Assembly (NCBI RefSeq): GCF_005405925.1
Contig: NZ_BJHV01000001.1
Span: forward strand, 9,300,001 to 9,364,000
Origin: Streptomyces antimycoticus
Lineage (GTDB): Bacteria > Actinomycetota > Actinomycetes > Streptomycetales > Streptomycetaceae
DNA length: 64,000 bases
Reading direction: 5' to 3'
The notes under the pieces: generated by a model
The model's database searches: none
Told to the model about the DNA's origin: nothing
Seen by the model: only the letters and a program-made list of their open reading frames with translations
In this document: positions 1-64,000 of the stretch, one piece after another
Layout: every line of letters starts with the position of its first letter
Position numbering within the stretch: position 1 is the stretch's first letter
Translations under genes and position numbers: made by a program

Positions 1-214
1 GGCGGCGGCGTCCGAGACCGACGGCGCCGAGGTCCGAGGACCGTCTGCCGCCCCTAGGCGCGCTCGGCGCCTCGGCTTCCGCCGGGTGGGGGTGGCCGGT
101 GAGGGCTTCGGGGAGGGCGGGCTCGTGCAGGGTGCGCAGGAGGGAGCCAGTCGAGGGCGGGGAGGGCGATCAGGGGGCGAGGGCGGTGCTCGCCCCGCGG
201 CGGCCCGCCCCTGG
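1..214. other. left-edge spacer, no supported gene
   Basis: No gene is supported here. One plus-strand frame closes with TAG at 55-57 and could be the last 18 codons of a gene entering from the left, but its translation is arginine-rich and resembles no family I know. The rest is GC-rich spacer downstream of the crotonase stop codon. Confidence 0.4.
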
Positions 215-1030
215 TCACAGCTCGCCGAAGCTCCCATGCCGGCCCGCGCCCGCCGCGAACCGCGCCGCGCCGTCCAGCCCCTCGGCCAGCGTGGCCTGAC
301 CGTGGCGCAGCTCCCGCGCCATGGCCTCCTCCTCCGGCAGCCCCTCCTGTTCCAGGAGCGAGGTCCGGTCCGAGCGCAGACACGTCTGCGGGAAGCCGGC
401 GATCTGGGCCGCCAGCCGCTCCGCCTCCGCACGCGCCCGTCCCGGCGGTACGAGGCGGTTGGCGAGCCCGATGGCGTACGCCTCGTCGGCCGGCACCGGC
501 CGCCCCGTCAGCACCAGGTCCATCGCCCGGCTCGCGCCGATCAGCCGTGGCAGCCGTACCGTTCCGCCGTCGATCAGCGGGACGCCCCAGCGGCGGCAGA
601 ACACCCCGAAGACCGCGTCCTCCTCGGCGACGCGCAGATCGCACCAGAGCGCCAATTCCAGCCCGCCCGCCACGGCGTGGCCGCTGATCGCCGCGATCAC
701 CGGCTTGGACAGCCGCAGCCGGGTGGGTCCCATCGGGCCGTCGCCGTCCTCGGCCACCCGATTGCCGCGCGCTGTGCCGACCGCCTTCAGATCGGCGCCG
801 GAGCAGAAGGTGCCGCCCTCGCCCCACAGCACCGCGACCCGCGCCTCCGGGTCGGCGTCGAAGGCGCGGAAGGCGTCGGCCAGGGCCGTGGCGGTCGCGC
901 CGTCGACGGCGTTGCGCACCTCGGGGCGGGAGAGCACGACCGTGGTGACCGGGCCCGCCCGCTCCGTGCGAACCGTAAGGGCCGCATCGGCCGCCTCCAC
1001 GGCGTTCCCCGCGTCCTCCGTGGGCGTCAC
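215..1030 (-). CDS. enoyl-CoA hydratase/isomerase (crotonase) family protein
   Basis: A 271-residue crotonase-fold protein acting on acyl-CoA thioesters. Both oxyanion-hole segments are visible: CSGADLKAVG, and GHAVAGGLELALWCDLR in the middle of the protein. The GTG start overlaps the stop of the upstream acyl-CoA dehydrogenase as GTGA, so the two are translationally coupled. Where classical hydratases read GQPE before the GGTQRLPR stretch, this protein reads GVFCRRWG, so the first catalytic glutamate (Glu144 of the rat enzyme) seems missing. Dehydration is therefore uncertain and another crotonase chemistry is possible. The family call is secure; the substrate is not known. Confidence 0.9.
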   Translation of the reverse strand: MTPTEDAGNAVEAADAALTVRTERAGPVTTVVLSRPEVRNAVDGATATALADAFRAFDADPEARVAVLWGEGGTFCSGADLKAVGTARGNRVAEDGDGPMGPTRLRLSKPVIAAISGHAVAGGLELALWCDLRVAEEDAVFGVFCRRWGVPLIDGGTVRLPRLIGASRAMDLVLTGRPVPADEAYAIGLANRLVPPGRARAEAERLAAQIAGFPQTCLRSDRTSLLEQEGLPEEEAMARELRHGQATLAEGLDGAARFAAGAGRHGSFGEL

Positions 1031-2673
1031 CGCGCGTCCTTCGGGCGGGCGCGCTCCAGGATCGGGCCGGTGTCCGTACCGGGCGGCAGGGTGCCGAAGG
1101 CATGCCCCCAGTCCCCGTCGAGCCGCGAGGCGCAGAACGCGTCGGCGACCGCCGGGTGGCTGTACCGCACCAGCAGACTGCCCTGCAGCACCAGCGTCAT
1201 CTGCTCGGCCAGCCGGCGCGCCAGCAGTTGGGCCCGCTCGGGGTCGGCGAGCTGCGGCAGCAGCCCGCGCAGCCGGTCCACGGCCGCGTCCAGCCGCGCG
1301 TCGGCCCCGGCCGCGGTGTCGACCTCGGCCAGGAACGCCTCCAGCGCACCCGACTCCCGGCTCAGCGCGCGCAGCACATCGAGGGCCGCGACATTCCCCG
1401 AGCCCTCCCAGATCGACAGCAGGGGCGCCTCGCGATACAGGCGCGGCATGCCGGACTCCTCCACATAGCCGTTGCCGCCCAGGCACTCCAGGGCCTCGGC
1501 GGCGTGGGTGGAGCCGCGCTTGCACACCCAGTACTTGCTCACCGCGAGCCCCAGCCTGCGCAGCGCCGCCTCGCCCTCGTCCCCGGCCTCCGCGCGGTCC
1601 AGGGCGGTCGCGAGCCGCATCGCGAGCGTCGTGGCCGCCTCCGACTCCACCGCCAGATCGGCGAGCACATTGCGCATCAGCGGCTGGTCGACCAGCTCGG
1701 CGCCGAACGCCCGGCGGTGCTCGGCGTGGTGCAGCGCCTGCCGCAGCCCGGCCCGCATGCCCGCCGCCGAGCCGATGACACAGTCCAGCCGGGTGACGTT
1801 GACCATCTCCACGATGGTCCGCACCCCGCGGCCCGGTTCGCCGACCCGCCAGGCCATGGCGGACTCGTACTCGATCTCGGCCGACGCGTTCGAGCGGTTG
1901 CCCAGCTTGTTCTTGAGCCGCATCAGCCGCAGCGGGTTGCGGCTGCCGTCCGGCAGCACCCGGGGCACCAGGAAGCAGGTGAGCCCCTCCTCCGTGTGGG
2001 CCAGCGTCAGGAAGACATCGCTCATCGGCGCGGAGGTGAACCACTTGTGGCCGGTGAGGACATAGTTACCGGCACCGTCCGGTACGGCCTGGGTGGTGTT
2101 GGCGCGGACGTCCGAGCCGCCCTGCTTCTCCGTCATCGACATGCCCGCGATCAGGCCCCGCTTGGCGAGCGGCGGCCGCAGCCCGAAGTCGTAGGTGCGG
2201 GCGGCCAGCAGCGGTTCGTACACGGCGGCGAGCTCCGGTTCCGCGCGCAGCGCCGGGACCGCGGCGTACGTCATGGAGATCGGGCAGCCATGGCCGGGCT
2301 CGGCCTGCGCGAAGGCGTAGAACTTGGCCGCGCGCACCAGATGGGCGCCGGGGCGGCTCTCGCTCCACGCCGCCGCGTGCTGGCCGCTCTGCACGGCGAC
2401 GTCCATCAGCTGGTGGTAGGCGGGGTGGTACTCGACCTCGTCGATGCGATGGCCGTAACGGTCATGGGTGTGCAGCACCGGGGAGTGCTCCTCGGCCATC
2501 CGCGCCCAGTCCTGGACCTCCGCGGAACCGGCCCGGGCGCCCAGGTCCCGCACCTCCGATTCGCCCCAGCCGCCGCCGTCCCGCCGCAGGGCCTCCAGCA
2601 GGGCGGGGTCGTCCGCCGTGCTGAAGCCGACGAGCGGCGGGGCCTGGTTGAGGACCTCGTGCGTAGCGCTCAT
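1027..2673 (-). CDS. AidB-like acyl-CoA dehydrogenase
   Basis: A 548-residue flavoprotein of the acyl-CoA dehydrogenase superfamily, AidB-like branch. It carries the acyl-CoA dehydrogenase core (GMSMTEKQGGSDVRANTT around residue 180, then HKWFTSAP) and, near residue 415, the branch's WEGSGNVAALDVLRALSRE segment. An ATG at 2682 is possible, but GAGGAG lies directly against it; the ATG at 2673 has this ribosome site 9 bases upstream and is preferred. The downstream crotonase overlaps by 4 bases, and a PaaX-type regulator diverges upstream, so a small regulated CoA-thioester operon is likely. E. coli AidB is linked to alkylation stress, but many actinobacterial members are probably plain acyl-CoA oxidising enzymes. 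Confidence 0.9.
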   Translation of the reverse strand: MSATHEVLNQAPPLVGFSTADDPALLEALRRDGGGWGESEVRDLGARAGSAEVQDWARMAEEHSPVLHTHDRYGHRIDEVEYHPAYHQLMDVAVQSGQHAAAWSESRPGAHLVRAAKFYAFAQAEPGHGCPISMTYAAVPALRAEPELAAVYEPLLAARTYDFGLRPPLAKRGLIAGMSMTEKQGGSDVRANTTQAVPDGAGNYVLTGHKWFTSAPMSDVFLTLAHTEEGLTCFLVPRVLPDGSRNPLRLMRLKNKLGNRSNASAEIEYESAMAWRVGEPGRGVRTIVEMVNVTRLDCVIGSAAGMRAGLRQALHHAEHRRAFGAELVDQPLMRNVLADLAVESEAATTLAMRLATALDRAEAGDEGEAALRRLGLAVSKYWVCKRGSTHAAEALECLGGNGYVEESGMPRLYREAPLLSIWEGSGNVAALDVLRALSRESGALEAFLAEVDTAAGADARLDAAVDRLRGLLPQLADPERAQLLARRLAEQMTLVLQGSLLVRYSHPAVADAFCASRLDGDWGHAFGTLPPGTDTGPILERARPKDAR

Positions 2674-2791
2674 GGCAGACATCTCCTCGTTCGCGGCGGT
2701 CTCCCGGGGCCGGGCGGCCGGTGGGCCGGGACGGCCTTACACTTCCATCATGCGCGATTCAGAACTGTAATGGATAGGGTTTCGCGTAACC

Positions 2792-3559
2792 ATGGACGAC
2801 ACCGGCACCGACACCGACACCGACACCGGAACGCTCACCCTGCGGCCGCTGACCGCGCGCTCGATCGTGCTCAGCACCCTGCTGGGCCATCACCCGCCCC
2901 AGCTGCCCGCCCGCGCGCTGGTACGCGTCGGCGCGCTCTTCGGCACCGCCGAGGGCACCATCCGGGTCGCGCTCACCCGTATGGTCGCGGCCGGTGACCT
3001 GGAGCAGAGCGACGGCACCTACCGGCTCACCGACCGCCTGCTGGCCCGCCAGGCGCGGCAGGACGAGAGCCGCGCCCCCCGCACCCGGCGCTGGGACGGC
3101 GGCTGGGAGATCGCGATCGTCACCTCCGACCGGCGCGAGGCGGCCGAGCGCGCCGCCCTCCGCCAGGCCATGGCCGCCCTGCGTCTGGCCGAACTGCGCG
3201 AGGGCACCTGGATGCGCCCCGCCAATCTCGTCCACCCGCGTCCGGACGTCGCCGCCGAGCAGTGCGGCTGGTTCACCGGCGCGCCGGAGGGCGATCCGGC
3301 CGAGCTCGCCGCGCGCCTATGGGACCTGGACGGCTGGGCCCGCCAGGCCAGGCTGCTCGGCGCGGCGCTGGACGACGCGGAGGAACCGGCCGAGCGGTTC
3401 ACCGTCGCCGCCGCGGCCCTCCGGCACCTCCTCGCCGACCCTGTCCTCCCCGCGCGGCTGCTGCCGGAGGACTGGCCGGGTGCCGAGCTACGGCGTCGCT
3501 ATGACGGATTCGAACGGGACTTTCGGGCGTGGCTGCCGCGGTATGCGGGTGGCGGCTGA
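2792..3559 (+). CDS. PaaX family transcriptional regulator
   Basis: A 255-residue protein matching PaaX-type repressors: an N-terminal winged helix (RSIVLSTLLGHHPP, then LVRVGALFGTAEGTIRVAL) followed by the PaaX core with WDGGWEIAIV around residue 105 and a C-terminal helical domain. PaaX proteins usually sense an aryl- or acyl-CoA ester and repress the adjacent catabolic genes. Here it is transcribed away from the acyl-CoA dehydrogenase/crotonase pair across about 118 bases, which is the usual layout for a regulator and its target. The first residues are an unusual run of Asp-Thr repeats. The effector is unknown. Confidence 0.88.
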   Translation: MDDTGTDTDTDTGTLTLRPLTARSIVLSTLLGHHPPQLPARALVRVGALFGTAEGTIRVALTRMVAAGDLEQSDGTYRLTDRLLARQARQDESRAPRTRRWDGGWEIAIVTSDRREAAERAALRQAMAALRLAELREGTWMRPANLVHPRPDVAAEQCGWFTGAPEGDPAELAARLWDLDGWARQARLLGAALDDAEEPAERFTVAAAALRHLLADPVLPARLLPEDWPGAELRRRYDGFERDFRAWLPRYAGGG

Positions 3560-3646
3560 CCGGGGCGGTGGGTCCGTCGGGGGTGGTTCGGGGCGGGGTC
3601 GTTCGGGGCGGGGGTGGTTCGGGCTGGGCGGCTCGGTCAGGGTGCC

Positions 3647-4066
3647 GGTTTCGTCTCGCGCCTTCGGCGCAATTGAGCAGCGGCGGCGGGAGTGGGGGGC
3701 GCGGCGCCGCCGCCGGGCGCCGGGTCCGTGGGTGTTGGGCGCCGGTGGCGGCGCCCCTGGTCAGGAGCTGGGGTCGGTGCCGGACAGCCGGGGGTTGGGG
3801 TACCCCTCTCGAAAACGTTTGACAAATTAGTTGCTTCAGATCAAGCGTTTTTTCGAGGGGTACCCCAACCCCCTGCCAGCTCGGCGGAAGCCCGGCAGCC
3901 CGGCAGCCCGGCAGCCCGGCAGCCCGGCAGTCCGGCATCGGCCTTAGCCCTGTGTGCAGGCGCCGCCACCGGCGCTCGCCCCCACCGACCCGGCGCCCGG
4001 CGGCGGCGCCGCGCCCCCCACTCCCTGCCCCGCTGCTCAATTGCGCCGAAGGCGCGAGACGAAACC
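3647..4066. repeat. large nested inverted repeat between convergent genes
   Basis: Two outer arms, 3647-3759 and 3957-4066, are imperfect inverted copies of each other, roughly 90% alike by eye; both contain CAATTGAGCAG or its complement and a GGGGGGCGCGGCGCCGCCG core. Inside them is a second inverted repeat, 3790-3822 against 3841-3873, whose arms begin GGGGGTTGGGGTACCCCT and close a 18-base AT-richer loop. The structure lies between the converging paaX and lacI-type genes, so it could act as a two-way transcription barrier. No transposase or open frame is associated with it. Confidence 0.85.
3891..3930. repeat. tandem 8-mer CCCGGCAG, five copies
   Basis: Five perfect head-to-tail copies of CCCGGCAG, followed by one degraded copy, sit in the spacer between the inner and outer right arms of the inverted repeat. 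The left arm has no matching array, so this looks like later slippage expansion. Confidence 0.9.
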
Positions 4067-4174
4067 CGCACTCAACCGAGCCGAGTAGCTCACGGCGGGT
4101 ACGGTCCGGATGGGTTCCGGGGGCGGGGCAGCCCCCAGGGCGCCCCCGTCGCGCCCTCCATATTGCCCGCTCGG

Positions 4175-5179
4175 CTACGCCGACTCGCGAATCACCAACT
4201 CCGTGGGCAACACCAGCGCCGGTTCGATCGTCTCCCCGGCCGTCAGGCGCAGCAGCTGACGGGCCAGCCGGCGGCCGATGCCGCCGATCGGCTGGCGCAC
4301 GGTGGTCAGCGGGGGTTCGGTGTAGCGCGCGGGCTCGATGTCGTCGAAGCCGACCACCGCCACGTCGTCGGGCACCCGTCGGCCGGACTGGCGCAGTGCG
4401 CGCAGCACCCCGATCGCCATCAGGTCGGAGGCCACGAACACCGCGTCCAGCCGCGGCTCCCGGTCCATCAGCTCCCGTATCGCGACCGCCCCGGACTCCT
4501 GGGTGAAGTCACCGAACGCGACGTACGCCTCCAGCCGCGCCGCGGACAGCGCCGTCCGGTAGCCGGAGAGCCGGTCGATCCCGGCCACCATGTCCTGGGG
4601 GCCCGCGACCGTGGCGATACGGGTGCGCCCGGAGCGGACCAGATGCTCCACGGCCAGCGCCGCGCCCGCCGCGTTGTCCACCCCCACGTACGGCGGCGAG
4701 GCCGGGCTCAGTACCCGCTCGTTGCAGACCACGGGGATGCCCATGCGGGCCAGTGCGGCCGGGAGCGGATCGGCGCCGTGCATCGACGCGACCATGACCC
4801 CGTCGACGTGGCGGGCCAGGGCGAAGCGCTCGATACGGTCACGGCTGGCGGGGGAGCGGGCCATCATCAGCACCAGCTGCTTGTCCGCGGACTCCAGCTC
4901 CTGGCTCACCCCGCGCACCACGCCCGGGAAGAACCGGTCGTCGGAGAAGACCCGGCCCGGCTCCTCGGGGAGCACCAGCGCGAAGGAGTCGGTGCGCTGG
5001 GTGACCAGGCTCCGAGCGGCCTGGTTGGGGATGTAGCCCAGCTCCTGGATGGCGTCCAGCACCGCCTCTCGGCTCTCCTCGGCAACCTTGGTGGAGCCGT
5101 TGACGACACGGGAGACCGTGGCGCGTGAGACTCCCGCGCGCCGCGCCACGCTCTCCAGGGTGGGCCGGGGACGGTGCAT
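4175..5179 (-). CDS. LacI family transcriptional regulator
   Basis: A 334-residue LacI/GalR regulator. The helix-turn-helix reads TLESVARRAGVSRATVSRVVNG from residue 8 (quoted in two overlapping parts of the family consensus), followed by the hinge LGYIPNQAARSLV and a periplasmic-binding-type sensor domain ending VVGFDDIEPARYTEPPLTTV. The ATG at 5179 is chosen because a GAGG lies 8-9 bases upstream and translation begins just before the DNA-binding domain; an upstream ATG at 5230 would add an unlikely tail. It converges with paaX, and no sugar gene is adjacent, so its ligand and targets cannot be assigned. Confidence 0.92.
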   Translation of the reverse strand: MHRPRPTLESVARRAGVSRATVSRVVNGSTKVAEESREAVLDAIQELGYIPNQAARSLVTQRTDSFALVLPEEPGRVFSDDRFFPGVVRGVSQELESADKQLVLMMARSPASRDRIERFALARHVDGVMVASMHGADPLPAALARMGIPVVCNERVLSPASPPYVGVDNAAGAALAVEHLVRSGRTRIATVAGPQDMVAGIDRLSGYRTALSAARLEAYVAFGDFTQESGAVAIRELMDREPRLDAVFVASDLMAIGVLRALRQSGRRVPDDVAVVGFDDIEPARYTEPPLTTVRQPIGGIGRRLARQLLRLTAGETIEPALVLPTELVIRESA

Positions 5180-5354
5180 CCGCGCATACCTCGCTGTGTG
5201 CTCACTGATGGTCGGTACAGCATGGATCAAGACCGGTCAGGGCGCGAGAACGCGGGCGCGGCAGATCGACGGAGAACCCCAGGCGGAGCGCAGGGCGCGG
5301 ACCTTACGGATCCACAGCGAGAGGTCGTACTCATCGGTGCAGCCGAGTCCCCGG

Positions 5355-5635
5355 CCACGGCCTCCTCACCGGCCGCGCGGCCGTCATCACGGCTGCCGCG
5401 GGCGCCGGAATCGGGCGCCACGGCCCGGCGGTTCCTCGAGGAGGGCGCGCGGGTCGTCCGCGGCGACGCCCATGGGCGCCGGCTCGAGGAGACGGTGGCC
5501 GCGCTCACCGAGCGCGAGGCGTTCGGCCGGTACGCCGAGCCCTGGGAGGTGGCCATCGTCATCGTCTTCCTGGCCAGCGGCTACTCGTCGTACATGACCG
5601 GCGAGACGGTGTCCGTGAGCGGCCAGCACGCATGA
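5355..5635 (+). pseudogene. remnant short-chain dehydrogenase (ipdF-like position)
   Basis: Two ends of a short-chain dehydrogenase survive in different frames. One frame reads LLTGRAAVITAAAGAGIG (the cofactor-binding glycine motif); from about 5418 the protein continues in another frame as ATARRFLEEGARVV, so about one base is missing. The sequence then jumps from LEETVAALT straight to a typical C-terminus, YAEPWEVAIVIVFLASG then SYMTGETVSVSG, so roughly 150 central residues including the Ser-Tyr-Lys active site are gone. In M. tuberculosis an SDR gene (ipdF) occupies this place beside kstR2 and fadA6, which fits the neighbours here. Confidence 0.8.
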
Positions 5636-5650
5636 GGCGAGAATGAGAAC

Positions 5651-6328
5651 GTGCCGAATTCCACCAGGACCCGCGCTTCCACCGGAAACAGCGCGAAGAA
5701 GAGCGAGAAGAAGACGACCGTGAGCCCGTCCGCCGAGCGACGGCGCGAACTGCTCTCGACCGCGGCGGAGGTCTTCGCCGCCCAGGGGTACAACGCGACC
5801 ACCGTCCGCCGGATCGCGGACGAGGCGGGGATGCTCGCCGGCAGCCTCTACTACCACTTCGACTCCAAGGAGTCGATGGTCGACGAGATCCTCTCCACCT
5901 TCCTGGACGAGCTCTGGGCCGGATACGAGGCGGTGCTCGGCGCCGGACTCGGCCCCCGGGAGACCGTCGAGGCACTCGTCACCGAGTCCTTCCGGGAGAT
6001 CGACCGTCACCGCGCCGCCGTCGCGATCTACCAGAAGGAGTCCAAGCACCTGTCCGCCCAGCCGCGCTTCGGCTATCTCACCGAGTCGCAGCGGAGGTTT
6101 GAGCGGGCGTGGCTGGGCGCGCTGGAGCGCGGAGTGGCCGAGGGGGTCTTCCGCGCCGACCTCGACATCCGGCTGGCGTACCGCTTTCTGCGCGACACCG
6201 TATGGGTCGCCGCCTCGTGGTACCGGCCGGGCGGACAGCACAGCCCCGAGGAGATCGCCCGCCAGTACCTGTCGATGGTGCTGGACGGCATCACTCCCCG
6301 AGAACGGCAAGAGCAACGAGAACGGTGA
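5651..6328 (+). CDS. kstR2: TetR family regulator, KstR2-like
   Basis: A 225-residue TetR-type repressor starting at GTG. After a Lys/Ser-rich tail, the DNA-binding region reads RRRELLSTAAEVFAAQGYNA then TTVRRIADEAGMLAGSLYYHF, and the sensor domain contains YQKESKHLSAQPRF and RFLRDTVWVAASWYRPGG. These segments match what I remember of mycobacterial KstR2, the repressor that senses HIP-CoA and controls degradation of steroid C and D rings. The next gene is a FadA6-like thiolase, as in M. tuberculosis. I saw no clear KstR2-type ACAAG-CTTG operator upstream, so autoregulation is unproven. The symbol is assigned by similarity and context. Confidence 0.82.
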   Translation: MPNSTRTRASTGNSAKKSEKKTTVSPSAERRRELLSTAAEVFAAQGYNATTVRRIADEAGMLAGSLYYHFDSKESMVDEILSTFLDELWAGYEAVLGAGLGPRETVEALVTESFREIDRHRAAVAIYQKESKHLSAQPRFGYLTESQRRFERAWLGALERGVAEGVFRADLDIRLAYRFLRDTVWVAASWYRPGGQHSPEEIARQYLSMVLDGITPRERQEQRER

Positions 6329-6375
6329 GAACGACCGTAAGACCGTCATGACCTGAGGGATCTCAAGGAGCTGAC

Positions 6376-7533
6376 ATGCCCGAGGCATACATCGTCGAAG
6401 CGGTGAGGACGCCGGTGGGGCGGCGGAAGGGCGGGCTCGCCTCCGTCCACCCCGCAGACCTCGGCGCGCACGTCCTGCGCACGCTGATGGAGCGCTCGGG
6501 CGCCGATCCGGCCGCCGTCGAGGACGTCGTCTTCGGTTGTCTGGACACCGTGGGCCCACAGGCCGGGGACATCGCGCGCACCTGCTGGCTGGCCGCCGGG
6601 CTCCCGGAGGAGGTCCCGGGCGTGACCGTCGACCGGCAGTGCGGCTCCTCGCAGCAGGCCCTGCACTTCGCCGCGCAGGCGGTGCTCTCCGGCACCCAGG
6701 ACCTGGTGGTCGCGGGCGGGGTGCAGAACATGTCGATGGTGCCCATCGGCTTCGCCGGCCGCCAGGCCACCGAGCCCCTGGGGCTGACCGAAGGCCCCTT
6801 CGCGGGCTCGGAGGGGTGGCGGGCGCGCTACGGAGACCGGCCGGTCAGCCAGTTCTACGGAGCCGAGCTGATAGCCGAGAAGTGGGGCATCACCCGCGAG
6901 GCCATGGAGGAGTTCGCCCTGGGCTCGCACCGGCGGGCGCTGCGCGCGATGGACGAGGGCCGCTTCGACCGCGAGGTCGTCCCGTTCGGGGACGTCCGGA
7001 TGGACGAGGGGCCGCGCCGGGACACCAGCCTGGAGAAGATGGCCGCCCTCAAGCCGCTCATGGAGCGCGGCCGGATCACCGCCGCGCTCTCCTCGCAGGT
7101 CTCCGACGGCGCCGCGGCCCTGCTGCTCGCCTCCGAACAGGCCGTACGGGAGCACGGCTTGACCCCGCGTGCCCGGGTGCACCATCTGTCGGTACGCGGC
7201 GAGGACCCGATCCGGATGCTGTCCGCGCCCATCCCGGCGACCGCGCACGCACTGAAGAAGACCGGACTGACCATCGGCGACATCGACCTGGTCGAGATCA
7301 ACGAGGCGTTCGCCCCCGTCGTACTGGCCTGGCTCAAGGAGACCGGCGCCGACCCCGAACGGGTCAACGTCAACGGCGGCGCCATCGCCCTGGGCCACCC
7401 GCTCGGCGCCACCGGCACCAAGCTGATGACGACGCTCCTGCACGAACTGGAGCGCACCGGCGGCCGGTACGGACTGCAGACGATGTGCGAGGGGGGCGGC
7501 CAGGCCAACGTCACGATCGTCGAGCGGCTGTAG
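6376..7533 (+). CDS. fadA6: steroid-type 3-ketoacyl-CoA thiolase (FadA6-like)
   Basis: A 385-residue thiolase cleaving or condensing 3-ketoacyl-CoA. Nucleophile Cys89 is in VDRQCGSSQQA; the other catalytic segments are EINEAFAP, GGAIALGHPLGATG and the C-terminal MCEGGGQANVTIVERL. Whole stretches, such as AAGLPEEVPGVTVDRQCGSS and SELIAEKW-like GAELIAEKWGIT, resemble mycobacterial FadA6, used in cholesterol ring degradation. A GGAG 8 bases before the ATG is a good ribosome site. It follows the KstR2-like regulator by 47 bases on the same strand. No other ring-degradation gene is in the window, so it may belong to a reduced or scattered pathway. Confidence 0.88.
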   Translation: MPEAYIVEAVRTPVGRRKGGLASVHPADLGAHVLRTLMERSGADPAAVEDVVFGCLDTVGPQAGDIARTCWLAAGLPEEVPGVTVDRQCGSSQQALHFAAQAVLSGTQDLVVAGGVQNMSMVPIGFAGRQATEPLGLTEGPFAGSEGWRARYGDRPVSQFYGAELIAEKWGITREAMEEFALGSHRRALRAMDEGRFDREVVPFGDVRMDEGPRRDTSLEKMAALKPLMERGRITAALSSQVSDGAAALLLASEQAVREHGLTPRARVHHLSVRGEDPIRMLSAPIPATAHALKKTGLTIGDIDLVEINEAFAPVVLAWLKETGADPERVNVNGGAIALGHPLGATGTKLMTTLLHELERTGGRYGLQTMCEGGGQANVTIVERL

Positions 7534-7636
7534 GCGCCCTGGCCACCGGCTCGACGGACGGAGTCCGGCGCAGGCACCCGAAGCCCGTGAGGCCCCCTGG
7601 GGCCGAGCGGTGCGAGAGGGCCGTGGAGGTGGGGGG

Positions 7637-7688
7637 CGATGTGCGAGGGGGGCGGCCAGGCCGGCGTCACGATCGTCGAGCGGCTGTA
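7637..7688 (+). repeat. duplicated 3' end of the thiolase gene
   Basis: These 52 bases repeat 7481-7532, the last codons of the thiolase, with only two mismatches, exactly 156 bases downstream. The copy still reads MCEGGGQAGVTIVERL and ends in TAA. The intervening sequence does not encode thiolase residues. It is a partial tandem duplication or the stump of a second thiolase gene. Confidence 0.9.
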
Positions 7689-7805
7689 AGGGCCCCGACC
7701 GCTGGCGAGGACTCCCGACCGGACGCCCTCCCGTGGCGGCCGTGTCCGGCCCCACGGATGATGGTGCTGCTCCGAGGGCCCGACCGAAACCGGGAGGACA
7801 GCGGC

Positions 7806-8228
7806 ATGGCGTGCGGATCGACCAAGCTCTGGAACGGCGAGGCCACCTGGTTCTGTTGTGGCAACGCCTGGGGTCCGTGCGCCTCGGCGGGCGGCGGCGC
7901 GTGCGGCACCTGCCGCTCCAGCGCCCTGCAGGCGGCCTGGCCCAACGCCTCCAAGGCGTGCTGGGACATCACCCGGCCGGACCTGTGCGGCGAGGACATA
8001 CCCCGGCGCGGCTGCGGCTCCGTGATGAAGGTGCGCCATGACTGCTCGGGCGCGAGCGTCTGTGTCACCGTCAGCGACTGCGGCCCGCGTACCCGCAGCT
8101 TCTGCTCCGAGTCCACCTGCTGCGACGGGGTCTGCCGCACCAACCGCGTCATCGACCTCACCCCCGCCGCCTTCTCCGCCATCGGCAGCCTGAGCTCCGG
8201 CACTCTGCCGGTCTCCATCTTCGAATGA
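7806..8228 (+). CDS. cysteine-rich double-psi beta-barrel (RlpA/expansin-like) protein
   Basis: A 140-residue protein with 16 cysteines (11%). The N-terminal half has GEATWFCCG and ACGTC spacing like expansin-type domains; the C-terminal half, VTVSDCGPRTR then VIDLTPAAFSAIG, matches the double-psi beta-barrel of RlpA-like proteins. No signal peptide or membrane segment is present at the N-terminus (MACGSTKLW), odd for a protein that looks built for multiple disulfides. A GGGAGG 8 bases upstream fixes the ATG. The next gene has a Tat leader and the third is MauE/DoxX-like, a family tied to disulfide chemistry. Function unknown; wall binding or remodelling is possible. Confidence 0.78.
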   Translation: MACGSTKLWNGEATWFCCGNAWGPCASAGGGACGTCRSSALQAAWPNASKACWDITRPDLCGEDIPRRGCGSVMKVRHDCSGASVCVTVSDCGPRTRSFCSESTCCDGVCRTNRVIDLTPAAFSAIGSLSSGTLPVSIFE

Positions 8229-8241
8229 GGCGGGCCCGGCC

Positions 8242-8937
8242 ATGAGCGCGTACCGAACCGGCGACCCCCTCGACCGCCGTCGCTTCCTCACCGCCGCCGC
8301 CCTCCGCGGCGCCACCGTCATCGGCACGGGAGCTCTGACCACGGGAGCCCTGAGCGCGGGAGCCCTCGGCACCGGAGTCATCGGGGCGACCGCCCTGGGC
8401 GCCGTGGACGCCGACGCCGCCTTCGCCGCACCCATCCGCCCCCTGGACCCCGCGGTCGCCGAGAGCGCCTTCGCCGAGGGGCGGATCACCGCGATCAACC
8501 AGGACGTCCTGGAGGTCGCGGGCTCCTACGGCGACCACTCCCGGGTGCGGGTCACGAACGCCACCAGCGTCTGGAAGGCCCGCGCCACCACCGCGACCGA
8601 CATCGAGACCGGCGACGGGCTCTACGCCCGCGGCCTCCCCCTGCCCGACGGCACCCTCGCCGCCGACGCGGTGTGGGTCAACATCGTGAACCTCCACGCC
8701 ACCATCCGCGGTATCGAGAAGACCCGGCTGCATCTCGCCCACGGGCAGCACGAGATCGTCGGCAACCTCATGGCGCAGACCACCAGCGCCTCGTACGGCG
8801 ACGCCTCGCCCACCGCCGATCTGTCCCGGCTCACCATCGGGCAGAGCGCTCAGGTCCTGGGCGCGTGGCGGCCGTCCGACGGTTCCGTGGACCTCGTCCG
8901 GGTCGCGGTCGCGCCCGGCGCGGGGAGGCGGCGGTGA
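8242..8937 (+). CDS. Tat-exported protein of unknown function
   Basis: A 231-residue protein with a twin-arginine leader: DRRRFLTAAALRGA followed by a hydrophobic stretch built from small repeats (TGAL, SAGAL, GTGV) and a likely cleavage after AAFAAP. The exported part is beta-rich, with two related segments (RITAINQDVLEVAG and TTIRGIEKTRLHLAHGQ-like ATIRGIEKTRLHLA), resembling small DUF5666-type OB-like repeats. It lies 13 bases after the cysteine-rich gene and its stop overlaps the start of the membrane protein, so the three form one operon. The specific function is not known. Confidence 0.75.
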   Translation: MSAYRTGDPLDRRRFLTAAALRGATVIGTGALTTGALSAGALGTGVIGATALGAVDADAAFAAPIRPLDPAVAESAFAEGRITAINQDVLEVAGSYGDHSRVRVTNATSVWKARATTATDIETGDGLYARGLPLPDGTLAADAVWVNIVNLHATIRGIEKTRLHLAHGQHEIVGNLMAQTTSASYGDASPTADLSRLTIGQSAQVLGAWRPSDGSVDLVRVAVAPGAGRRR

Positions 8938-9836
8938 GCGCCCTGGTCTGCGCCCTGGCCCCGCTGGTGCTCGCCGGGGTGCTCGGACCGGCCGGGGCGG
9001 GCAAGCTGTTCGGCCGGGGCACCGCCTGGCAGGCGCCCCGTACCGCGCTCGCACGGCTGCTGCGCGACGGCGGCCGGGCCGCGCTCGTCCTCCGCGCCCT
9101 CGGCGCGGTCGAACTCCTCCTCGCCGCCGCGCTGCTGGCGCCACCCGCCACCCCGCTGCCGGGAGCGGCGGCCGCACTCCTCGGCGCGGGCTTCCTCGGC
9201 TATCTCGGCTATGCCCGCGCCGTCGCGCCCGGCTCCTCCTGCGGCTGTACGGCACGGCAGGACGCCCCCCTCACCTGGCGCGCCTTCGCCCGCGCCGCCG
9301 CGGTTCTCGCGGGCGGGGTCGTGGCGGCCCTGGCCCAGCAGCCCTGGTGGACCGCGGCGGCCCGCCGTCCGGCCGCGGCACTGTGTCTGGTCCTGGCCGC
9401 GGCGGCGGTTCTGACGGCCCTGTCCGCCGATCCGGACCGCCGCTGGCGGATGCCGCTGCGCCGACTGCGACTGCGGATCGCCGGACACCCGCTCGCCGCG
9501 ACCGGAAACCGCCTCGCGGCGGCCGGACATCCGCTCGGCGCGACCGGAACCCCGGCGGCGGTCCCGGTCGCCGCGACCGTCGAACTGCTGGAGCGCTCGC
9601 GCGCCTGGCAGAGCGCCTCCCGCGTGGTGCGCTCCGCGCTGCTGGACCACTGGGACGACGGCGGCTGGCGCATCCTCCAGTTCGCCGGAGTGCACGGTGG
9701 CGGCACGGCCGCGAGGCCCGTTCTGGTGCTCTTCGCGGTGGACGCCGCGGCCAGCCTGGACACGGTGCGCGAGCCCGCCGTCCGGGTCAGCGTCATCGAC
9801 GCGGACAGCGGGGCCCCGGTCATGGCCACGGCGTGA
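8934..9836 (+). CDS. MauE/DoxX-like redox-associated membrane protein
   Basis: A 300-residue protein whose GTG start overlaps the previous stop (GTGA). The first ~180 residues form a four- to five-helix membrane domain like MauE/DoxX proteins, with a short CGC motif at residues 103-105 facing one side after a helix. MauE is needed with MauD for disulfide formation in methylamine dehydrogenase. The C-terminal ~80 residues form a soluble tail (VELLERSRAWQSASRVVRSA) with no family I recognise; before it is a slippage-type repeat of LAATGNRLAA/HPLGATG. Given the cysteine-rich protein two genes upstream, a role in thiol oxidation of that product is an attractive inference. Confidence 0.78.
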   Translation: MSALVCALAPLVLAGVLGPAGAGKLFGRGTAWQAPRTALARLLRDGGRAALVLRALGAVELLLAAALLAPPATPLPGAAAALLGAGFLGYLGYARAVAPGSSCGCTARQDAPLTWRAFARAAAVLAGGVVAALAQQPWWTAAARRPAAALCLVLAAAAVLTALSADPDRRWRMPLRRLRLRIAGHPLAATGNRLAAAGHPLGATGTPAAVPVAATVELLERSRAWQSASRVVRSALLDHWDDGGWRILQFAGVHGGGTAARPVLVLFAVDAAASLDTVREPAVRVSVIDADSGAPVMATA

Positions 9837-10075
9837 GAGGCCGGCGCTCGGCGGGTAATCTGGATCAAACGAAAACTTCCTGGACAAAACGATCGATCCG
9901 CGGGGCGTCCAGCGCAGATGGGTGCCGAGGCGTACAAGGCATGGATGGACAAGCCCGACCGACACCCGTACCGACCGACACCCCTGCCGAGGGGGGCCCG
10001 TGGCGCGCGCGCCGCCCGGCGCGCGTTCCCGCCTGCCGGGGGCTGAGCCGGTGGCGCCGGTAGGGGAGTGGGTGT
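9837..10075. other. intergenic spacer, no recognised feature
   Basis: This 239-base spacer separates the MauE-like gene from yihY. A relatively AT-rich patch near 9858-9895 (ATGGATCAAACG... to GATCGATCC) may hold the yihY promoter, but I see no convincing hexamer pair and no coding frame with family resemblance. Confidence 0.4.
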
Positions 10076-10936
10076 ATGTCCGAGCATCGGTCCGCGTCCG
10101 GCTCCCGGGGGCCCAGATGGTGGCGGCGGCTGGAGGACGCGTTCCACCGGTCCGCGATCGGACGCGGATGGCGGCGGGGCAGTGAATTCGAACTGCTGCA
10201 CCGTGCGATGGGCTTCGCCGCCCTGGGCTTTCTCACCCTGGTGCCCCTGCTGATCGTGGTCGCGGCGGCCGATCCGGTGGACCGGCTCGGATTCGCCCAG
10301 TGGCTGGCCGAGGGCCTCGGGCTCTCCCCGACCTCACGGGACGAGGTGCAGGAGCTGTTCGCCCCGCCCAAGCAGGCGCTGGAGTCCACCACCGCCTTCG
10401 GTCTGGCCACGCTGGCCGTCTTCAGCCTGCGCTTCGGCACGGTGCTGCAGGTCGGCTACGAGAAGGTGTGGGAGCTTCCGGCCGGCCGCTGGCACACCGC
10501 CTGGCGCCATCTCGTCTGGTTCGTGGTGCTGATCTGCTATCTGCTGCTCTCCGCCCATCTGGAGCCCGGCATCTCGCGGGTGCTGGTGGCGGTGCTGGGC
10601 ACGGTGCTGTTCTTCTGGTGGTCACAGCGGCTGCTCCTCGGCGGGCGGATCAGCTGGGGCGCCCTGCTGCCCGGCGCGCTGGCCACCGGCGTCGGGCTGC
10701 TGGGGCTGCGGGTCTTCTCCCAGCTGGTGTTCTCCCCGCTGATCGCCTCCAACGCCGTCTCCTACGGTCCGGTCGGTACCGTCCTGGTCGTCCAGTCCTG
10801 GCTGGTCGGCGTCGGATATGTGGTCTTCGGCGGCGCGCTGCTGGGCCGGGTGCTGTACGAGGAGTATCTGCGGATGGTGGCCTGGCGCCGCAAGCGGCGG
10901 CGCGACCGGGCCAAGGCGGCCCCACCGGTGGACTGA
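10076..10936 (+). CDS. YihY/virulence factor BrkB family membrane protein
   Basis: A 286-residue inner-membrane protein with about six helices, matching the YihY family (once called ribonuclease BN). Typical features are the early FELLHRAMGFAALGFLTLVP segment, the LRFGTVLQVGYEKVWELPAG loop near residue 120 and the late PVGTVLVVQSWLVGVGYVVF helix. The C-terminus is a basic, arginine-rich tail. The family's molecular role is unsettled; the ribonuclease assignment is considered wrong. It stands alone between unrelated genes. The ATG is preceded by a weak GGGGAG about 12 bases upstream. Confidence 0.88.
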   Translation: MSEHRSASGSRGPRWWRRLEDAFHRSAIGRGWRRGSEFELLHRAMGFAALGFLTLVPLLIVVAAADPVDRLGFAQWLAEGLGLSPTSRDEVQELFAPPKQALESTTAFGLATLAVFSLRFGTVLQVGYEKVWELPAGRWHTAWRHLVWFVVLICYLLLSAHLEPGISRVLVAVLGTVLFFWWSQRLLLGGRISWGALLPGALATGVGLLGLRVFSQLVFSPLIASNAVSYGPVGTVLVVQSWLVGVGYVVFGGALLGRVLYEEYLRMVAWRRKRRRDRAKAAPPVD

Positions 10937-11079
10937 CGCCCCCGCCGACGATCACGCGGGCGCGGCCCGCGGCCCTGGTGGGACGCGTTCCCGCCGATGA
11001 CCGCTTCCATGATCGTCAAGCCCGGGGCGGACCCGAACCGCCGTCGCCTCGGGCCGGGCGCGCCTGGCATGCTGGCGGT

Positions 11080-11823
11080 GTGAACGGACCCGAGATCCAC
11101 CTCAGCCTCGCCCCTGAACTGCGATTCTTCGCCGTCCAGGAGCGGCGCCGGCCCTGGACGGCCGTGGTCACCGACGGCGCCTCCACCCTCGGCCATGTCG
11201 TCGAGTCACTCGGGGTCCCGCTCACCGAGGTCGGCCGGCTGGTGGTGAACGGCGAGGAGACCGCCGTCTCGCATGTGCCGAGCGCGGGGGAGACCGTGGA
11301 GGTCCATCCGGTCATCCGCCCGCAGCGGGTGCCGGGCGCGCCGCTGCGCTTTCTGCTCGATGTGCACCTGGGGACGCTCGCGCGCCGGCTGCGGCTGCTG
11401 GGCGTGGACGCCGCGTACGAGAGCGAGGACATCGGCGACCCCGAGCTGGCCGCGCGCTCCGCCGCCCAGCGCCGGGTGCTGCTCTCCCGCGACCGGGGGC
11501 TGCTGCGCCGCCGTGAGCTGTGGGCCGGGGCGTATGTCTACAGCGACCGCCCGGATGAGCAACTGCGGGACGTCCTCGGCCGGTTCACCCCGAGCCTGGC
11601 GCCCTGGACCCGCTGCACCGCCTGCAACGGCCCGTTGGAGGACGCCGACAAGGAGTCGGTCCGGGAGCTGCTCCAGCACGGCACCCGGCGCACGTATGAG
11701 GTCTTCGCCCGCTGCACGCTCTGCGAGCGGGTCTACTGGCGCGGCGCCCACCACGCCCGGCTGGAGGCCATCGTGGCCGGGGCGATGGGCGAGTTCGGCG
11801 ACGCCCGGGCCGCCCTGTCCTGA
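11080..11823 (+). CDS. Mut7-C RNase domain protein with ubiquitin-like N-terminus
   Basis: A 247-residue two-domain protein starting at GTG. Residues 1-85 look like a MoaD/ThiS-type ubiquitin fold (LVVNGEETAVSHVPSAGETV); residues ~90-245 are a Mut7-C domain with the PIN-like start FLLDVHLGTLARRLRLLGVD, the RVLLSRDRGLL motif, and two CxxC pairs (CTACNGPL and CTLCERVYWRG) that probably bind zinc. Such proteins are predicted ribonucleases acting in the cytoplasm; biochemical data are scarce. Its last codons lie inside a tandem repeat that continues past the stop codon. Confidence 0.9.
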   Translation: MNGPEIHLSLAPELRFFAVQERRRPWTAVVTDGASTLGHVVESLGVPLTEVGRLVVNGEETAVSHVPSAGETVEVHPVIRPQRVPGAPLRFLLDVHLGTLARRLRLLGVDAAYESEDIGDPELAARSAAQRRVLLSRDRGLLRRRELWAGAYVYSDRPDEQLRDVLGRFTPSLAPWTRCTACNGPLEDADKESVRELLQHGTRRTYEVFARCTLCERVYWRGAHHARLEAIVAGAMGEFGDARAALS

Positions 11824-11882
11824 GTGGGCCGCCCTGTCCTGAGCGGGCCGCCCTGTCCTGAGCCCGGGCCGCCCTGTCCTGA
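11807..11882. repeat. tandem GGGCCGCCCTGTCCTGA repeat over a stop codon
   Basis: Four copies of a 17-base core, spaced 19-21 bases apart, begin within the last codons of the Mut7-C gene and run past its stop; each copy repeats the TCC TGA ending. The final copy (CGCCCTGTCC, 11870-11879) pairs perfectly with GGACAGGGCG at 11894-11903 across a 14-base loop, giving a hairpin between this gene and the converging GST gene. Every other copy could pair with the same arm. Confidence 0.85.
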
Positions 11883-11903
11883 GCCGAGCCGCCGGACAGG
11901 GCG
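11870..11903. terminator. putative bidirectional terminator hairpin
   Basis: A perfect 10-base stem (CGCCCTGTCC with GGACAGGGCG) with a 14-base loop lies between the converging Mut7-C and GST genes. There is no T-run, as usual in Streptomyces. Confidence 0.6.
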
Positions 11904-11922
11904 CCTGGTCCGGGACGCGCGC

Positions 11923-12768
11923 TCAGGACACGTCGTCCTGGAGGGCCTCCGGAATCGTGGTGTGGAAAGCCGGATGGGCGTGCAACCGCCGCACATAGGC
12001 GCGCAGCTGTTCATGGCGGGAGACCCGCTGGGCCGCGTCGGCGTCCAGGTGGAGCCGGTGCTCGGTGTCGAGCTGGACGAGGGCCACCCACAGGTCCACA
12101 TCGGCGGCGGTCAGCTCGTCGCCCAGTGCGTACGGCGCGACAGCCAGCCTGCGGTCGAGCCGGCCGAGGGCGGTCAGCAGCCGCTCCAGCGCGGCGTCCC
12201 GGCACTCCGCCTCGTGCGCCGTCCCGGCCTGCCGCGCGGCGTGGGTGATGTCCTCGTCGAGGAGTTCCCGAAGTGCGTCGATGTCCGTGGCGCGGGGCGC
12301 CGGGCGCAGCCGGGGACGCCCCGGTCCGCCATGGTCGCTCAGATGGCCGGCGAGGTCGCGCAGGATGTCGGGTGTGTGGTTGCTGACGACACGTCCGGTC
12401 CAGCCGTCGCAGAGGGCAGGCGCGTCCACCGGTCCGCCGTAGCGGTGCCAGGTGGCCTCGTAGGCCCCGCGCAGTGCGGCGAACGCTTCGGGAGTGTCGT
12501 CCGGGAGCCCGACGAGGGCGGTGGCGACGGTGTCCCGCAGCCCGAGCAGATCGAGGGTGATGGAGACGCGCAGCGAGAGCGGACAGCTCGCGGAGAGATA
12601 GAGCCGATAGCGATGCGGCACCGGATAGAAGCCACCGGCGAGGTCCACGCCGATGCGGCTGCGGAAGCGGTGCGGCGCGGCGGGCGGGTCGATCCGGGGG
12701 CCGGGCGAGCAGGGGTCGGGATCGAGAAGAGCGGCAGGACCTGAACTGACCGGAAACGTCTGGGACAT
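11923..12768 (-). CDS. glutathione S-transferase family protein (Xi-class-like)
   Basis: A 281-residue thioredoxin-fold/alpha-helical transferase. Residues ~60-80 read HRYRLYLSASCPLSLRVSI, close to the CPW-type active-site loop of Xi-class enzymes (YqjG/EcfG, glutathionyl-hydroquinone reductases) but with Pro-Leu in place of Pro-Trp; Cys is retained as probable nucleophile. The C-terminal GST helical domain includes LTAADVDLWVALVQLD. Actinomycetes use mycothiol rather than glutathione, so the real co-substrate may be mycothiol. The start is the ATG at 12768. A probable cysteine-type leader peptide lies 150 bases upstream on the same strand, suggesting thiol-linked attenuation. Confidence 0.85.
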   Translation of the reverse strand: MSQTFPVSSGPAALLDPDPCSPGPRIDPPAAPHRFRSRIGVDLAGGFYPVPHRYRLYLSASCPLSLRVSITLDLLGLRDTVATALVGLPDDTPEAFAALRGAYEATWHRYGGPVDAPALCDGWTGRVVSNHTPDILRDLAGHLSDHGGPGRPRLRPAPRATDIDALRELLDEDITHAARQAGTAHEAECRDAALERLLTALGRLDRRLAVAPYALGDELTAADVDLWVALVQLDTEHRLHLDADAAQRVSRHEQLRAYVRRLHAHPAFHTTIPEALQDDVS

Positions 12769-12920
12769 GGCTCTCCAAGGCAAGGACGGAGCCCCGGCCC
12801 GCCGGTCTGGGCGGCGCCGATGGCGCAACGGAAGGGAGGCCCGCGCGGCGCGTTCGCCGGGAGGGTGCCGGGACATCCCCGACCCCGGCGCGCTGGGCCG
12901 CGCTCGGTGACCGCGTCGAT

Positions 12921-13061
12921 TCAGACGGCTGGACTGGCGGCGCTGCAGATGCGCAGCAGGTCGATGTGGAGACGCCTGGTCAGGAGGAGAAGACGGCGGA
13001 GCGGGGACCACGGCCGGGGACGCCGACGGGCGCCGTCCCCGTCGCTGTCGGTCCTGGGCAT
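12921..13061 (-). CDS. putative attenuation leader peptide
   Basis: A short frame on the same strand and upstream of the GST gene ends in LTRRLHIDLLRICSAAS. This matches the conserved core (R-x-H-I-D-L-x-R, Cys, Ser-Ala) of small actinobacterial leader peptides usually found before sulfur or thiol genes. The ATG at 13061 gives 46 residues; there is no strong ribosome site, so a shorter form from another codon is possible. About 150 bases separate its stop from the GST start, enough for alternative hairpins. The peptide itself is probably not functional; ribosome stalling at the cysteine codon would be the signal. Confidence 0.6.
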   Translation of the reverse strand: MPRTDSDGDGARRRPRPWSPLRRLLLLTRRLHIDLLRICSAASPAV

Positions 13062-13331
13062 CTCACCGATCCCATCATCGGGGGCTCGCGAGGCAGCGAG
13101 ACCGCGCTTGTCCCGTCCACGCCGACGGAACCTGGTCGTCACCCGGGGGCACCCCGTCGCGGGAGAAGGGTTGCCTGTCAGCGAGCCGGGGCCGATGACC
13201 CATCTGAGCGGGGGTTCCGCACGGTGGGCGCTGACAATCGTGACCGTCCCTGACAGTGTCGTCGCGCTCCGCGAGGGCGTCAACCCATGCCGAAGTGGCC
13301 AACACCGGCCGACGGCACGGTGGATGCCCGC
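13062..13331. other. intergenic spacer upstream of leader peptide
   Basis: Between the SpoIIE phosphatase stop and the leader peptide start I see no supported gene. The sequence is somewhat less GC-rich around 13225-13265 (TGACAATCGTGACC, then CTGACAGTGTC), where a minus-strand promoter for the leader/GST unit could lie, but no clear hexamer pair is visible. Confidence 0.4.
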
Positions 13332-14477
13332 TCAGAGGAACGGCCGCCGCGCGCCGCCGATGGCCCGCTCGATGAGGACCATGGCCGCGTCGTCCGCCAG
13401 CCGTCCCTCGGCATGCCGGACCAGGGCGTGGCGCAGCCGGTCCAGGTACTCGCCCGGGGTGGCGCCGTCCAGCGTCTCCATGGTCTGGTGCAGCGGAAAG
13501 AACTCGTTGTAGTGGTTGCGGGCCTCGACCACGCCGTCGGTGTGCAACAACAGCCGGTCACCGGGGAGGAACGGGAAGGTCTCGACGCAGATCGGGGGAG
13601 GGCTGAGGAACTCCTCCAGGCCGAGCGGCGGCAGCGGGCGCGCCGGGTCCAGGGAGCGCACCTTGCGCTCGCGCATCACCAGGGGCGGCGGATGGCCGCG
13701 GTTGATCAGCTCGACCAGCGACTCGTCCGACACCTGGGCGAGGAGGACGGTGACGAACTGCTCCTCCAGCTCCTGCGGGTCCTGGAGCTGCGAGCGGTCC
13801 AGCAGCTCGTACTCGCGCGCCAGCGCGGCCGCACAGCGGTGCATCACCTCGGCCAGGTCCTGCTCGTAGTGCACCGCCTCCCGGAAGGCGCCCACCACGG
13901 CCGCGGCGGAGCGCACCGCGGCCAGCCCCTTTCCCCGCACATCGCCGACGATCAGCCGCACTCCGTAGCGGGTGCACATCGCCTCGTAGAGGTCCCCGCC
14001 GATCTGCGCTCCGCGCTCGGCCGCCATATAGACGCTGGCGGTGTTCACGACACCGATCCGGGCGGGCAGCGGCCGCAGCACCACGTTCTGGGAGACCTCG
14101 GCGATCCGGCGGATATGGGCCAGCTCGCGGTCGCGGCGCACCCGCACCGCGCTGGTCGCCACGCTCGCCACCGCCACCACCAGCAGGGCCAGCAGATTCG
14201 CGTACACCGTCTCGGTGCCCCACACGTCGTTGTGGGTGGCGGTGATCGCGCTCACCGCGGTGGCCACCAGCGCCACACCGCCGGTGCCGAACGGCCCCAT
14301 GGTCACCGCCGCCAGCGCCGGCGCCGGGGAGAGCAGGGGGCCGGTGTAGAGGGTGTGCGCGGGGGAGAGCTCAATGCTGAGCACCGCCGCCAGGACCAGG
14401 AACGGCAGACACCGTATGACCGCGAACAGCGTATGGCTGCGACCGCTCGCCCCCGGGGCGAAGCGCATGAATCGCAT
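13332..14477 (-). CDS. membrane-anchored SpoIIE-type PP2C phosphatase
   Basis: A 381-residue protein. Residues ~20-110 contain three to four membrane helices; the rest is a SpoIIE/RsbU-like serine/threonine phosphatase with QIGGDLYEAMC, RLIVGDVRGKGLAAV (metal-binding aspartates), NRGHPPPLV, LLLHTDGVVEARN and the final DDAAMVLIER. Such enzymes dephosphorylate anti-sigma-factor antagonists with STAS domains. No kinase or antagonist is adjacent, so it is an orphan; the STAS protein at 31.7-32.2 kb is a remote candidate. The first ATG has an AAGG 8 bases upstream and is preferred to the internal ATG three codons later. Confidence 0.9.
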   Translation of the reverse strand: MRFMRFAPGASGRSHTLFAVIRCLPFLVLAAVLSIELSPAHTLYTGPLLSPAPALAAVTMGPFGTGGVALVATAVSAITATHNDVWGTETVYANLLALLVVAVASVATSAVRVRRDRELAHIRRIAEVSQNVVLRPLPARIGVVNTASVYMAAERGAQIGGDLYEAMCTRYGVRLIVGDVRGKGLAAVRSAAAVVGAFREAVHYEQDLAEVMHRCAAALAREYELLDRSQLQDPQELEEQFVTVLLAQVSDESLVELINRGHPPPLVMRERKVRSLDPARPLPPLGLEEFLSPPPICVETFPFLPGDRLLLHTDGVVEARNHYNEFFPLHQTMETLDGATPGEYLDRLRHALVRHAEGRLADDAAMVLIERAIGGARRPFL

Positions 14478-14560
14478 AACTTGGACCTTATCTGATGAAA
14501 GCCCCCAAAGGGGTGGTTCTCCATAACGCGCGACGGAGGCCCCGGGCGTAGCCTGACGCT

Positions 14561-15349
14561 ATGCCCGAGCTACCGGATGTCGAGGGGTTCCGGCGAACGC
14601 TGGCCTCCTGCGCCCAGGGCCACCGCGTCGAGCGGGCGGAGGTGGCCGATGCGGGGGTGCTGCACGGGGTGACCGCGCAGCGACTGAAGCGCGATCTCAA
14701 GGGCCGCCGCTTCGCCGCACCGCGCCGCCACGGCAAGTGGCTGATCGCCCCCACCGACGGGCCCACGGTCATGGTGCACTTCGGCATGACCGGGCGGCTG
14801 GTCTGCGGGGCGGAATCCGAACCGGCCGGCCGGTTCGAGCGCGTCGCCTTCGACCTCGACGACGGCCACCGCCTCGGCTACGAGGACCAGCGCAAACTTC
14901 AGGGCATCTGGCTCGCCGCCACCGACGCCGACGTCGACCGGATCCTCGGCGATCAGGGCCCGGACGCCCTCTCCCTGAGCCGGGCCGATGTCGACCGGCT
15001 GCTGGCGGGGCGGCGCGGACGCGTCAAGGCCACCCTGACCGACCAGACCGTGATCGCCGGGCTCGGCAACCTGCTCGGCGACGAGATCCTGTGGCGGGCC
15101 CGGATCCACCCGCAGCGGCCGGCCAACGCGCTGACCGACGACGACCGCGAACGGCTCCACACCGCGATACGCGAGGTGCTGCGCGCCTCGGTGCGGGCGG
15201 AGCGGGTGCCGGACCACCCGGACTGGCTCACCGGACAGCGCGACGACTCGGACCCGCACTGCCCCCGCTGCGGCCATCCGCTGCGCCGCGGCCGGATCGC
15301 GGGGCGGACCAGCCTGTGGTGCCCCCACTGCCAGCGGGACGGCGACTGA
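14561..15349 (+). CDS. Fpg/Nei family DNA glycosylase
   Basis: A 262-residue base-excision repair enzyme that removes oxidised bases and cuts the abasic site. The catalytic N-terminus PELPDVE is present (Pro2, Glu3), with the conserved Lys in RRHGKWLI near residue 58, the H2TH region QTVIAGLGNLLGDEILWRA and a C-terminal zinc finger (CPRCGHPLRRG then SLWCPHC). Whether it prefers 8-oxoguanine (MutM) or oxidised pyrimidines (Nei) cannot be told; its second residues and short loops are closest to actinobacterial Fpg/Nei paralogues. It stands alone, diverging from the SpoIIE phosphatase gene. Confidence 0.93.
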   Translation: MPELPDVEGFRRTLASCAQGHRVERAEVADAGVLHGVTAQRLKRDLKGRRFAAPRRHGKWLIAPTDGPTVMVHFGMTGRLVCGAESEPAGRFERVAFDLDDGHRLGYEDQRKLQGIWLAATDADVDRILGDQGPDALSLSRADVDRLLAGRRGRVKATLTDQTVIAGLGNLLGDEILWRARIHPQRPANALTDDDRERLHTAIREVLRASVRAERVPDHPDWLTGQRDDSDPHCPRCGHPLRRGRIAGRTSLWCPHCQRDGD

Positions 15350-15400
15350 CGTGTCTCCGCGGCGACCCGTGGCCCGCTCGGCGCCCTCGCGTCCGCCCGA

Positions 15401-16378
15401 TCAGGACACCCACGCCTTGTAGGACATCACGTCGCCCGCCTTCAGCCGGTACTCCGGATCGTCCCGGGTGACGGTCTCCTCGATGTCCAGCACGCTGCCG
15501 TCGTCCGGATCGAGGACGATCAGCTTCCGCATCCCGGCGGAAGCGGGGGTGAACCGGAACGCCTGCCCCTCCCGGCCGAGCCGGTCGATGACCCTGCCCG
15601 CCGGGCGCAGCCCCTCGATCCGGGACAGCAGGGTGACGATGTCCGCCCGCTGGCGCGGACCGGGAGTCCACACCGCGAGAAACGACTCGACGGCCGAGAT
15701 CAGCTCCCCCGGGTCGCGGTCCGCGCCCGGGGACCAGACGGCGAGGTAGGCGCGCAGCGCCCGGGCCCCGGCCGGAGGGGCCTCGAAGTAGCTCTCGTTG
15801 GCGCCGTTGATACCGGCCGGATACTTCTCATCGCGCAGCACCTTGCCGTCGTGGACCGCGCGTGGCGGCGTACCGTCGGTGATCACCGGGCGGTCCGGGT
15901 GGCGCGGATCGATGGCCACTTCCAGGAGCGAACCGCTGCCGTCCGCGTTCCAGCGGCTCAAGGACTCCTGCGGAAGAGTCACCGCGTCCTTCCCCGACTC
16001 CATGCTCAGCGACCAGGTCCGCAGATGGCTGCCCCGCCGGCTCTTCTCGGTGGAGCCCTCGGCCGCGGCCCGTGCCCGCCGGAGGATCTCGGCGAGCGGC
16101 ACATCCGCACGGGAGGCATGTGCCACCAGTGGTCTGGGCGCGGCCACGGCGGGGGAGGAGCCGGTGCCCGAGACGGTCAGCGCGAGGGCGAGGATCGTCG
16201 CGGCCGCCACGGCCTCCAGGCTCCAGACCGCGCGCCGGACGGTACGGCGCCCCTGGTCCTGGGACGGCAGCCGCCGCAGCAGCAGCTCGGCGCGCGCGTC
16301 CAGCGGCCGGTCCCGCCAGGGGCCGGTGTCGGCGGACACGGGGTCGGCCTCGCGGAGCAGATCCAGTTCGTCGGTCAT
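15401..16378 (-). CDS. CU044_5270-type membrane protein, probable sigma partner
   Basis: A 325-residue protein with a short cytoplasmic N-terminus rich in acidic residues (DELDLLREADPVSA), one membrane helix at about residues 50-72 and a large extracellular domain of the CU044_5270 family. Its ATG overlaps the stop of the ECF sigma gene (ATGA), the arrangement typical for a sigma factor and its membrane-bound regulator. It lacks a recognisable zinc-binding anti-sigma motif, so direct sigma binding is inferred only from position. Confidence 0.8.
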   Translation of the reverse strand: MTDELDLLREADPVSADTGPWRDRPLDARAELLLRRLPSQDQGRRTVRRAVWSLEAVAAATILALALTVSGTGSSPAVAAPRPLVAHASRADVPLAEILRRARAAAEGSTEKSRRGSHLRTWSLSMESGKDAVTLPQESLSRWNADGSGSLLEVAIDPRHPDRPVITDGTPPRAVHDGKVLRDEKYPAGINGANESYFEAPPAGARALRAYLAVWSPGADRDPGELISAVESFLAVWTPGPRQRADIVTLLSRIEGLRPAGRVIDRLGREGQAFRFTPASAGMRKLIVLDPDDGSVLDIEETVTRDDPEYRLKAGDVMSYKAWVS

Positions 16379-16971
16379 GCGTGTCCACCCTTGTGGGCCT
16401 TGTCGGCCCTGTCAGCCCAGTCGGCCATGTCGCTCTTGCCGCTCGTGCACCCCAGCGAGACCCGGTCGTCCCGGCGCAGGGTCTCTATCTGCTCCCGCAG
16501 CCGCCGCCGTGCCCGGTGCAGCCGCATCGCCGCGGCGGACCGGCCGCACCCCAGCACGGTGCTGAGCTCCTCGACGGTCAGCTCCTCCCATACCGTCAGC
16601 CGCAGCACTTCCTGGTCGGCCTCGGCGAGCCGGGCCAGCGCCTCCAGCACCCAGGAACCCGGCCGCTCCGCGTCCGGGCTCGCCACGGTCCGCCCACCGC
16701 GCGTCACCTCGTGGTGTCCCAGCTTGGCCAGCAGCCTGCGGTAACGGCCCTTGCCGCGCACGGTGTTGGCCAGACAGTGCCGGGCCACCCCGTACAGCCA
16801 CGGCAGCGGTGACTCGGGCAGTTCGGCCCGGCGCCGCCAGGCCACCGCGAAGACCTCGGCGACCACCTCCTCGACCTCCCATGCCTGGTCGTCCAGCCGC
16901 CGTGCCACAAAACGGCTGACCGCCCAGTAATGCTCACGGTAGGCGGCGTCGAAGGCGTCGTCGGTGCTCAT
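16375..16971 (-). CDS. ECF-type RNA polymerase sigma factor
   Basis: A 198-residue ECF sigma factor. Region 2 includes FVARRLDDQAWEVEEVVAEVF and WLYGVARHCLAN; region 4 reads EADQEVLRLTVWEELTVEEL with the helix-turn-helix VLGCGRSAAAMRLHRARRRL. The C-terminal tail (DMADWADRADKAHKGGHA) is unusual. It is cotranscribed with the membrane protein downstream. The start codon is embedded in an inverted repeat and preceded by a motif also found right before the divergent ctaD gene, suggesting shared control. Its target promoters are unknown. Confidence 0.9.
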   Translation of the reverse strand: MSTDDAFDAAYREHYWAVSRFVARRLDDQAWEVEEVVAEVFAVAWRRRAELPESPLPWLYGVARHCLANTVRGKGRYRRLLAKLGHHEVTRGGRTVASPDAERPGSWVLEALARLAEADQEVLRLTVWEELTVEELSTVLGCGRSAAAMRLHRARRRLREQIETLRRDDRVSLGCTSGKSDMADWADRADKAHKGGHA

Positions 16972-16996
16972 GATCCGAAGGTGTCCGGCACACCTC
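16969..16996 (-). promoter_or_regulatory. leader motif at sigma gene start
   Basis: The 28 bases ending in the sigma gene's ATG begin GAGG and contain GTGCCGGACACCT, the same layout as 17051-17078 before ctaD (23 of 28 positions alike). Here the segment is also the right half of a hairpin: ATGATCCGA upstream pairs with TCGGATCAT, which overlaps the start codon. It could be an operator for a shared regulator or a translation control element. Confidence 0.6.
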
Positions 16997-17050
16997 GGAT
17001 CATCACACCCCGGAGCGAGAAATAGGCAACAGCTCTCGCGGTGACGGTTC

Positions 17051-17078
17051 GAGGAGTGCCGGACACCTAGCGGTCATG
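17051..17078 (+). promoter_or_regulatory. leader motif at ctaD start
   Basis: This 28-base segment ends in the ctaD ATG and mirrors the sigma gene leader on the other strand: GAGG, then GTGCCGGACACCT, then a short variable part and CATG. The only purine-rich ribosome site is the distal GAGGAG, about 20 bases from the ATG, which is unusually far. Confidence 0.6.
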
Positions 17079-18740
17079 AGGAACAACACCGTTGTCGCGG
17101 CGGCGCCGGCCGCCCCGCCGTCGCGCCGCCCCGGCCCAGGGTCCACGGCCGTCAGATGGCTGACCACTACCGATCACAAGACGATCGGCACGCTCTACCT
17201 GATCACCTCGTTCGCCTTCTTCTGCATCGGCGGGGTGATGGCGCTGCTGATGCGCGCCGAACTGGCCCGGCCGGGTTTGCAGATCATGTCGAACGAGCAG
17301 TTCAACCAGGCGTTCACGATGCATGGCACGATCATGCTGCTGATGTTCGCGACCCCGCTGTTCGCGGGGTTCGCCAACTGGATCATGCCGCTGCAGATCG
17401 GTGCGCCCGATGTGGCGTTCCCGCGGCTGAACATGTTCGCGTACTGGCTGTATCTCTTCGGCTCGCTGATCGCGGTGGGCGGGTTCCTGACCCCGCAGGG
17501 CGCGGCCGACTTCGGCTGGTTCGCCTACTCCCCGCTGTCGGACGCGGTGCGCTCGCCGGGGGTGGGCGCGGACATGTGGATCATGGGTCTGGCCCTCTCC
17601 GGCTTCGGTACCATCCTCGGCTCGGTCAACTTCATCACCACGATCATCTGCATGCGCGCTCCGGGCATGACGATGTTCCGTATGCCGATCTTCACCTGGA
17701 ATGTGCTGCTGACCGGTGTACTGGTGCTGCTGGCCTTCCCGGTGCTGGCCGCCGCGCTGTTCGCCCTGGAGGCGGACCGCCAATTCGGCGCGCATGTCTT
17801 CGACGCGGCCAATGGCGGGGCGCTGCTCTGGCAGCATCTCTTCTGGTTCTTCGGCCATCCGGAGGTCTATATCATCGCCCTGCCGTTCTTCGGCATCATC
17901 TCCGAGGTCATTCCGGTCTTCTCCCGGAAGCCGATGTTCGGCTATATCTCGCTCATCGCGGCGACGATTTCCATCGCGGGCCTTTCGGTCACCGTCTGGG
18001 CGCACCACATGTATGTCACCGGCGGTGTGCTGCTGCCGTTCTTCTCCTTCATGACGTTCCTGATCGCGGTGCCCACCGGTATCAAGTTCTTCAACTGGAT
18101 CGGCACGATGTGGAAGGGGTCGCTGAGCTTCGAGACGCCGATGCTCTGGGCGATCGGCTTCCTCATCACCTTCGTCTTCGGCGGTCTGACCGGCGTGATC
18201 CTGGCCTCGCCGCCGATGGACTTCCATGTCTCGGACACCTACTTCGTGGTGGCCCACTTCCACTACGTCATCTTCGGGACCGTGGTCTTCGCGATGTTCG
18301 CCGGATTCCACTTCTGGTGGCCCAAGTTCACCGGCAAGATGCTCGACGAGCGGCTGGGAAAGATCACCTTCTGGACCCTCTTCCTCGGCTTCCACGGCAC
18401 GTTCCTGGTGCAGCACTGGCTGGGCGCCGAGGGAATGCTCCGTAGAATTCCCGACTACCTGGCGGCCGACGGCTTCACCACCCTGAACACCATCTCGACC
18501 ATCAGCTCCTTCGTCCTCGGCCTGTCGTTCCTGCCGTTCCTCTACAACGTCTGGAAGACTGCCAAGTACGGCGAGAAGGTCGTCACCGACGACCCCTGGG
18601 GATATGGCCGTTCCCTGGAATGGGCGACCTCCTGCCCGCCGCCGCGCCATAACTTCGTCAGCCTGCCGAAGATCCGTTCCGAATCCCCCGCGTTCGATCT
18701 GCACCATCCCGATGTCGGCCAGAAGGAGAGTGTGGCGTGA
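17076..18740 (+). CDS. ctaD: cytochrome c oxidase subunit I (orphan copy)
   Basis: A 554-residue, twelve-helix haem-copper oxidase subunit I that reduces oxygen and pumps protons. Ligands and channels are intact: [10 protein letters not shown] (haem a His), [10 protein letters not shown] (copper His, crosslinked Tyr and D-channel Glu), [11 protein letters not shown] (copper His pair), [11 protein letters not shown] (K-channel Lys) and [11 protein letters not shown] (haem ligands). The D-channel entry [11 protein letters not shown] is present. No ctaC, ctaE or ctaF gene is adjacent, so this is a second, orphan copy that must borrow other subunits. It diverges from the ECF sigma gene and shares its leader motif. 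A small coiled-coil membrane protein follows. Confidence 0.95.
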
Positions 18741-19090
18741 GTATGGCCAGAGCCGCCGAGCCCCCCGGTATCGCCGCCGGAATCAACCAGATCGAGGGCT
18801 ATCTGCTGCTGCAGACGGAGCGGGACGCGGCCCGGGAGCGGGCCCGCCGCCTCACCGCGCGGCTCGACTGGCTGACCTCCGCCCAGCGGGCGGAGGTCGA
18901 GCGGCTCTACCTCCAGGACCAGCTGGCCGTCACCGAGCAGACCCTGCGCAAGGTGGTGCGGCGCTGTGAGGAGCTGCGGGCGGAGTACCAGGAGGTCTAC
19001 CGCACGCTGCGGCGCCGGCTGCTCCTGGTCTGCCTCCTCGGGGCCGCGACCCTGGCCGGCGGCTTCGCTGCCGCCCTCACCGTCCGGTAG
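18737..19090 (+). CDS. small coiled-coil, tail-anchored membrane protein
   Basis: A protein of 117 residues, or 115 if translation begins at ATG 18743; the GTG at 18737 overlaps the ctaD stop as GTGA. Residues ~25-90 form a charged helical stretch ([18 protein letters not shown], then [16 protein letters not shown] [17 protein letters not shown]), probably a coiled coil, and residues ~93-114 form a single C-terminal membrane helix. I recognise no family. Coupling to the orphan ctaD suggests an accessory or assembly role, by context only. Confidence 0.75.
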
Positions 19091-20984
19091 GCCCCGCCTG
19101 GGCCGGGTTCGGAATCACCCCGGATTCGGCGCCGAAGTCGAACCAGGCCGCGGGCGCATGGCGAAGCGCCTGGTCGGTGTAGTCGCTCCAGAGGTCGGCG
19201 ACCCGCTGGGCACTGGCGTTCTTCAGCGGGATCTGCTTGCGCTTCTCGGCGTCCTCGCCGAAGAGGGCGACCGCGGTGACCAGGTCCGGGGTGTAACCGA
19301 CGTACCAGGCCGCCCTCTTGTCGTCGGAGACCCCGCCCTTGCCCGCCGAGGGCCGCCTGACGGCGCGTACCGCGTCCTTGCCGCCGTCCATGAGGAGATT
19401 CCGGGTGACCTGCTGGGCCGCCGCCGGGGCGATCGCCCGATCGCCCACCGCCTTCGGCAGCCCGGCCGTCTCGTCGCCGCGCCGTGCGGACTTCACGATG
19501 CTCGGGGTGACCCGCTCGCCTTGGTGGTTGAACGAGGCGTAGACACCGGCCATCTTCAGCGGGCTCGAACCCATCAGCCCCAGCCCGACCGACTCCTTGG
19601 TGCCGAAGCCGCCGTCGGTGTCCATGCCGAGGGCCCGGGCGGTGCGCTTGATCTCGGGCAGTCCGCCGGCGGCGGGTCCGTTGCGCATCTTGGCGTCCAT
19701 GACGGCGGCATCGGTGACCGGCTGGAAGGCGGAGCCCACCTGGTAGTCGCCGCGGGTCGCGTTGGACAGATAGTGCCGGGTGTAGTCCCGGCCGCCGTAG
19801 AGCGCGAGGATCCGCCCGTTCTTCGGGTCCACCGAGACCGCGCCGCCCTGGGTGGCGGCGGCGTCCGCACGGGCCTGCTTCTCCTCGGCGGAACCGGCCG
19901 CCCGGGATTTCCCCTTGGCGGGGCCGTCGAGGCCCTGCCGCATCGTCTTCTCCAGCGCACGCTGCTTGGCCGGGTCGACGTTGAGGGTGATGGTCCAGCC
20001 GCCCGCGGCGAGTTCCTGCTCGCTGACGCCCGAGGCGATCAGCTCATTGCGGGCCGCGTCCACGAGATAGCCGGCCTGGCCGCCGAGACCGGGGGCGGGC
20101 TTGGGGTCGACCGGCACGGGGAAGCGCATGTGCTTGCGCTGCGCGGGGTCCAGCCAGTGCATGTCGACCATGTTGTCCAGCACGTAGTTCCAGCGCCGGG
20201 TGACCAGACGCTTGGCCTTCGGGCTCGCGACGGCCCAGTCGTACTGGCTGGGGGCCTGCACCAGCGCCGCCAGATACGCGCCCTGCTCGACCGTGAGGTC
20301 GTCGACGTCCTTGTCGTAGTACGCGCGGGCGGCGGCCTGGATCCCGTAGGCCACGCGGCCGAAGTAGCTGGTGTTCAGATACCCCGCGAGGATGTCCTCC
20401 TTGGAGTTGCGCCGGTCGACCTTGAGGGAGATCACCAGCTCCTTGATCTTGCGGCTGGCGGTCTGTTCCTGGCTCAGGTAGTAGTTCTTGACGTACTGCT
20501 GGGTGATGGTCGACCCGCCCTGGGTGCCCTTGCCGGCCACGGTGTTGACCAGCCCTCGCAGAATGCCCATCGGGTCCACGCCCGAGTCCTTGTAGAAGGA
20601 CTTGTTCTCCGCCGCGACGAACGCGTGCTGCACGCCCGTGGGGATCCGGTCGAGGGTGACCATCTCGCGGTTGATCTCACCGGTGCGGGCGAGGATCGTG
20701 CCGTCGCTGTACTTGTAGATGTTGCTCTGCGCCTTCGCCTGGGCGTTGGCCTTGGGAACGTCGATGGAGTAGTAGAGCACGGTGAACGCCCCGATCAGCA
20801 GGGCGCACAGGGCGGCCACATAGGCGATCAGCTTCCGCCAGGTGAAGAACCGCCGGATGCCGGTCCGCTTCGGCTTTCCGCGTCTCCTCGCGCCGCGCTG
20901 TCGGCCAGGGGGTCTGGTGTCCCGCGGCGCCTGCTCCGAGTCCGGGGTGAACCGTTCGCGTAGTGCCGTGAGGGGACCTGCCAT
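19077..20984 (-). CDS. class A penicillin-binding protein with degenerate transpeptidase domain
   Basis: A 635-residue peptidoglycan glycosyltransferase anchored by a helix at residues 53-72. The GT51 domain is complete: AAENKSFYKDSGVD with catalytic Glu126, GTQGGSTITQQYVKN, RKIKELVIS and EDILAGYLNTSYFGR. The transpeptidase domain is not: the SxxK position reads SAFQ (418-421), the segment that should hold SxN is missing (MDAKMRNGPAAGG runs straight into the next helix), and KTGT is KGGV (549-552) within an otherwise normal frame (DDKRAAWYVGYTPD). It should polymerise glycan but not crosslink or bind penicillin. Its end overlaps the preceding convergent gene by 14 bases. Confidence 0.9.
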   Translation of the reverse strand: MAGPLTALRERFTPDSEQAPRDTRPPGRQRGARRRGKPKRTGIRRFFTWRKLIAYVAALCALLIGAFTVLYYSIDVPKANAQAKAQSNIYKYSDGTILARTGEINREMVTLDRIPTGVQHAFVAAENKSFYKDSGVDPMGILRGLVNTVAGKGTQGGSTITQQYVKNYYLSQEQTASRKIKELVISLKVDRRNSKEDILAGYLNTSYFGRVAYGIQAAARAYYDKDVDDLTVEQGAYLAALVQAPSQYDWAVASPKAKRLVTRRWNYVLDNMVDMHWLDPAQRKHMRFPVPVDPKPAPGLGGQAGYLVDAARNELIASGVSEQELAAGGWTITLNVDPAKQRALEKTMRQGLDGPAKGKSRAAGSAEEKQARADAAATQGGAVSVDPKNGRILALYGGRDYTRHYLSNATRGDYQVGSAFQPVTDAAVMDAKMRNGPAAGGLPEIKRTARALGMDTDGGFGTKESVGLGLMGSSPLKMAGVYASFNHQGERVTPSIVKSARRGDETAGLPKAVGDRAIAPAAAQQVTRNLLMDGGKDAVRAVRRPSAGKGGVSDDKRAAWYVGYTPDLVTAVALFGEDAEKRKQIPLKNASAQRVADLWSDYTDQALRHAPAAWFDFGAESGVIPNPAQAGPTGR

Positions 20985-21122
20985 GCCGATTGCTCCTCTG
21001 TCGATCCCGGCCGCGAGGATTCGCGGGGGTCGGCGCCATCCTCCTCAGCGAAGATCTTCGGAACGGCAACGGGCGATCTCGGCCGGGGCTCGGCCGCTTC
21101 TCGACTTCCGCTCGACGGTGTA

Positions 21123-22391
21123 TCAGCCGTGTATCGGTCCCGGCTCGGGCCGCTCGGGCAGGCGCAGCGTGGCGATCGCGCCGCCGTCCGGTGCGTTGCC
21201 GAACCGCAGCGTGGCGCCGATGACCTGAGCCTGTCCCGCCGCGATGGTCAGCCCGAGACCGTGGCCCCGGCCCCGCTCCCGGACCCCGGTGCGGAACCGC
21301 TGCGGGCCCTTCTCCAGCAGATCGTCGGGATAGCCGGTGCCATGGTCGCGGACGGTTACGGTCCGGCCGTCCGCCGCCACCGTCACCTCGACCGGTTCGC
21401 GGCCGTGGCGATGGGCGTTGACCACGAGATTGGTGACGATGCGGGTCAGCCGGCGGGGGTCGGTCCACACCTTCGGGCCGTCCGCGGGGTCCTGCGGCTC
21501 GCCGTCCTTCGCCCCGTCGGTGCGCAGGTGTGCCGACAGCCCGGTGCCGGCGATGGCCTCGTCGAGCACGGGCCCCAGGGGGCAGGGGGACAGATCGGCC
21601 TCCTCGGCGCCCGCGTCCAGCCGGGAGATCTCCAGCAGATCCTCGACCAGTGTGCTCAACACCCGCACCCGGTCGCGCACATACCCGGCCGCCTCCCCCG
21701 GCGGGAGCAGCTCGGCGGCGGTGACCAGGCCCATCAGCGGGGTACGCAGCTCATGCGCCACATCGGCGGTGAACCGCTGCTCGTCGAGCAGCCGCTCCTG
21801 CAGCGCGGCGGCCATCGAGTCCACGGCCCCGGAGATCTCGGCGATCTCGTCGTGCGGCCGGGCGGCGGCGGAGATCCGGGCGTCCAGGTCCCCGGCCGCG
21901 ATCCGCCGCGCGGTGGCCGCCGCGAGCCGCAGCCGCCGGCTCATCCGCTCGGCGGTCAGCACGCCCAGGGGCAGCACCACGGCGGTGGTCATCAGCCCGG
22001 CCAGGATGATGTTGGTGTCCAGCGCGCCGATGTTGCGCATCGCGGTGCTCATGTCGACGCGTACGGACAGGATCTGGCCGTCGGCGGGCCGGGCCGCCCA
22101 CATCGCGGGTCCGTCCGGGCCGGTGGTGAACTCGGTGCCCTGATGGCCCTTCTTCACCAGCCGCCGCAGCCCCGGGGGCAGCCCAGGGGCGTCCATCACC
22201 GCACCGGATCCCTGGACGCCGCCGGTGCGGGCGTAGCTGAGCGCGGCACGGTCGAGCGTGGTCCGCGCCCCGTCGCGCGCCTGGGACAGTTCGCGGTCGC
22301 GTGAGGCGTGGTGCACCAGCACCCCCACCGCCGCCGCCGCGGCACAGGTCGCGGCCGCCACCAGGGCCACGATCCGCCATCTCAGCGTCAT
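21123..22391 (-). CDS. CseC-like sensor histidine kinase
   Basis: A 422-residue sensor kinase: helix at ~5-25, short extracellular domain, second helix at ~125-150, HAMP segment (RIAAGDLDARISAAARPHDE), HisKA box FTADVAHELRTPLMGLV with the phosphorylated His, and a HATPase domain (NLVVNAHRHG, VRDHGTGYPDD, RGRGHGLGLTIA). The ATG at 22391 lies one base after the regulator's stop. Order and sequence resemble the cseA-cseB-cseC envelope-stress operon of S. coelicolor, but sigE is absent. By analogy it senses wall damage; the real signal is unknown. The class A PBP gene lies next to it on the same strand. Confidence 0.88.
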   Translation of the reverse strand: MTLRWRIVALVAAATCAAAAAVGVLVHHASRDRELSQARDGARTTLDRAALSYARTGGVQGSGAVMDAPGLPPGLRRLVKKGHQGTEFTTGPDGPAMWAARPADGQILSVRVDMSTAMRNIGALDTNIILAGLMTTAVVLPLGVLTAERMSRRLRLAAATARRIAAGDLDARISAAARPHDEIAEISGAVDSMAAALQERLLDEQRFTADVAHELRTPLMGLVTAAELLPPGEAAGYVRDRVRVLSTLVEDLLEISRLDAGAEEADLSPCPLGPVLDEAIAGTGLSAHLRTDGAKDGEPQDPADGPKVWTDPRRLTRIVTNLVVNAHRHGREPVEVTVAADGRTVTVRDHGTGYPDDLLEKGPQRFRTGVRERGRGHGLGLTIAAGQAQVIGATLRFGNAPDGGAIATLRLPERPEPGPIHG

Positions 22392-22392
22392 C

Positions 22393-23166
22393 TCAGCGCC
22401 GCAGCTTATATCCGAAGCCGCGGACCGTCTCGATCCGTTCGGCGCCGATCTTCGCCCGCAGCCGCTGCACATGGAGGTCGACCACCCGGGTGTCGCCCTG
22501 CCACGCGTGGTCCCAGACCCGGCTGAGCAGCGTACGGCGCTCCAGCACCACACCGGGCGAGCCGGCGAACTCCAGCAGCATCCGCAGCTCGGTGGGGGTC
22601 AGGGCGAGCGGCTCTCCCGCGCGGCGCACCTCCATGCCGAGGGTGTCGATGGTCAGATCGCCGAAGACGAGGGTGTCCGGCCCGGCCGCGCCGTCCGGCT
22701 CCACGGCCCCGTTCCGCGTCTCGGCGTGCGGGGCGCGGGCCGCGGGGGTGAAGGAGGCGCGGCGCAGCAGCGAGCGGATACGGGCCACCAGGACCGCGCT
22801 CTCGCACGGCTTGATCACATAGTCGTCGGCACCCGCTTCGAGACCGGAGACGACGTCGAGGGCGTCCCCGCGCGCGGACATCATCAGGATCGGTGCCAGG
22901 CTGAACTCGCGGACCCTGCGGCACAGTCCGATGCCGTCCAGCTCGGGCAGCATCACATCCAGGAGGAGCAGGTCGGGCTGCTTCTCACGGAAAATCTCCA
23001 GCCCGGTGAGACCGTCGCCCGCGGTGGACACCGTGAAGCCGTAGCGCTCCAGGGCCATCCGCACCGTATTGCGGATCACCTCGTCGTCCTCGACGAGCAG
23101 CAGATGTGCCTCGGTCGGGGAGCCGGTGCCCGGGGCGGGGCCGGGTGGGAGGAAGCCGGTGGTCAT
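22393..23166 (-). CDS. CseB-like response regulator
   Basis: A 257-residue OmpR/PhoB-type regulator. The receiver domain starts LLLVEDDEVIRNTVRMALER, has the phosphoacceptor Asp in LLLLDVMLPELDGIGLCRRV and the Lys in DYVIKPCES; the winged helix ends VVDLHVQRLRAKIGAERIE then TVRGFGYKLR. The receiver resembles CseB more than other family members. A linker of about 35 residues (PAARAPHAETRNGAVEPDG) separates the domains. Its start overlaps the lipoprotein stop (ATGA) and its stop is one base from the kinase start, so the three genes are one transcript. Confidence 0.9.
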   Translation of the reverse strand: MTTGFLPPGPAPGTGSPTEAHLLLVEDDEVIRNTVRMALERYGFTVSTAGDGLTGLEIFREKQPDLLLLDVMLPELDGIGLCRRVREFSLAPILMMSARGDALDVVSGLEAGADDYVIKPCESAVLVARIRSLLRRASFTPAARAPHAETRNGAVEPDGAAGPDTLVFGDLTIDTLGMEVRRAGEPLALTPTELRMLLEFAGSPGVVLERRTLLSRVWDHAWQGDTRVVDLHVQRLRAKIGAERIETVRGFGYKLRR

Positions 23167-23945
23167 CGCGTCGCCCTCTTCTCCGTACGGGGGCCCGGGG
23201 CCGCCGTGCCGGCGCCGTCCGGCAGTGGTTCCGGTACGGCCTCGGGGCCGGCCCCCGGCTCGGTCGCCCGGGCGCCCGCGCCGTCCTCGGGGGTCACGGC
23301 CGCCATGACGCGGCCGTTCCAGCGGAAGCGCGTGGTGACCCGGCCGTCCTCGCCGGTCGCGCTGATCAGCAGATCGCGGCCGAAGGTTTCGCCGGTGAGC
23401 CCCGGCGGGCCCCAGTAGATCAGCACGGGGCGGACCGTGCGGCCCGAGGCCGTGTAGACCTGAAGCAGCGTCCGATCGAGTCTCGGCAGATCGACCGCCA
23501 CCACCTGTTCGTCCTTGCCGTCGCCGGTCAGATCGCGGTGGACGGCGCCCCGCAGCGGGCAGTCGCCACTGCCCGGGCACACGGAGATCTCCTTCTGCAC
23601 CAGCGCCGGCACATTGGGGTCGTTGAGCAGCAGGGCCTGCGCGGAGACGGCGGTCAGTCCGCCCGAGGGCAGCCGGAGTCTGCTCACCGGCAGATAGCGG
23701 TCGAAGTCCGGCTTCTGACGGGGCGACGACGCGGCCGAGGGAGTGTACTGGGGCCACAGCGGAACCGCGCTGGCCGGTGCCGACAGCGAGGGCGCCGCGC
23801 CGTCGTCCCGCACCCCGGACTGGGCCGCGCACCCCGCGGCGGTCACGATGGCGCACGCGGCCGCCACGGCGGACAGAAGGCCGCGTGGCAGCCGGGGGCG
23901 GGGGCGTTGTCGCGCGGTGCGCGACGCGTGGGGGAGTGAACGCAT
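23163..23945 (-). CDS. CseA-like lipoprotein
   Basis: A 260-residue lipoprotein: signal peptide after an arginine-rich start, with lipobox AAGCAAQ giving a lipidated Cys near residue 39. The outer domain contains an integrin-like repeat segment (DLTGDGKDEQVVAVDLP) and a proline-rich C-terminus. It heads an operon with the CseB-like regulator and CseC-like kinase, as CseA does in S. coelicolor, where it dampens the signal. Similarity to CseA is mainly by position and type, so the name is tentative. Confidence 0.75.
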   Translation of the reverse strand: MRSLPHASRTARQRPRPRLPRGLLSAVAAACAIVTAAGCAAQSGVRDDGAAPSLSAPASAVPLWPQYTPSAASSPRQKPDFDRYLPVSRLRLPSGGLTAVSAQALLLNDPNVPALVQKEISVCPGSGDCPLRGAVHRDLTGDGKDEQVVAVDLPRLDRTLLQVYTASGRTVRPVLIYWGPPGLTGETFGRDLLISATGEDGRVTTRFRWNGRVMAAVTPEDGAGARATEPGAGPEAVPEPLPDGAGTAAPGPRTEKRATR

Positions 23946-24030
23946 GGCCGTCCCAGACTACTGAGCGGCGGACGCGTCCCACGCCGGGCCCGTGAGTACC
24001 GGCCGGTAGGGGCGGGGGCGGCCGAAGCCG

Positions 24031-24062
24031 ACAGGCCCGGGGCGGTGCCGCCCCGGGCCTGT
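24031..24062. terminator. strong hairpin terminator
   Basis: A perfect 15-base stem (ACAGGCCCGGGGCGG with its complement) and a 2-base loop lie 31 bases past the stop codon of the minus-strand PAS-LuxR gene and before the CseA-like promoter. Confidence 0.75.
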
Positions 24063-24092
24063 TCGGAGTGACGTGGTGTCACATGATCGGCC

Positions 24093-24752
24093 TCATTTGA
24101 TGAATTCCGGACGCACCCGGGCCGGCCAGGTGCCCACGGTCAGCATGCCCGCCGCGTAGGCGCGCGAGACCAAGGCGGCCCGGTTGGGTGCCTTCATCTT
24201 CCGCAGCATCGATCCCACGTGGTATTCGACGCCCTGTCTGCTCAAGTAGAGCTTGGCGGCCATCTGCACGGTCGACGCGCCGGTGGCCACTCCCTCGAGT
24301 ATCCGGGCCTCCAGCGGCGAGAGCAGCTTCTGGCCGGTGGCGGCCGGTGCCTCCTCGGGTCGGTCGTCATCCGGTTTGACCATCACGACGATGGCCGAGA
24401 GCCGGTCGGACCGGCCCTGGATGGCCGTGCCGGTCAGTTTGCCCGAGAACACCTGGCCGCGTGAGTGGCAGCCGAGGACGCGCTCGGTGAAGCGGGTGCG
24501 CCTACCGTCGTGCAGCCGTGAGAAGTGTTCCCGCAGGACGGGGGAGGTGCTGGGGTGCAGCAGGTCGAACAGGCTACGGCCGCACAACTCAGCAGAGGAT
24601 GCGCCGAAATGTCGGCAGAAGTCCTCGTCCCCGGCCACCACATGGAGGTCGGGGGCGAGCGTGGCCATTCCGGTGGCGTGCCGCGCGGCGGCGGCGGGCA
24701 CTGCCTGTCCGGGCACTCGAGGGGCACTCTGAGCGCTGTGGGGGAGGGCCAA
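24093..24752 (-). CDS. PAS-LuxR regulator (PimM-like)
   Basis: A 219-residue regulator with an N-terminal PAS sensor (GMATLAPDLHVVAGDEDFCR, then SSAELCGRSLFDLLHPS) and a C-terminal LuxR helix-turn-helix (LSPLEARILEGVATGAS, LYLSRQGVEYHVGSMLRKM, APNRAALVSRAYAAGML). This domain order and the ending WPARVRPEF are those of PimM, the activator of pimaricin synthesis, and its polyene-cluster relatives. No biosynthetic gene is nearby, so it is an orphan. The start is probably TTG at 24752, without a good ribosome site; the next in-frame ATG (24668) would cut into the PAS domain. Confidence 0.85.
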   Translation of the reverse strand: MALPHSAQSAPRVPGQAVPAAAARHATGMATLAPDLHVVAGDEDFCRHFGASSAELCGRSLFDLLHPSTSPVLREHFSRLHDGRRTRFTERVLGCHSRGQVFSGKLTGTAIQGRSDRLSAIVVMVKPDDDRPEEAPAATGQKLLSPLEARILEGVATGASTVQMAAKLYLSRQGVEYHVGSMLRKMKAPNRAALVSRAYAAGMLTVGTWPARVRPEFIK

Positions 24753-25015
24753 GAGGAGTCACCGCTTTCAGTCGGTTCGTGACGGAGTGGTCAGTCCGTC
24801 TCGGGTGAACCCCCAGGTGACGGAGGGTCGGCGCACAGCGGGCCACGCAATGCGCCGGACCCCAGGGGGAATTCAGTGACGGGTGTTAGATCCGCTTCCT
24901 GGTGTATACCAACGCTACAGTGACTTTGGGGTGCCCGTTTCCAACAGAGTTGTGCCCGCTTTCTGCCCGCTTTGCGGACGGAACCGGCGGGAGGCGGGAG
25001 CCGCCGGTAGGAGCG

Positions 25016-25729
25016 CTACGCCGCGGCCTTGGCCGACTTGCGCGTCTTGGCGCGGCTGTTGGAACGGTTGGAACGGCTGCTCTTCGAACGGTCCTCGCCG
25101 CGGCCTTCGGTGCCCTTCTCGGCCGGCGGGGCCATGATGCCGCCCTTGCGCAGTACGGCATAACCTACCCCGATGCCGACGGCCACCGGCCATTCGATGA
25201 CCTCCACGGCACCCAGCGCGCCGAGCCCCACGTACAGCGGGAGTCCGCCCTTGGCGGGCAGCACCCGGCGGGCCATCTCGACCGGCTTCAGTGCCACCCT
25301 GGCCGCGCCCCCGGTCGCACGGGTGGTGGCGTGGCCGACCGTGTCGAAGGTCTCCTTCGTGGCATGACCCACGGTGTCGAGGGTGTCCCTGGTGGCGTGG
25401 CCGACGGTGTCGAGCGTCTCCTTCGTCGCGTGGCCCATGGTGTCGAGCGTGGGCACCGTGAGGGTCAGGCTGCGCCTGCCGTTGCTGCGCGACGTCTCCA
25501 TGGCGCCCTTGGCGGCCTTCGCCGTCCGCTGCCGCTGCGTGGTCTTCGATGGCCTGGTGGTCTTCGTCGCCTTCTTCGTCTGCGAAGACTTCGACGTGGC
25601 CGACGTGGCTGCCGCGGTCCGGGGCTTCGTCGACTTGTCGCCGCCGCGCCCCGGTGCCGTCTTCTTCGCGGCTGTCGAGGAGCCGCGCTTGCGTGAAGTA
25701 GCGGGAGTGGTCACTGGTCTCACGTCCAC
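25016..25729 (-). CDS. Lys-rich protein with four DTVGHAT repeats and a membrane segment
   Basis: A 237-residue protein with GTG start (alternative GTGs lie within the first eight codons). Residues 1-80 are a Lys/Thr/Ser-rich, disordered tail; ~95-138 hold four near-identical 11-residue repeats of the type ETLDTVGHATK; ~155-200 contain hydrophobic segments (LPLYVGLGALGAVEVIEWPV, AVGIGVGYAVLRKGG) that look like one or two membrane helices; the end is again Arg/Lys/Ser-rich. No known family is recognised. It diverges from the giant P-type ATPase across 86 bases, so the two may share control and act together at the membrane. Confidence 0.75.
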   Translation of the reverse strand: MDVRPVTTPATSRKRGSSTAAKKTAPGRGGDKSTKPRTAAATSATSKSSQTKKATKTTRPSKTTQRQRTAKAAKGAMETSRSNGRRSLTLTVPTLDTMGHATKETLDTVGHATRDTLDTVGHATKETFDTVGHATTRATGGAARVALKPVEMARRVLPAKGGLPLYVGLGALGAVEVIEWPVAVGIGVGYAVLRKGGIMAPPAEKGTEGRGEDRSKSSRSNRSNSRAKTRKSAKAAA

Positions 25730-25815
25730 ACGGTGATGACGTATTGAATCTTCTTCCTATTTCAGGGTAATAGGGATGAACCGGGCAGGCTGCCCGGGGA
25801 GCGGAGGTTCCCTCG

Positions 25816-27708
25816 ATGTCACCGCTGTCACCGCTGCGTCTGCCCCTGGCGCCCCTGCAGCTGCTGTCCCTGCCACCCCTGCAGCTCCTCGCGCCCATCA
25901 AGGCCGGTGTGGCCGCGGGTATGCGGGATGCCGCCGGAGCCGTCGGGCGGCTGGTCCGGCCCTCCCAGCGGGGGGTCTGGTCCTACCCGGGGCGGTACTA
26001 CATCGAGGTCCGCGGGGTGCACGGCATCGGGGGTGAGCAGGTGGCCCGCCGGGTGGAACGGGCCCTCGAGGAGCATCCGCGGGTGCAGTGGGCACGGGTC
26101 AACGCGCCCTCCGAGCGGGTCGTGGTGGCCGTGGGCAAACCGCCCCCGTCCGAGCAGGACCTGATCGCACGGATCGAGCGCGCGGAGGTCCAGGAGCCCG
26201 TCGCGCCCACCGAGGAGTTCGACGAGTGGGCCCCGGAGCCGCGCCACCCGTCCGGCGGGGCGAAGGAGGCCCAGTCGCTGGCCGTCGTGGCGGCGGACGT
26301 CGTGGGGCTGAGCGTCGCCACCGCCCTGCGTCTCACTCCGTGGCTCAAACTGCCGACCGAGGTGGCCGCGGCCCTGTCCATCATCCAGAACCACCCCCGC
26401 CTGCGGCGGCTGGCCCTGGCCATCACCCGCGGGCAGCCCACCGAGGCGGCACTGCCGGTGCTGGCCGCGCTGACCCAGGGCGTGGCCACCCGGGGCGGAG
26501 GGCTCGCGCTCGACCTCATCCAGCGGATGGCCCTGTGGCGGGAGGCGGAGGCGGAGGGCCGGGCCTGGGCGGCGATGGAGCCACAGCTGGTGCACGGCCC
26601 CCAGGACGTGGTGGCCGAGCCCATCGTGGTCGAGCGGCCCGGAAAGCCCCCCCAGGACACCGTGGAGCGCTTCGCGGAGCGCTCCATGGCCGCCGGGGCC
26701 GCGGCCGGCGTCCTCGCGTCCCCGTTCGCCGGTCCGCGCCGCGGATTCGCGGTCGCGTTCTCGTCCGTGCCCAAGGCGCCGGGGGCCGGCCGGGAGGGGT
26801 TCGCGACCAGCGTCGGCCAGTTTCTCGCCCTGCGCGGCGTCCTCGCCATGGACCGCAGCAGTCTGCGGCGGCTGGGCCGGGTCGACACCGTGGTGCTGGA
26901 CGAGGCGGCGCTGCGCGGCGACCGCTACGAGCCCATCGACCTGGAACTCCTCGGTGGCGCCGACCCCGAGCGGACCGCCGAGCGGCTCTTCGGCCTCTTC
27001 GACCCCGAGGAGCCCCTGGAGACCCGCCACGACAGCGGATGGGTGCTCGGCTCCCTGGACCGGCTGGAGCTGACGGGCCGCACCGGGCAGCAGGCCGCAG
27101 CACGGCTCCGCCGCAGGGGCAGCGAGCGGGTGCTCGGCCTGGCCCGGGGACCCAGGCTCCAGGCGGTGGTGGGCCTCGCCCCGCAGACCGTGCCGGGCGC
27201 CGAGGCCGTGGCGGCCGCCGCCCGCCGGGCGGGATCGCGCATCGTCCTGGCCACCGACCGGCCCCATCCCACGGGCTTCACCTTCGCCGACGCCGTGGTG
27301 CCCTCCGGCCGCCGCCTCGTGGCCTCCGTACGCTCCCTGCAGGCCGACGGCGCCGTGGTGCTGCTGCTCTCCGGTAACCGCCGGGCCCTGGGAGCCGCCG
27401 ACTGCGGCGTCGGCGTGCACCGTGACGGCGAGCCCCCGGCCTGGGGCGCCCATCTGCTCGTCGGCGCCGACCTGGAGTCGGCCGGGCTCATCGTGGACGC
27501 CGTGGGCGTGGCCGCGCGGGTCGACCGGGAGAGCGCCCTGCTGTCGGCGGGCGGCAGCGCCGTCGGCGCGGTGGCCGCCCTCCAGGCGGCACCGAACCAG
27601 ACCACCGCCCGCGCGGCGGCGGCGGGCACCACCGGGGGACCCTGGCCTTCGCCCTGGGCCACTGGCGGGCGCGCCAGCTCCTCGCCCGCCCCATGGACCC
27701 GCCGGTGA
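25816..27708 (+). CDS. CtpI-type P-type ATPase, N-terminal half (split by frameshift)
   Basis: This frame encodes the amino half of a ~1,500-residue P-type ATPase like mycobacterial CtpI. After GRYYIEVRGVHGIGGEQVAR, a heavy-metal-associated-like ferredoxin fold without its CxxC, comes a long region of weak membrane and HAD-like segments (LGRVDTVVLDEAALRGDRYE, RRAGSRIVLATDRPHP). The frame is lost after AAAAGTTGG: in the G run at 27634-27638 one base appears missing, and the other frame continues smoothly as TLAFALGHWRARQLLARPMD into the catalytic half. The start ATG has GGAGG 9 bases upstream. Either an assembly error or a true break. Confidence 0.8.
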   Translation: MSPLSPLRLPLAPLQLLSLPPLQLLAPIKAGVAAGMRDAAGAVGRLVRPSQRGVWSYPGRYYIEVRGVHGIGGEQVARRVERALEEHPRVQWARVNAPSERVVVAVGKPPPSEQDLIARIERAEVQEPVAPTEEFDEWAPEPRHPSGGAKEAQSLAVVAADVVGLSVATALRLTPWLKLPTEVAAALSIIQNHPRLRRLALAITRGQPTEAALPVLAALTQGVATRGGGLALDLIQRMALWREAEAEGRAWAAMEPQLVHGPQDVVAEPIVVERPGKPPQDTVERFAERSMAAGAAAGVLASPFAGPRRGFAVAFSSVPKAPGAGREGFATSVGQFLALRGVLAMDRSSLRRLGRVDTVVLDEAALRGDRYEPIDLELLGGADPERTAERLFGLFDPEEPLETRHDSGWVLGSLDRLELTGRTGQQAAARLRRRGSERVLGLARGPRLQAVVGLAPQTVPGAEAVAAAARRAGSRIVLATDRPHPTGFTFADAVVPSGRRLVASVRSLQADGAVVLLLSGNRRALGAADCGVGVHRDGEPPAWGAHLLVGADLESAGLIVDAVGVAARVDRESALLSAGGSAVGAVAALQAAPNQTTARAAAAGTTGGPWPSPWATGGRASSSPAPWTRR

Positions 27709-30347
27709 CCACCGTCCCCTGGCATCTGATGCCCGTTCCCCGGGTGCTGGAGCGCCTGGACGTCGACCTCGACGGCCTCACCCCGGAGGAGGCGACCGCC
27801 CGGGCCGCGCTGGGGCCGCGCCGCGGCGAGCCCACCCGCACCACCCTGCCCGCCGCGTTCATCGAGGAGCTGGCCAACCCCCTGACCCCGGTCCTCGCCG
27901 CCGGGGCCGCCTTGGCCGCCGCCGTGGGCTCGCGCACCGACGCGGCGCTGGTGGCCGCCATCACCGGCATCTCCGCCCTCGTCGGCGGATTCCAGCGGGT
28001 CAGGACCGAGCGGGCGCTGTCCGAGCTGTTCGCCCGGTCGGCGATCGGCGCCCGGGTCCGCCGGGGCGGTACGGAACGCCTCGTGACCGCCGGGGACCTC
28101 GTCCCCGGCGACATCGTCATGCTGGGCCCCGAGGACGTGGTGCCCGCCGACTGCCGGCTGCTCGAGGGCGAGGGACTCGAGGTCGACGAGTCCTCGCTGA
28201 CCGGCGAATCCCTCCCGGTGAGCAAGGATTCGGCGCCGGTCGTCGGCGCGCACATCACCCAGCGCCGGTCGATGCTCTACGAGGGCACCACCGTCTCCGC
28301 GGGGCGCGCCGTGGCCGTCGTCGTGGCCACCGGACCGGCCACCGAGGTCGGCCGGAGCCTGGCCACCGCGCGCCAGGCCGCCCCCGTCACCGGGGTCGAG
28401 GCGCGGCTGACCTCGCTCACCCGGTCCAGCGTGCCCATCGCGCTCGGGTCCGCCGCCGCGGTCACCGGCGCCGGACTGCTGCACGGCCTCCCGCTCACCG
28501 AGAACCTCGCCTCCGCCGTCAACCTGGCCGTCGCGTCCGTCCCCGAAGGGCTTCCGTTCCTGGTCAACGCGGCCCAGCTGGCCGCCGCCCGCAGGCTGGC
28601 CGACCTCGGCGCCCTGGTCCGCAACCCCCGCACCATCGAGGCGCTCGGCCGCGCCGATGTGCTGTGCTTCGACAAGACCGGAACCCTCACCGAGGGCAAC
28701 CTCCAGCTCGCGGCCGTCAGCGACAGCGGCGGCCCGCTCCCCGCCGACCGGCTCGACTTGCCCCGTAAGGCGGTGCTCGCCGCCGCCCTGCGCGCGACCC
28801 CGCCGGCCCGCCAGGCCGAGCCCATGGCGCACCAGACCGACCGCGCGGTGAGCGTCGGGGCGCGCCGGGCGGGGGTCGGGGTGCGGCGCGGAGCGCCCCG
28901 CTGGCGCCGTACCGACGCGCTGCCCTTCGAACCCTCCCGCGCCTACCACGCCACCACCGGGCGCACCGTGCACGGTCCGCTGCTCAGCGTCAAGGGCGCG
29001 CCCGAGGGCGTCCTGGACCGGGTCGCCCGGCGGCGCACCCCGGGCACCGGCCAGGCCACCGAACTGGACGCGGAGGGCATCAGGAAGCTGGGCGAGACCG
29101 CGGAGGAGCTGGCCGGCGCCGGGCGCCGGGTACTTGCGGTGGCCGAGCGGCGGATGCGGGAGGGCGAGGAGCTGACCGACGAGGCCGTGCGGGACCTGGA
29201 CTTCCTCGGTTTCATCGCCATCGCCGACCCCGTGCGCACCAGCGCCGCCCCGGCCCTCGCTCGGCTGCGCGAGTCCGGTGTGCAGACCATGATGCTCACC
29301 GGTGACCACCCCGCCACCGCGGACGCCATCGCGGCGCCCATCATGGACCTCCCCGAGCCGAAGGTGTGCACCGGTCCGGAGCTGGACGAGATGGACGACG
29401 CGGAGCTGGACGAGCTGCTGCCGACGGTGGACGTGATCGCCCGGTGCAGCCCGCACCACAAGGTCCGGATCGTCCAGGCGTATCAGCGCCTCGGCCGGGT
29501 GGTGGCGATGACCGGGGACGGCGCCAACGACGCCCCCGCGATCCGGCTCGCGGACGTCGGGATCGCCCTGGGGCGGCGCGGCACCCCCGCCGCGACCGCC
29601 GCGGCGGACCTGGTCGTCACCGACGACCGCCTGGAGACGATCGTCTCGGCCCTGATGGAGGGGCGCGCCATGTGGGCCTCGGTGCGCGCGGCCCTCGCCA
29701 TCCTCATCGGCGGCAACTTCGGCGAGGTCACCTTCAGCGTGGCCACCTCCGCCCTGACCGGCACCACACCCCTGAGCGCCCGTCAGATCATGCTGGTCAA
29801 CCTGCTGACCGACCTCGCGCCCGCGCTCGCCATCGCGGTGCGCGAGCCGACCGGGCACACCGGCGAACGGCTGCTCAAGGAGGGCCCCAGCCGCTCCCTG
29901 GGCGCGGCGCTGACCAAGGAGATGCTGCTGCGGGGCGTCATCACGGCCGCCGGGGCCGGACTGGCGTGGACCGGCGCCCGGGTCACCGGCAGAAGCCGCC
30001 GGGCCGGTACGGTGGCGCTCGCCGCCCTGGTCGGCACCCAGCTGGCGCAGACCCTGACCACGGGCGGCCTGGACCGGCACGTCCTGATCGCCGGGCTGGG
30101 CTCGGCCGCGGTGCTCGCGGCCATCATCCAGACCCCGGGCGTCAGCCAGTTCTTCGACTGCACCCCGCTCGGCCCGGTCGCCTGGGCCATCACCCTGGGG
30201 TCCATCACCGCGGCCACCCTCTTCGGCCCCATCCTGGCGCCGCTGCTGCGGCTGGAGACAGCGCCCCCTGAAGCGGATCAAGCGGAGGACGCGGCCGAGG
30301 GCGCGGACGCCGCCGACGGGGCGGAGGTGACCCCCGCATCGCGGTGA
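27693..30347 (+). CDS. CtpI-type P-type ATPase, catalytic half
   Basis: The carboxyl half carries all ATPase motifs: SLTGESLPV (dephosphorylation), AVASVPEGLPFLVNAA (membrane PEGL), LCFDKTGTLTEGN (phosphorylated Asp), SVKGAPEGVLDRV, MTGDGANDAPAIRLAD and a six-helix membrane tail ending in an acidic stretch. The PEGL motif is shared with type-2, calcium-like pumps rather than copper pumps. Coding begins in this frame at about 27639, before the internal ATG given here, if the missing base is restored. The transported ion of CtpI-type pumps is not established; it is proposed to be a metal cation. Confidence 0.88.
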   Translation: MDPPVTTVPWHLMPVPRVLERLDVDLDGLTPEEATARAALGPRRGEPTRTTLPAAFIEELANPLTPVLAAGAALAAAVGSRTDAALVAAITGISALVGGFQRVRTERALSELFARSAIGARVRRGGTERLVTAGDLVPGDIVMLGPEDVVPADCRLLEGEGLEVDESSLTGESLPVSKDSAPVVGAHITQRRSMLYEGTTVSAGRAVAVVVATGPATEVGRSLATARQAAPVTGVEARLTSLTRSSVPIALGSAAAVTGAGLLHGLPLTENLASAVNLAVASVPEGLPFLVNAAQLAAARRLADLGALVRNPRTIEALGRADVLCFDKTGTLTEGNLQLAAVSDSGGPLPADRLDLPRKAVLAAALRATPPARQAEPMAHQTDRAVSVGARRAGVGVRRGAPRWRRTDALPFEPSRAYHATTGRTVHGPLLSVKGAPEGVLDRVARRRTPGTGQATELDAEGIRKLGETAEELAGAGRRVLAVAERRMREGEELTDEAVRDLDFLGFIAIADPVRTSAAPALARLRESGVQTMMLTGDHPATADAIAAPIMDLPEPKVCTGPELDEMDDAELDELLPTVDVIARCSPHHKVRIVQAYQRLGRVVAMTGDGANDAPAIRLADVGIALGRRGTPAATAAADLVVTDDRLETIVSALMEGRAMWASVRAALAILIGGNFGEVTFSVATSALTGTTPLSARQIMLVNLLTDLAPALAIAVREPTGHTGERLLKEGPSRSLGAALTKEMLLRGVITAAGAGLAWTGARVTGRSRRAGTVALAALVGTQLAQTLTTGGLDRHVLIAGLGSAAVLAAIIQTPGVSQFFDCTPLGPVAWAITLGSITAATLFGPILAPLLRLETAPPEADQAEDAAEGADAADGAEVTPASR

Positions 30348-30438
30348 CCACCGAACCTCTTGCGCCACCCGGCCCGAGCGATAGTGTTGAATGTCCTGGT
30401 TTGAGATGACGGGGCGGGTCGGTGTGGAGGAGGGTGTG

Positions 30439-30672
30439 ATGCGGATCCGAGAGAGGTATGAGCTGATCTTCGTGAATGCGACCGCCCCGGACACCGAGGA
30501 CGTCGTGGTGGTGCACCGTACGGACAGCAGCGGTCCGGGCGGCCACCCCGTCTACGCGGACGACACCGGCATCGTGCGGGCGGAGATCAGCGACCGCGAC
30601 GAGGTGCGGATGATCGCCAGCGGCGGCCATCAGGTGCACGCCGCCGCGGTCAGCGCCCGACCGGTGTCCTGA
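30439..30672 (+). CDS. small DUF6296-like protein
   Basis: A 77-residue protein reading RYELIFVNATAPDTEDVVVV, then GPGGHPVYADDTGIVRAEIS and VRMIASGGHQVHA. It looks like the small streptomycete family DUF6296, of unknown function. The ATG follows GGAGGAGGG by 4-5 bases; a GTG one codon earlier is also possible. It lies 91 bases after the ATPase and is probably transcribed separately. Confidence 0.7.
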   Translation: MRIRERYELIFVNATAPDTEDVVVVHRTDSSGPGGHPVYADDTGIVRAEISDRDEVRMIASGGHQVHAAAVSARPVS

Positions 30673-30782
30673 GTCACCCGTCCGGTGCCCGATGCGTCTG
30701 TCGTCTCCGCAGGTCGGCGCCGTTGTCAGTGGTGCCCGCTACGTTTGCGCCATGGGAGTCCGAAGAGCGATGAGGTGTGGCG

Positions 30783-31784
30783 ATGAGTGATGTGGCGGCG
30801 GTGGACGGCGCGACCGGTGTCGAGCTCCAGTTGGAGCCGTACCGCACGCAGCTGACCGGTTACTGCTATCGGATGCTGGGCTCGGCCTTCGAGGCCGAGG
30901 ACGCCGTCCAGGAGACCATGGTGCGCGCCTGGCGGGGCCTGGACCGCTTCGAGGGCCGCTCCGCGCTGCGGTCCTGGCTCTACCGCATCGCCACCAATGT
31001 CTGCCTGGACATGCTCAACGGGAGCAAGCGCCGGGCCCGGCCGATGGATCTGACCTCCGCGGCCACCCCCTTTCCGGCCGCGCTCGCCGAGCAGCCGGAG
31101 GCCACCTGGATCGGGCCGGTCCCGGACGGCCAGGTGCTGCCGGACGGGGGAGACCCCGCCGAGGTGGCGGCCCAGCGGGACGCGGTGCGGCTCGCGTTCA
31201 TCGCCGCGCTGCAGCATCTGGCGCCCCGCCAGCGGGCGGTGCTGATCCTGCGCGAGGTGCTGGCGTGGAAGGCGAGCGAGGTCGCCGAGCTGCTGGGCAC
31301 CACCGTCGCGTCCGTCAACAGCGCGTTGCAGCGCGCCCGCGCCACCCTCGCCGCGAGCGAGATCAGTGACTCCGACCCGGTCGAGCCGCTGGACGCGGAG
31401 CAGCGCGCCCTGCTGGCCCGCTATGTGGACGCCTTCGAGCGCTATGACCTGGACTCCCTCACCGCCCTGCTGCACGAGGACGCCACGCTCTCCATGCCGC
31501 CGTACGAGCTGTGGCTGCGCGGCCACGAGGACATCCGCCAGTGGCTGCTGGGCCATGGCATCGGCTGCCGCGGCTCGCGCCTGGTCCCGACCGTGGCCAA
31601 CGGCATGCCCGCCTTCGGCCAGTACCGTCCGAGCGGCACCGACGGCGGCCATGAGGCCTGGGCGCTTCAGGTCCTCGAGATATCAGGCGGCCGGATCACC
31701 GGGCTCAACTCCTTCCTGGACACCGAGCGCCTCTTCCCGCTGTTCGGCCTCCCCACCCAGCTCGAGCCCCAGGGCGTGGCCTGA
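30783..31784 (+). CDS. ECF sigma factor with SnoaL-like C-terminal domain (SigG/TIGR02960 type)
   Basis: A 333-residue sigma factor: region 2 ([39 protein letters not shown]), region 4 ([40 protein letters not shown]) and a C-terminal SnoaL/NTF2-like fold ([20 protein letters not shown]). The tail replaces a separate anti-sigma protein in this class. ATG 30783 has GAGG 7 bases upstream; a GTG at 30777 is less well placed. The 3' end overlaps the oppositely oriented STAS gene by 102 bases, so the two transcripts are antisense to each other there. Confidence 0.92.
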
Positions 31785-32165
31785 CGCCGGGGGGTGACCC
31801 GGCGCCGTGGGGGCCGTCAGGGCCTCGTCCAGCCCCGTCCAGGCGAGCAGCCGCCGCAGTTCGCCGCAGGCGTTGCGGAGCTGGAGCCCGCGCCCCAGCC
31901 GGCCTGCGGTCAGCCGCAGCCGGGCCAGGGCCTCGACCACGGCCAGGTCCGGCCGGCCCACCCCGCCCACGTCCACGGTGACCGGCCCCGGCCCGGCCCG
32001 GCGCGCCAGCGCGGACAGCCGTTCGCACAGCCGCTCCACCTCGGCGCGGGTGACCGGCCGGCCCAGGACCAGCACGGCCGGGGACGGCGGGGGCGGGGAC
32101 GGCGGGGGCGGGGACGGCGGGGGCGGGGACGGCGTGGGCGGCTTCTCGGGCTCGGGACGGGCCAA
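31683..32165 (-). CDS. STAS domain protein with proline-rich N-terminus
   Basis: A 160-residue protein from a TTG start backed by AGGAGG 6-7 bases upstream. Residues 8-28 are proline-rich repeats (PSPPPP), encoded by 15-base tandem repeats; residues ~30-115 read like a STAS fold ([40 protein letters not shown]), as in anti-sigma-factor antagonists. The usual phosphorylatable Ser of the D-S-S/T motif is not obvious (GVGRPDLAV), so it may be a non-switching relative. It overlaps the sigma factor gene tail to tail, which may couple their expression. Confidence 0.68.
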
Positions 32166-32280
32166 CGTCCACCTCCTGTCGTGGTGTTCATCGGTGAAGA
32201 CCGCCCGGCTGAGGAAAAGTCATCGGCCGTCGCCCCTCCGGCCGCGCCCCGCGATGCCGTCGCTTCGCGCACGCACAACA

Positions 32281-32312
32281 GTGGTGCACGGCCGTCAGGG
32301 GCCGTGCACCAC
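32281..32312. terminator. chitosanase terminator hairpin
   Basis: A perfect 13-base stem (GTGGTGCACGGCC with its complement) and a 6-base loop lie 27 bases past the chitosanase stop codon. Confidence 0.75.
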
Positions 32313-32338
32313 AGTCCGTCCGTCGCCGGGTGGCGGGG

Positions 32339-33040
32339 TCAGTTGTTCTGGATGAACTGCTTCGCCAGACCGTCGCCGACCGACACGGCCTTGTCGTGGT
32401 TCTCGATCGGGGAGACGGAGGAGTTCTTGAAAACGATGTACGTCACCCCCGATTCGGCGCCGCCGGTCTCCGGGTCGGGGTCGATGCCGAGCGCGTTGGC
32501 CGTGGCGTAGGACGCCTCACCGATGATGTTCGTCGGCCCGGTGTCGCCCACCACCGCGTACTGCACCTTGTTGTTGTAGATGACCGCGACCACACCGCCG
32601 CCCTTGATGCCGGACTTGGTGTAGTCCCAGGTGGAGCTCGGGCTCGGCACCACGACATACGGCAGCTTGTCGGCGATGAGGGGCTCGCCGTCCGACTGGT
32701 GGAAGGCGGTGTCGTCCTGGAACCACGGGTCGGTGTCCTCGTTGCACCGGGAGGTCACCTGGCCATCGCAGTCGATGTCCATGTCGGCCTTCCAGAAGAC
32801 CGCGCCATTGGCACCGCAGACCGGGATGTTGGCCGATGTCTCGTCGTCGGTGCGGTACTTGCCGCTGGATATCTGTGAACAGCCCTGCACCTTGGCGAGC
32901 AGCTGCGCCGCGGTGACCGTGCCCTCCTTGGTGGACGCGGGGGCCGGTGCGGGGCCCCGGGTGGTGGCATGGGCGCCGGCGGTGACGGAGCCGGCCAGCA
33001 GTCCGGCCGCGGCGAGTACGAAAGCGAAACGCTTGCGCAT
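32339..33040 (-). CDS. secreted GH75 chitosanase
   Basis: A 233-residue endo-chitosanase of glycoside hydrolase family 75, the fungal-type family. A signal peptide (MRKRFAFVLAAAGLLAGSV, cleaved near AHATT) is followed by the catalytic domain, with ADMDIDCDGQVTSRCNEDTD (catalytic acidic residues), LPYVVVPSPSSTWDYTKSGI, VAVIYNNKVQYAVVGDTGP and GEASYATANALGID. It cleaves beta-1,4-glucosamine chains outside the cell. A near-perfect palindrome sits 14-32 bases before the ATG and resembles the CsnR operator of Streptomyces chitosanase genes. Products would feed the exo-glucosaminidase at 58.7 kb and the amino-sugar genes just upstream. Confidence 0.92.
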   Translation of the reverse strand: MRKRFAFVLAAAGLLAGSVTAGAHATTRGPAPAPASTKEGTVTAAQLLAKVQGCSQISSGKYRTDDETSANIPVCGANGAVFWKADMDIDCDGQVTSRCNEDTDPWFQDDTAFHQSDGEPLIADKLPYVVVPSPSSTWDYTKSGIKGGGVVAVIYNNKVQYAVVGDTGPTNIIGEASYATANALGIDPDPETGGAESGVTYIVFKNSSVSPIENHDKAVSVGDGLAKQFIQNN

Positions 33041-33053
33041 AGGACACCCCTTT

Positions 33054-33072
33054 GTTAGGAACCTTTCCTAAC
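33054..33072 (-). promoter_or_regulatory. CsnR-type operator before chitosanase
   Basis: GTTAGGAACCTTTCCTAAC is an almost perfect palindrome ending 14 bases before the chitosanase ATG. From memory it matches the TTAGGAA-TTCCTAA operator bound by the ROK repressor CsnR before csnA of S. lividans. A related copy lies before csxA. Confidence 0.75.
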
Positions 33073-33209
33073 CTCGTCGGGCATCCTGGCGAGTTGATAA
33101 GCTCATGTCAATACGCCCGCCATACACCCGCCATACACCCGGCCGGGGAAAGCCGATGCGTGATGCCGCGCGAATCGGCGGCGTTCGGAGCACCTTCCGG
33201 CAGGGCCTC

Positions 33210-34049
33210 TCAGCGCATGGCCCGCACCAGCTTCAGCAGCCGGGTCACCTCGCGCGCCACCGCGTCACGCGCGGCCGCCACATACCGGCGCGGGTCGACC
33301 ACCTCGGGGTGGCCGGCGAGATGGTCGCGGATCGCCTTGGTGAAGGCCACGTTCAGATGGGTGGCGATGTTCACCTTCGTCAGCCCCGCCTCCACGGCCC
33401 GGGTCAGATCCGCCTCGGGCACCCCGGAGGAGCCGTGCAGCACCAGCGGTACGGGCACGGCCGCGCGCAGCGCCGCGACCAGCGGCAGATCCACCACCGC
33501 GGCCTTGACGACCATGGCGTGCGAGGTGCCCACGGCGACCGCGAGCGCGTCCACACCCGTCGCCGCCACATAGGCGGCGGCCTCGGCCGGATCGGTCCTG
33601 GCGCCCGGTGCGTGGACGCCGTCCTTGCCGCCCACCTCGCCCAACTCGGCCTCCACCCACACCCCGTGGGCATGACAGTCGGCCGCCACCTCGGCGGTGG
33701 CCGCCACATTGCCGTCGTACGCCAGGGCCGAGGCGTCGAACATCACCGAGCCGAAGCCGAGGTCCACCGCCTCCCGCACCAGCTCCGGCCCGGTGGCGTG
33801 GTCCAGATGCACGGCCACCGGCACCCGGGCCGCGTGGGCCACCTCCACGGTCGCCCGGCCGATGGCGGCCAGGGCGCCGTGATACCGCACCGCGTTCTCG
33901 CTGATCTGCAGGATCACCGGCGCGCCCGCCGCCTCAGCCCCGGCCACGATCGCCTGGGCGTGCTCGATCTGGATGACATTGAACGCACCCGCGCCGAGCC
34001 CGGCGCGTGCGGCCGTCCCGACGATCTCCCCGGTGGCCACCAGTGGCAT
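33210..34049 (-). CDS. class II fructose/tagatose-bisphosphate aldolase
   Basis: A 279-residue zinc aldolase of the GatY/KbaY/FbaA family, splitting a ketose 1,6-bisphosphate into DHAP and glyceraldehyde 3-phosphate. Motifs: GAFNVIQIEHAQAIV, VPVAVHLDHATG (catalytic Asp and zinc His), FGSVMFDASALAYDGN, VEAELGEVGGKDG, AVGTSHAM and VLHGSSGVPE with further zinc ligands. It lies 77 bases downstream of the SIS gene on the same strand, with a DeoR repressor diverging from them: the same trio found in aga-type amino-sugar operons, where tagatose bisphosphate is the substrate. The required 6-phosphate kinase is not in the window. Confidence 0.9.
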   Translation of the reverse strand: MPLVATGEIVGTAARAGLGAGAFNVIQIEHAQAIVAGAEAAGAPVILQISENAVRYHGALAAIGRATVEVAHAARVPVAVHLDHATGPELVREAVDLGFGSVMFDASALAYDGNVAATAEVAADCHAHGVWVEAELGEVGGKDGVHAPGARTDPAEAAAYVAATGVDALAVAVGTSHAMVVKAAVVDLPLVAALRAAVPVPLVLHGSSGVPEADLTRAVEAGLTKVNIATHLNVAFTKAIRDHLAGHPEVVDPRRYVAAARDAVAREVTRLLKLVRAMR

Positions 34050-34126
34050 CTACCGGCTCCTTCCGCCCGTTTCCGTGTTCCGGCCGTTTCCGTGTTCGTT
34101 CGGTTCGCGTGCTTCGTCGGTCCCGC

Positions 34127-35020
34127 TCAGCCGAGGACCACCGAGCGGGTGAGATGGCGGGGCTCGTCGGGGTCGAGCCCGCGCGTCGCCGCGATCGCGA
34201 CCGCGAGCCGCTGCACCATGACCAGTTCGGCCAGCGGGTCACGGCCGTAGCCGGCGACCCGGCCGCCGGTGCGGGTGATCTCCTGGTCCGCCACATCCGA
34301 GGCCCCCTCGCCCAGCCACCACACCACGCTCCGCGGGCCGGTCACGCTGATCGGGCCATGCCGGTACTCCTTGGCCGGATACGCCTCGGTCCACGCCCCC
34401 GCCGCCTCGCGCATCTTGAGCGCGGCCTCCTGGGCGACCCCGTAGGTCCAGCCCCGCCCGAGGAAGGTGAACTGCCCGGCGTCCACCAGCGCCCCGGGCA
34501 GCGGCTCGGCGAGCGCCGCCTCGCCGTCCGCCTCCAGGTGCTCCAAGGGCGTGCCCAAGTGGGCCCGGAGCAGGGCGAGTTCGCTGGTGGCCCAGCGGGT
34601 CTGCACCACCGACCGCTCATCGGCGAAGTCGAGCACGACCGCGGCGTCCGCGGCGCCCACGACCGGGGAGTCGGGGACGGCCGTGATGACGGTGGTGGGC
34701 ACCCGGCCGCGTACCGCGCCGAGCAGCTCCAGCACCTCGGTCGTGGTGCCGGACCGGGACAGTGCCACCACCCGGTCGTAGGCGCGGCCGACCGGCATCT
34801 CGGACGCGGCGAACGCGTCCGTCTCGCCCTGGCCGACCGCCTCGCGCAGCGCCGCGTACGACTGGGCGATGAACCACGAGGTGCCGCAGCCGATGACGGC
34901 GACCCGCTCACCCGGCCGGGGCAGCGCCACCGGTACGGGCCCCTCCGGATCCCGGGCCAGGGCGATGGCGCGCCGCCAGCAGTCGGGCTGGCTCGCGATC
35001 TCGGCCTCGGTGTGGCTCAT
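34127..35020 (-). CDS. SIS domain protein, AgaS-like amino-sugar-phosphate deaminase/isomerase
   Basis: A 297-residue protein with two SIS sugar-phosphate-binding domains, as in the isomerase half of GlmS. The first holds AVIGCGTSWFIAQSYAALRE and VVALSRSGTTTEVLELLGAV; the second FTFLGRGWTYGVAQEAALKM and EAYPAKEYRHGPISVTGP. Family members act as glucosamine- or galactosamine-6-phosphate deaminases (NagB-II, AgaS). ATG 35020 has GGGGAG 5-6 bases before it. Next to a chitosanase and a class II aldolase, conversion of an amino-sugar phosphate to a ketose phosphate is the best guess; whether glucosamine or galactosamine is used is open. Confidence 0.85.
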   Translation of the reverse strand: MSHTEAEIASQPDCWRRAIALARDPEGPVPVALPRPGERVAVIGCGTSWFIAQSYAALREAVGQGETDAFAASEMPVGRAYDRVVALSRSGTTTEVLELLGAVRGRVPTTVITAVPDSPVVGAADAAVVLDFADERSVVQTRWATSELALLRAHLGTPLEHLEADGEAALAEPLPGALVDAGQFTFLGRGWTYGVAQEAALKMREAAGAWTEAYPAKEYRHGPISVTGPRSVVWWLGEGASDVADQEITRTGGRVAGYGRDPLAELVMVQRLAVAIAATRGLDPDEPRHLTRSVVLG

Positions 35021-35052
35021 GGGACTCCCCTCGTCGCACGGTGACCCGAGCA

Positions 35053-35111
35053 CTTTTCATGCGCGGAGTTGTTTCGTACGAGCAGATAATGCGCAGGATC
35101 ACGCACGAAAG
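35053..35111. promoter_or_regulatory. DeoR-type operator repeats in divergent promoter
   Basis: Three related decamers lie between the SIS and deoR-type genes: CTTTTCATGCG (35053-35063), GTTTCGTACG (35071-35080) and, inverted, CGCACGAAAG (35102-35111). Repeated short boxes of this kind are usual for DeoR/GlpR repressors, so the adjacent regulator probably binds here and controls both directions. Confidence 0.6.
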
Positions 35112-35146
35112 TCCAGAGCCGATGTGCCCGGGGTAGGGTGATCGAC

Positions 35147-35932
35147 GTGAAACGGCCCGAGCGCTGGAACGCCCTGCTGGATCTGCTGACCAGGGACGGC
35201 AGGATCGATGTGGAGGAGGCGGCCGCCGAACTGGCGGTGTCCGCCGCGACCATCCGCCGCGACCTGGATGAGCTCGCTCAGCAGCAGATGCTGACCCGTA
35301 CCCGGGGCGGCGCGGTCGCGCAGAACCTCTCGTACGACCTTCCGCTGCGCTACAAGACCGCCCGGCGCGCCTCGGAGAAGCAGCGGATCGCCGCGGCCGC
35401 GGCCCGTCTGGCCGAACCGGGCTCGATCGTGGGGCTCAACGGCGGGACGACCACCACCGAGGTCGCCCGCGCCATCTCCCTGCGCGGCGATCTGTCCGCC
35501 CCGGGCGGCGCCCCGGCCGTCACGGTCGTCACCAACGCCCTGAACATCGCCAGTGAGCTGGCGGTGCGCCCCCAGGTCAAGATCGTGCTCACCGGCGGGG
35601 TCGCCCGTCCGCAGTCCTTCGAGCTGATGGGGCCGCTGGCCACCGGGGTGCTGGGCCAGGTGTCGCTGGATCTGGCGATCCTCGGCGTGGACGCGCTGGA
35701 CACGGTCCAGGGCGCGACCGCCCACCATGAGGGGGAGGCCAGCATCAACCACCTCATGGCCGGCCGGGCGGCCCGGGTGGTGGTCGTGGCGGACAGCTCC
35801 AAGCTGGGCCGCCGGGCGTTCGCCCGGATCTGCGCGCTGGAGGAGATCGACGTGCTGATCACGGACACCGGCGCCGGTGCGGAGCTGGTCGCTCCGTACA
35901 CCGAGGCCGGTGTCCAGGTGATCAGGGCCTGA
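35147..35932 (+). CDS. DeoR/GlpR family transcriptional repressor
   Basis: A 261-residue DeoR-family repressor. The winged helix reads RWNALLDLLTRDGRIDVEEA then LAVSAATIRRDLDELAQQQM; the sensor domain is a ribose-phosphate-isomerase-like fold with VGLNGGTTTTEVARAI, VVTNALNIASELA and VVVADSSKLGRRAFARI, which binds phosphosugars. GTG 35147 is preferred since the protein then starts KRPERW and AGGGTG lies 7 bases upstream; GTG 35138 is an alternative. It diverges from the SIS/aldolase pair and is the likely regulator of amino-sugar use (AgaR-like). Confidence 0.9.
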   Translation: MKRPERWNALLDLLTRDGRIDVEEAAAELAVSAATIRRDLDELAQQQMLTRTRGGAVAQNLSYDLPLRYKTARRASEKQRIAAAAARLAEPGSIVGLNGGTTTTEVARAISLRGDLSAPGGAPAVTVVTNALNIASELAVRPQVKIVLTGGVARPQSFELMGPLATGVLGQVSLDLAILGVDALDTVQGATAHHEGEASINHLMAGRAARVVVVADSSKLGRRAFARICALEEIDVLITDTGAGAELVAPYTEAGVQVIRA

Positions 35933-36070
35933 CGCGGCGGACGAGCCTGGCGCGGCGGACGAGCCTGGCGCGGCGGACGAGCCTGGCGCGCCGAGCGGTC
36001 CTGAAGCCCCGGACGGTCCTGAAGCCCCGGACGGGCCCGTAGCGCCGGACGGGCCCGTAGCGCCGGACGC
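35933..36070. repeat. degenerate minisatellite between converging genes
   Basis: Successive blocks repeat in tandem: three copies of a GCGGCGGACGAGCCTG unit, two of GACGGTCCTGAAGCCCCG and two of GACGGGCCCGTAGCGCCG, all 16-18 bases long. The array fills the space between the deoR-type stop and the aroQ stop and shows no gene of its own. Confidence 0.8.
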
Positions 36071-36550
36071 CTACGCCTGCGCCTTGGTCGAGGCCAGCAG
36101 GGCGGCCACGCGCTCGACGGCGAACGCGTAGCCCTGCACACCGCATCCGGCGATCACCCCGTTGGCCAGCGCGGAGACGTAGGAGTGGTGCCGGAACGCC
36201 TCCCGCTGGTGGATGTTGGAGATGTGCACCTCCACGATCGGCAGACCGTCGCAGGTCGCCAGGGCGTCGCGCAGCGCGACGGAGGTGTGGGAGTAGCCCG
36301 CGGGGTTGATGATGACCGCCGCGTGGTGCTCACGCGCCTCATGGACCCAGTCGATCAGCTGCCCCTCGTGGTTGCTCTGCCGGCAGTCGGTCGTCAGACC
36401 GTGCGGGGCGGCTGTCACGGCGACCAGTTTCTCGATGTCGGCCAGGGTGTCCGTGCCGTAGATCTCGGGTTGCCGGCGACCCAGGAGGTTCAGATTCGGC
36501 CCGTTCAGGACCATGATCGTGGAACGGTCGCGCACGGGGGTGGTCGCCAT
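36071..36550 (-). CDS. aroQ: type II 3-dehydroquinate dehydratase
   Basis: A 159-residue dodecameric enzyme of the shikimate or quinate pathway, converting 3-dehydroquinate to 3-dehydroshikimate. Hallmarks: [19 protein letters not shown] (active-site Arg and Tyr), [35 protein letters not shown] (catalytic His) and [18 protein letters not shown]. The pathway partners are not adjacent; an isolated copy may serve quinate breakdown rather than aromatic synthesis. Confidence 0.95.
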
Positions 36551-36627
36551 GGCGTGGTGGTCCTTCCTGGGCGGTCGGTACGTCGAGGGCGGTTCACCGG
36601 AGACACCGGCCCGCGACGCATCGTAGA

Positions 36628-38445
36628 TCAGGGATATGACACCACGGTCGACGGCACGGTGGAGGTGCCCGACGTGGGAGAGCCGGTGTCATTGATGACG
36701 CGTTCGTACTGGCCCTGGCCGCCGAGCGAGACGACCAGCAGATTGTGGAACTTCACCCCCGACGCGTTCGGGGCGGCGAAGCCGTGGTGCTGCACGATGC
36801 TCGGGTCGACGTTGTAGTAGCAGTAGCTGCCGAGCCCCCATCCCTCGTGCGTGGTCACCGAGTCGGCCACCTTGTAGGCCGCGTAGCCCTTGATGGAGCC
36901 GTTCTGGATGGCCGCCTGGTTCGGGGCGTCGTACGCCTTCTCGTTCTGGAAGAAGATGGTGCGGCCCCGCTGCCCGTACCACTGCACGTCGTACTTGTTG
37001 AAGTGCTCCACGAACAGCCCCGTGGCGAGGACGTCGTCGCCGTTGACCCGGACTCCGTAGTCGGCGCGGTTGGTCTCCCAACCGACCCCGTCACCGTGGT
37101 CGGCGCGCCAGACCCAGGTGTGGTCGACGATGGTGTGACGGCTGTTGATCACCATGCTGGTGGTGGCCTTGCCGGGGCCTGCGCCGCCGATGCGGATGAA
37201 CACGTCCTGGACGGTGGTGGGGTTGGCGGAGTGGTCGGCCGAGGCTCCCGCCGGGCCGACCTCCAGCAGGGTGGCGGAGTTGACCGGTCCGGCGTCGATG
37301 AGGAAACCGGCCAGCCGCACCCCGTCCACATCGGCGACCTTCACCGCGGTGGCGCCGTTGTCGGGGATGAGCGTGGCGTAGCCGAGCCCCAGGATGACGG
37401 TGTTCGCCCGGTTCACCTGGATCGGCCGGTCGAGGTGGTAGATCCCCGGGGTGAGCAGCAGCTGGAGCCCCTGGGCGAGCGCCTCGTTGAGGGTGGCCGC
37501 GGAGACGCCCGGTTTGGCCACGTAGAACTGCGTCAGCGGCAGCGAGGTGCCTCTGGGGGTGCCGTTGCCCCAGGTGACCCCGCGGGCGTTGGTCCGCTTC
37601 TCGGGCAGGAAGACCCGGTACTCGCTGCCGTTGAGGTACAGGAACGGCTTCTCCCGGGAGACGGGGGTGGTGTCGAGCGTGGTGTAGGGCGGGTTCGGGA
37701 AGCTCTGCCCGGGCGCGCCCTCCACACCGGAGAACACCATGTTCCACACGCCGTTGAGCCAACTGCCGATCGCGCTGTCGCGGGTGTACCACTGCTGCTG
37801 GGAGTACGGTCCGACCTGGCCGTCGATGCGGCTGTCCGCGATGTAACCGCCGCTCGCCCAGCCGTAGCCGTCGGGGGAGAGGTTGAGCCCGCCGCGGACG
37901 TGCATCCGCCGGAAGGGCGCCGCCTGCGCCACCGCCCAGCGGTTGGTGCCGTTGACGGGGACGACCGCGAGGTTCTCCGCCGAACGCCAGAAGTTCTGGG
38001 TGGCATTGCCGTTGAACCACCCGGCGTCCACCGTGATATCGCCGTTGATGGTCGTGTCGTCGGGGGACAGCCCCAGCCCGGCGATGGAGGTGTAGAAGCC
38101 GATCTGGGCGTTGAGCCCGCTGTAGGAGCCGGGCTTGAACAGCAGGGCGTAGCGCCCGGTGCCGAACTGCGCCGACTCCTGCTTCTTGAACACCTCGTCC
38201 AGCTTGGCCTGGATGCCGGGCGTGGACGGGTCGAAGACGATGACGTTCGGGCCGAGGTCGCCGCCACCCGGCAGCGCCCGTGGGCCCTTGCTCCGGCTCG
38301 CGGGGGCGGCGGACGCGGGAGTGGCCAGGCCGGCGAGGGCGGGGGCCGATGCGACGGCGGCCGCGGCGCCGAGCACCGCCCGGCGGCCGACCGGGGAGCG
38401 GCCGGAGGAAGACGGCGTGGAGAACGGCGTGGGGGAAGGCGTCAT
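36628..38445 (-). CDS. Tat-exported beta-helix glycanase-like protein (GH55-like)
   Basis: A 605-residue secreted protein with a twin-arginine leader ([20 protein letters not shown]). The mature part begins [20 protein letters not shown], as in two-barrel parallel beta-helix (pectin-lyase-fold) hydrolases, and continues with repeated turns such as [20 protein letters not shown] and [20 protein letters not shown]. Length and build fit GH55 beta-1,3-glucanases; some relatives are annotated as 'adenylyl cyclase' or 'coagulation factor' type without basis. The GGGAGCGCTCTC operator before it and the neighbouring glucanase genes support beta-glucan degradation. The exact family should be treated as likely, not certain. 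Confidence 0.7.
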
Positions 38446-38487
38446 GGGGGCGTCTCTCCTGGTTCAGTAAATGAACGGGATGGAGGT

Positions 38488-38503
38488 GAGGGAGCGCTCT
38501 CTT
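38488..38503 (-). promoter_or_regulatory. LacI-type operator A
   Basis: GAGGGAGCGCTCTCTT is an imperfect palindrome centred on AGCGCT, 43-58 bases upstream of the beta-helix gene start. It is the weakest of three related sites in the locus and resembles CebR-type operators (TGGGAGCGCTCCCA). Confidence 0.65.
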
Positions 38504-38743
38504 GCCGTCGCATGCTTCATCCATGTGAACGACTCGTCAAGAGTTGTGACCGCAGTCTGTGGGTGTTGTTGGCTTTTGAACATCAACTGGCCTGGAAATT
38601 CCGATAGTTCGGGCGCAGTTGGGGCGGATTCACGGTCGCCCGTGTCCATGGATGTTGTGTTCAAGAGGTAAGCGGAGCCGGTGTCTGATCCTTTCTGCTC
38701 GACGCCTTGACACCTTTGTGTGTCCGCCCGGACACTCCCGTCT

Positions 38744-38760
38744 TGGAGAGCGCTCTCCCA
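38744..38760 (+). promoter_or_regulatory. LacI-type operator B
   Basis: TGGAGAGCGCTCTCCCA holds a perfect 14-base palindrome (38745-38758). It lies about 130 bases before the DUF1996 gene start and is the best of the three related sites. Confidence 0.75.
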
Positions 38761-38886
38761 GTGTTGTCGCGGGCCGGTGACGGCCCGTCATACGGGCGGC
38801 CCGGCCCGCACCCACGGCGCCGCGAGTCCTCGCCGTGTACGGCCGCCTGGCCACCTTCACCCTCTCTCCACGTGGCAGGAGTCTCC

Positions 38887-39978
38887 ATGGCACGGAGATC
38901 GAAGATCGTTTCAGGAACCCTGATCGCAGGCGCGTTACTGCTGACCTCGCTCGGCCTCGGTGGTATCGCGATGAGCGCCGAAGCGCCCCCGGCCGAGCCC
39001 GCGGGCGGCGGTGTCACGGCCGCCCACGCGGGACACGTCATGGCGGCGCCGTCGTCCTCCTCCCCCGAGGACCCGGACGGCGACGGCTACATTCCCGCGA
39101 ACCCGCCGGTCACCGGCGTCACACCGTCCACGAAGGAGCCGCCGCACCGCTACTTCCACGAGTTCCAGGCCAACTGCTCGGTGAGCCACACCAAGCCGGA
39201 CGACCCCATCGTGTACCCGCAGCGGCCGGGCGCGTCCCATGACCACACCTTCATGGGCAACACCACGACCGATGCGGCCAGCACCACGGCCTCCCTCGAC
39301 GCCGGCCGCACCACCTGCAAGGCGCCGGGCGACAAGTCGGGTTACTGGATGCCCACACTGTTCAACGCCGACCGGCCGGTGCTGCCCATCGGCCCGCAGA
39401 CCATCTACTACAAGGCGGGCGTGACCGACTACACCAGTGTGCGGCCCTTCCCCAAGGGGCTGCGTTTCGTGGTGGGCGACCCGATGCAGACCGCCGAGGA
39501 GTTCCGCCACCACCCCGGCTTCGTGGAGGGCTGGGAGTGCGGCGACAGCTTCTTCAACATCGAGTTCCCCAAGGACTGCCCGAGCCGGCCCGAGGTCCAG
39601 CTCAACATCCGTTTCCAGGCGCCCAGTTGCTGGGACGGCAAGTACCTGGACACGCCCGACCACCGCAGCCATATGGCCTACCCCGTGGTGAACCCAGGGA
39701 CGAACAACAACGTGTGTCCGGCCGACCACCCGGTGGCGCTGCCGATGGTCGAGTTCAAGATGGCCTTCCCGGTCAACGGTGACCTCTCGCACGCGCGGCT
39801 GGCCAGCGGCCCGAGCTGGTCGTTCCATTACGACTTCTTCAACGCCTGGGACGCGCCCACGCTCAAGGCGCTCGTCGATCACTGCGTCGTCGGGGCGCTG
39901 CAGTGCGACGCCCGCGGCTACGACCAGACCCACCCCGAGGCCGGAGCGGCCCTGGACGAGAACTACGAGCTGCCGTGA
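38887..39978 (+). CDS. secreted DUF1996 domain protein
   Basis: A 363-residue secreted protein; AGGAG lies 5 bases before the ATG. A signal peptide (IVSGTLIAGALLLTSLGLGG) is followed by a Pro/Ser-rich linker and a DUF1996 domain with PGASHDHTFMGNTTTDAAST, GYWMPTLFNADRPVLP, WECGDSFFNIEFPKDCPSRP and HMAYPVVNPGTNNNVCPADH. DUF1996 is common in fungi and actinomycetes beside carbohydrate-active genes; its biochemical role is not known to me. Position between two probable glucanases and a shared operator suggest a helper in beta-glucan attack. Confidence 0.85.
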   Translation: MARRSKIVSGTLIAGALLLTSLGLGGIAMSAEAPPAEPAGGGVTAAHAGHVMAAPSSSSPEDPDGDGYIPANPPVTGVTPSTKEPPHRYFHEFQANCSVSHTKPDDPIVYPQRPGASHDHTFMGNTTTDAASTTASLDAGRTTCKAPGDKSGYWMPTLFNADRPVLPIGPQTIYYKAGVTDYTSVRPFPKGLRFVVGDPMQTAEEFRHHPGFVEGWECGDSFFNIEFPKDCPSRPEVQLNIRFQAPSCWDGKYLDTPDHRSHMAYPVVNPGTNNNVCPADHPVALPMVEFKMAFPVNGDLSHARLASGPSWSFHYDFFNAWDAPTLKALVDHCVVGALQCDARGYDQTHPEAGAALDENYELP

Positions 39979-39982
39979 ACCA

Positions 39983-40023
39983 CGGCCCGGCCGCGGGGTG
40001 CGGACACCACCGCGGCCGGGCCG
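39983..40023. terminator. hairpin after DUF1996 gene
   Basis: A perfect 14-base stem (CGGCCCGGCCGCGG with its complement) and 13-base loop begin four bases after the DUF1996 stop codon. It may terminate or reduce read-through into the glucanase gene that follows 84 bases later. Confidence 0.7.
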
Positions 40024-40062
40024 CCGCACTCCACTTCCCCCGACACACCGAAAGACACCACC

Positions 40063-41811
40063 ATGACGCGGACCCGTACCGCCCCACGCCGTATCGCGGC
40101 GCCCCTCACCGCCGGTCTGCTGGCCGCCGGCGCCCTCGCGCTGCCCGGCCGGCCGGCCCACGCCGCCGGAAGCGTCGTCAAGGTCACCGGCTCCCAGGGC
40201 GACTGGCGGCTGACCGTGGACGGCCAGCCGTATCAGATCAAGGGCCTGACCTGGGGCCCCGCCATCGCGGACGCCGACCGCTATCTGCCCGATCTGCGGT
40301 CGATGGGTGTCAACACCCTCCGCACCTGGGGCACCGACGCCACCAGCAAACCCCTCTTCGCCTCCGCGGCCGCCAACGGCATCAAGGTGATCGCAGGTTT
40401 CTGGCTGCAGCCCGGTGGCGGCCCGGGCAGCGGCGGCTGTGTGAACTACCGGACGGACACCGCCTACAAGGACCAGATGCTCGCCGAGTTCCCCAAGTGG
40501 GTCGCCACGTACAAGGACCACCCGGGCGTGCTGATGTGGAACGTCGGCAACGAGTCGGTGCTCGGCCTGCAGAACTGCTACAGCGGCGAAGAGCTGGAGC
40601 GGCAGCGCGACGCCTACACCACGTTCGTCAACGACATCGCCAAGAAGATCCATGGTGTCGACCCCGACCACCCGGTCACCTCCACCGACGCATGGACCGG
40701 CGCCTGGCCGTACTACCAGAGAAACGCCCCCGACCTGGACCTGTACGCCGTCAACTCCTACAACGCCGTCTGCGACATCAAGGCCACTTGGGAACAGGGC
40801 GGATACACCAAGCCGTACATCGTCACCGAGACCGGCCCCGCGGGGGAGTGGGAGGTCCCCGACGACGCCAACGGCGTGCCGGAGGAGCCCACCGACCAGG
40901 CCAAGGCCGCGGGCTACACCAAGGCGTGGAACTGCGTCACCGGCCACCGGGGCGTCGCGCTCGGCGCCACGATGTTCCACTACGGCACCGAGGACGACTT
41001 CGGCGGCGTCTGGTTCAACCTGCTGCCCGCCGGCCAGAAGCGGCTGTCGTACTACGCGGTGAAGAAGGCGTACGGCGCGGACACCTCGCATGACAACACA
41101 CCGCCGGTCATCTCCTCACTGGCCGTGGACGGCGACCCCGCCAAGGTGGAGGCGGGCCGCGATCTGACGCTCACGGTCAAGGCCACCGACCCCGACGGCG
41201 ACGCGCTCGCCTACCAGGTGCTGGGCAGCAGCATGTACCTCGACAAGGACAAGAAACTCACCCCGCTGCCCGCCACCGACCTCGGCGGCGGCCGGCTGAA
41301 GGTCACCGCGCCGGACCGCCCCGGCGTGTGGAAGGTCTACGTCAAGGCCACCGACGGCAAGGGCAACGTGGGCATCGAGACCCGTTCCATACGGGTCGTC
41401 CCGCCCGCCGTGAACGGCACCAATGTGGCCCTCGGCAAGCCGGCCACCGCCTCCTCGTACCAGACAGGTGGCGGCGACTGCCCCTGCACCCCCGCCAACG
41501 CCGTGGACGGCAAGGCGGACACCCGCTGGGCGGCCGACTGGAGCGATCCGCAGTGGCTCCAGGTGGACCTCGGCACAGCCACCCCCCTCACCCATGTCCA
41601 GCTTGTCTGGGAGGCCGCCTACGCCAAGGCGTACACCCTCCAGACCTCAGACGACGGCCAGAGCTGGCGCACCATCCGTGAGGTGACCGACGGCAACGGC
41701 GGTGTCGACGACTTCGACGTCTCCGGCACCGGCCGCTACGTCCGTGTCCACGGCACGGCCCGGGGCACCGGATACGGCTACTCGCTCTACGAGTTCGGCG
41801 TCTACCACTGA
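40063..41811 (+). CDS. secreted GH5/GH2-like beta-glucanase with discoidin (CBM32-like) domain
   Basis: A 582-residue secreted protein: signal peptide, a (beta/alpha)8-barrel hydrolase or glucanosyltransferase domain, an Ig-like linker domain (~345-440) and a C-terminal F5/8-type discoidin domain (NVALGKPATASSYQTGG, NAVDGKADTRWAADWSDPQW). Probable acid/base Glu164 is in MWNVGNES and nucleophile Glu256 in YIVTETGPAGEW. The barrel resembles those assigned to GH2-type TIM barrels and to GH72-like beta-1,3-glucanosyltransferases. It follows the DUF1996 gene and precedes the lacI-type regulator, so a role in beta-glucan breakdown is likely. Confidence 0.82.
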   Translation: MTRTRTAPRRIAAPLTAGLLAAGALALPGRPAHAAGSVVKVTGSQGDWRLTVDGQPYQIKGLTWGPAIADADRYLPDLRSMGVNTLRTWGTDATSKPLFASAAANGIKVIAGFWLQPGGGPGSGGCVNYRTDTAYKDQMLAEFPKWVATYKDHPGVLMWNVGNESVLGLQNCYSGEELERQRDAYTTFVNDIAKKIHGVDPDHPVTSTDAWTGAWPYYQRNAPDLDLYAVNSYNAVCDIKATWEQGGYTKPYIVTETGPAGEWEVPDDANGVPEEPTDQAKAAGYTKAWNCVTGHRGVALGATMFHYGTEDDFGGVWFNLLPAGQKRLSYYAVKKAYGADTSHDNTPPVISSLAVDGDPAKVEAGRDLTLTVKATDPDGDALAYQVLGSSMYLDKDKKLTPLPATDLGGGRLKVTAPDRPGVWKVYVKATDGKGNVGIETRSIRVVPPAVNGTNVALGKPATASSYQTGGGDCPCTPANAVDGKADTRWAADWSDPQWLQVDLGTATPLTHVQLVWEAAYAKAYTLQTSDDGQSWRTIREVTDGNGGVDDFDVSGTGRYVRVHGTARGTGYGYSLYEFGVYH

Positions 41812-41847
41812 TCCATGGCCGGTGGTGATGTGTCCCCGGCGGTGGCG

Positions 41848-41860
41848 GGAGAGCGCTCTA
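41848..41860 (+). promoter_or_regulatory. LacI-type operator C
   Basis: GGAGAGCGCTCTA contains the palindrome AGAGCGCTCT (41850-41859), 36-47 bases before the lacI-type start codon. It is probably the autoregulatory site. Confidence 0.7.
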
Positions 41861-41894
41861 TGCCCTCGGGGCGCGCTGCCACTAGGGTGCGGGT

Positions 41895-42947
41895 ATGAAC
41901 CGACACGCCCCGACCTTGGAGGATGTCGCCCGGGAGGCCGGTGTCTCCCGGGCGACGGTGTCCCGGGTCGTCAATGGCGTCCGCAACGTGGATCCGGCCA
42001 TCCAGGACCAGGTCCGCGTCGCGATCGAGCGCACCGGCTACGCGCCCAACCGGGCGGCCAGATCGCTGGTGACCCGGCGCACCGGCACCGTGGCGCTCGT
42101 CGTCTCCGGGGCCGGGGACGGGACCGGGGACACCTCGGAGGAGGAGCAGAACGCCTTCGCCGCACGGGTGTTCGCCGATCCGTTCTTCGGCCGGGTGGTC
42201 GGCGGGGTGGTGGGATTCCTGCGGCCGCGCTCGACGCACCCGGTGCTGATGTTCGCCGAGTCCCCCGAGGCCAGGCAGGAGGTACTGCGGTATCTGCGGC
42301 AGGGAAACGCGGACGGGGCCCTCGTGGTGTCCACCCACCCCGACGATCCGCTGCCCGCGCTGCTGGCCGAGGCCGGACTGCCCGCCGTGCTCTTCGCCCG
42401 GCCCGTGCGGCCGGTCGCGCTGAGCCATGTCGACCTGGCGCACTGGGACGGTGGCCGCCTCGCGGCCGAGTGTCTGCTGGCCCGGGGATGCCGGAAGGTG
42501 GCCACCGTGTCGGGGCCGTGGGCGGTGGCGGCGAGCCAGGAGCGGCTCGCCGGGTTCCGCGACACCATGGCCCGCGGTGGCCATCCGTATGTGCCGGTGG
42601 CCGAGGGGGGCTTCACGCTGGACAGCGGGGTGGCGGCGATGACCGAGCTGCTGGCCGAACACCCCGATGTGGAGGGGGTGTTCGCGGCCAACGACCTGAT
42701 GGCCCAGGGGGTCTGCCAGGTGCTGAGGGAGCGCGGCCGGCGGGTGCCCGACGATGTCGCGGTCGTCGGCTTCGACGATTCCAGCGTGGCCGCCACCTGT
42801 CGGCCGCCGCTGACCTCGGTGCGCCAGCCGGTGGAGGACATGGCGGCGGCGATGGCCCGGCTGCTCGACGAGCACGTCCGCGGCCTGCGCACCGAGCCGG
42901 CCTCGGTCCTCTTCGAACCGGAGCTGGTGGTACGGGAGTCGGCGTAG
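41895..42947 (+). CDS. LacI family repressor of the beta-glucan locus
   Basis: A 350-residue LacI/GalR regulator: TLEDVAREAGVSRATVSRVV at residues 6-25, hinge GYAPNRAARSLVTRRTG, sensor domain ending PDDVAVVGFDDSSVAATCRP. An unusual insert rich in Gly and Glu (GAGDGTGDTSEEEQNAFAAR) lies at the hinge-sensor border. Three AGCGCT-centred palindromes in this locus, one before its own gene, suggest it controls the beta-helix, DUF1996 and glucanase genes. The ligand is probably a beta-gluco-oligosaccharide such as cellobiose or laminaribiose, by analogy with CebR. Confidence 0.92.
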   Translation: MNRHAPTLEDVAREAGVSRATVSRVVNGVRNVDPAIQDQVRVAIERTGYAPNRAARSLVTRRTGTVALVVSGAGDGTGDTSEEEQNAFAARVFADPFFGRVVGGVVGFLRPRSTHPVLMFAESPEARQEVLRYLRQGNADGALVVSTHPDDPLPALLAEAGLPAVLFARPVRPVALSHVDLAHWDGGRLAAECLLARGCRKVATVSGPWAVAASQERLAGFRDTMARGGHPYVPVAEGGFTLDSGVAAMTELLAEHPDVEGVFAANDLMAQGVCQVLRERGRRVPDDVAVVGFDDSSVAATCRPPLTSVRQPVEDMAAAMARLLDEHVRGLRTEPASVLFEPELVVRESA

Positions 42948-43526
42948 CCTCTGCGCCGGACGTGTGCGTGGCCCCTGCGCCCGGGCGGTGCGTTTGTCCC
43001 CGGCGCGGGACGTGCGTGTGGTCCCTGCGCGGGACGCATACGTAGGCCTCGCGCTCGGACGTGCCCTGGCCCTGCGCGGGACGTGCGTGTAGCCCTCGCG
43101 CCGGGACGTGCGTGTAGCCCTCGCGCCGGGACGTGCGCGTAGCTCTGCGCGGGATGTGCGTGTACCCCTGCGCCAGCTGTGCCCGTAGCCCTGCGCACGG
43201 GCCACACGTAGCCCTGGCGTTCGGACATGCGCGTAGCTCTGCGCGGGATGTGCGTGTACCCCTGCGCCAGCTGTGCCCGTAGCCCTGCGCACGGGCCACA
43301 CGTAGCCCTGGCGTTCGGACGTGCGCGTAGCTCTGCGCGGGATGTGCGTGTACCCCTGCGCCAGCCGCGCTCGTAGCCCTGCGCACGGGCCACACCCAGC
43401 CCTCGCGCCCGGACGTGCCCCTAGCCCTACGCGGGACGTGTCCGTAGCCTCCGCGTCGGACGTGCCCGTAGCCCTGCCGCAGCCGCGCGCGTACCCCCCC
43501 GCCCGCGCCAGCCGCGCCCGTACCCC
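42948..43526. repeat. minisatellite with 94-base higher-order repeat
   Basis: Between two converging regulator genes lies about 580 bases of degenerate 19-23-base units of the type GCGCGGGACGTGCGTGTAGC. In the middle a 94-base higher-order unit recurs at least twice almost perfectly: AGCTCTGCGCGGGATGTGCG starts at 43141, 43235 and 43329. The period is not a multiple of three, and all frames across it are simple repeats, so no gene is supported. The structure implies recent unequal crossing-over or replication slippage. Confidence 0.9.
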
Positions 43527-44833
43527 CTACGCCAGCCGGGTGTCCAGCGTGGCGCGCCACGCCGGGGACGGCTCCGGTGCGGGAGTGGGCGGCAGGCGGC
43601 GCCCACCGCGGGCGAAGAACGCGGCGAGCGGCAGGATCGCGGCGCCCACCGTCACCGCGTCCGGCCCCAGCGCGCCCAGGTCGATGCCGACCCGCCCGGA
43701 GGGGTACGGCAGCGCGTAGGACACCGCGTGGCCGCGCACCGAGTCCAGGAAACGCGCGCCGAGCTGGAGACCGGCCCAGCCGCCGACGAGGATGCGCTCC
43801 GGCTGGAAGAGATTGATCAGGTCGGACAGTCCGGCGCCCAGATACTCCGCGGTCTCGGCGAGGACGGTGGCCGCCACCGGGTCCGGGGCGCCGCCGTCCG
43901 CGGGGTACGCGGCGGCCAGCATCGCCGTCAGGGCGGTCTCCTCGTCGGTGTCGGGCGGCGGCTGCCCGCCCGCTTCCTGCCAGCGTTCCAGCAGCGCCTC
44001 CGCGCCCGCGTACGCCTCCAGGCAGCCCAGCGCCCCGCAGCGGCACCGGCGGCCGCGCACCCGCACGGTGAGATGGCCCCACTCCACCGCCCGGCCGTGC
44101 TCGACGTCGTCGGTGACGACGCACGCGCCGACGCCCGATCCGAAGAGCACGACCACCGCGTTGCGCGCACCGCGCCCGGCGCCGAACCACATCTCGGCCT
44201 GCCCGAGCGTTTTGGCGCCGTTCTCGATGAAGTACGGGACCTCGTCGGGGAGATGACCCGATCCGCGCAGCATCCGCTCCAGTGGCACCGCCTCCCAGCC
44301 GATCGGCTGGCCGTGCACCACCGCACCGTCCTCCCGGAGTGTTCGACGATGCCGGGGACGCCGATGCCGACGCCGAGGATCCGCGCGGGGTCGCGCCCGG
44401 CCGCCTCCAGGACCTCCGCGATGCCGTCGCGGATATGGCCCGCGATCAGTTCGCTGTCGTAGCGCACCCGGCGCCCGGCCCCGCGGGTGGGCAACGGCCG
44501 GTCGGCGCGTGCCCGTTCGGCCAGCGAGAGATCGAACAGCTCGACACGGACCCGGGTCTCGCCGACATCCACCCCGATCATGTGGCCGCTGTGCGGCGTG
44601 ATGCGCAGGAGGGTGCGGGGTCGGCCGCCGTCGGAGTCGATGCTTCCGGCCTCCTCCACCAGCTCCTCGGTGAGCAGTTCGGCGACCACATTGCTGATGG
44701 AACCTGAACTCAGCCCGGTCGCGGGGCCCAGCGAGAAGCGGCTCATCGGCCCGTCGAAATACAACCGACGCAGCACGGCGGCGCGGTTCTCCCGCCGCAG
44801 GTCACGAACGTTACGCCCGTTGTGCGCTGCCAC
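43527..44833 (-). pseudogene. ROK family repressor, broken by one frameshift
   Basis: A ROK-type sugar repressor of about 435 residues. From GTG 44833 (GAGGAGG 5 bases upstream) it reads the DNA-binding part RRENRAAVLRRLYFDGPMSR then GLSSGSISNVVAELL and the kinase-like start MIGVDVGETRVRVELFDL. After GVPGIVEHSG the frame fails; the other frame goes on with AVVHGQPIGWEAVPLERMLR, VVLFGSGVGACVV and the zinc motif CRCGALGCLEAYAG to a normal end. One base is missing in the CCC (plus strand) at 44333-44335. It diverges from an ABC sugar importer, its probable target. A real mutation would leave the importer unregulated; an assembly error is equally possible. Confidence 0.82.
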
Positions 44834-44885
44834 CTGGCCTCCTCAAGTCCCGGCTCCGCGCCGCAAGATACCTCCGCCGGATCTC

Positions 44886-44914
44886 TTGACGCGACCTTCT
44901 CTTGAGGTTTAACT
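44886..44914 (+). promoter_or_regulatory. promoter of the ABC importer operon
   Basis: TTGACG (44886-44891) and TTAACT (44909-44914) are separated by 17 bases, a good housekeeping-type promoter about 100 bases before the binding-protein start. The AT-rich stretch just after it (CACGTCCTAAATTAAG) may be a ROK repressor site. Confidence 0.55.
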
Positions 44915-45016
44915 CACGTCCTAAATTAAGCCGTGAGCGGCTTCGGGAGTTGAACGCGGTTGGCGTGCCCGGGCCCTTCTTGGCATTCACCACTCCCGGA
45001 AGGGACACCTGGAGCC

Positions 45017-46336
45017 ATGCGCAGGATCCGAGCCGCGGCCATAGGCGCCGTCACCTTGTCACTCGCCCTTGCCGCCTCGGCGTGCGGAGGTGGTTCCTCG
45101 ACGGACGGCGGCGGCTCCAACGACTCGCCGAAGACGCTCACGTACTGGGCCTCCAACCAGGGCGCCAGCATCACGGTGGACAAGAAGGTCCTGAAGCCCG
45201 AACTCGACAAGTTCGAGAAGCAGACGGGAATCAGAGTGAAGCTGGAGGTCATTCCCTGGTCCGAGCTGCTGAACCGGATCCTCACCGCGACCACCTCCGG
45301 CCAGGGCCCGGACGTCCTGAACATCGGCAACACCTGGAGCGCCTCGCTGCAGGCGTCCGGGGCGCTGCTGCCGTGGGACACCAAGAACTTCGGCAGCATC
45401 GGCGGCAAGGACCGCTTCGTGGACTCCGCCCTCGGCTCGACCGGAGCGCAGGGCGAGGATCCGGCCGCGGTACCGCTGTACTCGATGGCGTACGCGCTCT
45501 ACTACAACAAGAAGATGTTCGCCGACGCGGGCATCTCCAAGCCGCCCGCCACCTGGGACGAGCTGGTCGCCGACGGCAAGAAGCTCTCCAAGGACGGCAA
45601 GTGGGGCCTCGGCGCCGAGGGCGCGAACCTCTCGGAGAACATCCACCAGGTCTTCGTCTTCGCCAAGCAGCACGGCGCGGACTTCTTCACCGCCGACGGC
45701 AAGCCCGACTTCACCTCCGAGGGTGCGGTCACCGCCATCAAGCAGTACGTCGACCTGATGGCCAAGGACAAGATCATCGCCCCGGGCAACGCCGAGTACG
45801 CGCAGAACCAGTCCCTCAGCGACTTCGCCAAGGGGAAGACGGCGATGGTCCTGTGGCAGACCGCCTCCGCCACCCTCGCCTCGCTGGGCATGAAGGACGA
45901 CGAATGGGGCGTGGCCCCGGCGCCCGTCCGCTCCGGCACCCCCGGCTCCGGCACCTCCGTCAACTCGATGGTCGCCGGTATCAACCTGGCCGTCTTCAAG
46001 AACACCGACAACCACGACGGCGCCCTGAAGTTCGTGAAGTTCATGACCAGCGACGCCGAGCAGAAGATCCTCAACAAGGCGTACGGCTCCATCCCGCCGG
46101 TCAAGGCCGCCCAGTCCGACCCCGCCTTCAACACCAAGGCGACGGCCGCCCTGCGGGAGACCCTCGCCAAGAGCGCCGCGGCGCTGCCGCAGGTGGCCGA
46201 CGAGTCGCAGTTCGAGACCTCCGTCGGCACGGCCGTCAAGGAGCTGCTCGCGGACGCCGCCGGCGGACGCCCGGTGACCACCGAGTCGGTGAAGGCCAAG
46301 CTGGAGAAGGCCCAGCAGCAGATGCCGGCGAAGTGA
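45017..46336 (+). CDS. ABC sugar-binding lipoprotein (CUT1)
   Basis: A 439-residue extracellular solute-binding lipoprotein. The signal peptide ends LALAASACGGG, with Cys23 lipidated. The mature protein has the two-lobe binding fold, with TLTYWASNQGASITVDKKVL, GPDVLNIGNTWSASLQASGA, VPLYSMAYALYYNKKMFADA and FAKGKTAMVLWQTASATLAS. ATG 45017 directly precedes the lipoprotein leader. Two permease genes and a GH1 glucosidase follow without gaps, so it probably captures beta-linked gluco-oligosaccharides. No ATPase gene is included; CUT1 systems in Streptomyces share MsiK encoded elsewhere. Confidence 0.92.
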   Translation: MRRIRAAAIGAVTLSLALAASACGGGSSTDGGGSNDSPKTLTYWASNQGASITVDKKVLKPELDKFEKQTGIRVKLEVIPWSELLNRILTATTSGQGPDVLNIGNTWSASLQASGALLPWDTKNFGSIGGKDRFVDSALGSTGAQGEDPAAVPLYSMAYALYYNKKMFADAGISKPPATWDELVADGKKLSKDGKWGLGAEGANLSENIHQVFVFAKQHGADFFTADGKPDFTSEGAVTAIKQYVDLMAKDKIIAPGNAEYAQNQSLSDFAKGKTAMVLWQTASATLASLGMKDDEWGVAPAPVRSGTPGSGTSVNSMVAGINLAVFKNTDNHDGALKFVKFMTSDAEQKILNKAYGSIPPVKAAQSDPAFNTKATAALRETLAKSAAALPQVADESQFETSVGTAVKELLADAAGGRPVTTESVKAKLEKAQQQMPAK

Positions 46337-46349
46337 GTGCGGACACCTC

Positions 46350-47348
46350 ATGACCACCACGACCGCCACCGCTGAGGCAGACCGGCGGACGGTGTCGGGG
46401 AGCACCCCCGGTGCGGCGCGAGGCCCGCGCCGCACCGGGCGGATCCGCCGCATCGGACTGCCGTACCTGCTGCTCCTGCCCGCCCTCGTACTCGAGCTCC
46501 TGGTCCATCTGGTGCCGATGGTGATCGGCATCCTGATGAGCTTCAAGGCGCTCACCCGGTTCTCCATCCGGGAATGGGGCGCAGCGCCCTGGTCCGGATT
46601 GGACAACTACAAGGTCTCGGTGGACATCAACGCCCCGGCCGGGGAGGCGCTGCTCCACTCGTTCTGGGTCACCTGCGGCTTCACCGTGCTGTCGGTCGGG
46701 CTGTGCTGGCTGCTGGGCACCGCCGCCGCCATCTTCCTGCAGGACACCTTCCGCGGACGGGGGCTGCTGCGCACCCTGTTCCTGGTCCCGTACGCGCTGC
46801 CCGTCTACACGGCCGTCATCACCTGGGCCTTCATGTTCCAGCACGACAACGGGCTGGTGAACCATGTCCTCCACGACCAGCTGGGCCTCACCGACAAGCC
46901 CTCGTTCTGGCTGATCGGCGACAACAGCTTCATCGCGCTGCTGACCGTGTCGGTGTGGAAGGGCTGGCCATTCGCGTTCCTCGTCGTCATGGCCGGTCTG
47001 CAGAACATCCCCAAGGAGCTCTACGAGGCGGCCGCCCTCGACGGTGCCGGGATGTGGCAGCAGATCCGCCGCATCACCCTGCCCTCGCTGCGCCCGGTCA
47101 ACCAGGTGCTGGTGCTGGTGCTGTTCCTGTGGACGTTCAATGACTTCAACACCCCGTACGTGCTGTTCGGCAAGGCAGCGCCGGAGGCCGCGGACCTCAT
47201 CTCGATCCACGTCTACCAGACGACATTCGCCACCTGGAACTTCGGCACCGGCTCCGCCATGTCCGTTCTGCTGCTGCTCTTCCTGCTCGTGGTGACGGGC
47301 CTGTACCTCCTGCTGACCTCCCGACGAAGGAAGACGGCCGATGTCTAG
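46350..47348 (+). CDS. ABC sugar permease, MalF type
   Basis: A 332-residue permease with six membrane helices after a 35-residue cytoplasmic tail. The ATPase-docking EAA loop is LYEAAALDGAGMWQQIRRIT, near residue 225. It begins 13 bases after the binding protein stop and ends with an 8-base overlap with the next permease. Confidence 0.93.
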   Translation: MTTTTATAEADRRTVSGSTPGAARGPRRTGRIRRIGLPYLLLLPALVLELLVHLVPMVIGILMSFKALTRFSIREWGAAPWSGLDNYKVSVDINAPAGEALLHSFWVTCGFTVLSVGLCWLLGTAAAIFLQDTFRGRGLLRTLFLVPYALPVYTAVITWAFMFQHDNGLVNHVLHDQLGLTDKPSFWLIGDNSFIALLTVSVWKGWPFAFLVVMAGLQNIPKELYEAAALDGAGMWQQIRRITLPSLRPVNQVLVLVLFLWTFNDFNTPYVLFGKAAPEAADLISIHVYQTTFATWNFGTGSAMSVLLLLFLLVVTGLYLLLTSRRRKTADV

Positions 47349-48237
47349 CACCGCTCCGGCGCCGCCCCGCTCACCGATGGCCCCTCCCCGCTCACCGATG
47401 GCCGCCCCCCGGTCCTTCCTCTGGGCCCGCCGGATCTTCCTCACCCTGCTCACCGGCTTCGTCCTGCTGCCGGTGTACGTCATGGTCTCCAGCTCCCTGA
47501 AGCCACTGCAGGACGTCTCCGGGACGTTCCGCTGGCTGCCGAGCGGGCTGACCATCCGCCCCTACATCGACATCTGGTCGACGGTCCCGCTCGCCGACTA
47601 CTTCGTGAACTCGGTCATCGTGGCGGGCGCGGCGACCGTCTGCTCGGTGGTGATCGCCGTCTTCGCCGCGTACGCGGTCAGCCGGTACCGCTTCCGGGGC
47701 AAGCGGGTGTTCACGGTCACCGTGCTGTCCACCCAGATGTTCCCCGGGATCCTCTTCCTGCTGCCGTTGTTCCTCATCTACGTCAACATCGGCAACGCCA
47801 CCGGCATCGCACTCTTCGGCTCCCGCGGCGGTCTCATCCTCACCTATCTCACCTTCTCGCTGCCGTTCTCGATCTGGATGCTCATCGGGTACTTCGACTC
47901 GGTGCCGCGCGATCTGGACGAGGCGGCGCTGGTGGACGGCTGCGGACCGCTCGGCGCGCTGTTCCGGGTCGTCGTCCCGGCCGCGATCCCCGGCATCGTC
48001 GCCGTCGCCGTCTACGCGTTCATGACCGCCTGGGGCGAGGTGCTCTTCGCGTCCGTGATGACCAACGACACCACCCGCACCCTCGCCGTCGGCCTCCAGG
48101 GGTACGCCACCCAGACCGAGGTGTACTGGAACCAGGTCATGGCCGCCTCGCTCGTCGTCAGTGTTCCCGTGGTCGCGGGCTTCCTGCTCCTCCAGCGCTA
48201 TCTCGTCGCCGGACTCACCGCCGGAGCCGTGAAGTGA
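47341..48237 (+). CDS. ABC sugar permease, MalG type
   Basis: A 298-residue permease with six helices; the EAA loop reads [20 protein letters not shown]. Its N-terminus carries a short repeat ([17 protein letters not shown]), a product of DNA slippage. It overlaps the preceding gene by 8 bases and its stop lies at the head of the GH1 gene. Confidence 0.93.
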
Positions 48238-48266
48238 CCGGCCTTCCCACCTCTGAAAGGACGTAC

Positions 48267-49630
48267 GTGTCCGAACTCCTGGACCTCACAGCCTTCCCGC
48301 ACGACTTCCTGTGGGGCACGGCCACCTCGGCCTACCAGATCGAGGGAGCCGCTGCCGAGGACGGACGGTCGCCCTCGATCTGGGACACCTTCTCGCACAC
48401 GCCAGGCAAGATCGCGGGCGACGACCACGGCGATGTGGCCTGCGACCACTACCACCGCTGGCGCGCGGACATCGGGCTGATGAAGCGGCTGGGCACCAAC
48501 GCCTACCGGCTCTCCATCGCCTGGCCACGGGTGATGCCGGGCGGCGACGGGCCGGTCAACGCCAAGGGCCTGGCCTTCTACGACGAGCTGATCGACGGTC
48601 TGCTGGAGGCGGGCATCACCCCGTCCGTCACCCTGTACCACTGGGACCTGCCGCAGGTGCTCCAGGACCGGGGCGGCTGGCCCGTGCGCGACACCGCGGA
48701 ACACTTCGCCGCGTACGCCTCCGTGGTGGCCGACCGCCTCGGCGACCGCGTGCACCACTGGACCACCCTCAACGAGCCGCTCTGCTCGGCCTGGATCGGC
48801 CACCTCGAGGGTGTGATGGCGCCCGGGCTCACCGATCTGACCGCGGCCGTCCGCGCCTCGTACCATCTGCTGCTCGGCCACGGCCTCGCCGCCCAGGCGA
48901 TCCGTGCCGCCGCACCGGGCGCCGAACTCGGCATCGTCAACAACCTCAACACCGTCGAGGCCGCCAGCGACAGGCCCGAGGACCAAGCGGCCGCGCGCCG
49001 CATGGACGGCCACACCAACCGCTGGTGGCTGGACCCGGTCCACGGCCGCGGCTTCCCCGCGGACATGCGCGAGGTGTACGGCGTCGAACTGCCGGAGCGC
49101 CCCGGCGACCTGGAGACCATCGCCGCACCCCTGGACTGGCTGGGCCTGAACTACTACTTCCCGGCCACCGTCACCGACGACCCCACCGGCCCGGCCCCCA
49201 CGCCCGCGCCGTCCGCCGCCCGGACGTACCCCGCACGGGGATGGACTGGGAGATCGACGCCACCGGCATCGAAACCCTCCTGCTGCGCCTGACCGGCGAA
49301 TACGGCGCCCGCAAGCTGTATGTCACCGAGAACGGCTGCGCGTACCCCGACGTCGTACGCCCGGACGGCACCATCGACGACCCCGAGCGCCAGGACTACC
49401 TCGTCCAGCACCTCGCGGCCTGCGCCTCGGCGGCCCGCAAGGGCGCCCCGCTGGCCGGCTACTTCGCATGGTCGCTGCTCGACAACTTCGAGTGGGCCTA
49501 CGGATACGACAAGCGCTTCGGCCTCGTCCACGTCGACTACGGCACGCAGACCCGCACCATCAAGGGGTCCGGCCACCGCTACGCGGAGATCATCCGCGAC
49601 CACCGGGGCCGGGCCCGCCGCGCGGCATAG
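48267..49630 (+). pseudogene. GH1 beta-glucosidase, broken by one frameshift
   Basis: A family GH1 beta-glucosidase of about 455 residues, cytoplasmic, last gene of the importer operon. The first frame holds [34 protein letters not shown] and the acid/base Glu in WTTLNEPL. At the C run 49195-49199 one base appears to be missing: the frame turns to nonsense ([13 protein letters not shown]) while another continues as [19 protein letters not shown] and contains the nucleophile Glu in [12 protein letters not shown] and the end [23 protein letters not shown] 48267 has AAAGGA 6 bases upstream. It should hydrolyse imported beta-gluco-oligosaccharides if intact. Confidence 0.85.
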
Positions 49631-49669
49631 GGGGCGTCCAACGGGCCTCGACACCCGCGGCGGGCTGCT

Positions 49670-49872
49670 CCCCTCCCCGCCCCTTCCCGCAACACCGATA
49701 TGCGGCTCCGCCGCACGACAGCGCTCCGCCCCTGGTAACGCAGTCCGGCTCCTTTGGCGTTTGAGGAGTGGGTCCGGGGCGGTGCCTTTGGTAACGCAGT
49801 CCAGCCCCTCCGGCGTTTGAGGAGCGGGGTCCAGGGGCGGAGCCCCTGGTATCGGGAAGGGGCGGGGAGGGG
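49670..49872. repeat. composite streptomycete intergenic repeat, copy 1
   Basis: The ends are inverted: CCCCTCCCCGCCCCTTCCCG at 49670-49689 and its complement at 49853-49872. Inside, two tandem copies of a unit with GGCGTTTGAGGAG and GTCCGGGGCGG/GTCCAGGGGCGG lie about 62 bases apart. Parts recur at 52472-52596. Such GC-rich elements are scattered in Streptomyces intergenic DNA. Confidence 0.8.
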
Positions 49873-49951
49873 AAAGACCCGCCGGACGCCCCAGGGCGCG
49901 CACAGACGGCACCACCCGCACCACAGCACGCAGGCACGACGGAAAGCACAT

Positions 49952-50035
49952 CGGCACCACGGCACCACGGCACCACGGCATATCGGCACACGGCACCACG
50001 GCACACGGCACACGACACGAAGGCACCTCATCACC
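49952..50035. repeat. degenerate GGCACCAC/GGCACAC tandem repeat
   Basis: Short purine-pyrimidine units such as GGCACCAC and GGCACAC repeat about ten times before the GH16 gene. No gene or clear promoter is seen within it. Confidence 0.8.
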
Positions 50036-50088
50036 ACCGCACTTCGGCACCACACGTGTACCCCCACGACCTCCTCGAGGAGAGCCGC

Positions 50089-51999
50089 ATGCCATCCCGT
50101 ACCCAGCGCCAACGCCAACGCCACCGCACCCTGCTGAGCGCCCTCGCCACCTTGGCCACCGTGGCGCTGCTGTCCACGGGCCCGGCCCTCGCCACCCCCG
50201 CGTCCCACTCCACCGAGGCCGCCGCCGAGGCGACGTGGGACACCGACCGCGCGGCGGCCGCGTACGCCGCCAATCACAACGCCGTCACCGCATCCGGTAG
50301 CGAGAACGACGGCACCGCGCCGGGCCTGGCCTTCGACGGCAACGGGTCGACCCGTTGGGCCAGCCCGTTCGGCAACGACGCATGGATACGTGTCGACCTC
50401 GGCGCCACCATCCGGATCGACCGGGTCGTCCTGGACTGGGAGGCCGCCTACGGCAAGAGATACGTCCTGGAGGTGTCGAAGAACGGCACGGACTGGACCC
50501 CCTTCTACACCGAGAACGCCGGCACCGGAGGATCCCTCACCGCCCACACCTATCCGCAGGACGTCACCGGCCGCTACGTACGAATGCGCGGCATCGAGCG
50601 TGGCACGCCCTACGGCTATTCGCTGTACTCGTTCAAGGTCTACGGCGGCGAGCCCGCCCCCGCGTCGACGACCCGCACCAACCTCGCCCTGAACCACCCA
50701 GCCTACTCCAACTACTACCAGCACGCGGGCAATTCACCCGCGTTCCTCACCGACGGCGGCTGGCCCGCCAACCTCAAGGACGACCAGACCCGCTGGTCCA
50801 GCGACTGGAACGCCGACCGCTGGGTCTCGGTGGACCTCGGCGCCACCTCCACGATCGACACCGTCGACCTCTACTGGGAGGCGGCCTACGCCGTCGACTA
50901 CCAGGTGCAGGTGTCCGACGACAACCGCACCTGGCGCACGGTGTATCAGCCCTCCGCCGCCGAGGTGGCCGCCCGTCGCGCGGACGTCACATCGCCCGCC
51001 GACGCGGTGGGCCGCCATGACACCGTGAGGCTGTCGCAGCCCGCCACCGGCCGCTATGTGCGGATGCTCGGCAAGGAGCGCCGCTCCTTCTACAACCCGG
51101 CCCCGGCCACGGCCCAATTCGGATACTCGCTCTACGAGTTCCAGGTCTGGGGCACCGGCGGGAGCGCCTCCGCCGCCTACCCCGCCCTCCCCGGTGAACA
51201 GTCCGGTGCGTATCGGACGACGTTCCTCGACGACTTCACCGGTGCCACCCTCGACCGCTCCAAGTGGCGTGTGGTGCGGACCGGCCAGGAGATGGGGTCG
51301 GTCAACGGCGAGTCGCAGGCGTATGTCGACTCCTCCGATACCATCCGCACCGAGAACGGCAATCTCGTCCTCAGGGCGAAGTACTGCAAGGGCTGCGCCC
51401 AGGCGGGCGGCGGCACCTACGACTTCACCTCCGGGCGCATCGACACCCACACCAAAATGGACTTCACCTACGGGCGGGTCAGCGCCCGGATGAAGCTGCC
51501 GGTCGGCGACGGGTTCTGGCCCGCGTTCTGGCTGCTGGGCAGCGATGTGGACGATCCGTCGGTGTCCTGGCCGTCCTCCGGCGAGACCGACATCATGGAG
51601 AACATCGGCTACGCGGACTGGACCAGCACCGCCCTGCACGGCCCCGGCTATTCGGCGGACGGCAACATCGGCGCCCGCCAGATCTACGCGGGCGGCGGTC
51701 GCGCCGACCAGTGGCACACCTATGCGGTGGAGTGGACACCCACCGTGATGCGCTTCTTCGTCGACGACCGGGTGGTCCAGGAGACCACCCGCAACAAGCT
51801 CGAATCCACCAGAGGCCAGTGGGTCTTCGGCCACAACCAGTACGTCATCCTCAACCTCGCCCTGGGCGGGGCGTATCCGGCCGGGTGGAACAAGGTCACC
51901 ACCCCGTACTGGGGCCTGCCGCAGTCGAGTGTCGACCGGATAGCGGCGGGGGGAGTGCAGGCGGAGGTGGACTGGGTGCGCGTCGAACAGAAGGGCTGA
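50089..51999 (+). CDS. secreted GH16 beta-1,3-glucanase with two discoidin domains
   Basis: A 636-residue secreted glucanase. A signal peptide precedes two F5/8-type carbohydrate-binding domains (LAFDGNGSTRWASPFGNDAW at about 85, and DDQTRWSSDWNADRWVSVDL at about 235), then a C-terminal GH16 jelly-roll with the catalytic ExDxxE motif GETDIMENIG (Glu499, Asp501, Glu504), GDGFWPAFWLLGSDV and QYVILNLALGGAYPAG. It should cut laminarin-type beta-1,3- or mixed-linkage glucan outside the cell. ATG 50089 has AGGAG 7 bases upstream. It lies after the GH1/importer operon but is separated by repeats, so it has its own promoter. Confidence 0.92.
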   Translation: MPSRTQRQRQRHRTLLSALATLATVALLSTGPALATPASHSTEAAAEATWDTDRAAAAYAANHNAVTASGSENDGTAPGLAFDGNGSTRWASPFGNDAWIRVDLGATIRIDRVVLDWEAAYGKRYVLEVSKNGTDWTPFYTENAGTGGSLTAHTYPQDVTGRYVRMRGIERGTPYGYSLYSFKVYGGEPAPASTTRTNLALNHPAYSNYYQHAGNSPAFLTDGGWPANLKDDQTRWSSDWNADRWVSVDLGATSTIDTVDLYWEAAYAVDYQVQVSDDNRTWRTVYQPSAAEVAARRADVTSPADAVGRHDTVRLSQPATGRYVRMLGKERRSFYNPAPATAQFGYSLYEFQVWGTGGSASAAYPALPGEQSGAYRTTFLDDFTGATLDRSKWRVVRTGQEMGSVNGESQAYVDSSDTIRTENGNLVLRAKYCKGCAQAGGGTYDFTSGRIDTHTKMDFTYGRVSARMKLPVGDGFWPAFWLLGSDVDDPSVSWPSSGETDIMENIGYADWTSTALHGPGYSADGNIGARQIYAGGGRADQWHTYAVEWTPTVMRFFVDDRVVQETTRNKLESTRGQWVFGHNQYVILNLALGGAYPAGWNKVTTPYWGLPQSSVDRIAAGGVQAEVDWVRVEQKG

Positions 52000-52086
52000 G
52001 CGCTGCATTATGGGACGTCGACGGGCGGCCACCGTGGCCGCCCGTCGACGGAAGCGGCAGCGGCAGCGGAAGAAGGAGGAGCGTCC

Positions 52087-52437
52087 ATGCGGGTGGCGTT
52101 GCACTCGGTTCTCAAGGAGGGCCAGGAGTCCGGTTATGAGCAGGTGCATGCCACGGTCCCGGAGGACCTGCTGGAGGCGCTGCGACGGGCCGGGATCACC
52201 AACTGGCGGATCTGGCGCAGTGGACGCCATCTCTTCCACCTCGTGGACTGCGAGGACTTCGCGGCCGCGATGGCGGCGCTGGACAAGGATCCGGCCAACC
52301 AGCGCTGGCAGGAGTTCATCGGCGCCTATGTCGACCACTTCGAGGACACCGGCGGTTCCGCCGCCGAGGCGGAGCGGATGGCGCTCGGCGAGGTGTGGGA
52401 GCTGAGCGCCCAGGCGGAGGCCGCCGAGCGCGGATAG
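52087..52437 (+). CDS. L-rhamnose mutarotase family protein
   Basis: A 116-residue ferredoxin-like protein of the RhaM family: RVALHSVLKEGQESGYEQVH, AGITNWRIWRSGRHLFHLVD and NQRWQEFIGAYVDHFEDTGG. RhaM interconverts rhamnose anomers; actinobacterial members may act on other sugars, fucose included. GAAGAAGGAGG lies 4-5 bases before the ATG. It follows the GH16 gene by 87 bases, with no rhamnose genes nearby. Confidence 0.88.
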   Translation: MRVALHSVLKEGQESGYEQVHATVPEDLLEALRRAGITNWRIWRSGRHLFHLVDCEDFAAAMAALDKDPANQRWQEFIGAYVDHFEDTGGSAAEAERMALGEVWELSAQAEAAERG

Positions 52438-52471
52438 GGGTTCCCTGGCTGCGTGGTCTCCGGCGGATCTG

Positions 52472-52596
52472 CCCCTCCCCGCCCCTTCCCGACACCTGAC
52501 GATATGCGGCTCCGCCGCGTGGGGCCCGGCCCCGGCCCCGCCGGGGCTCCGCCCTGGGCCCCGCTCCTCAAACGCCGGAGGGGCTGGATTGCGTTG
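52472..52596. repeat. composite streptomycete intergenic repeat, copy 2
   Basis: It starts with CCCCTCCCCGCCCCTTCCCG and GATATGCGGCTCCGCCGC, as copy 1 does, then carries CTCCTCAAACGCCGGAGGGG, the complement of copy 1's inner unit. The two copies thus bracket the GH16 and mutarotase genes. Confidence 0.8.
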
Positions 52597-52793
52597 GCGT
52601 CAAGACGACGGCCGAACCGGCGGAGCCTACCCATCCGAATCGTTCGGCGCAGCGATTCATCAGACCTTGAGTACGGGTGAGACCGGGCGAACGCGTCCGC
52701 GTACGACGTGGTGGCCCCGCGCGGGGGCGTGGCGGAAGGCGGCAAGCGCTCCGCACCACGCCTGCCGCGCATCCCCGACTGGAGGTCAGTGAG

Positions 52794-54407
52794 TTGAGCC
52801 ACCGACGTGTGAACAAGCGGACCCTCGCCATTTCCGGAGCCGCCGTCGCCGCGCTCGGAGCAGCGGCCATTCTGCTGCCCAACGCGAATGCGAACCCGGA
52901 CGAGACGTCGGGCGCCAAGACCTTCTCGTCCCCGGTCGCGGTGAAGCTCGCGAGGAGCCTCGCCGCGGACCTCGGTGACAACGGTGCGGGCTGGTACTAC
53001 GACAACGCCAACCGCCAGCTCGTCATGAATGTGATGGACGAGGACTCCGCCGAGGGCGTCCGGGCCAAGGGCGCCGTGGCGAAGGTCGTGTCCAACAGCA
53101 TGGAAGACCTTAAGGCCGCCACCAAGACGCTGAGCAGCGACGCCTCGGTGCCCGGCACCGCCTGGTCCATCGACCCGGTCACCAACAAGGTCCGGGTGAC
53201 CGCCGACCGGACGGTGACCGGCGCCAAGTGGGCCACGCTGACCAAGGCCACGGATCAGATGGAGGGCACGGTCAGCGTCAAGCGCAGCCAGGGCGAGTTC
53301 AAGAAGTTCGACGGCGAGGAGGCGGCCCAGCCCGGCGACAACGGCGGCGCGGGCGCGGGGGACGCCGCGGGTGACGCCGGTGCCGGGGATGCCTCGGGTG
53401 ACGCGGGCGCTGGCGCCGCGGGTGGTGCTGGTGACGCGGGCGCCGGCGCGGCAGGGGGCGCGGGTGACGCCGGTGCCGGAGGCGCCGCCGGCGGGGAGCA
53501 GGGCGCGGGTGGCGCCGGGGACGCCGGTGGTGCTGGTGACGCGGGCGGTGGTGACGCCGCGGCCGGAGGGCTCGACGGCGGCGATGCCATCTTCGGCGGT
53601 GGCGCCCGCTGTTCACTGGGCTTCAACGTCAACGTCGACGGCGCGCCGGGCTTCCTGACCGCCGGCCACTGTGGCAACGCATCCCAGACCTGGACCTCGG
53701 ACGAGGCCGGCGCCCAGCAGGTGGGCACCGTGCAGGACTCCCAGTTCCCCGAGAGCGACTTCGCGCTGGTGATGTACGACGACGCCACCACCCAGGCGTC
53801 CAGCACGGTCGACCTCCAGAACGGCAGCACCCAGGAGATCGGGCGCGCGGTCGAGGCGAGCGTGGGCCTGAAGGTGCAGCGCTCCGGCTCCACGACCGGC
53901 GTCACCGACGGCACGGTCACCGGCCTCAACGCCACGGTGAACTACGGCAACGGCGACATCGTCAACGGCCTCATCCAGACCGATGTGTGCGCCGAGCCCG
54001 GCGACAGCGGCGGCGCGATGTTCGCCGAGGACGCGGCGGTCGGGCTGACGTCCGGCGGCAGTGGCGACTGCACCCAGGGCGGCGAGACGTTCTTCCAGCC
54101 GGTGACCGGCGCGCTGGAGGCCACCGGTGCGGTCATCGGCGCAGGCGACGGCGGCGCCGGTGGCGGTGACGGTGACGCGGCTGGTGGCGCCGGTGATGCT
54201 GCGGGCGGTGCTGGCGACGCGGCCGGTGGTGCCGGTGATGCTGCGGGCGGTGCTGGCGACGCGGCCGGTGGTGCCGGTGACGCAGCCGGTGCGGGCAACG
54301 CCGGAGCGGGTGACGCGGGCGACGCGGGTGACGCGGGGGCCGGTGATGCAGGTGCCGCCGCCGGGGCCGATGACACCGGCAGCGAGGCGGGCCAGGGTCT
54401 CAACTGA
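52794..54407 (+). CDS. streptogrisin-like serine protease with Gly-Asp-Ala repeat regions
   Basis: A 537-residue secreted protease of the alpha-lytic/streptogrisin type (S1). TTG 52794 has GGAGG 8 bases upstream; GTG 52809 is the alternative. Signal peptide (RTLAISGAAVAALGAAAILL), a pro-region to about residue 180, a ~80-residue Gly/Asp/Ala repeat (GDAGAGAAGGA units), the protease with His292 (TAGHCGN), Asp322 (SDFALVMYD) and Ser405 (AEPGDSGGAMF), then a second repeat of GDAAGGA units to the end. The family is normally made without these low-complexity arms, one of which separates pro-region and protease. They may tether or space the enzyme in the wall. Confidence 0.88.
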   Translation: MSHRRVNKRTLAISGAAVAALGAAAILLPNANANPDETSGAKTFSSPVAVKLARSLAADLGDNGAGWYYDNANRQLVMNVMDEDSAEGVRAKGAVAKVVSNSMEDLKAATKTLSSDASVPGTAWSIDPVTNKVRVTADRTVTGAKWATLTKATDQMEGTVSVKRSQGEFKKFDGEEAAQPGDNGGAGAGDAAGDAGAGDASGDAGAGAAGGAGDAGAGAAGGAGDAGAGGAAGGEQGAGGAGDAGGAGDAGGGDAAAGGLDGGDAIFGGGARCSLGFNVNVDGAPGFLTAGHCGNASQTWTSDEAGAQQVGTVQDSQFPESDFALVMYDDATTQASSTVDLQNGSTQEIGRAVEASVGLKVQRSGSTTGVTDGTVTGLNATVNYGNGDIVNGLIQTDVCAEPGDSGGAMFAEDAAVGLTSGGSGDCTQGGETFFQPVTGALEATGAVIGAGDGGAGGGDGDAAGGAGDAAGGAGDAAGGAGDAAGGAGDAAGGAGDAAGAGNAGAGDAGDAGDAGAGDAGAAAGADDTGSEAGQGLN

Positions 54408-54426
54408 TCCGGCCCACCCCATGACC

Positions 54427-54468
54427 GGAGGCCCCGGGCGCCCTCCTGCCCCAGTGCCCGGGGCCTCC
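54427..54468. terminator. protease terminator hairpin
   Basis: A perfect 12-base stem (GGAGGCCCCGGG with its complement) and an 18-base loop lie 19 bases past the protease stop codon and 69 bases before the end of the converging glycosylase gene. Confidence 0.78.
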
Positions 54469-54536
54469 ACTTCCCTCCGCCACTGATGGCCCCTGACCGA
54501 ATCCCTGACGGCATCCCTGACGGAGTCCCGCGGTGC

Positions 54537-55319
54537 TCAGGACGGATCCGGATCCGGGCCGGAGACCGGAAGCCCGGCCACTTCCGCCGCGGCGCTCAGC
54601 ACCTCACGCAGCATGGCCGGGGTGAGTCGTCCGGTGAAGGTGTTCTGCTGGCTCACGTGGTAGCAGCCGAAGAGCGTGAGCGGCGCCCCGCCGTCGGCCG
54701 CCCGCAGTGTGCTTCGCGCGCCGTGCCCGAACACGGGCCGCGGCCGGGGCACGGACCATCCGGCCGCCTCCAGTGCGGGCATCACGGCCTGCCAGCCGAA
54801 CGCGCCGAGCACCACTGCGGACCGTACTGTCGGCCGCAGCAGCCGCAGCTCACGGGCCAGCCACGGGCGGCAGGTGTCGCGCTCCCCGGGGGTGGGACGG
54901 TTGGCGGGCGGGGCGCAGTGCACCGGCGAGGTGATCCTGACCCCGCGCAGCTCCAGACCGTCGCCGCGGTGGGTGGCGGTGCGTCGGTTGGCCAGCCCCA
55001 GGTCATACAGCGCCGAGTACAGGAAGTCGCCGGCGCGGTCGCCGGTGAACATCCGGCCGGTGCGATTTCCACCGTGGGCGGCCGGTGCGAGGCCCACGAT
55101 CGCCACCGAGGCGTCCGGTGGCCCGAAGCCGGGCACCGGCCGCCCCCAGTAGTCCCAGTCGGCGTAGGCCCGGCGCTTGGTGCGCGCGGTCTCCTCCCGC
55201 CACTCGACCAGCCGGGGGCAGGCACGGCAGTCGATGAGTGCTTCGTCCAGTTCGGCGAGGGTTTCGGCGCCGGGGGCCCGACGGGCGGGGTAGGAGCGCG
55301 CGGGTTCGGAAGTGGTCAT
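54537..55319 (-). CDS. type 5 uracil-DNA glycosylase
   Basis: A 260-residue family-5 uracil-DNA glycosylase (UdgB type) with iron-sulfur cysteines (DCRACPRLVEWR and later CAPPANRPTPGERDTCRPW), motif 1 VAIVGLAPAAHGGNRTGRMF, and motif 2 FGCYHVSQQNTFTGRLTPAM. The Asp/Asn catalytic residue of other families is replaced by Ala here (LAPAAHG), which is normal for family 5. It removes uracil and some purine lesions. The ATG overlaps the PolX stop (ATGA), forming a DNA repair operon. Confidence 0.92.
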   Translation of the reverse strand: MTTSEPARSYPARRAPGAETLAELDEALIDCRACPRLVEWREETARTKRRAYADWDYWGRPVPGFGPPDASVAIVGLAPAAHGGNRTGRMFTGDRAGDFLYSALYDLGLANRRTATHRGDGLELRGVRITSPVHCAPPANRPTPGERDTCRPWLARELRLLRPTVRSAVVLGAFGWQAVMPALEAAGWSVPRPRPVFGHGARSTLRAADGGAPLTLFGCYHVSQQNTFTGRLTPAMLREVLSAAAEVAGLPVSGPDPDPS

Positions 55320-57061
55320 GTAGAAGGCTGCTGCCCCTTGTCCTTGCGCAGAAAACGCCGCAATCGGGTTAGCGGCCAGGTATTGATGATGTCGTCCGGA
55401 GTGAGCCAGCCTCGCTGCGCCACACCCACCCCGTACCGCATATTGTCCAGATCCCGGGTCGAGTGGGCGTCGCTGTCCAGGGCGAACACTACCCCGTACG
55501 ACTTCGCCCGCAGGATGTGCTCGTCCGACAGATCGAGCCGGTCCGGATGTGCGTTGATCTCCAGCGCGGTGCCGGTGCGGGCGCAGGCGGCGAACACCTC
55601 GTCCAAGTCGGCGTCGATACCGGGCCGTTTGCCGATCAGCCGGGTCGTCGGATGGCCGATGACATGGACGTACGGGTTCTCGCAGGCCCTCACCAGCCGC
55701 CGGGTCATGGCCTTGCGGTCCATGCCGAACTGGGTGTGCACCGAGGCCACGCACACATCGAAGTCCTCGAGGAACTCGGGCGGCCAGTCCACGTCTCCGT
55801 CGGTGTCGATGTTCAGCTCCACACCGTGCAGCAGCCGGGTCTTCCCGCGTCCGCGCCCCCGGTCGAGCTCGCGCACCCGCTCCCGCTGGGCCAGCATCTT
55901 CTCCTCGGTCATCTGCTGCATATACAGCTTGGGCGCGTGATCGGTGATGGCGTAGTACGCGTATCCGCGCCGCTCCGCCTTGGTGATCATGTTCTCCAGC
56001 GGTTCCAGCCCATCGGTGAGGCTGGTGTGGGTGTGCAGATCGCCCCGTAGGTCCGACTCGGTGACCAGCTTGGGGAGTTGGCCTTCGAGGGCGGCCTTGA
56101 CCTCGCCCCGGTCCTCGCGCAGCGTCGGCGGGATCCAGTCCATGCCGAGCCGGGCGTAGACGTCCTCCTCGCTGCGTGAGGCGATGCTCTTGCCGCTCTT
56201 GGTCTCGAAGAGGCCGTACTCGGAGAGTTTGAGGCCATGGCGCACCGCGATCGCGCGGATGCGGATGTTGTGCGCCTTCGAGCCGGTGAAATAGAGCAGC
56301 CCCGCACCCCAAGAGTCCAGCGGCAGGACCCGCAGATCCACCTGCAGCCCCTTAGTGGTGCGGATCGATGTCTTCTTCTGGCCGTGTGCGATCACCTCGG
56401 CGGTGAGCGGAAGCCCGGTGAACGCCTCCATGAACGGGCCGGAATCCTCCGCCGCGACCAGGATGTCCACATCACCCACGGTCTCCCTCATCCGGCGCAG
56501 CGAGCCGGCGTACGCACACCGCCGGCAGCCGCGCACCTTGGACAGGGCGGCGACGATGTCATCGGCCACGTCCATGGCCTCGTCGAGCGGGATGCGGTTG
56601 CCCGCGGCGCGCATCAGCGCGATGCCGTGGAGGATGTTCTCCTCCGACTTCGGTCCGAAGCCCTTGAGATCGCGCAGCTGGTGCTCCTCGATCGCCTGGG
56701 CCAGCTGGTCGATCGAGGAGATCTGCAGCTCCTCGTAGAGGATCATGGCCTTCTTCGGCCCCAGCGCCGGGATGGCGGTCAGCTCCCGCACCCCGGCCGG
56801 GATCGCGGCGCGCGCCTCCTCGACCGCGGGCATGGTCCCGGTGCGCAGATACTCGACCACCTTGTCGGCGATCGACCGGCCCACATTGGGGATGTCCCGC
56901 AGCGCCTTCGCGTCGAACTGCGAGATGTCGGCCGCATGGCCACCGATCGCCCGGGCGGCCTTCTCGTACGCACGCGCCCGGTACGCGTCCCCGCCCGTGA
57001 TCAGGAGGAGATCGGCGTACTCGCGCAGGAGGGCTTCGACCTCCTCATTGGAGCGAGCCAT
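55316..57061 (-). CDS. polX: PHP-type DNA polymerase X
   Basis: A 581-residue repair polymerase. The N-terminal 8-kDa-like helix-hairpin-helix domain (RDIPNVGRSIADKVVEYLRT, IPALGPKKAMILYEELQ) is followed by the nucleotidyltransferase with AYAGSLRRMRETVGDVDILV and LQVDLRVLP (metal-binding aspartates), and a C-terminal PHP phosphoesterase with DLRGDLHTHTSLTDGLEP, ITDHAPKL, LHGVELNID, VIGHPTTRLIG and ALDSDAHSTRDLD. The enzyme fills small gaps and trims 3' ends, suited to act after the cotranscribed uracil-DNA glycosylase. Confidence 0.95.
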   Translation of the reverse strand: MARSNEEVEALLREYADLLLITGGDAYRARAYEKAARAIGGHAADISQFDAKALRDIPNVGRSIADKVVEYLRTGTMPAVEEARAAIPAGVRELTAIPALGPKKAMILYEELQISSIDQLAQAIEEHQLRDLKGFGPKSEENILHGIALMRAAGNRIPLDEAMDVADDIVAALSKVRGCRRCAYAGSLRRMRETVGDVDILVAAEDSGPFMEAFTGLPLTAEVIAHGQKKTSIRTTKGLQVDLRVLPLDSWGAGLLYFTGSKAHNIRIRAIAVRHGLKLSEYGLFETKSGKSIASRSEEDVYARLGMDWIPPTLREDRGEVKAALEGQLPKLVTESDLRGDLHTHTSLTDGLEPLENMITKAERRGYAYYAITDHAPKLYMQQMTEEKMLAQRERVRELDRGRGRGKTRLLHGVELNIDTDGDVDWPPEFLEDFDVCVASVHTQFGMDRKAMTRRLVRACENPYVHVIGHPTTRLIGKRPGIDADLDEVFAACARTGTALEINAHPDRLDLSDEHILRAKSYGVVFALDSDAHSTRDLDNMRYGVGVAQRGWLTPDDIINTWPLTRLRRFLRKDKGQQPST

Positions 57062-57191
57062 GTGAGCGATTCTAGTCGTCTCTGGCGAACCCGGTGAGGT
57101 GGAGGGATGCTGGGGTCAGGAGCGAAACGGCGATCCGCGGAATTCGGGTCGGCCGGTTTGTGCCGTGTGTGTCCCCGGGTTTGGGGAGGTC

Positions 57192-58346
57192 ATGGACGTT
57201 GGATTCCTGAAGCCGTTGTTCGATCGCCCCGGTCCATGGGCGGGTGTGTACATGGACACCTCCCGCAGCACGGAGGACGCGCCCAGACGGCGCACGCTGC
57301 GGGAGCGGTTCGTGGCGGATCAGCTGGCCGAGCAGGGCGCCGACCGCGCCACCTGTGACGCGGTGATCGAGCGGCTGGCAGGTGAGCAGGTGGCCAGGGC
57401 GTCCGCGGGGCGGGCGCTGTTCGCGGCGGATGGCGAGGTGGTGCTCGACCTGCCGCTGGCCACGTCCCCGATCGATGTGGTCACGTCCTGGTCGATGCTG
57501 CCGCGGGTGGCGCCACTGGCCGCGTTCCGTGGCGAGTGGCCGGCCTGTCTGGTGGCCTTCGTCGACCAGGCGGGCGCCGATCTGGAGCTGCGGGACGACA
57601 CCGGCAGTCGCCCGGCGGGCCGCGCCGCGGGGCGGAGAGGGCATGGCCGGGGCCACCGGTCGGTGCCCGCCGACCGCCACGAGTGGCACTACCGCAACCG
57701 GGTCGGGAACACCTGGGAGCAGACCGCCGATCGCGTGGCCGACGAGCTGGTGCGGCAGTGGTCGGACGGCGACGCCGAGCTGCTGATCCTGGCCGGTGAT
57801 CCGCGCGAGCGCCGGGCCGTACGCGACCGGCTGCCCGAGCCGCTGCGGGCCATGACGGAGGAGATGCGCCACGGCAGCAGGGCCTCCGGCTGCTCCGAGC
57901 TGCTGAACGCGGAGATCGACCATGCCCGGGCGGAGCACGCCCGCGCCCATCTGGAGTCGGTCCTCGATCTCTTCCGCGCCGGTCGGGGCCGCCCCGGCGG
58001 GCCGGGCCCGGGCGGGCACGACGGCGACGGACCGCCGAGCAGCCGGGCGGCGGAGGGGGTGCCCGCGGTCGTGGCGGCCATGCGCAGCCATCAGGCGGCC
58101 ACGCTGCTGCTGGGGACCGCCGGGGGCGATATGCGCCATGAGGTGTGGATCGGCCCCGACGCCGATCAGGTGGCCGTGCAGCGCTCCCAGGCGCGCGCCA
58201 TGGGCGTCAGAACACCCGAGCCCGCCCGCGCGGACGACGCGCTGATACGGTCCGCGGCGGTGGCCGACACCGAGGTGCTGGTGGTCCCCGCAGGACTCCA
58301 GGGACCGGCCGGGGGCCTGGGCGCGGTGCTGCGCTGGCACGCTTGA
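57192..58346 (+). CDS. Vms1/Ankzf1-like (Rv2629-type) protein
   Basis: A 384-residue soluble protein of the Rv2629-like group, related to eukaryotic release factor 1 and Vms1/Ankzf1 peptidyl-tRNA hydrolases. Visible features: FDRPGPWAGVYMDTSRSTED at the N-terminus, EWHYRNRVGNTWEQTADRVA in the middle and LESVLDLFRAGRGRPGG, AVVAAMRSHQAATLLLG towards the end. Roles in ribosome rescue or hibernation are proposed for relatives. A Gly-rich linker separates the last domain. GGGGAGG lies only two bases from the ATG, so the start could be a little off. Confidence 0.8.
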   Translation: MDVGFLKPLFDRPGPWAGVYMDTSRSTEDAPRRRTLRERFVADQLAEQGADRATCDAVIERLAGEQVARASAGRALFAADGEVVLDLPLATSPIDVVTSWSMLPRVAPLAAFRGEWPACLVAFVDQAGADLELRDDTGSRPAGRAAGRRGHGRGHRSVPADRHEWHYRNRVGNTWEQTADRVADELVRQWSDGDAELLILAGDPRERRAVRDRLPEPLRAMTEEMRHGSRASGCSELLNAEIDHARAEHARAHLESVLDLFRAGRGRPGGPGPGGHDGDGPPSSRAAEGVPAVVAAMRSHQAATLLLGTAGGDMRHEVWIGPDADQVAVQRSQARAMGVRTPEPARADDALIRSAAVADTEVLVVPAGLQGPAGGLGAVLRWHA

Positions 58347-58694
58347 ACGAGGGCGCGGGGGCCAGGCACGGAGCGTCGCGCTCCGCGCGGGCTGCTCCGT
58401 GCCGGCCGTGACGGACGATAGCGCCGCGCTCGGCCGCGCCGTGCCGGCTGCTCTGCGCCTGGCCGGGTCACACCCCGTCGGCCGTGCCGTGGTGCCCGTG
58501 ACGACCGCGCCGCGCCGGCCACTCCGCGCCGGGCGGTCTGGCCGAGCCGGGCGCTGACCGCCGCGCAGCACCGTGCCGCGCGTGACCGCCGCGCAGCACC
58601 GCGGCTCCGCACCCCACCGCGCTATCCGCCGGAAGGGGCATTCTCGGCGGGCCTGGTTGACATGCCTCCCTCAGCTCTCTACCGTCCCTAGACT
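58347..58694. other. GC-rich spacer before csxA
   Basis: No gene is supported. The sequence holds degenerate short repeats (GTGACCGCCGCGCAGCACCG occurs twice around 58556-58600; GCCGTGCCG recurs several times). The end near 58640-58694 is more AT-rich and should carry the csxA promoter. Confidence 0.5.
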
Positions 58695-58713
58695 GTTAGG
58701 AAACCTACTTAAC
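58695..58713 (+). promoter_or_regulatory. CsnR-type operator before csxA
   Basis: GTTAGGAAACCTACTTAAC matches the chitosanase operator at 33054-33072 in 14 of 19 positions and keeps the outer GTTA/TAAC symmetry. It ends 31 bases before the csxA start codon. Confidence 0.65.
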
Positions 58714-58744
58714 CAATGCTCTGCCTGCCCTCAGGGAGACATCC

Positions 58745-61510
58745 GTGGTCCTCCGTCCGGCACCATCCCGGCGGCGGGCGCGAGCCCGCGTCCGACGCGC
58801 CCTGACCGCCTCGCTCGCCGTCGGCGGCCTCCTCCTCACCGTCTCCCTGACCACGGGCGCCGCGCCCCCGCGCCCCGGTACGGCTACGGGCGCCCCGGCC
58901 CCGGTGACCCGGGTGGGCGGGGCCCCGGGCACCGCGACTCCGCTCGCCGGCTTCGCCACACAGTCCTCGGCCAAGGTGTCGGACACCCCCGCGGCCATCT
59001 CCACCCCCGGCTACCCCACGTCCGGCTGGCACCCGGTGGGGCCCCGGTCGACGGTGCTCTCCGGGTTGCTCAAGGCCGGCATGTACCCGGATCCGTTCTA
59101 CTCGACCAACCTCAAGAAGATCCCGGCCGCCGACTTCGCCGTCCCGTGGTGGTACCGAAGCGACTTCACCGTGGCCGACCCCTCCCGCCGCACCTATCTG
59201 GACGTCAGCGGTGTGGTGTCCGCCGCCGATGTGTATGTCAACGGGACCCAGGTCGCCACCAAGGACCGGATCGCCGGTGCGTACACCCGCCATGAGCTGG
59301 ACGTCACCGACCTGGTCAAGGCGGGCACCAACACCGTGGCGTTCCGCGTCCAGCCCAACGATCCGCGCAAGAACCTCACGATGGGCTGGATCGACTGGCT
59401 GCAGCCCCCGCCCGACGAGAACATGGGCATCGTCCGCGATGTGCTGGTCCGCCGCGGTGGCCCGGTGGCCCTGCGCGACGCGCATGTGACGACCCGGCTG
59501 GACACCGACTCCCTCGCCTCCGCCGAACTCACCGTCAAGGCCCAGGTCCGCAACGACTCCGGCGCCACGGTCACCGCCACGGTCTCCGGTACGGCCGGCC
59601 CCGCGGCCATCAGCCGCACGGTGTCGCTCGCCCCGCACCAGACCAAGACCGTCATCTTCACCCCCGACGACGTTCCGGGGCTGCGGCTGGACCGGCCCAA
59701 GGTGTGGTGGCCCGCCGGGATGGGCGATCAGCCGCTGTACGACCTCGACCTGACCGCCACCGTCTCGGGCACCCCCTCCGACACCGCTCACCACAGCTTC
59801 GGCATCCGCGATGTCAAGGCGCCGCTGAACGCCGACGGCGCCCGCCAGTACCGCATCAACGGACGCCCGCTGCTGATCAAGGCGGGCGGCTGGTCGCCCG
59901 ATGTGTTTCTGCGCTGGGACGCCCGCTCGGTGGAGGACCGGCTGAAGTACACCCTCGACCTGGGGCTGAACACCGTCCGCCTCGAAGGCCATATCGAGCC
60001 GGACGAGTTCTTCGACCTCACCGACCGCTACGGCATCCTGACCCTCCCCGGCTGGGAGTGCTGCGACAAGTGGGAGGGCCAGGTCAACGGCGATGAGACG
60101 GGGGATCAGTGGACCGCCGCCGACTACCCGGTCGCCAAGGACTCGATGGCCGCCGAGGCCGCTCGGCTGCGCGACCACCCCAGCGTCATCTCCTTCCTCA
60201 TCGGCAGTGACTTCGCCCCCGACGCCACCATCGAGAAGAACTATCTCGACGCGCTCGACGCGGCGGACTGGCCGAACCCGGTGATCCCCGCCGCCTCCGC
60301 CAAGTCCTCCCCGAAGCTCGGCACGTCCGGCATGAAGATGACGGGCCCCTACGACTGGGTCCCGCCGGACTACTGGTACGCCAAGCGGGAGGGCGGGGCC
60401 ACCGGCTTCAACTCCGAGACCAGCGCCGGACCCGACATCCCCACCCTGGACACGCTCCGGCGCATGATGTCCCCCAGCGAACTGGAGACCCTGTGGCGGG
60501 ATCCGTCGGCCAAGCAGTACCACCGGTCCCCGTCGGACACCTTCGGTGACCTCAAGCTGTTCGATAACGCGCTGATCGGCCGCTACGGCCCGCCCACCGG
60601 GCTGACGGACTATGTGCGCAAGGCGCGCCTCGCGCGGTACGAGGCGGTGCGCGCCCAGTTCGAGGCGTACGCGCGCAACTTCTCCGATGCCTCCCGGCCC
60701 GCCACCGGTGTCGTCCACTGGATGCTGAACAGCGGCTGGACCTCGCTCCACTGGCAGCTCTTCGACCGCTATCTGGACCAGGGCGGGGCCTACTACGGCG
60801 CCAAGAAGGCCAATGAGCCGCTGCACATCCAGTATTCGTACGACTCCCGCTCGGTGGTCGTGGTCAACAGCCGGCACACCGCCGCCACCGGTCTCACCGC
60901 CCGGGTCAGCCTCTACACCCCCGACGGCACCCGGAAGTTCGACAAGAGCGCCACCGGTCTTCGGGTGCCGGGCGACGGCGGCAAGGCCACCGCGCTCACC
61001 GTCCCGGCCAACGTGAGCGGCGTGTCCGGCACCTATCTGGCCAAGCTCCAGCTCACCGATGGCGCGGGCAAGGAGATCGGCCGCAATGTGTACTGGCTCT
61101 CCACTGAGCAGGACGTGCTCGACTGGGACAACACCGACTGGTACTACACCCCCACCACCTCCTACGCGGATCTGACCGGGCTGGACGACATGGCCGAGGC
61201 GCCCGTGTCCGCCACCGCCACCACGACCGGCGGGCCGGACTCCACCGCCACCACGACCGTCACCCTGCGCAACACCGCGAGCCGTGGCGCACCGGCGCTG
61301 CTCGTGGACGCCCATCTGGTGAACGGCTCGGACACGCCCGTCCTGCCCGTGCGCTGGTCGGACAACGAGGTGAGCCTGTGGCCGGGGGAGTCGGTGACGC
61401 TCACCGCCACCTACCGCACGGCGGACCTGGGCGGTTCGGCCCCCTCGGTCCGGATCTCGGGCTGGAACACCGCCACCCGTACCATCCCCGCGGCCGCCAA
61501 AGCCCACTGA
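58745..61510 (+). CDS. csxA: secreted GH2 exo-beta-D-glucosaminidase
   Basis: A 921-residue exo-chitosanase that releases glucosamine from chain ends. After a signal peptide (starting Arg-rich from GTG, GGGAG 5 bases upstream) come a sugar-binding domain (WWYRSDFTVADPSRRTYLDV), the immunoglobulin-like domain, the TIM barrel and two C-terminal beta domains. The acid Asp489 lies in FLIGSDFAPD, where other GH2 enzymes have Asn-Glu, and nucleophile Glu558 in GFNSETSAGP, as in CsxA of Amycolatopsis orientalis. An operator like that of the chitosanase gene precedes it, so both likely respond to chitosan oligosaccharides. Confidence 0.93.
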   Translation: MVLRPAPSRRRARARVRRALTASLAVGGLLLTVSLTTGAAPPRPGTATGAPAPVTRVGGAPGTATPLAGFATQSSAKVSDTPAAISTPGYPTSGWHPVGPRSTVLSGLLKAGMYPDPFYSTNLKKIPAADFAVPWWYRSDFTVADPSRRTYLDVSGVVSAADVYVNGTQVATKDRIAGAYTRHELDVTDLVKAGTNTVAFRVQPNDPRKNLTMGWIDWLQPPPDENMGIVRDVLVRRGGPVALRDAHVTTRLDTDSLASAELTVKAQVRNDSGATVTATVSGTAGPAAISRTVSLAPHQTKTVIFTPDDVPGLRLDRPKVWWPAGMGDQPLYDLDLTATVSGTPSDTAHHSFGIRDVKAPLNADGARQYRINGRPLLIKAGGWSPDVFLRWDARSVEDRLKYTLDLGLNTVRLEGHIEPDEFFDLTDRYGILTLPGWECCDKWEGQVNGDETGDQWTAADYPVAKDSMAAEAARLRDHPSVISFLIGSDFAPDATIEKNYLDALDAADWPNPVIPAASAKSSPKLGTSGMKMTGPYDWVPPDYWYAKREGGATGFNSETSAGPDIPTLDTLRRMMSPSELETLWRDPSAKQYHRSPSDTFGDLKLFDNALIGRYGPPTGLTDYVRKARLARYEAVRAQFEAYARNFSDASRPATGVVHWMLNSGWTSLHWQLFDRYLDQGGAYYGAKKANEPLHIQYSYDSRSVVVVNSRHTAATGLTARVSLYTPDGTRKFDKSATGLRVPGDGGKATALTVPANVSGVSGTYLAKLQLTDGAGKEIGRNVYWLSTEQDVLDWDNTDWYYTPTTSYADLTGLDDMAEAPVSATATTTGGPDSTATTTVTLRNTASRGAPALLVDAHLVNGSDTPVLPVRWSDNEVSLWPGESVTLTATYRTADLGGSAPSVRISGWNTATRTIPAAAKAH

Positions 61511-61617
61511 TCGGCCCTGTCCTGAAATCGTGTCGAAAGGAATTTTTTCGGCGAGTCCGATGCGTGGAGCAAGTTCACACTTTTGTATGCTTTCTCCAGC
61601 GCGTCGTTCCCCCGTGT

Positions 61618-61634
61618 CGGACAGTCACTGTCCG
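61618..61634. promoter_or_regulatory. 17-base perfect palindrome before small membrane protein
   Basis: CGGACAGTCACTGTCCG has perfect 8-base arms around a single central C and lies 23 bases before the start codon of the small gene. It looks like an operator for a dimeric repressor; no matching site was noticed elsewhere in the window. Confidence 0.6.
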
Positions 61635-61657
61635 TACGTTCACGAAAGGGGCTCCAT

Positions 61658-61816
61658 ATGCACACCATGGAGGTTCGCCCACCGGTACCCAGCCGTTCCA
61701 CCAGCAGATGGCGTCGATACGGCCGACTCGCGGCCGCCAACTTCGTCCGCGGCGCGTCATACGCCTGCGGCACCGCGGCCATCGGCCTGATGGCGTGGTG
61801 GGTGCAGACCCGCTGA
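61658..61816 (+). CDS. small single-helix membrane protein
   Basis: A 52-residue protein: an arginine-rich start (PSRSTSRWRRYGRLAAANFV) and one probable membrane helix (SYACGTAAIGLMAWWV). GAAAGGGG lies 6 bases before the ATG. I recognise no family. The palindrome just upstream and the AT-rich promoter region (about 61540-61600) argue that it is a real, regulated gene. Confidence 0.65.
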   Translation: MHTMEVRPPVPSRSTSRWRRYGRLAAANFVRGASYACGTAAIGLMAWWVQTR

Positions 61817-61863
61817 CCCGCCCCGCCACCCCGTCCCGAGCCGGAGCCCCTGACCGTCCCGCA

Positions 61864-61897
61864 CCGTCGCGGCGGCCGTGAGCGGCCATCGCGACGG
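61864..61897. terminator. bidirectional terminator hairpin
   Basis: Arms CCGTCGCGGCGGCC (61864-61877) and GGCCATCGCGACGG (61884-61897) pair at 12 of 14 positions around a 6-base loop, between the small gene and the converging HdeD gene. Confidence 0.7.
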
Positions 61898-61902
61898 CCC
61901 GG

Positions 61903-62616
61903 CTATGCCTGCGGATGTGGCTGTGAGCGGAAGCGGGGGAAGTGCAGCCCCCGGTGCTCCGCGCGCGGAGCGCCGCCGCCGAGATGGATGCGCAACTGGA
62001 TGCCGTGCATGATCTCGATGATGCCCAGGGCGAGCAGCCAGATGCCGGCCACCACGGTCAGCGCCGTGATCGAGCCGAACGGGGCCACGATCAGGATGAT
62101 CCCGCCCAGGATGGTGAGCACACCGAGGAACAGATGCCAGCCACGGGCGGGCATGCCCTCACCGGAGATCGCCGTGGCGGTCTGCATCACGCCCCGGAGC
62201 AGCCAGGCGAAGCCGATCCACAGCGCGAGCAGCAGAATCGACTGGGCCGGGCCACGGAAGCAGAGCAGTCCCAGCAGCACGCTCAGCGCCCCGGTGACGA
62301 AACTCAGCACCCGCAGATGCCTCGGTATATGTGCGCCGAAGGCCCCGACCAGCTGGAAGATCCCGCTGATCAGCAGATAGGCGCCGAACAGGGCGCCGAC
62401 CACCACCAGCGTGGCCCCCGGCCACGCCAGCACCATGATGCCCAGCGCGATCGCCACCACACCCGCGGCCACCAGGACCTGCCAGGCGGTGTCGGACAGC
62501 ATGTTCTGCAACGTGGCGTAGGGGGTGCCCTCGCCGAAGGGCCGCTCTCCCGGCCGGCCGGAGGGCTCCCCTCTCGGCTGCTCGGCGCCGTGCGGACTGT
62601 CGGAGGAGTAAGTCAT
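61903..62616 (-). CDS. HdeD family membrane protein (DUF308)
   Basis: A 237-residue protein with six membrane helices in three pairs, typical of HdeD/DUF308: VLVAAGVVAIALGIMVLAWP, ALFGAYLLISGIFQLVGAFG, SFVTGALSVLLGLLCFRGPA, IGFAWLLRGVMQ and ILGGIILIVAPFGSITAL. A Pro/Gly-rich tail precedes them. E. coli HdeD is linked to acid tolerance; the role here is unknown. AGGAGG lies 7-8 bases before ATG 62616. Confidence 0.88.
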   Translation of the reverse strand: MTYSSDSPHGAEQPRGEPSGRPGERPFGEGTPYATLQNMLSDTAWQVLVAAGVVAIALGIMVLAWPGATLVVVGALFGAYLLISGIFQLVGAFGAHIPRHLRVLSFVTGALSVLLGLLCFRGPAQSILLLALWIGFAWLLRGVMQTATAISGEGMPARGWHLFLGVLTILGGIILIVAPFGSITALTVVAGIWLLALGIIEIMHGIQLRIHLGGGAPRAEHRGLHFPRFRSQPHPQA

Positions 62617-62783
62617 GGTCGTCCACCTCCTGGGGGAACAGGATGGCCGTGGCCCCCACATCCATCGTCCCCCCGCGGCCGTTCCCGCGCCTGATGACAT
62701 GGGGGAGTGCCTCGCGGGCGGCGGTCACGCATGGCAAGGTGGTGGATGAGGCCGTGTCCTGGGCGCGTCATAGGGAGGCCCGC

Positions 62784-63161
62784 ATGGACGACAGGGAGTT
62801 CTTCCGGACAGTGGCGGACCGCACCCAGCTCTCACGGCAGGAAGCGGCCGATGTCACCCGTGCCACGCTCGAGACGCTGGCGGCCCGCCTCAGCGCGGGC
62901 GAGGCCCGCGATCTCGCCCTGGAACTGCCCGAACACCTCCGGGAGTCCCTGCAGCGCGGGGAGGGGGACATGGAGATCTTCGACCCCGACGAGTCGATCC
63001 GCAGGGTGCATGAGCGCACCGGGCTGTCCGAGCCGGAGGCCGACCGAGGTGTCCGGGCGGTCCTCGCCACGCTCCGGGAGGCCGTCTCCGCCGAGGAGTA
63101 CGACCACGCCATGTCCCAGTTGGGCAGCGAGTTCGCGAAGATGGCGGAGTCCGCGCGCTGA
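62784..63161 (+). CDS. DUF2267 domain protein
   Basis: A 125-residue helical protein made of two similar halves: FFRTVADRTQLSRQEAADVT with ATLETLAARLSAGEARDLAL, and SIRRVHERTGLSEPEADRGV with AVLATLREAVSAEEYDHAMS. This duplicated arrangement is the DUF2267 family, often near stress genes in actinomycetes; function unknown. GGGAGG lies 5 bases before the ATG. It diverges from the HdeD gene. Confidence 0.9.
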   Translation: MDDREFFRTVADRTQLSRQEAADVTRATLETLAARLSAGEARDLALELPEHLRESLQRGEGDMEIFDPDESIRRVHERTGLSEPEADRGVRAVLATLREAVSAEEYDHAMSQLGSEFAKMAESAR

Positions 63162-63182
63162 CCCGGCCATGGGCGATGCCGC

Positions 63183-63614
63183 TCATCCGGCCCGCCAGCC
63201 GCTCCACCGCCCGACGGTGATCTCCACGACCGGCCCGCGCGGCGGCCGGTCCCGGTACTGGACTGGGTAGGTGTCAACGAGCAGCCGGACATATTCCGAG
63301 GACAGCGCCGACTCGTCGGCGGGTGGCAGGACGCGGGCCGTGCCATCGCCCCGCGCCCACCACAGGTGGTCCCAGTTCTCGTCGTAGTCGTCCACCAGGA
63401 GGCATACGGCGGGGTGGGCGCGGATGTTGTCCAGGCGCTTGAGCCGCGTCGTCCGCTTCGGCTTGTGGTCGACGGCCGTCACCACCGTGTCGCCGGTCAG
63501 CGCGAAGACCACCGGCACCAGATGCGGGCGGTCCTCGGCGCCGACGGTCGCCAGCCGGGCCAGCCTGGCCCGTGCGAAACGCTCACGCGCCTGCGCGCTC
63601 GTCAGCTGCGGCAT
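63183..63614 (-). CDS. PPOX-class F420-dependent oxidoreductase (TIGR03668 type)
   Basis: A 143-residue split-barrel flavin/deazaflavin-binding protein: FARARLARLATVGAEDRPHL, FALTGDTVVTAVDHKPKRTT, NIRAHPAVCLLVDDYDENWD and a C-terminal EITVGRWSGW. This matches the F420-linked PPOX-type group from actinomycetes. The substrate is unknown. It lies 16 bases downstream of a luciferase-like F420 oxidoreductase on the same strand, so the two are probably cotranscribed. Confidence 0.88.
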   Translation of the reverse strand: MPQLTSAQARERFARARLARLATVGAEDRPHLVPVVFALTGDTVVTAVDHKPKRTTRLKRLDNIRAHPAVCLLVDDYDENWDHLWWARGDGTARVLPPADESALSSEYVRLLVDTYPVQYRDRPPRGPVVEITVGRWSGWRAG

Positions 63615-63630
63615 CGTGGCTCCCGGCGGC

Positions 63631-64000
63631 TCACCGGAACCGGGTGGCGACCTGGGCCATCGCGTCCAGCCGTGCGATCGTCTCCGCCTCCGGCATCGTC
63701 GGCAGATAGAACAGCACCCGCTCCACACCGATGCGCTGATACCCCTCGACGACGTCGGGGTCCTCGGGCACCGCGTACACCGTCACCGGCACATCGCGGC
63801 CGGCCACCTCGCGCAGCCGCTCGATCTGCGGGCGCAACTGCTCGGGGGATTCGCTGTTGGCAAGCCAGGCGTCGCCGAGCTCGGCGATCCGCCGGAACGC
63901 GGCGTCGCCCCCACCACCCACATAGATCGGCGGATGCGGACGCTGAACGGGCTTGGGCCACTGGAACACGGGGTCGAAGTTCACGAACTCCCCGTGGAAT
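63631..64000 (-). CDS. LLM class F420-dependent oxidoreductase (C-terminal part)
   Basis: The last ~123 residues of a luciferase-like monooxygenase/F420 oxidoreductase; the start lies beyond the right edge. Visible: HGEFVNFDPVFQWPKPVQRP, HPPIYVGGGGDAAFRRIAEL and ERVLFYLPTMPEAETIARLD. The FHGEFV and PIYVGG segments are typical of the family's C-terminal half. Substrate unknown. Confidence 0.9.
   Translation of the reverse strand, partial: FHGEFVNFDPVFQWPKPVQRPHPPIYVGGGGDAAFRRIAELGDAWLANSESPEQLRPQIERLREVAGRDVPVTVYAVPEDPDVVEGYQRIGVERVLFYLPTMPEAETIARLDAMAQVATRFR

Follow-up and report, generated by a model that had tools for sequence, protein, structure and literature searches.

The window, a stretch of 64,000 nucleotides from Streptomyces antimycoticus, contains a cluster of glycoside hydrolase, regulator and importer genes (Table 1). 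An earlier note read this cluster as a beta-glucan utilisation locus; the gene families bear this out and narrow it to beta-1,3-glucan (GH55, GH158, GH64, GH16). Its gene calls hold for GH55, DUF1996, GH16, the CUT1 importer, GH1, LacI and ROK, and fail for the glucanase termed GH5/GH2-like, whose closest family is GH158. The GH55 protein has no match in a Pfam search and is placed in its family by the similarity of its catalytic domain to PDB 4pew, which we take to be the GH55 laminarinase of Streptomyces sp. SirexAA-E, presumably an exo-acting enzyme. Activity on beta-1,3-glucan (laminarin) is predicted from this family match. The GH158-like protein is a TIM-barrel glucanase resembling PDB 9oro across residues 29-443, and the clan GH-A acid and nucleophile motifs WNxGNE and VTExGP align between the two (WNVGNES with WALGNES, VTETGPAGEWEV with VTEFGPRGHWEV). 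The glutamates of these motifs act as catalytic acid and nucleophile. Laminarinases are among the closest solved chains to the GH16 protein. The LacI protein combines an HTH (PF00356, 54.9 bits) with a periplasmic-binding-like domain (PF13377, 129.9 bits) and scores 273 bits against 5ysz. Two reading frames are broken in the window: the HTH part and the ROK domain of the ROK regulator are both present, in two frames (a single frame of 435-444 aa in 6/6 close relatives), and the N part (48234-49292) and C part (ORF 48311-49630) of GH1 each match TIGR03356 and PF00232. The genes for GH55, DUF1996, the GH158-like glucanase with its CBM32, and LacI stay together as a block, with synteny kept across 80 related DUF1996 loci.

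Table 1. Features of the locus with their predicted identities (window coordinates)
Feature	Position	Strand	Basis
GH55 exo-beta-1,3-glucanase, secreted	36628..38445	-	1042 bits to PDB 4pew, residues 55-605
Operator O1 (GH55 side), GAGGGAGCGCTCTCTT	38488..38503	.	Hybrid in 40/40 second sites
-35 box TTGACG of GH55, predicted	38535..38540	-	TTGAC 41-42 bp upstream of operator core
-35 box TTGACA of DUF1996 operon, predicted	38707..38712	+	TTGAC at -40 to -44
Operator O2 (DUF1996), TGGAGAGCGCTCTCCC	38744..38759	.	Symmetric GAGAGC/GCTCTC
DUF1996 protein, 363 aa, probably secreted	38887..39978	+	PF09362, 156 bits
GH158-like beta-1,3-glucanase, C-terminal CBM32	40063..41811	+	9oro, 116 bits; PF00754
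Operator O3 (lacI), GGGAGAGCGCTCTATG	41847..41862	.	One half 1 base off (GCTCTA)
LacI-family regulator, CebR paralogue (46% identical)	41895..42947	+	PF00356, PF13377; 5ysz
ROK-family regulator, frame broken near 44320-44340	43527..44833	-	ORFs 43527-44321, 43928-44833
Conserved element before importer, candidate ROK operator	44908..44937	+	Alignment of 31 sequences
CUT1 sugar-binding protein	45017..46336	+	PF01547; closest solved 5ysb Lin1841
CUT1 permease 1	46350..47348	+	PF00528
CUT1 permease 2	47341..48237	+	PF00528
GH1 beta-glucosidase, frame broken near 49200-49290	48234..49630	+	TIGR03356, PF00232
GH16 beta-1,3-glucanase, two CBM32	50056..51999	+	PF00722, PF00754

The AGCGCT-centred palindromes that the earlier note placed before GH55, DUF1996 and lacI are present (from 38488, 38744 and 41847). 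The palindrome count by itself is not remarkable: the genome-wide search that the note had proposed finds the exact GAGAGCGCTCTC three times in 11.17 Mb, where composition predicts 1.2, and a scan of the window with a 14-mer at up to 3 mismatches gives 9 places against 9.9 expected. The operators are judged real because of their position and their conservation in relatives. Of the three exact 12-mers of the home genome, two stand before DUF1996 genes (the one in the window and another) and the third before a GH64 beta-1,3-glucanase. No place in that genome matches the 16-mer consensus in full, and O2 alone comes within 1 mismatch of it. Among the related DUF1996 loci, 65/80 carry an operator; by gene class it precedes 66/79 DUF1996 and 56/67 LacI genes, the latter a putative autoregulation site. 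The operators of GH55, DUF1996 and lacI each retain a distinct asymmetry, a feature newly seen here. O1 is a hybrid, with its GGGAGC half toward GH55 and its GAGAGC half on the far side, and this form recurs in 40/40 second sites among the 44 loci with a divergent GH55 (window included). DUF1996 sites have GAGAGC on both sides (66/67), and the GAGAGC/TAGAGC form of O3 accounts for 49/55 of the AGCGCT words in the 120 bp that precede LacI genes.

In the GH55 promoters TTGAC precedes the operator core by 41-42 bp (40/40; shuffled mean 1.6); in the DUF1996 promoters it lies upstream of the operator in 67/67 (shuffled mean 2.3), at a distance of 40-44 bp in 65 of them. The GH158 gene has no operator of its own in the window, as in all but 1/77 relatives, and is presumably transcribed by read-through from DUF1996. 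No LacI-type site was found before the GH16 gene in the window. The importer likewise lacks the palindrome, as the earlier note had observed (0/31 importer genes), and is instead preceded by its own conserved element, in which 29/31 sequences (the window and 30 loci) differ at no more than 5 of 30 positions. These counts support the proposal of two regulators, one for outside attack and one for uptake; control of the importer by ROK is suggested by gene position, and ROK binding is predicted. The split is not general: two genomes, both from a single other family, have an importer with a LacI-type operator.

We regard the locus as the heart of a CebR-like LacI regulon by which beta-1,3-glucan is attacked outside the cell, with DUF1996 as a regular secreted member (probability about 0.83). 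The LacI repressor would occupy its own promoter as well as operators overlapping the places where transcription of the divergent GH55 and DUF1996-GH158 units is expected to begin, until freed by a beta-1,3-gluco-oligosaccharide, possibly laminaribiose-like. In Streptomyces the products would then be taken up and cleaved by the adjoining CUT1-GH1 operon, itself under the different conserved element and, judging by position, the ROK regulator. The glucan-attack set is apparently controlled jointly by one repressor. In 13 genomes selected because they contain the locus, 19/20 sites fit the regulon and one lies inside another LacI locus. Among 40 unselected genus genomes, 37/39 sites stand before glucan-attack genes or lacI; the remaining two lie before a 6-phosphogluconate dehydrogenase gene and at a contig end. 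Outside the genus, 21/34 sites lie close to a member of the set (in 5 cases only a distant LacI or a GH1), and sites also occur at a GH9 cellulase and other importers. These off-set sites count against the regulon reading, as do the 23/40 unselected genomes in which the exact site was not found and the recognition helix GVSRATVSRVVNG, which the local LacI has in common with a second one encoded at 4175-5230 of the window. For strain SirexAA-E, a GH55 laminarinase is reported from glucose culture, and a GH64 is reported to increase when xylan or xylose is the carbon source (PMC12772271); neither result points to tight control by a beta-1,3-glucan signal in that strain.

The CebR/CelR cellulose regulon of actinobacteria (PMC4898821, PMC3377646) likewise employs a LacI-family protein and AGCGCT-centred palindromes before secreted glycosidases; there the operator is TGGGAGCGCTCCCA and the targets are cellulases, whereas the window has GGAGAGCGCTCTCC, beta-1,3-glucan genes, a different paralogue and a neighbouring importer without the operator. 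One addition to the regulon reading, compatible with it and possible but on balance doubtful, is dual control: O1 would be composite, with GH55 repressed by both LacI and CebR, and DUF1996 and lacI by LacI alone. In all 40 hybrids it is the half facing GH55 that is of CebR type, and the DUF1996 and lacI operators each have a different form; the hybrid is also present in Actinomadura (L026 = L169). However, the half box might just tune affinity, and LacI proteins bind DNA as symmetric dimers, which is at odds with a composite O1. It is improbable that the operators belong outright to CebR or another LacI paralogue and the locus is an outlying piece of the cellulose regulon. Such a reading would draw on the GGGAGC half, which equals half of a CebR box in 40/40 loci, and on the identical recognition helix of the second LacI; yet the place of CebR, with a binding protein, two permeases, GH1 and two CebR boxes, is already occupied by a CebR-like gene at 4183041 of the home genome, whose product is 46% identical to the local LacI, so that the local LacI was rejected as CebR itself. 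The CebR operator was rejected for the local sites as well, since O2 has GAGAGC halves and O1 a single GGGAGC half. The local lacI also has a conserved upstream site and remains linked to the locus. The core palindrome of the window has been noted before, in a passing mention of 2012 concerning LacI-type loci of genera other than Streptomyces: GGAGAGCGCTCTCC in Streptosporangium roseum, where it precedes a LacI gene accompanied by genes for CBM32 proteins and GH3, and TGAGAGCGCTCTCA in Catenulispora, with LacI, GH5 and GH16, the GH16 proteins being named as possible endo-1,3-beta-glucanases (PMC3377646). The main text of that report has 0 occurrences of DUF1996, GH55, GH64 or laminarin.

A beta-1,3-glucan regulon across Streptomyces would stand alongside that of CebR for cellulose. 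A single base in each core half site distinguishes their operators, and the hybrid operator is a possible meeting point. Beta-1,3-glucan is a main glucan of fungal walls and also occurs in algal walls; the gene set is therefore relevant to the attack of soil streptomycetes on fungi.

The regular membership of a secreted DUF1996 protein in this set points to its role. The suggestion that it is an accessory factor is supported by co-location, shared operator, co-occurrence and CBM32 fusions; its most likely role is to bind beta-1,3-glucan or act on it. The a/b-type DUF1996 adjoins beta-1,3-glucanases in at least three arrangements and co-occurs with the operator across genus genomes (16/2/2/21, Fisher p 3.6e-7), with two genomes holding the operator without a/b-type DUF1996 and two the reverse; 5/24 a/b-type copies lack the operator. 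DUF1996-CBM32 fusions occur in actinobacteria, with a CBM32 55% identical to that of the window GH158. Fungal DUF1996 proteins share this link to carbohydrate-binding modules, some having WSC, CBM1 or CBM6 (PMC7679414, PMC4738358, PMC9148135, PMC3689799), and a role in polysaccharide degradation has been suggested (PMC7679414); the window type differs in its association with a single substrate class and a single operator and in its actinobacterial CBM32 fusions. For fungi, a function in the cell wall or in metal stress has been proposed, and a vacuolar location and metal-stress phenotypes are reported (PMC4738358). That DUF1996 is such a protein here, a mere passenger carried along by chance, is very improbable given its glucanase neighbours, CBM32 fusions and operator co-occurrence, even though a third Streptomyces class of DUF1996 has the operator in 0/10 examined. 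For this domain of unknown function, found in fungi and actinobacteria, the locus offers a likely substrate class and a genetic system in which it can readily be tested. The profile match is far above the cut-off of 27 bits, the predicted model is confident (pLDDT 86.7) and its search against PDB structures gave no significant match; residues H118, H120, H262, H314, D316, D105 and eight Cys are invariant in 101 sequences. A more far-reaching proposal, tentative and somewhat against the odds, is that a/b-type DUF1996 constitutes a new secreted beta-1,3-glucan-active family, possibly metal-dependent and with a fold new to the PDB, and that the three operators are selected grades, one being a LacI/CebR composite coupling to the cellulose system. 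The DUF1996 start is likely the ATG at 38887, which matches the start in relatives; the TTG start given by the ORF caller, at 38707, falls within the -35 box.

The DNA examined here (G000:C1:9300001-9364000) lies within an 11.17 Mb Streptomyces genome. Its glucan locus is best explained, at a probability of roughly 0.83, as the centre of a CebR-like LacI regulon for extracellular attack on beta-1,3-glucan. The GH55 protein matches, over residues 55-605, a solved secreted protein, 4pew, which we take to be the SirexAA-E laminarinase. The product labeled GH5/GH2-like in the earlier note is best placed in GH158, a family of endo-beta-1,3-glucanases.

Features of the locus and related sites (window positions unless stated otherwise)
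Feature	Position	Strand	Observation
Glucan locus	36628-51999		GH55 (-), DUF1996, GH158-like+CBM32, lacI (+), ROK (-), CUT1 binding protein, two permeases, GH1, GH16+two CBM32
Tandem array between lacI and ROK	42942-43477		repeat units near 23, 71 and 94 bases, the 94-base unit scoring 530 in TRF
ROK regulator	43527-44833	-	frame broken near 44320-44340; single frame in 6/6 close relatives
GH1 beta-glucosidase	48234-49630	+	frame interrupted near 49200-49290; each part matches the family
Second LacI	4175-5230	-	48% identity to locus LacI; identical recognition helix GVSRATVSRVVNG
Nearest CebR-like gene	4183041 (home genome)		adjoined by binding protein, two permeases, GH1 and two CebR boxes
GH16-like/DUF1996b pair	L256:7362 (related locus)		headed by TTGAGAGCGCTCTCAA; flank variant outside the 14-mer pattern
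6-phosphogluconate dehydrogenase	L234:14914 (related locus)		preceded by exact 14-mer operator; adjoins a GH1-importer cluster; one genome

The block is widely conserved. Among DUF1996 loci from named genomes (best 80 of 343), GH158 comes after DUF1996 in 63 and, in 14, before it on that strand; a divergent GH55 is present in 45, and 63 have a LacI with 58% or more identity no more than 8 kb away; all three are arranged as in the window in 35, contig ends lowering some of these counts. A gap of about 3 kb separates GH158 from lacI in many loci, and that of the related locus L011 contains a GH3 beta-glucosidase.

An AGCGCT-centred palindrome (operator consensus GGGAGAGCGCTCTCCC) occurs within 700 bp upstream of DUF1996 in 65 of these best 80 loci, the level across the loci being 0.08 per 700 bp with true sites counted in. 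In scans of the 350 bp before each gene that tolerated at most 4 mismatches, the operator precedes DUF1996 (66/79), LacI (56/67) and GH55 (41/51, partly reflecting the upstream region in common with DUF1996), as well as GH3 (6/47), GH158 (1/77) and GH64 (1/4), against a background of 222/5000 random windows. By the same thresholds it is absent before the importer binding protein (0/31), the permeases (0/31 and 0/30), GH1 (0/18) and ROK (0/21). TTGAC lies upstream of the operator in all 67 DUF1996 promoters analyzed, the window's and those of 66 loci, 40-44 bp before the core in 65, and at 41-42 bp in 40/40 GH55 promoters having a second site. Given a 17-18 bp spacer, these distances would place the operator over the expected transcription start, the usual repressor position.

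Classed by half sites, with GAGAGC demanded in one half and the other left free for the DUF1996 and GH55 classes, the operator is GAGAGC/GAGAGC before DUF1996 (66/67), GAGAGC/GGGAGC before GH55 (40/40, the GGGAGC half always facing GH55) and GAGAGC/TAGAGC before lacI (49/55). Divergent GH55 is found in 44 loci including the window, 4 of these lacking the second site. The CebR box, TGGGAGCGCTCCCA, has the half site GGGAGC (PMC4898821). The nearest CebR-like protein of the home genome shares 46% identity with the window LacI, which marks the two, judged by sequence, as paralogues. Within 1 kb of the second LacI, the sole 14-mer word with at most 3 mismatches falls inside its own gene.

In the home genome, GAGAGCGCTCTC occurs at three places, before the window DUF1996, a second DUF1996 (97% identity to one named S. 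violaceusniger, P0121) and a GH64 beta-1,3-glucanase. RGAGAGCGCTCTCY turns up 20 times in 13 genomes picked because they contain the locus, and by reading 19 of these sites precede genes of the set (GH55, DUF1996, GH158, GH3, GH64, CBM32 glycosidase, lacI); the remaining one sits in the locus of a different LacI. Among 40 unselected genomes of the genus, 17 carry it at 39 places, 37 of them within 700 bp of homology to this set, including two assigned through CBM32 only, one a GH64 protein and the other a GH3 protein. Of the two sites outside the set, one falls at a contig end and the other before a gene read as 6-phosphogluconate dehydrogenase. The reversed pattern occurs in 0/13 and 1/41 genomes. 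Across 118 genomes of the class (home genome and 7 further Streptomyces counted in), 34 places in 12 genomes lie beyond the genus, 21 of them by script near genes of the set, 5 of these only via distant LacI (30-45%) or GH1; the reversed pattern occurs in 4/118. The other 13 include one before a GH81 beta-1,3-glucanase, one before a GH9 cellulase and some before other importers. The code is therefore not exclusive at class distance.

The behavior of SirexAA-E may weigh against a glucan-attack regulon: a GH55 laminarinase is reported from its glucose culture, and xylan or xylose increased a GH64 there (PMC12772271). Taking this result into account slightly lowers our confidence in the LacI regulon. 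A 2012 study had already described the core palindrome in S. roseum and Catenulispora, next to genes for LacI, CBM32, GH3, GH5 and GH16 (PMC3377646). In the open-licence literature, we found no report linking DUF1996, beta-1,3-glucanase and operator in Streptomyces, no DUF1996 paper with Streptomyces in its title and nothing joining PF09362 with Streptomyces; papers on DUF1996 with glucanases are fungal by title.

DUF1996 copies in 41 genomes split by profile score into 24 of at least 158 bits (a/b types) and the rest at or below 112.1 (c type). Operator and a/b DUF1996 occur together in 16 genomes, operator only in 2, a/b only in 2 and neither in 21 (Fisher p 3.6e-7, relatedness ignored). By reading, the operator stands before 19/24 a/b copies or heads their gene run; three of the five without it belong to GH16 gene runs, and in two of those three a different LacI gene is in view. 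It precedes 0/10 c-type copies examined. The related loci L247, L249 and L252 are GH16-DUF1996b runs without a GAGAGC operator; L247 and L249 also show another LacI paralogue (46-47%), and the runs perhaps represent a parallel regulon with another code. Many b-type proteins among the matches listed (Streptosporangium, Saccharothrix, Kitasatospora, others) are fused to CBM32; in one from S. roseum this module is 55% identical to the CBM32 of the window GH158. Because H118, H120, H262, H314, D316, D105 and eight Cys are kept in 101 sequences, DUF1996 would fit a secreted protein rich in disulphides that may have a metal or catalytic site. Its model is confident (280/363 residues at pLDDT of at least 90, pTM 0.82) and has no significant match among 350,542 PDB chains (Foldseek), which falls short of proof for a new fold.

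The importer promoter, devoid of the LacI-type operator, bears its own element, TTTAACTCACGTCCTAAATTAAGCCATGAG, present with at most 5 mismatches in 29/31 sequences (window and 30 loci) and absent from L079 and the Actinomadura locus L026. Since its gene adjoins the importer, ROK is the likely reader of this element; the break in the ROK frame is either a real loss or an assembly error. Separate regulators for attack and uptake, as the earlier note proposed, agree with the operator-free Streptomyces importers but not with L283 and L288 (two genomes of one other family), whose importers carry a LacI-type operator and where the stretch shows no match to ROK. GGAGAGCGCTCTCC was noted before an S. 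roseum transporter (PMC3377646). From these sites, the split between attack and import control looks like a Streptomyces arrangement.
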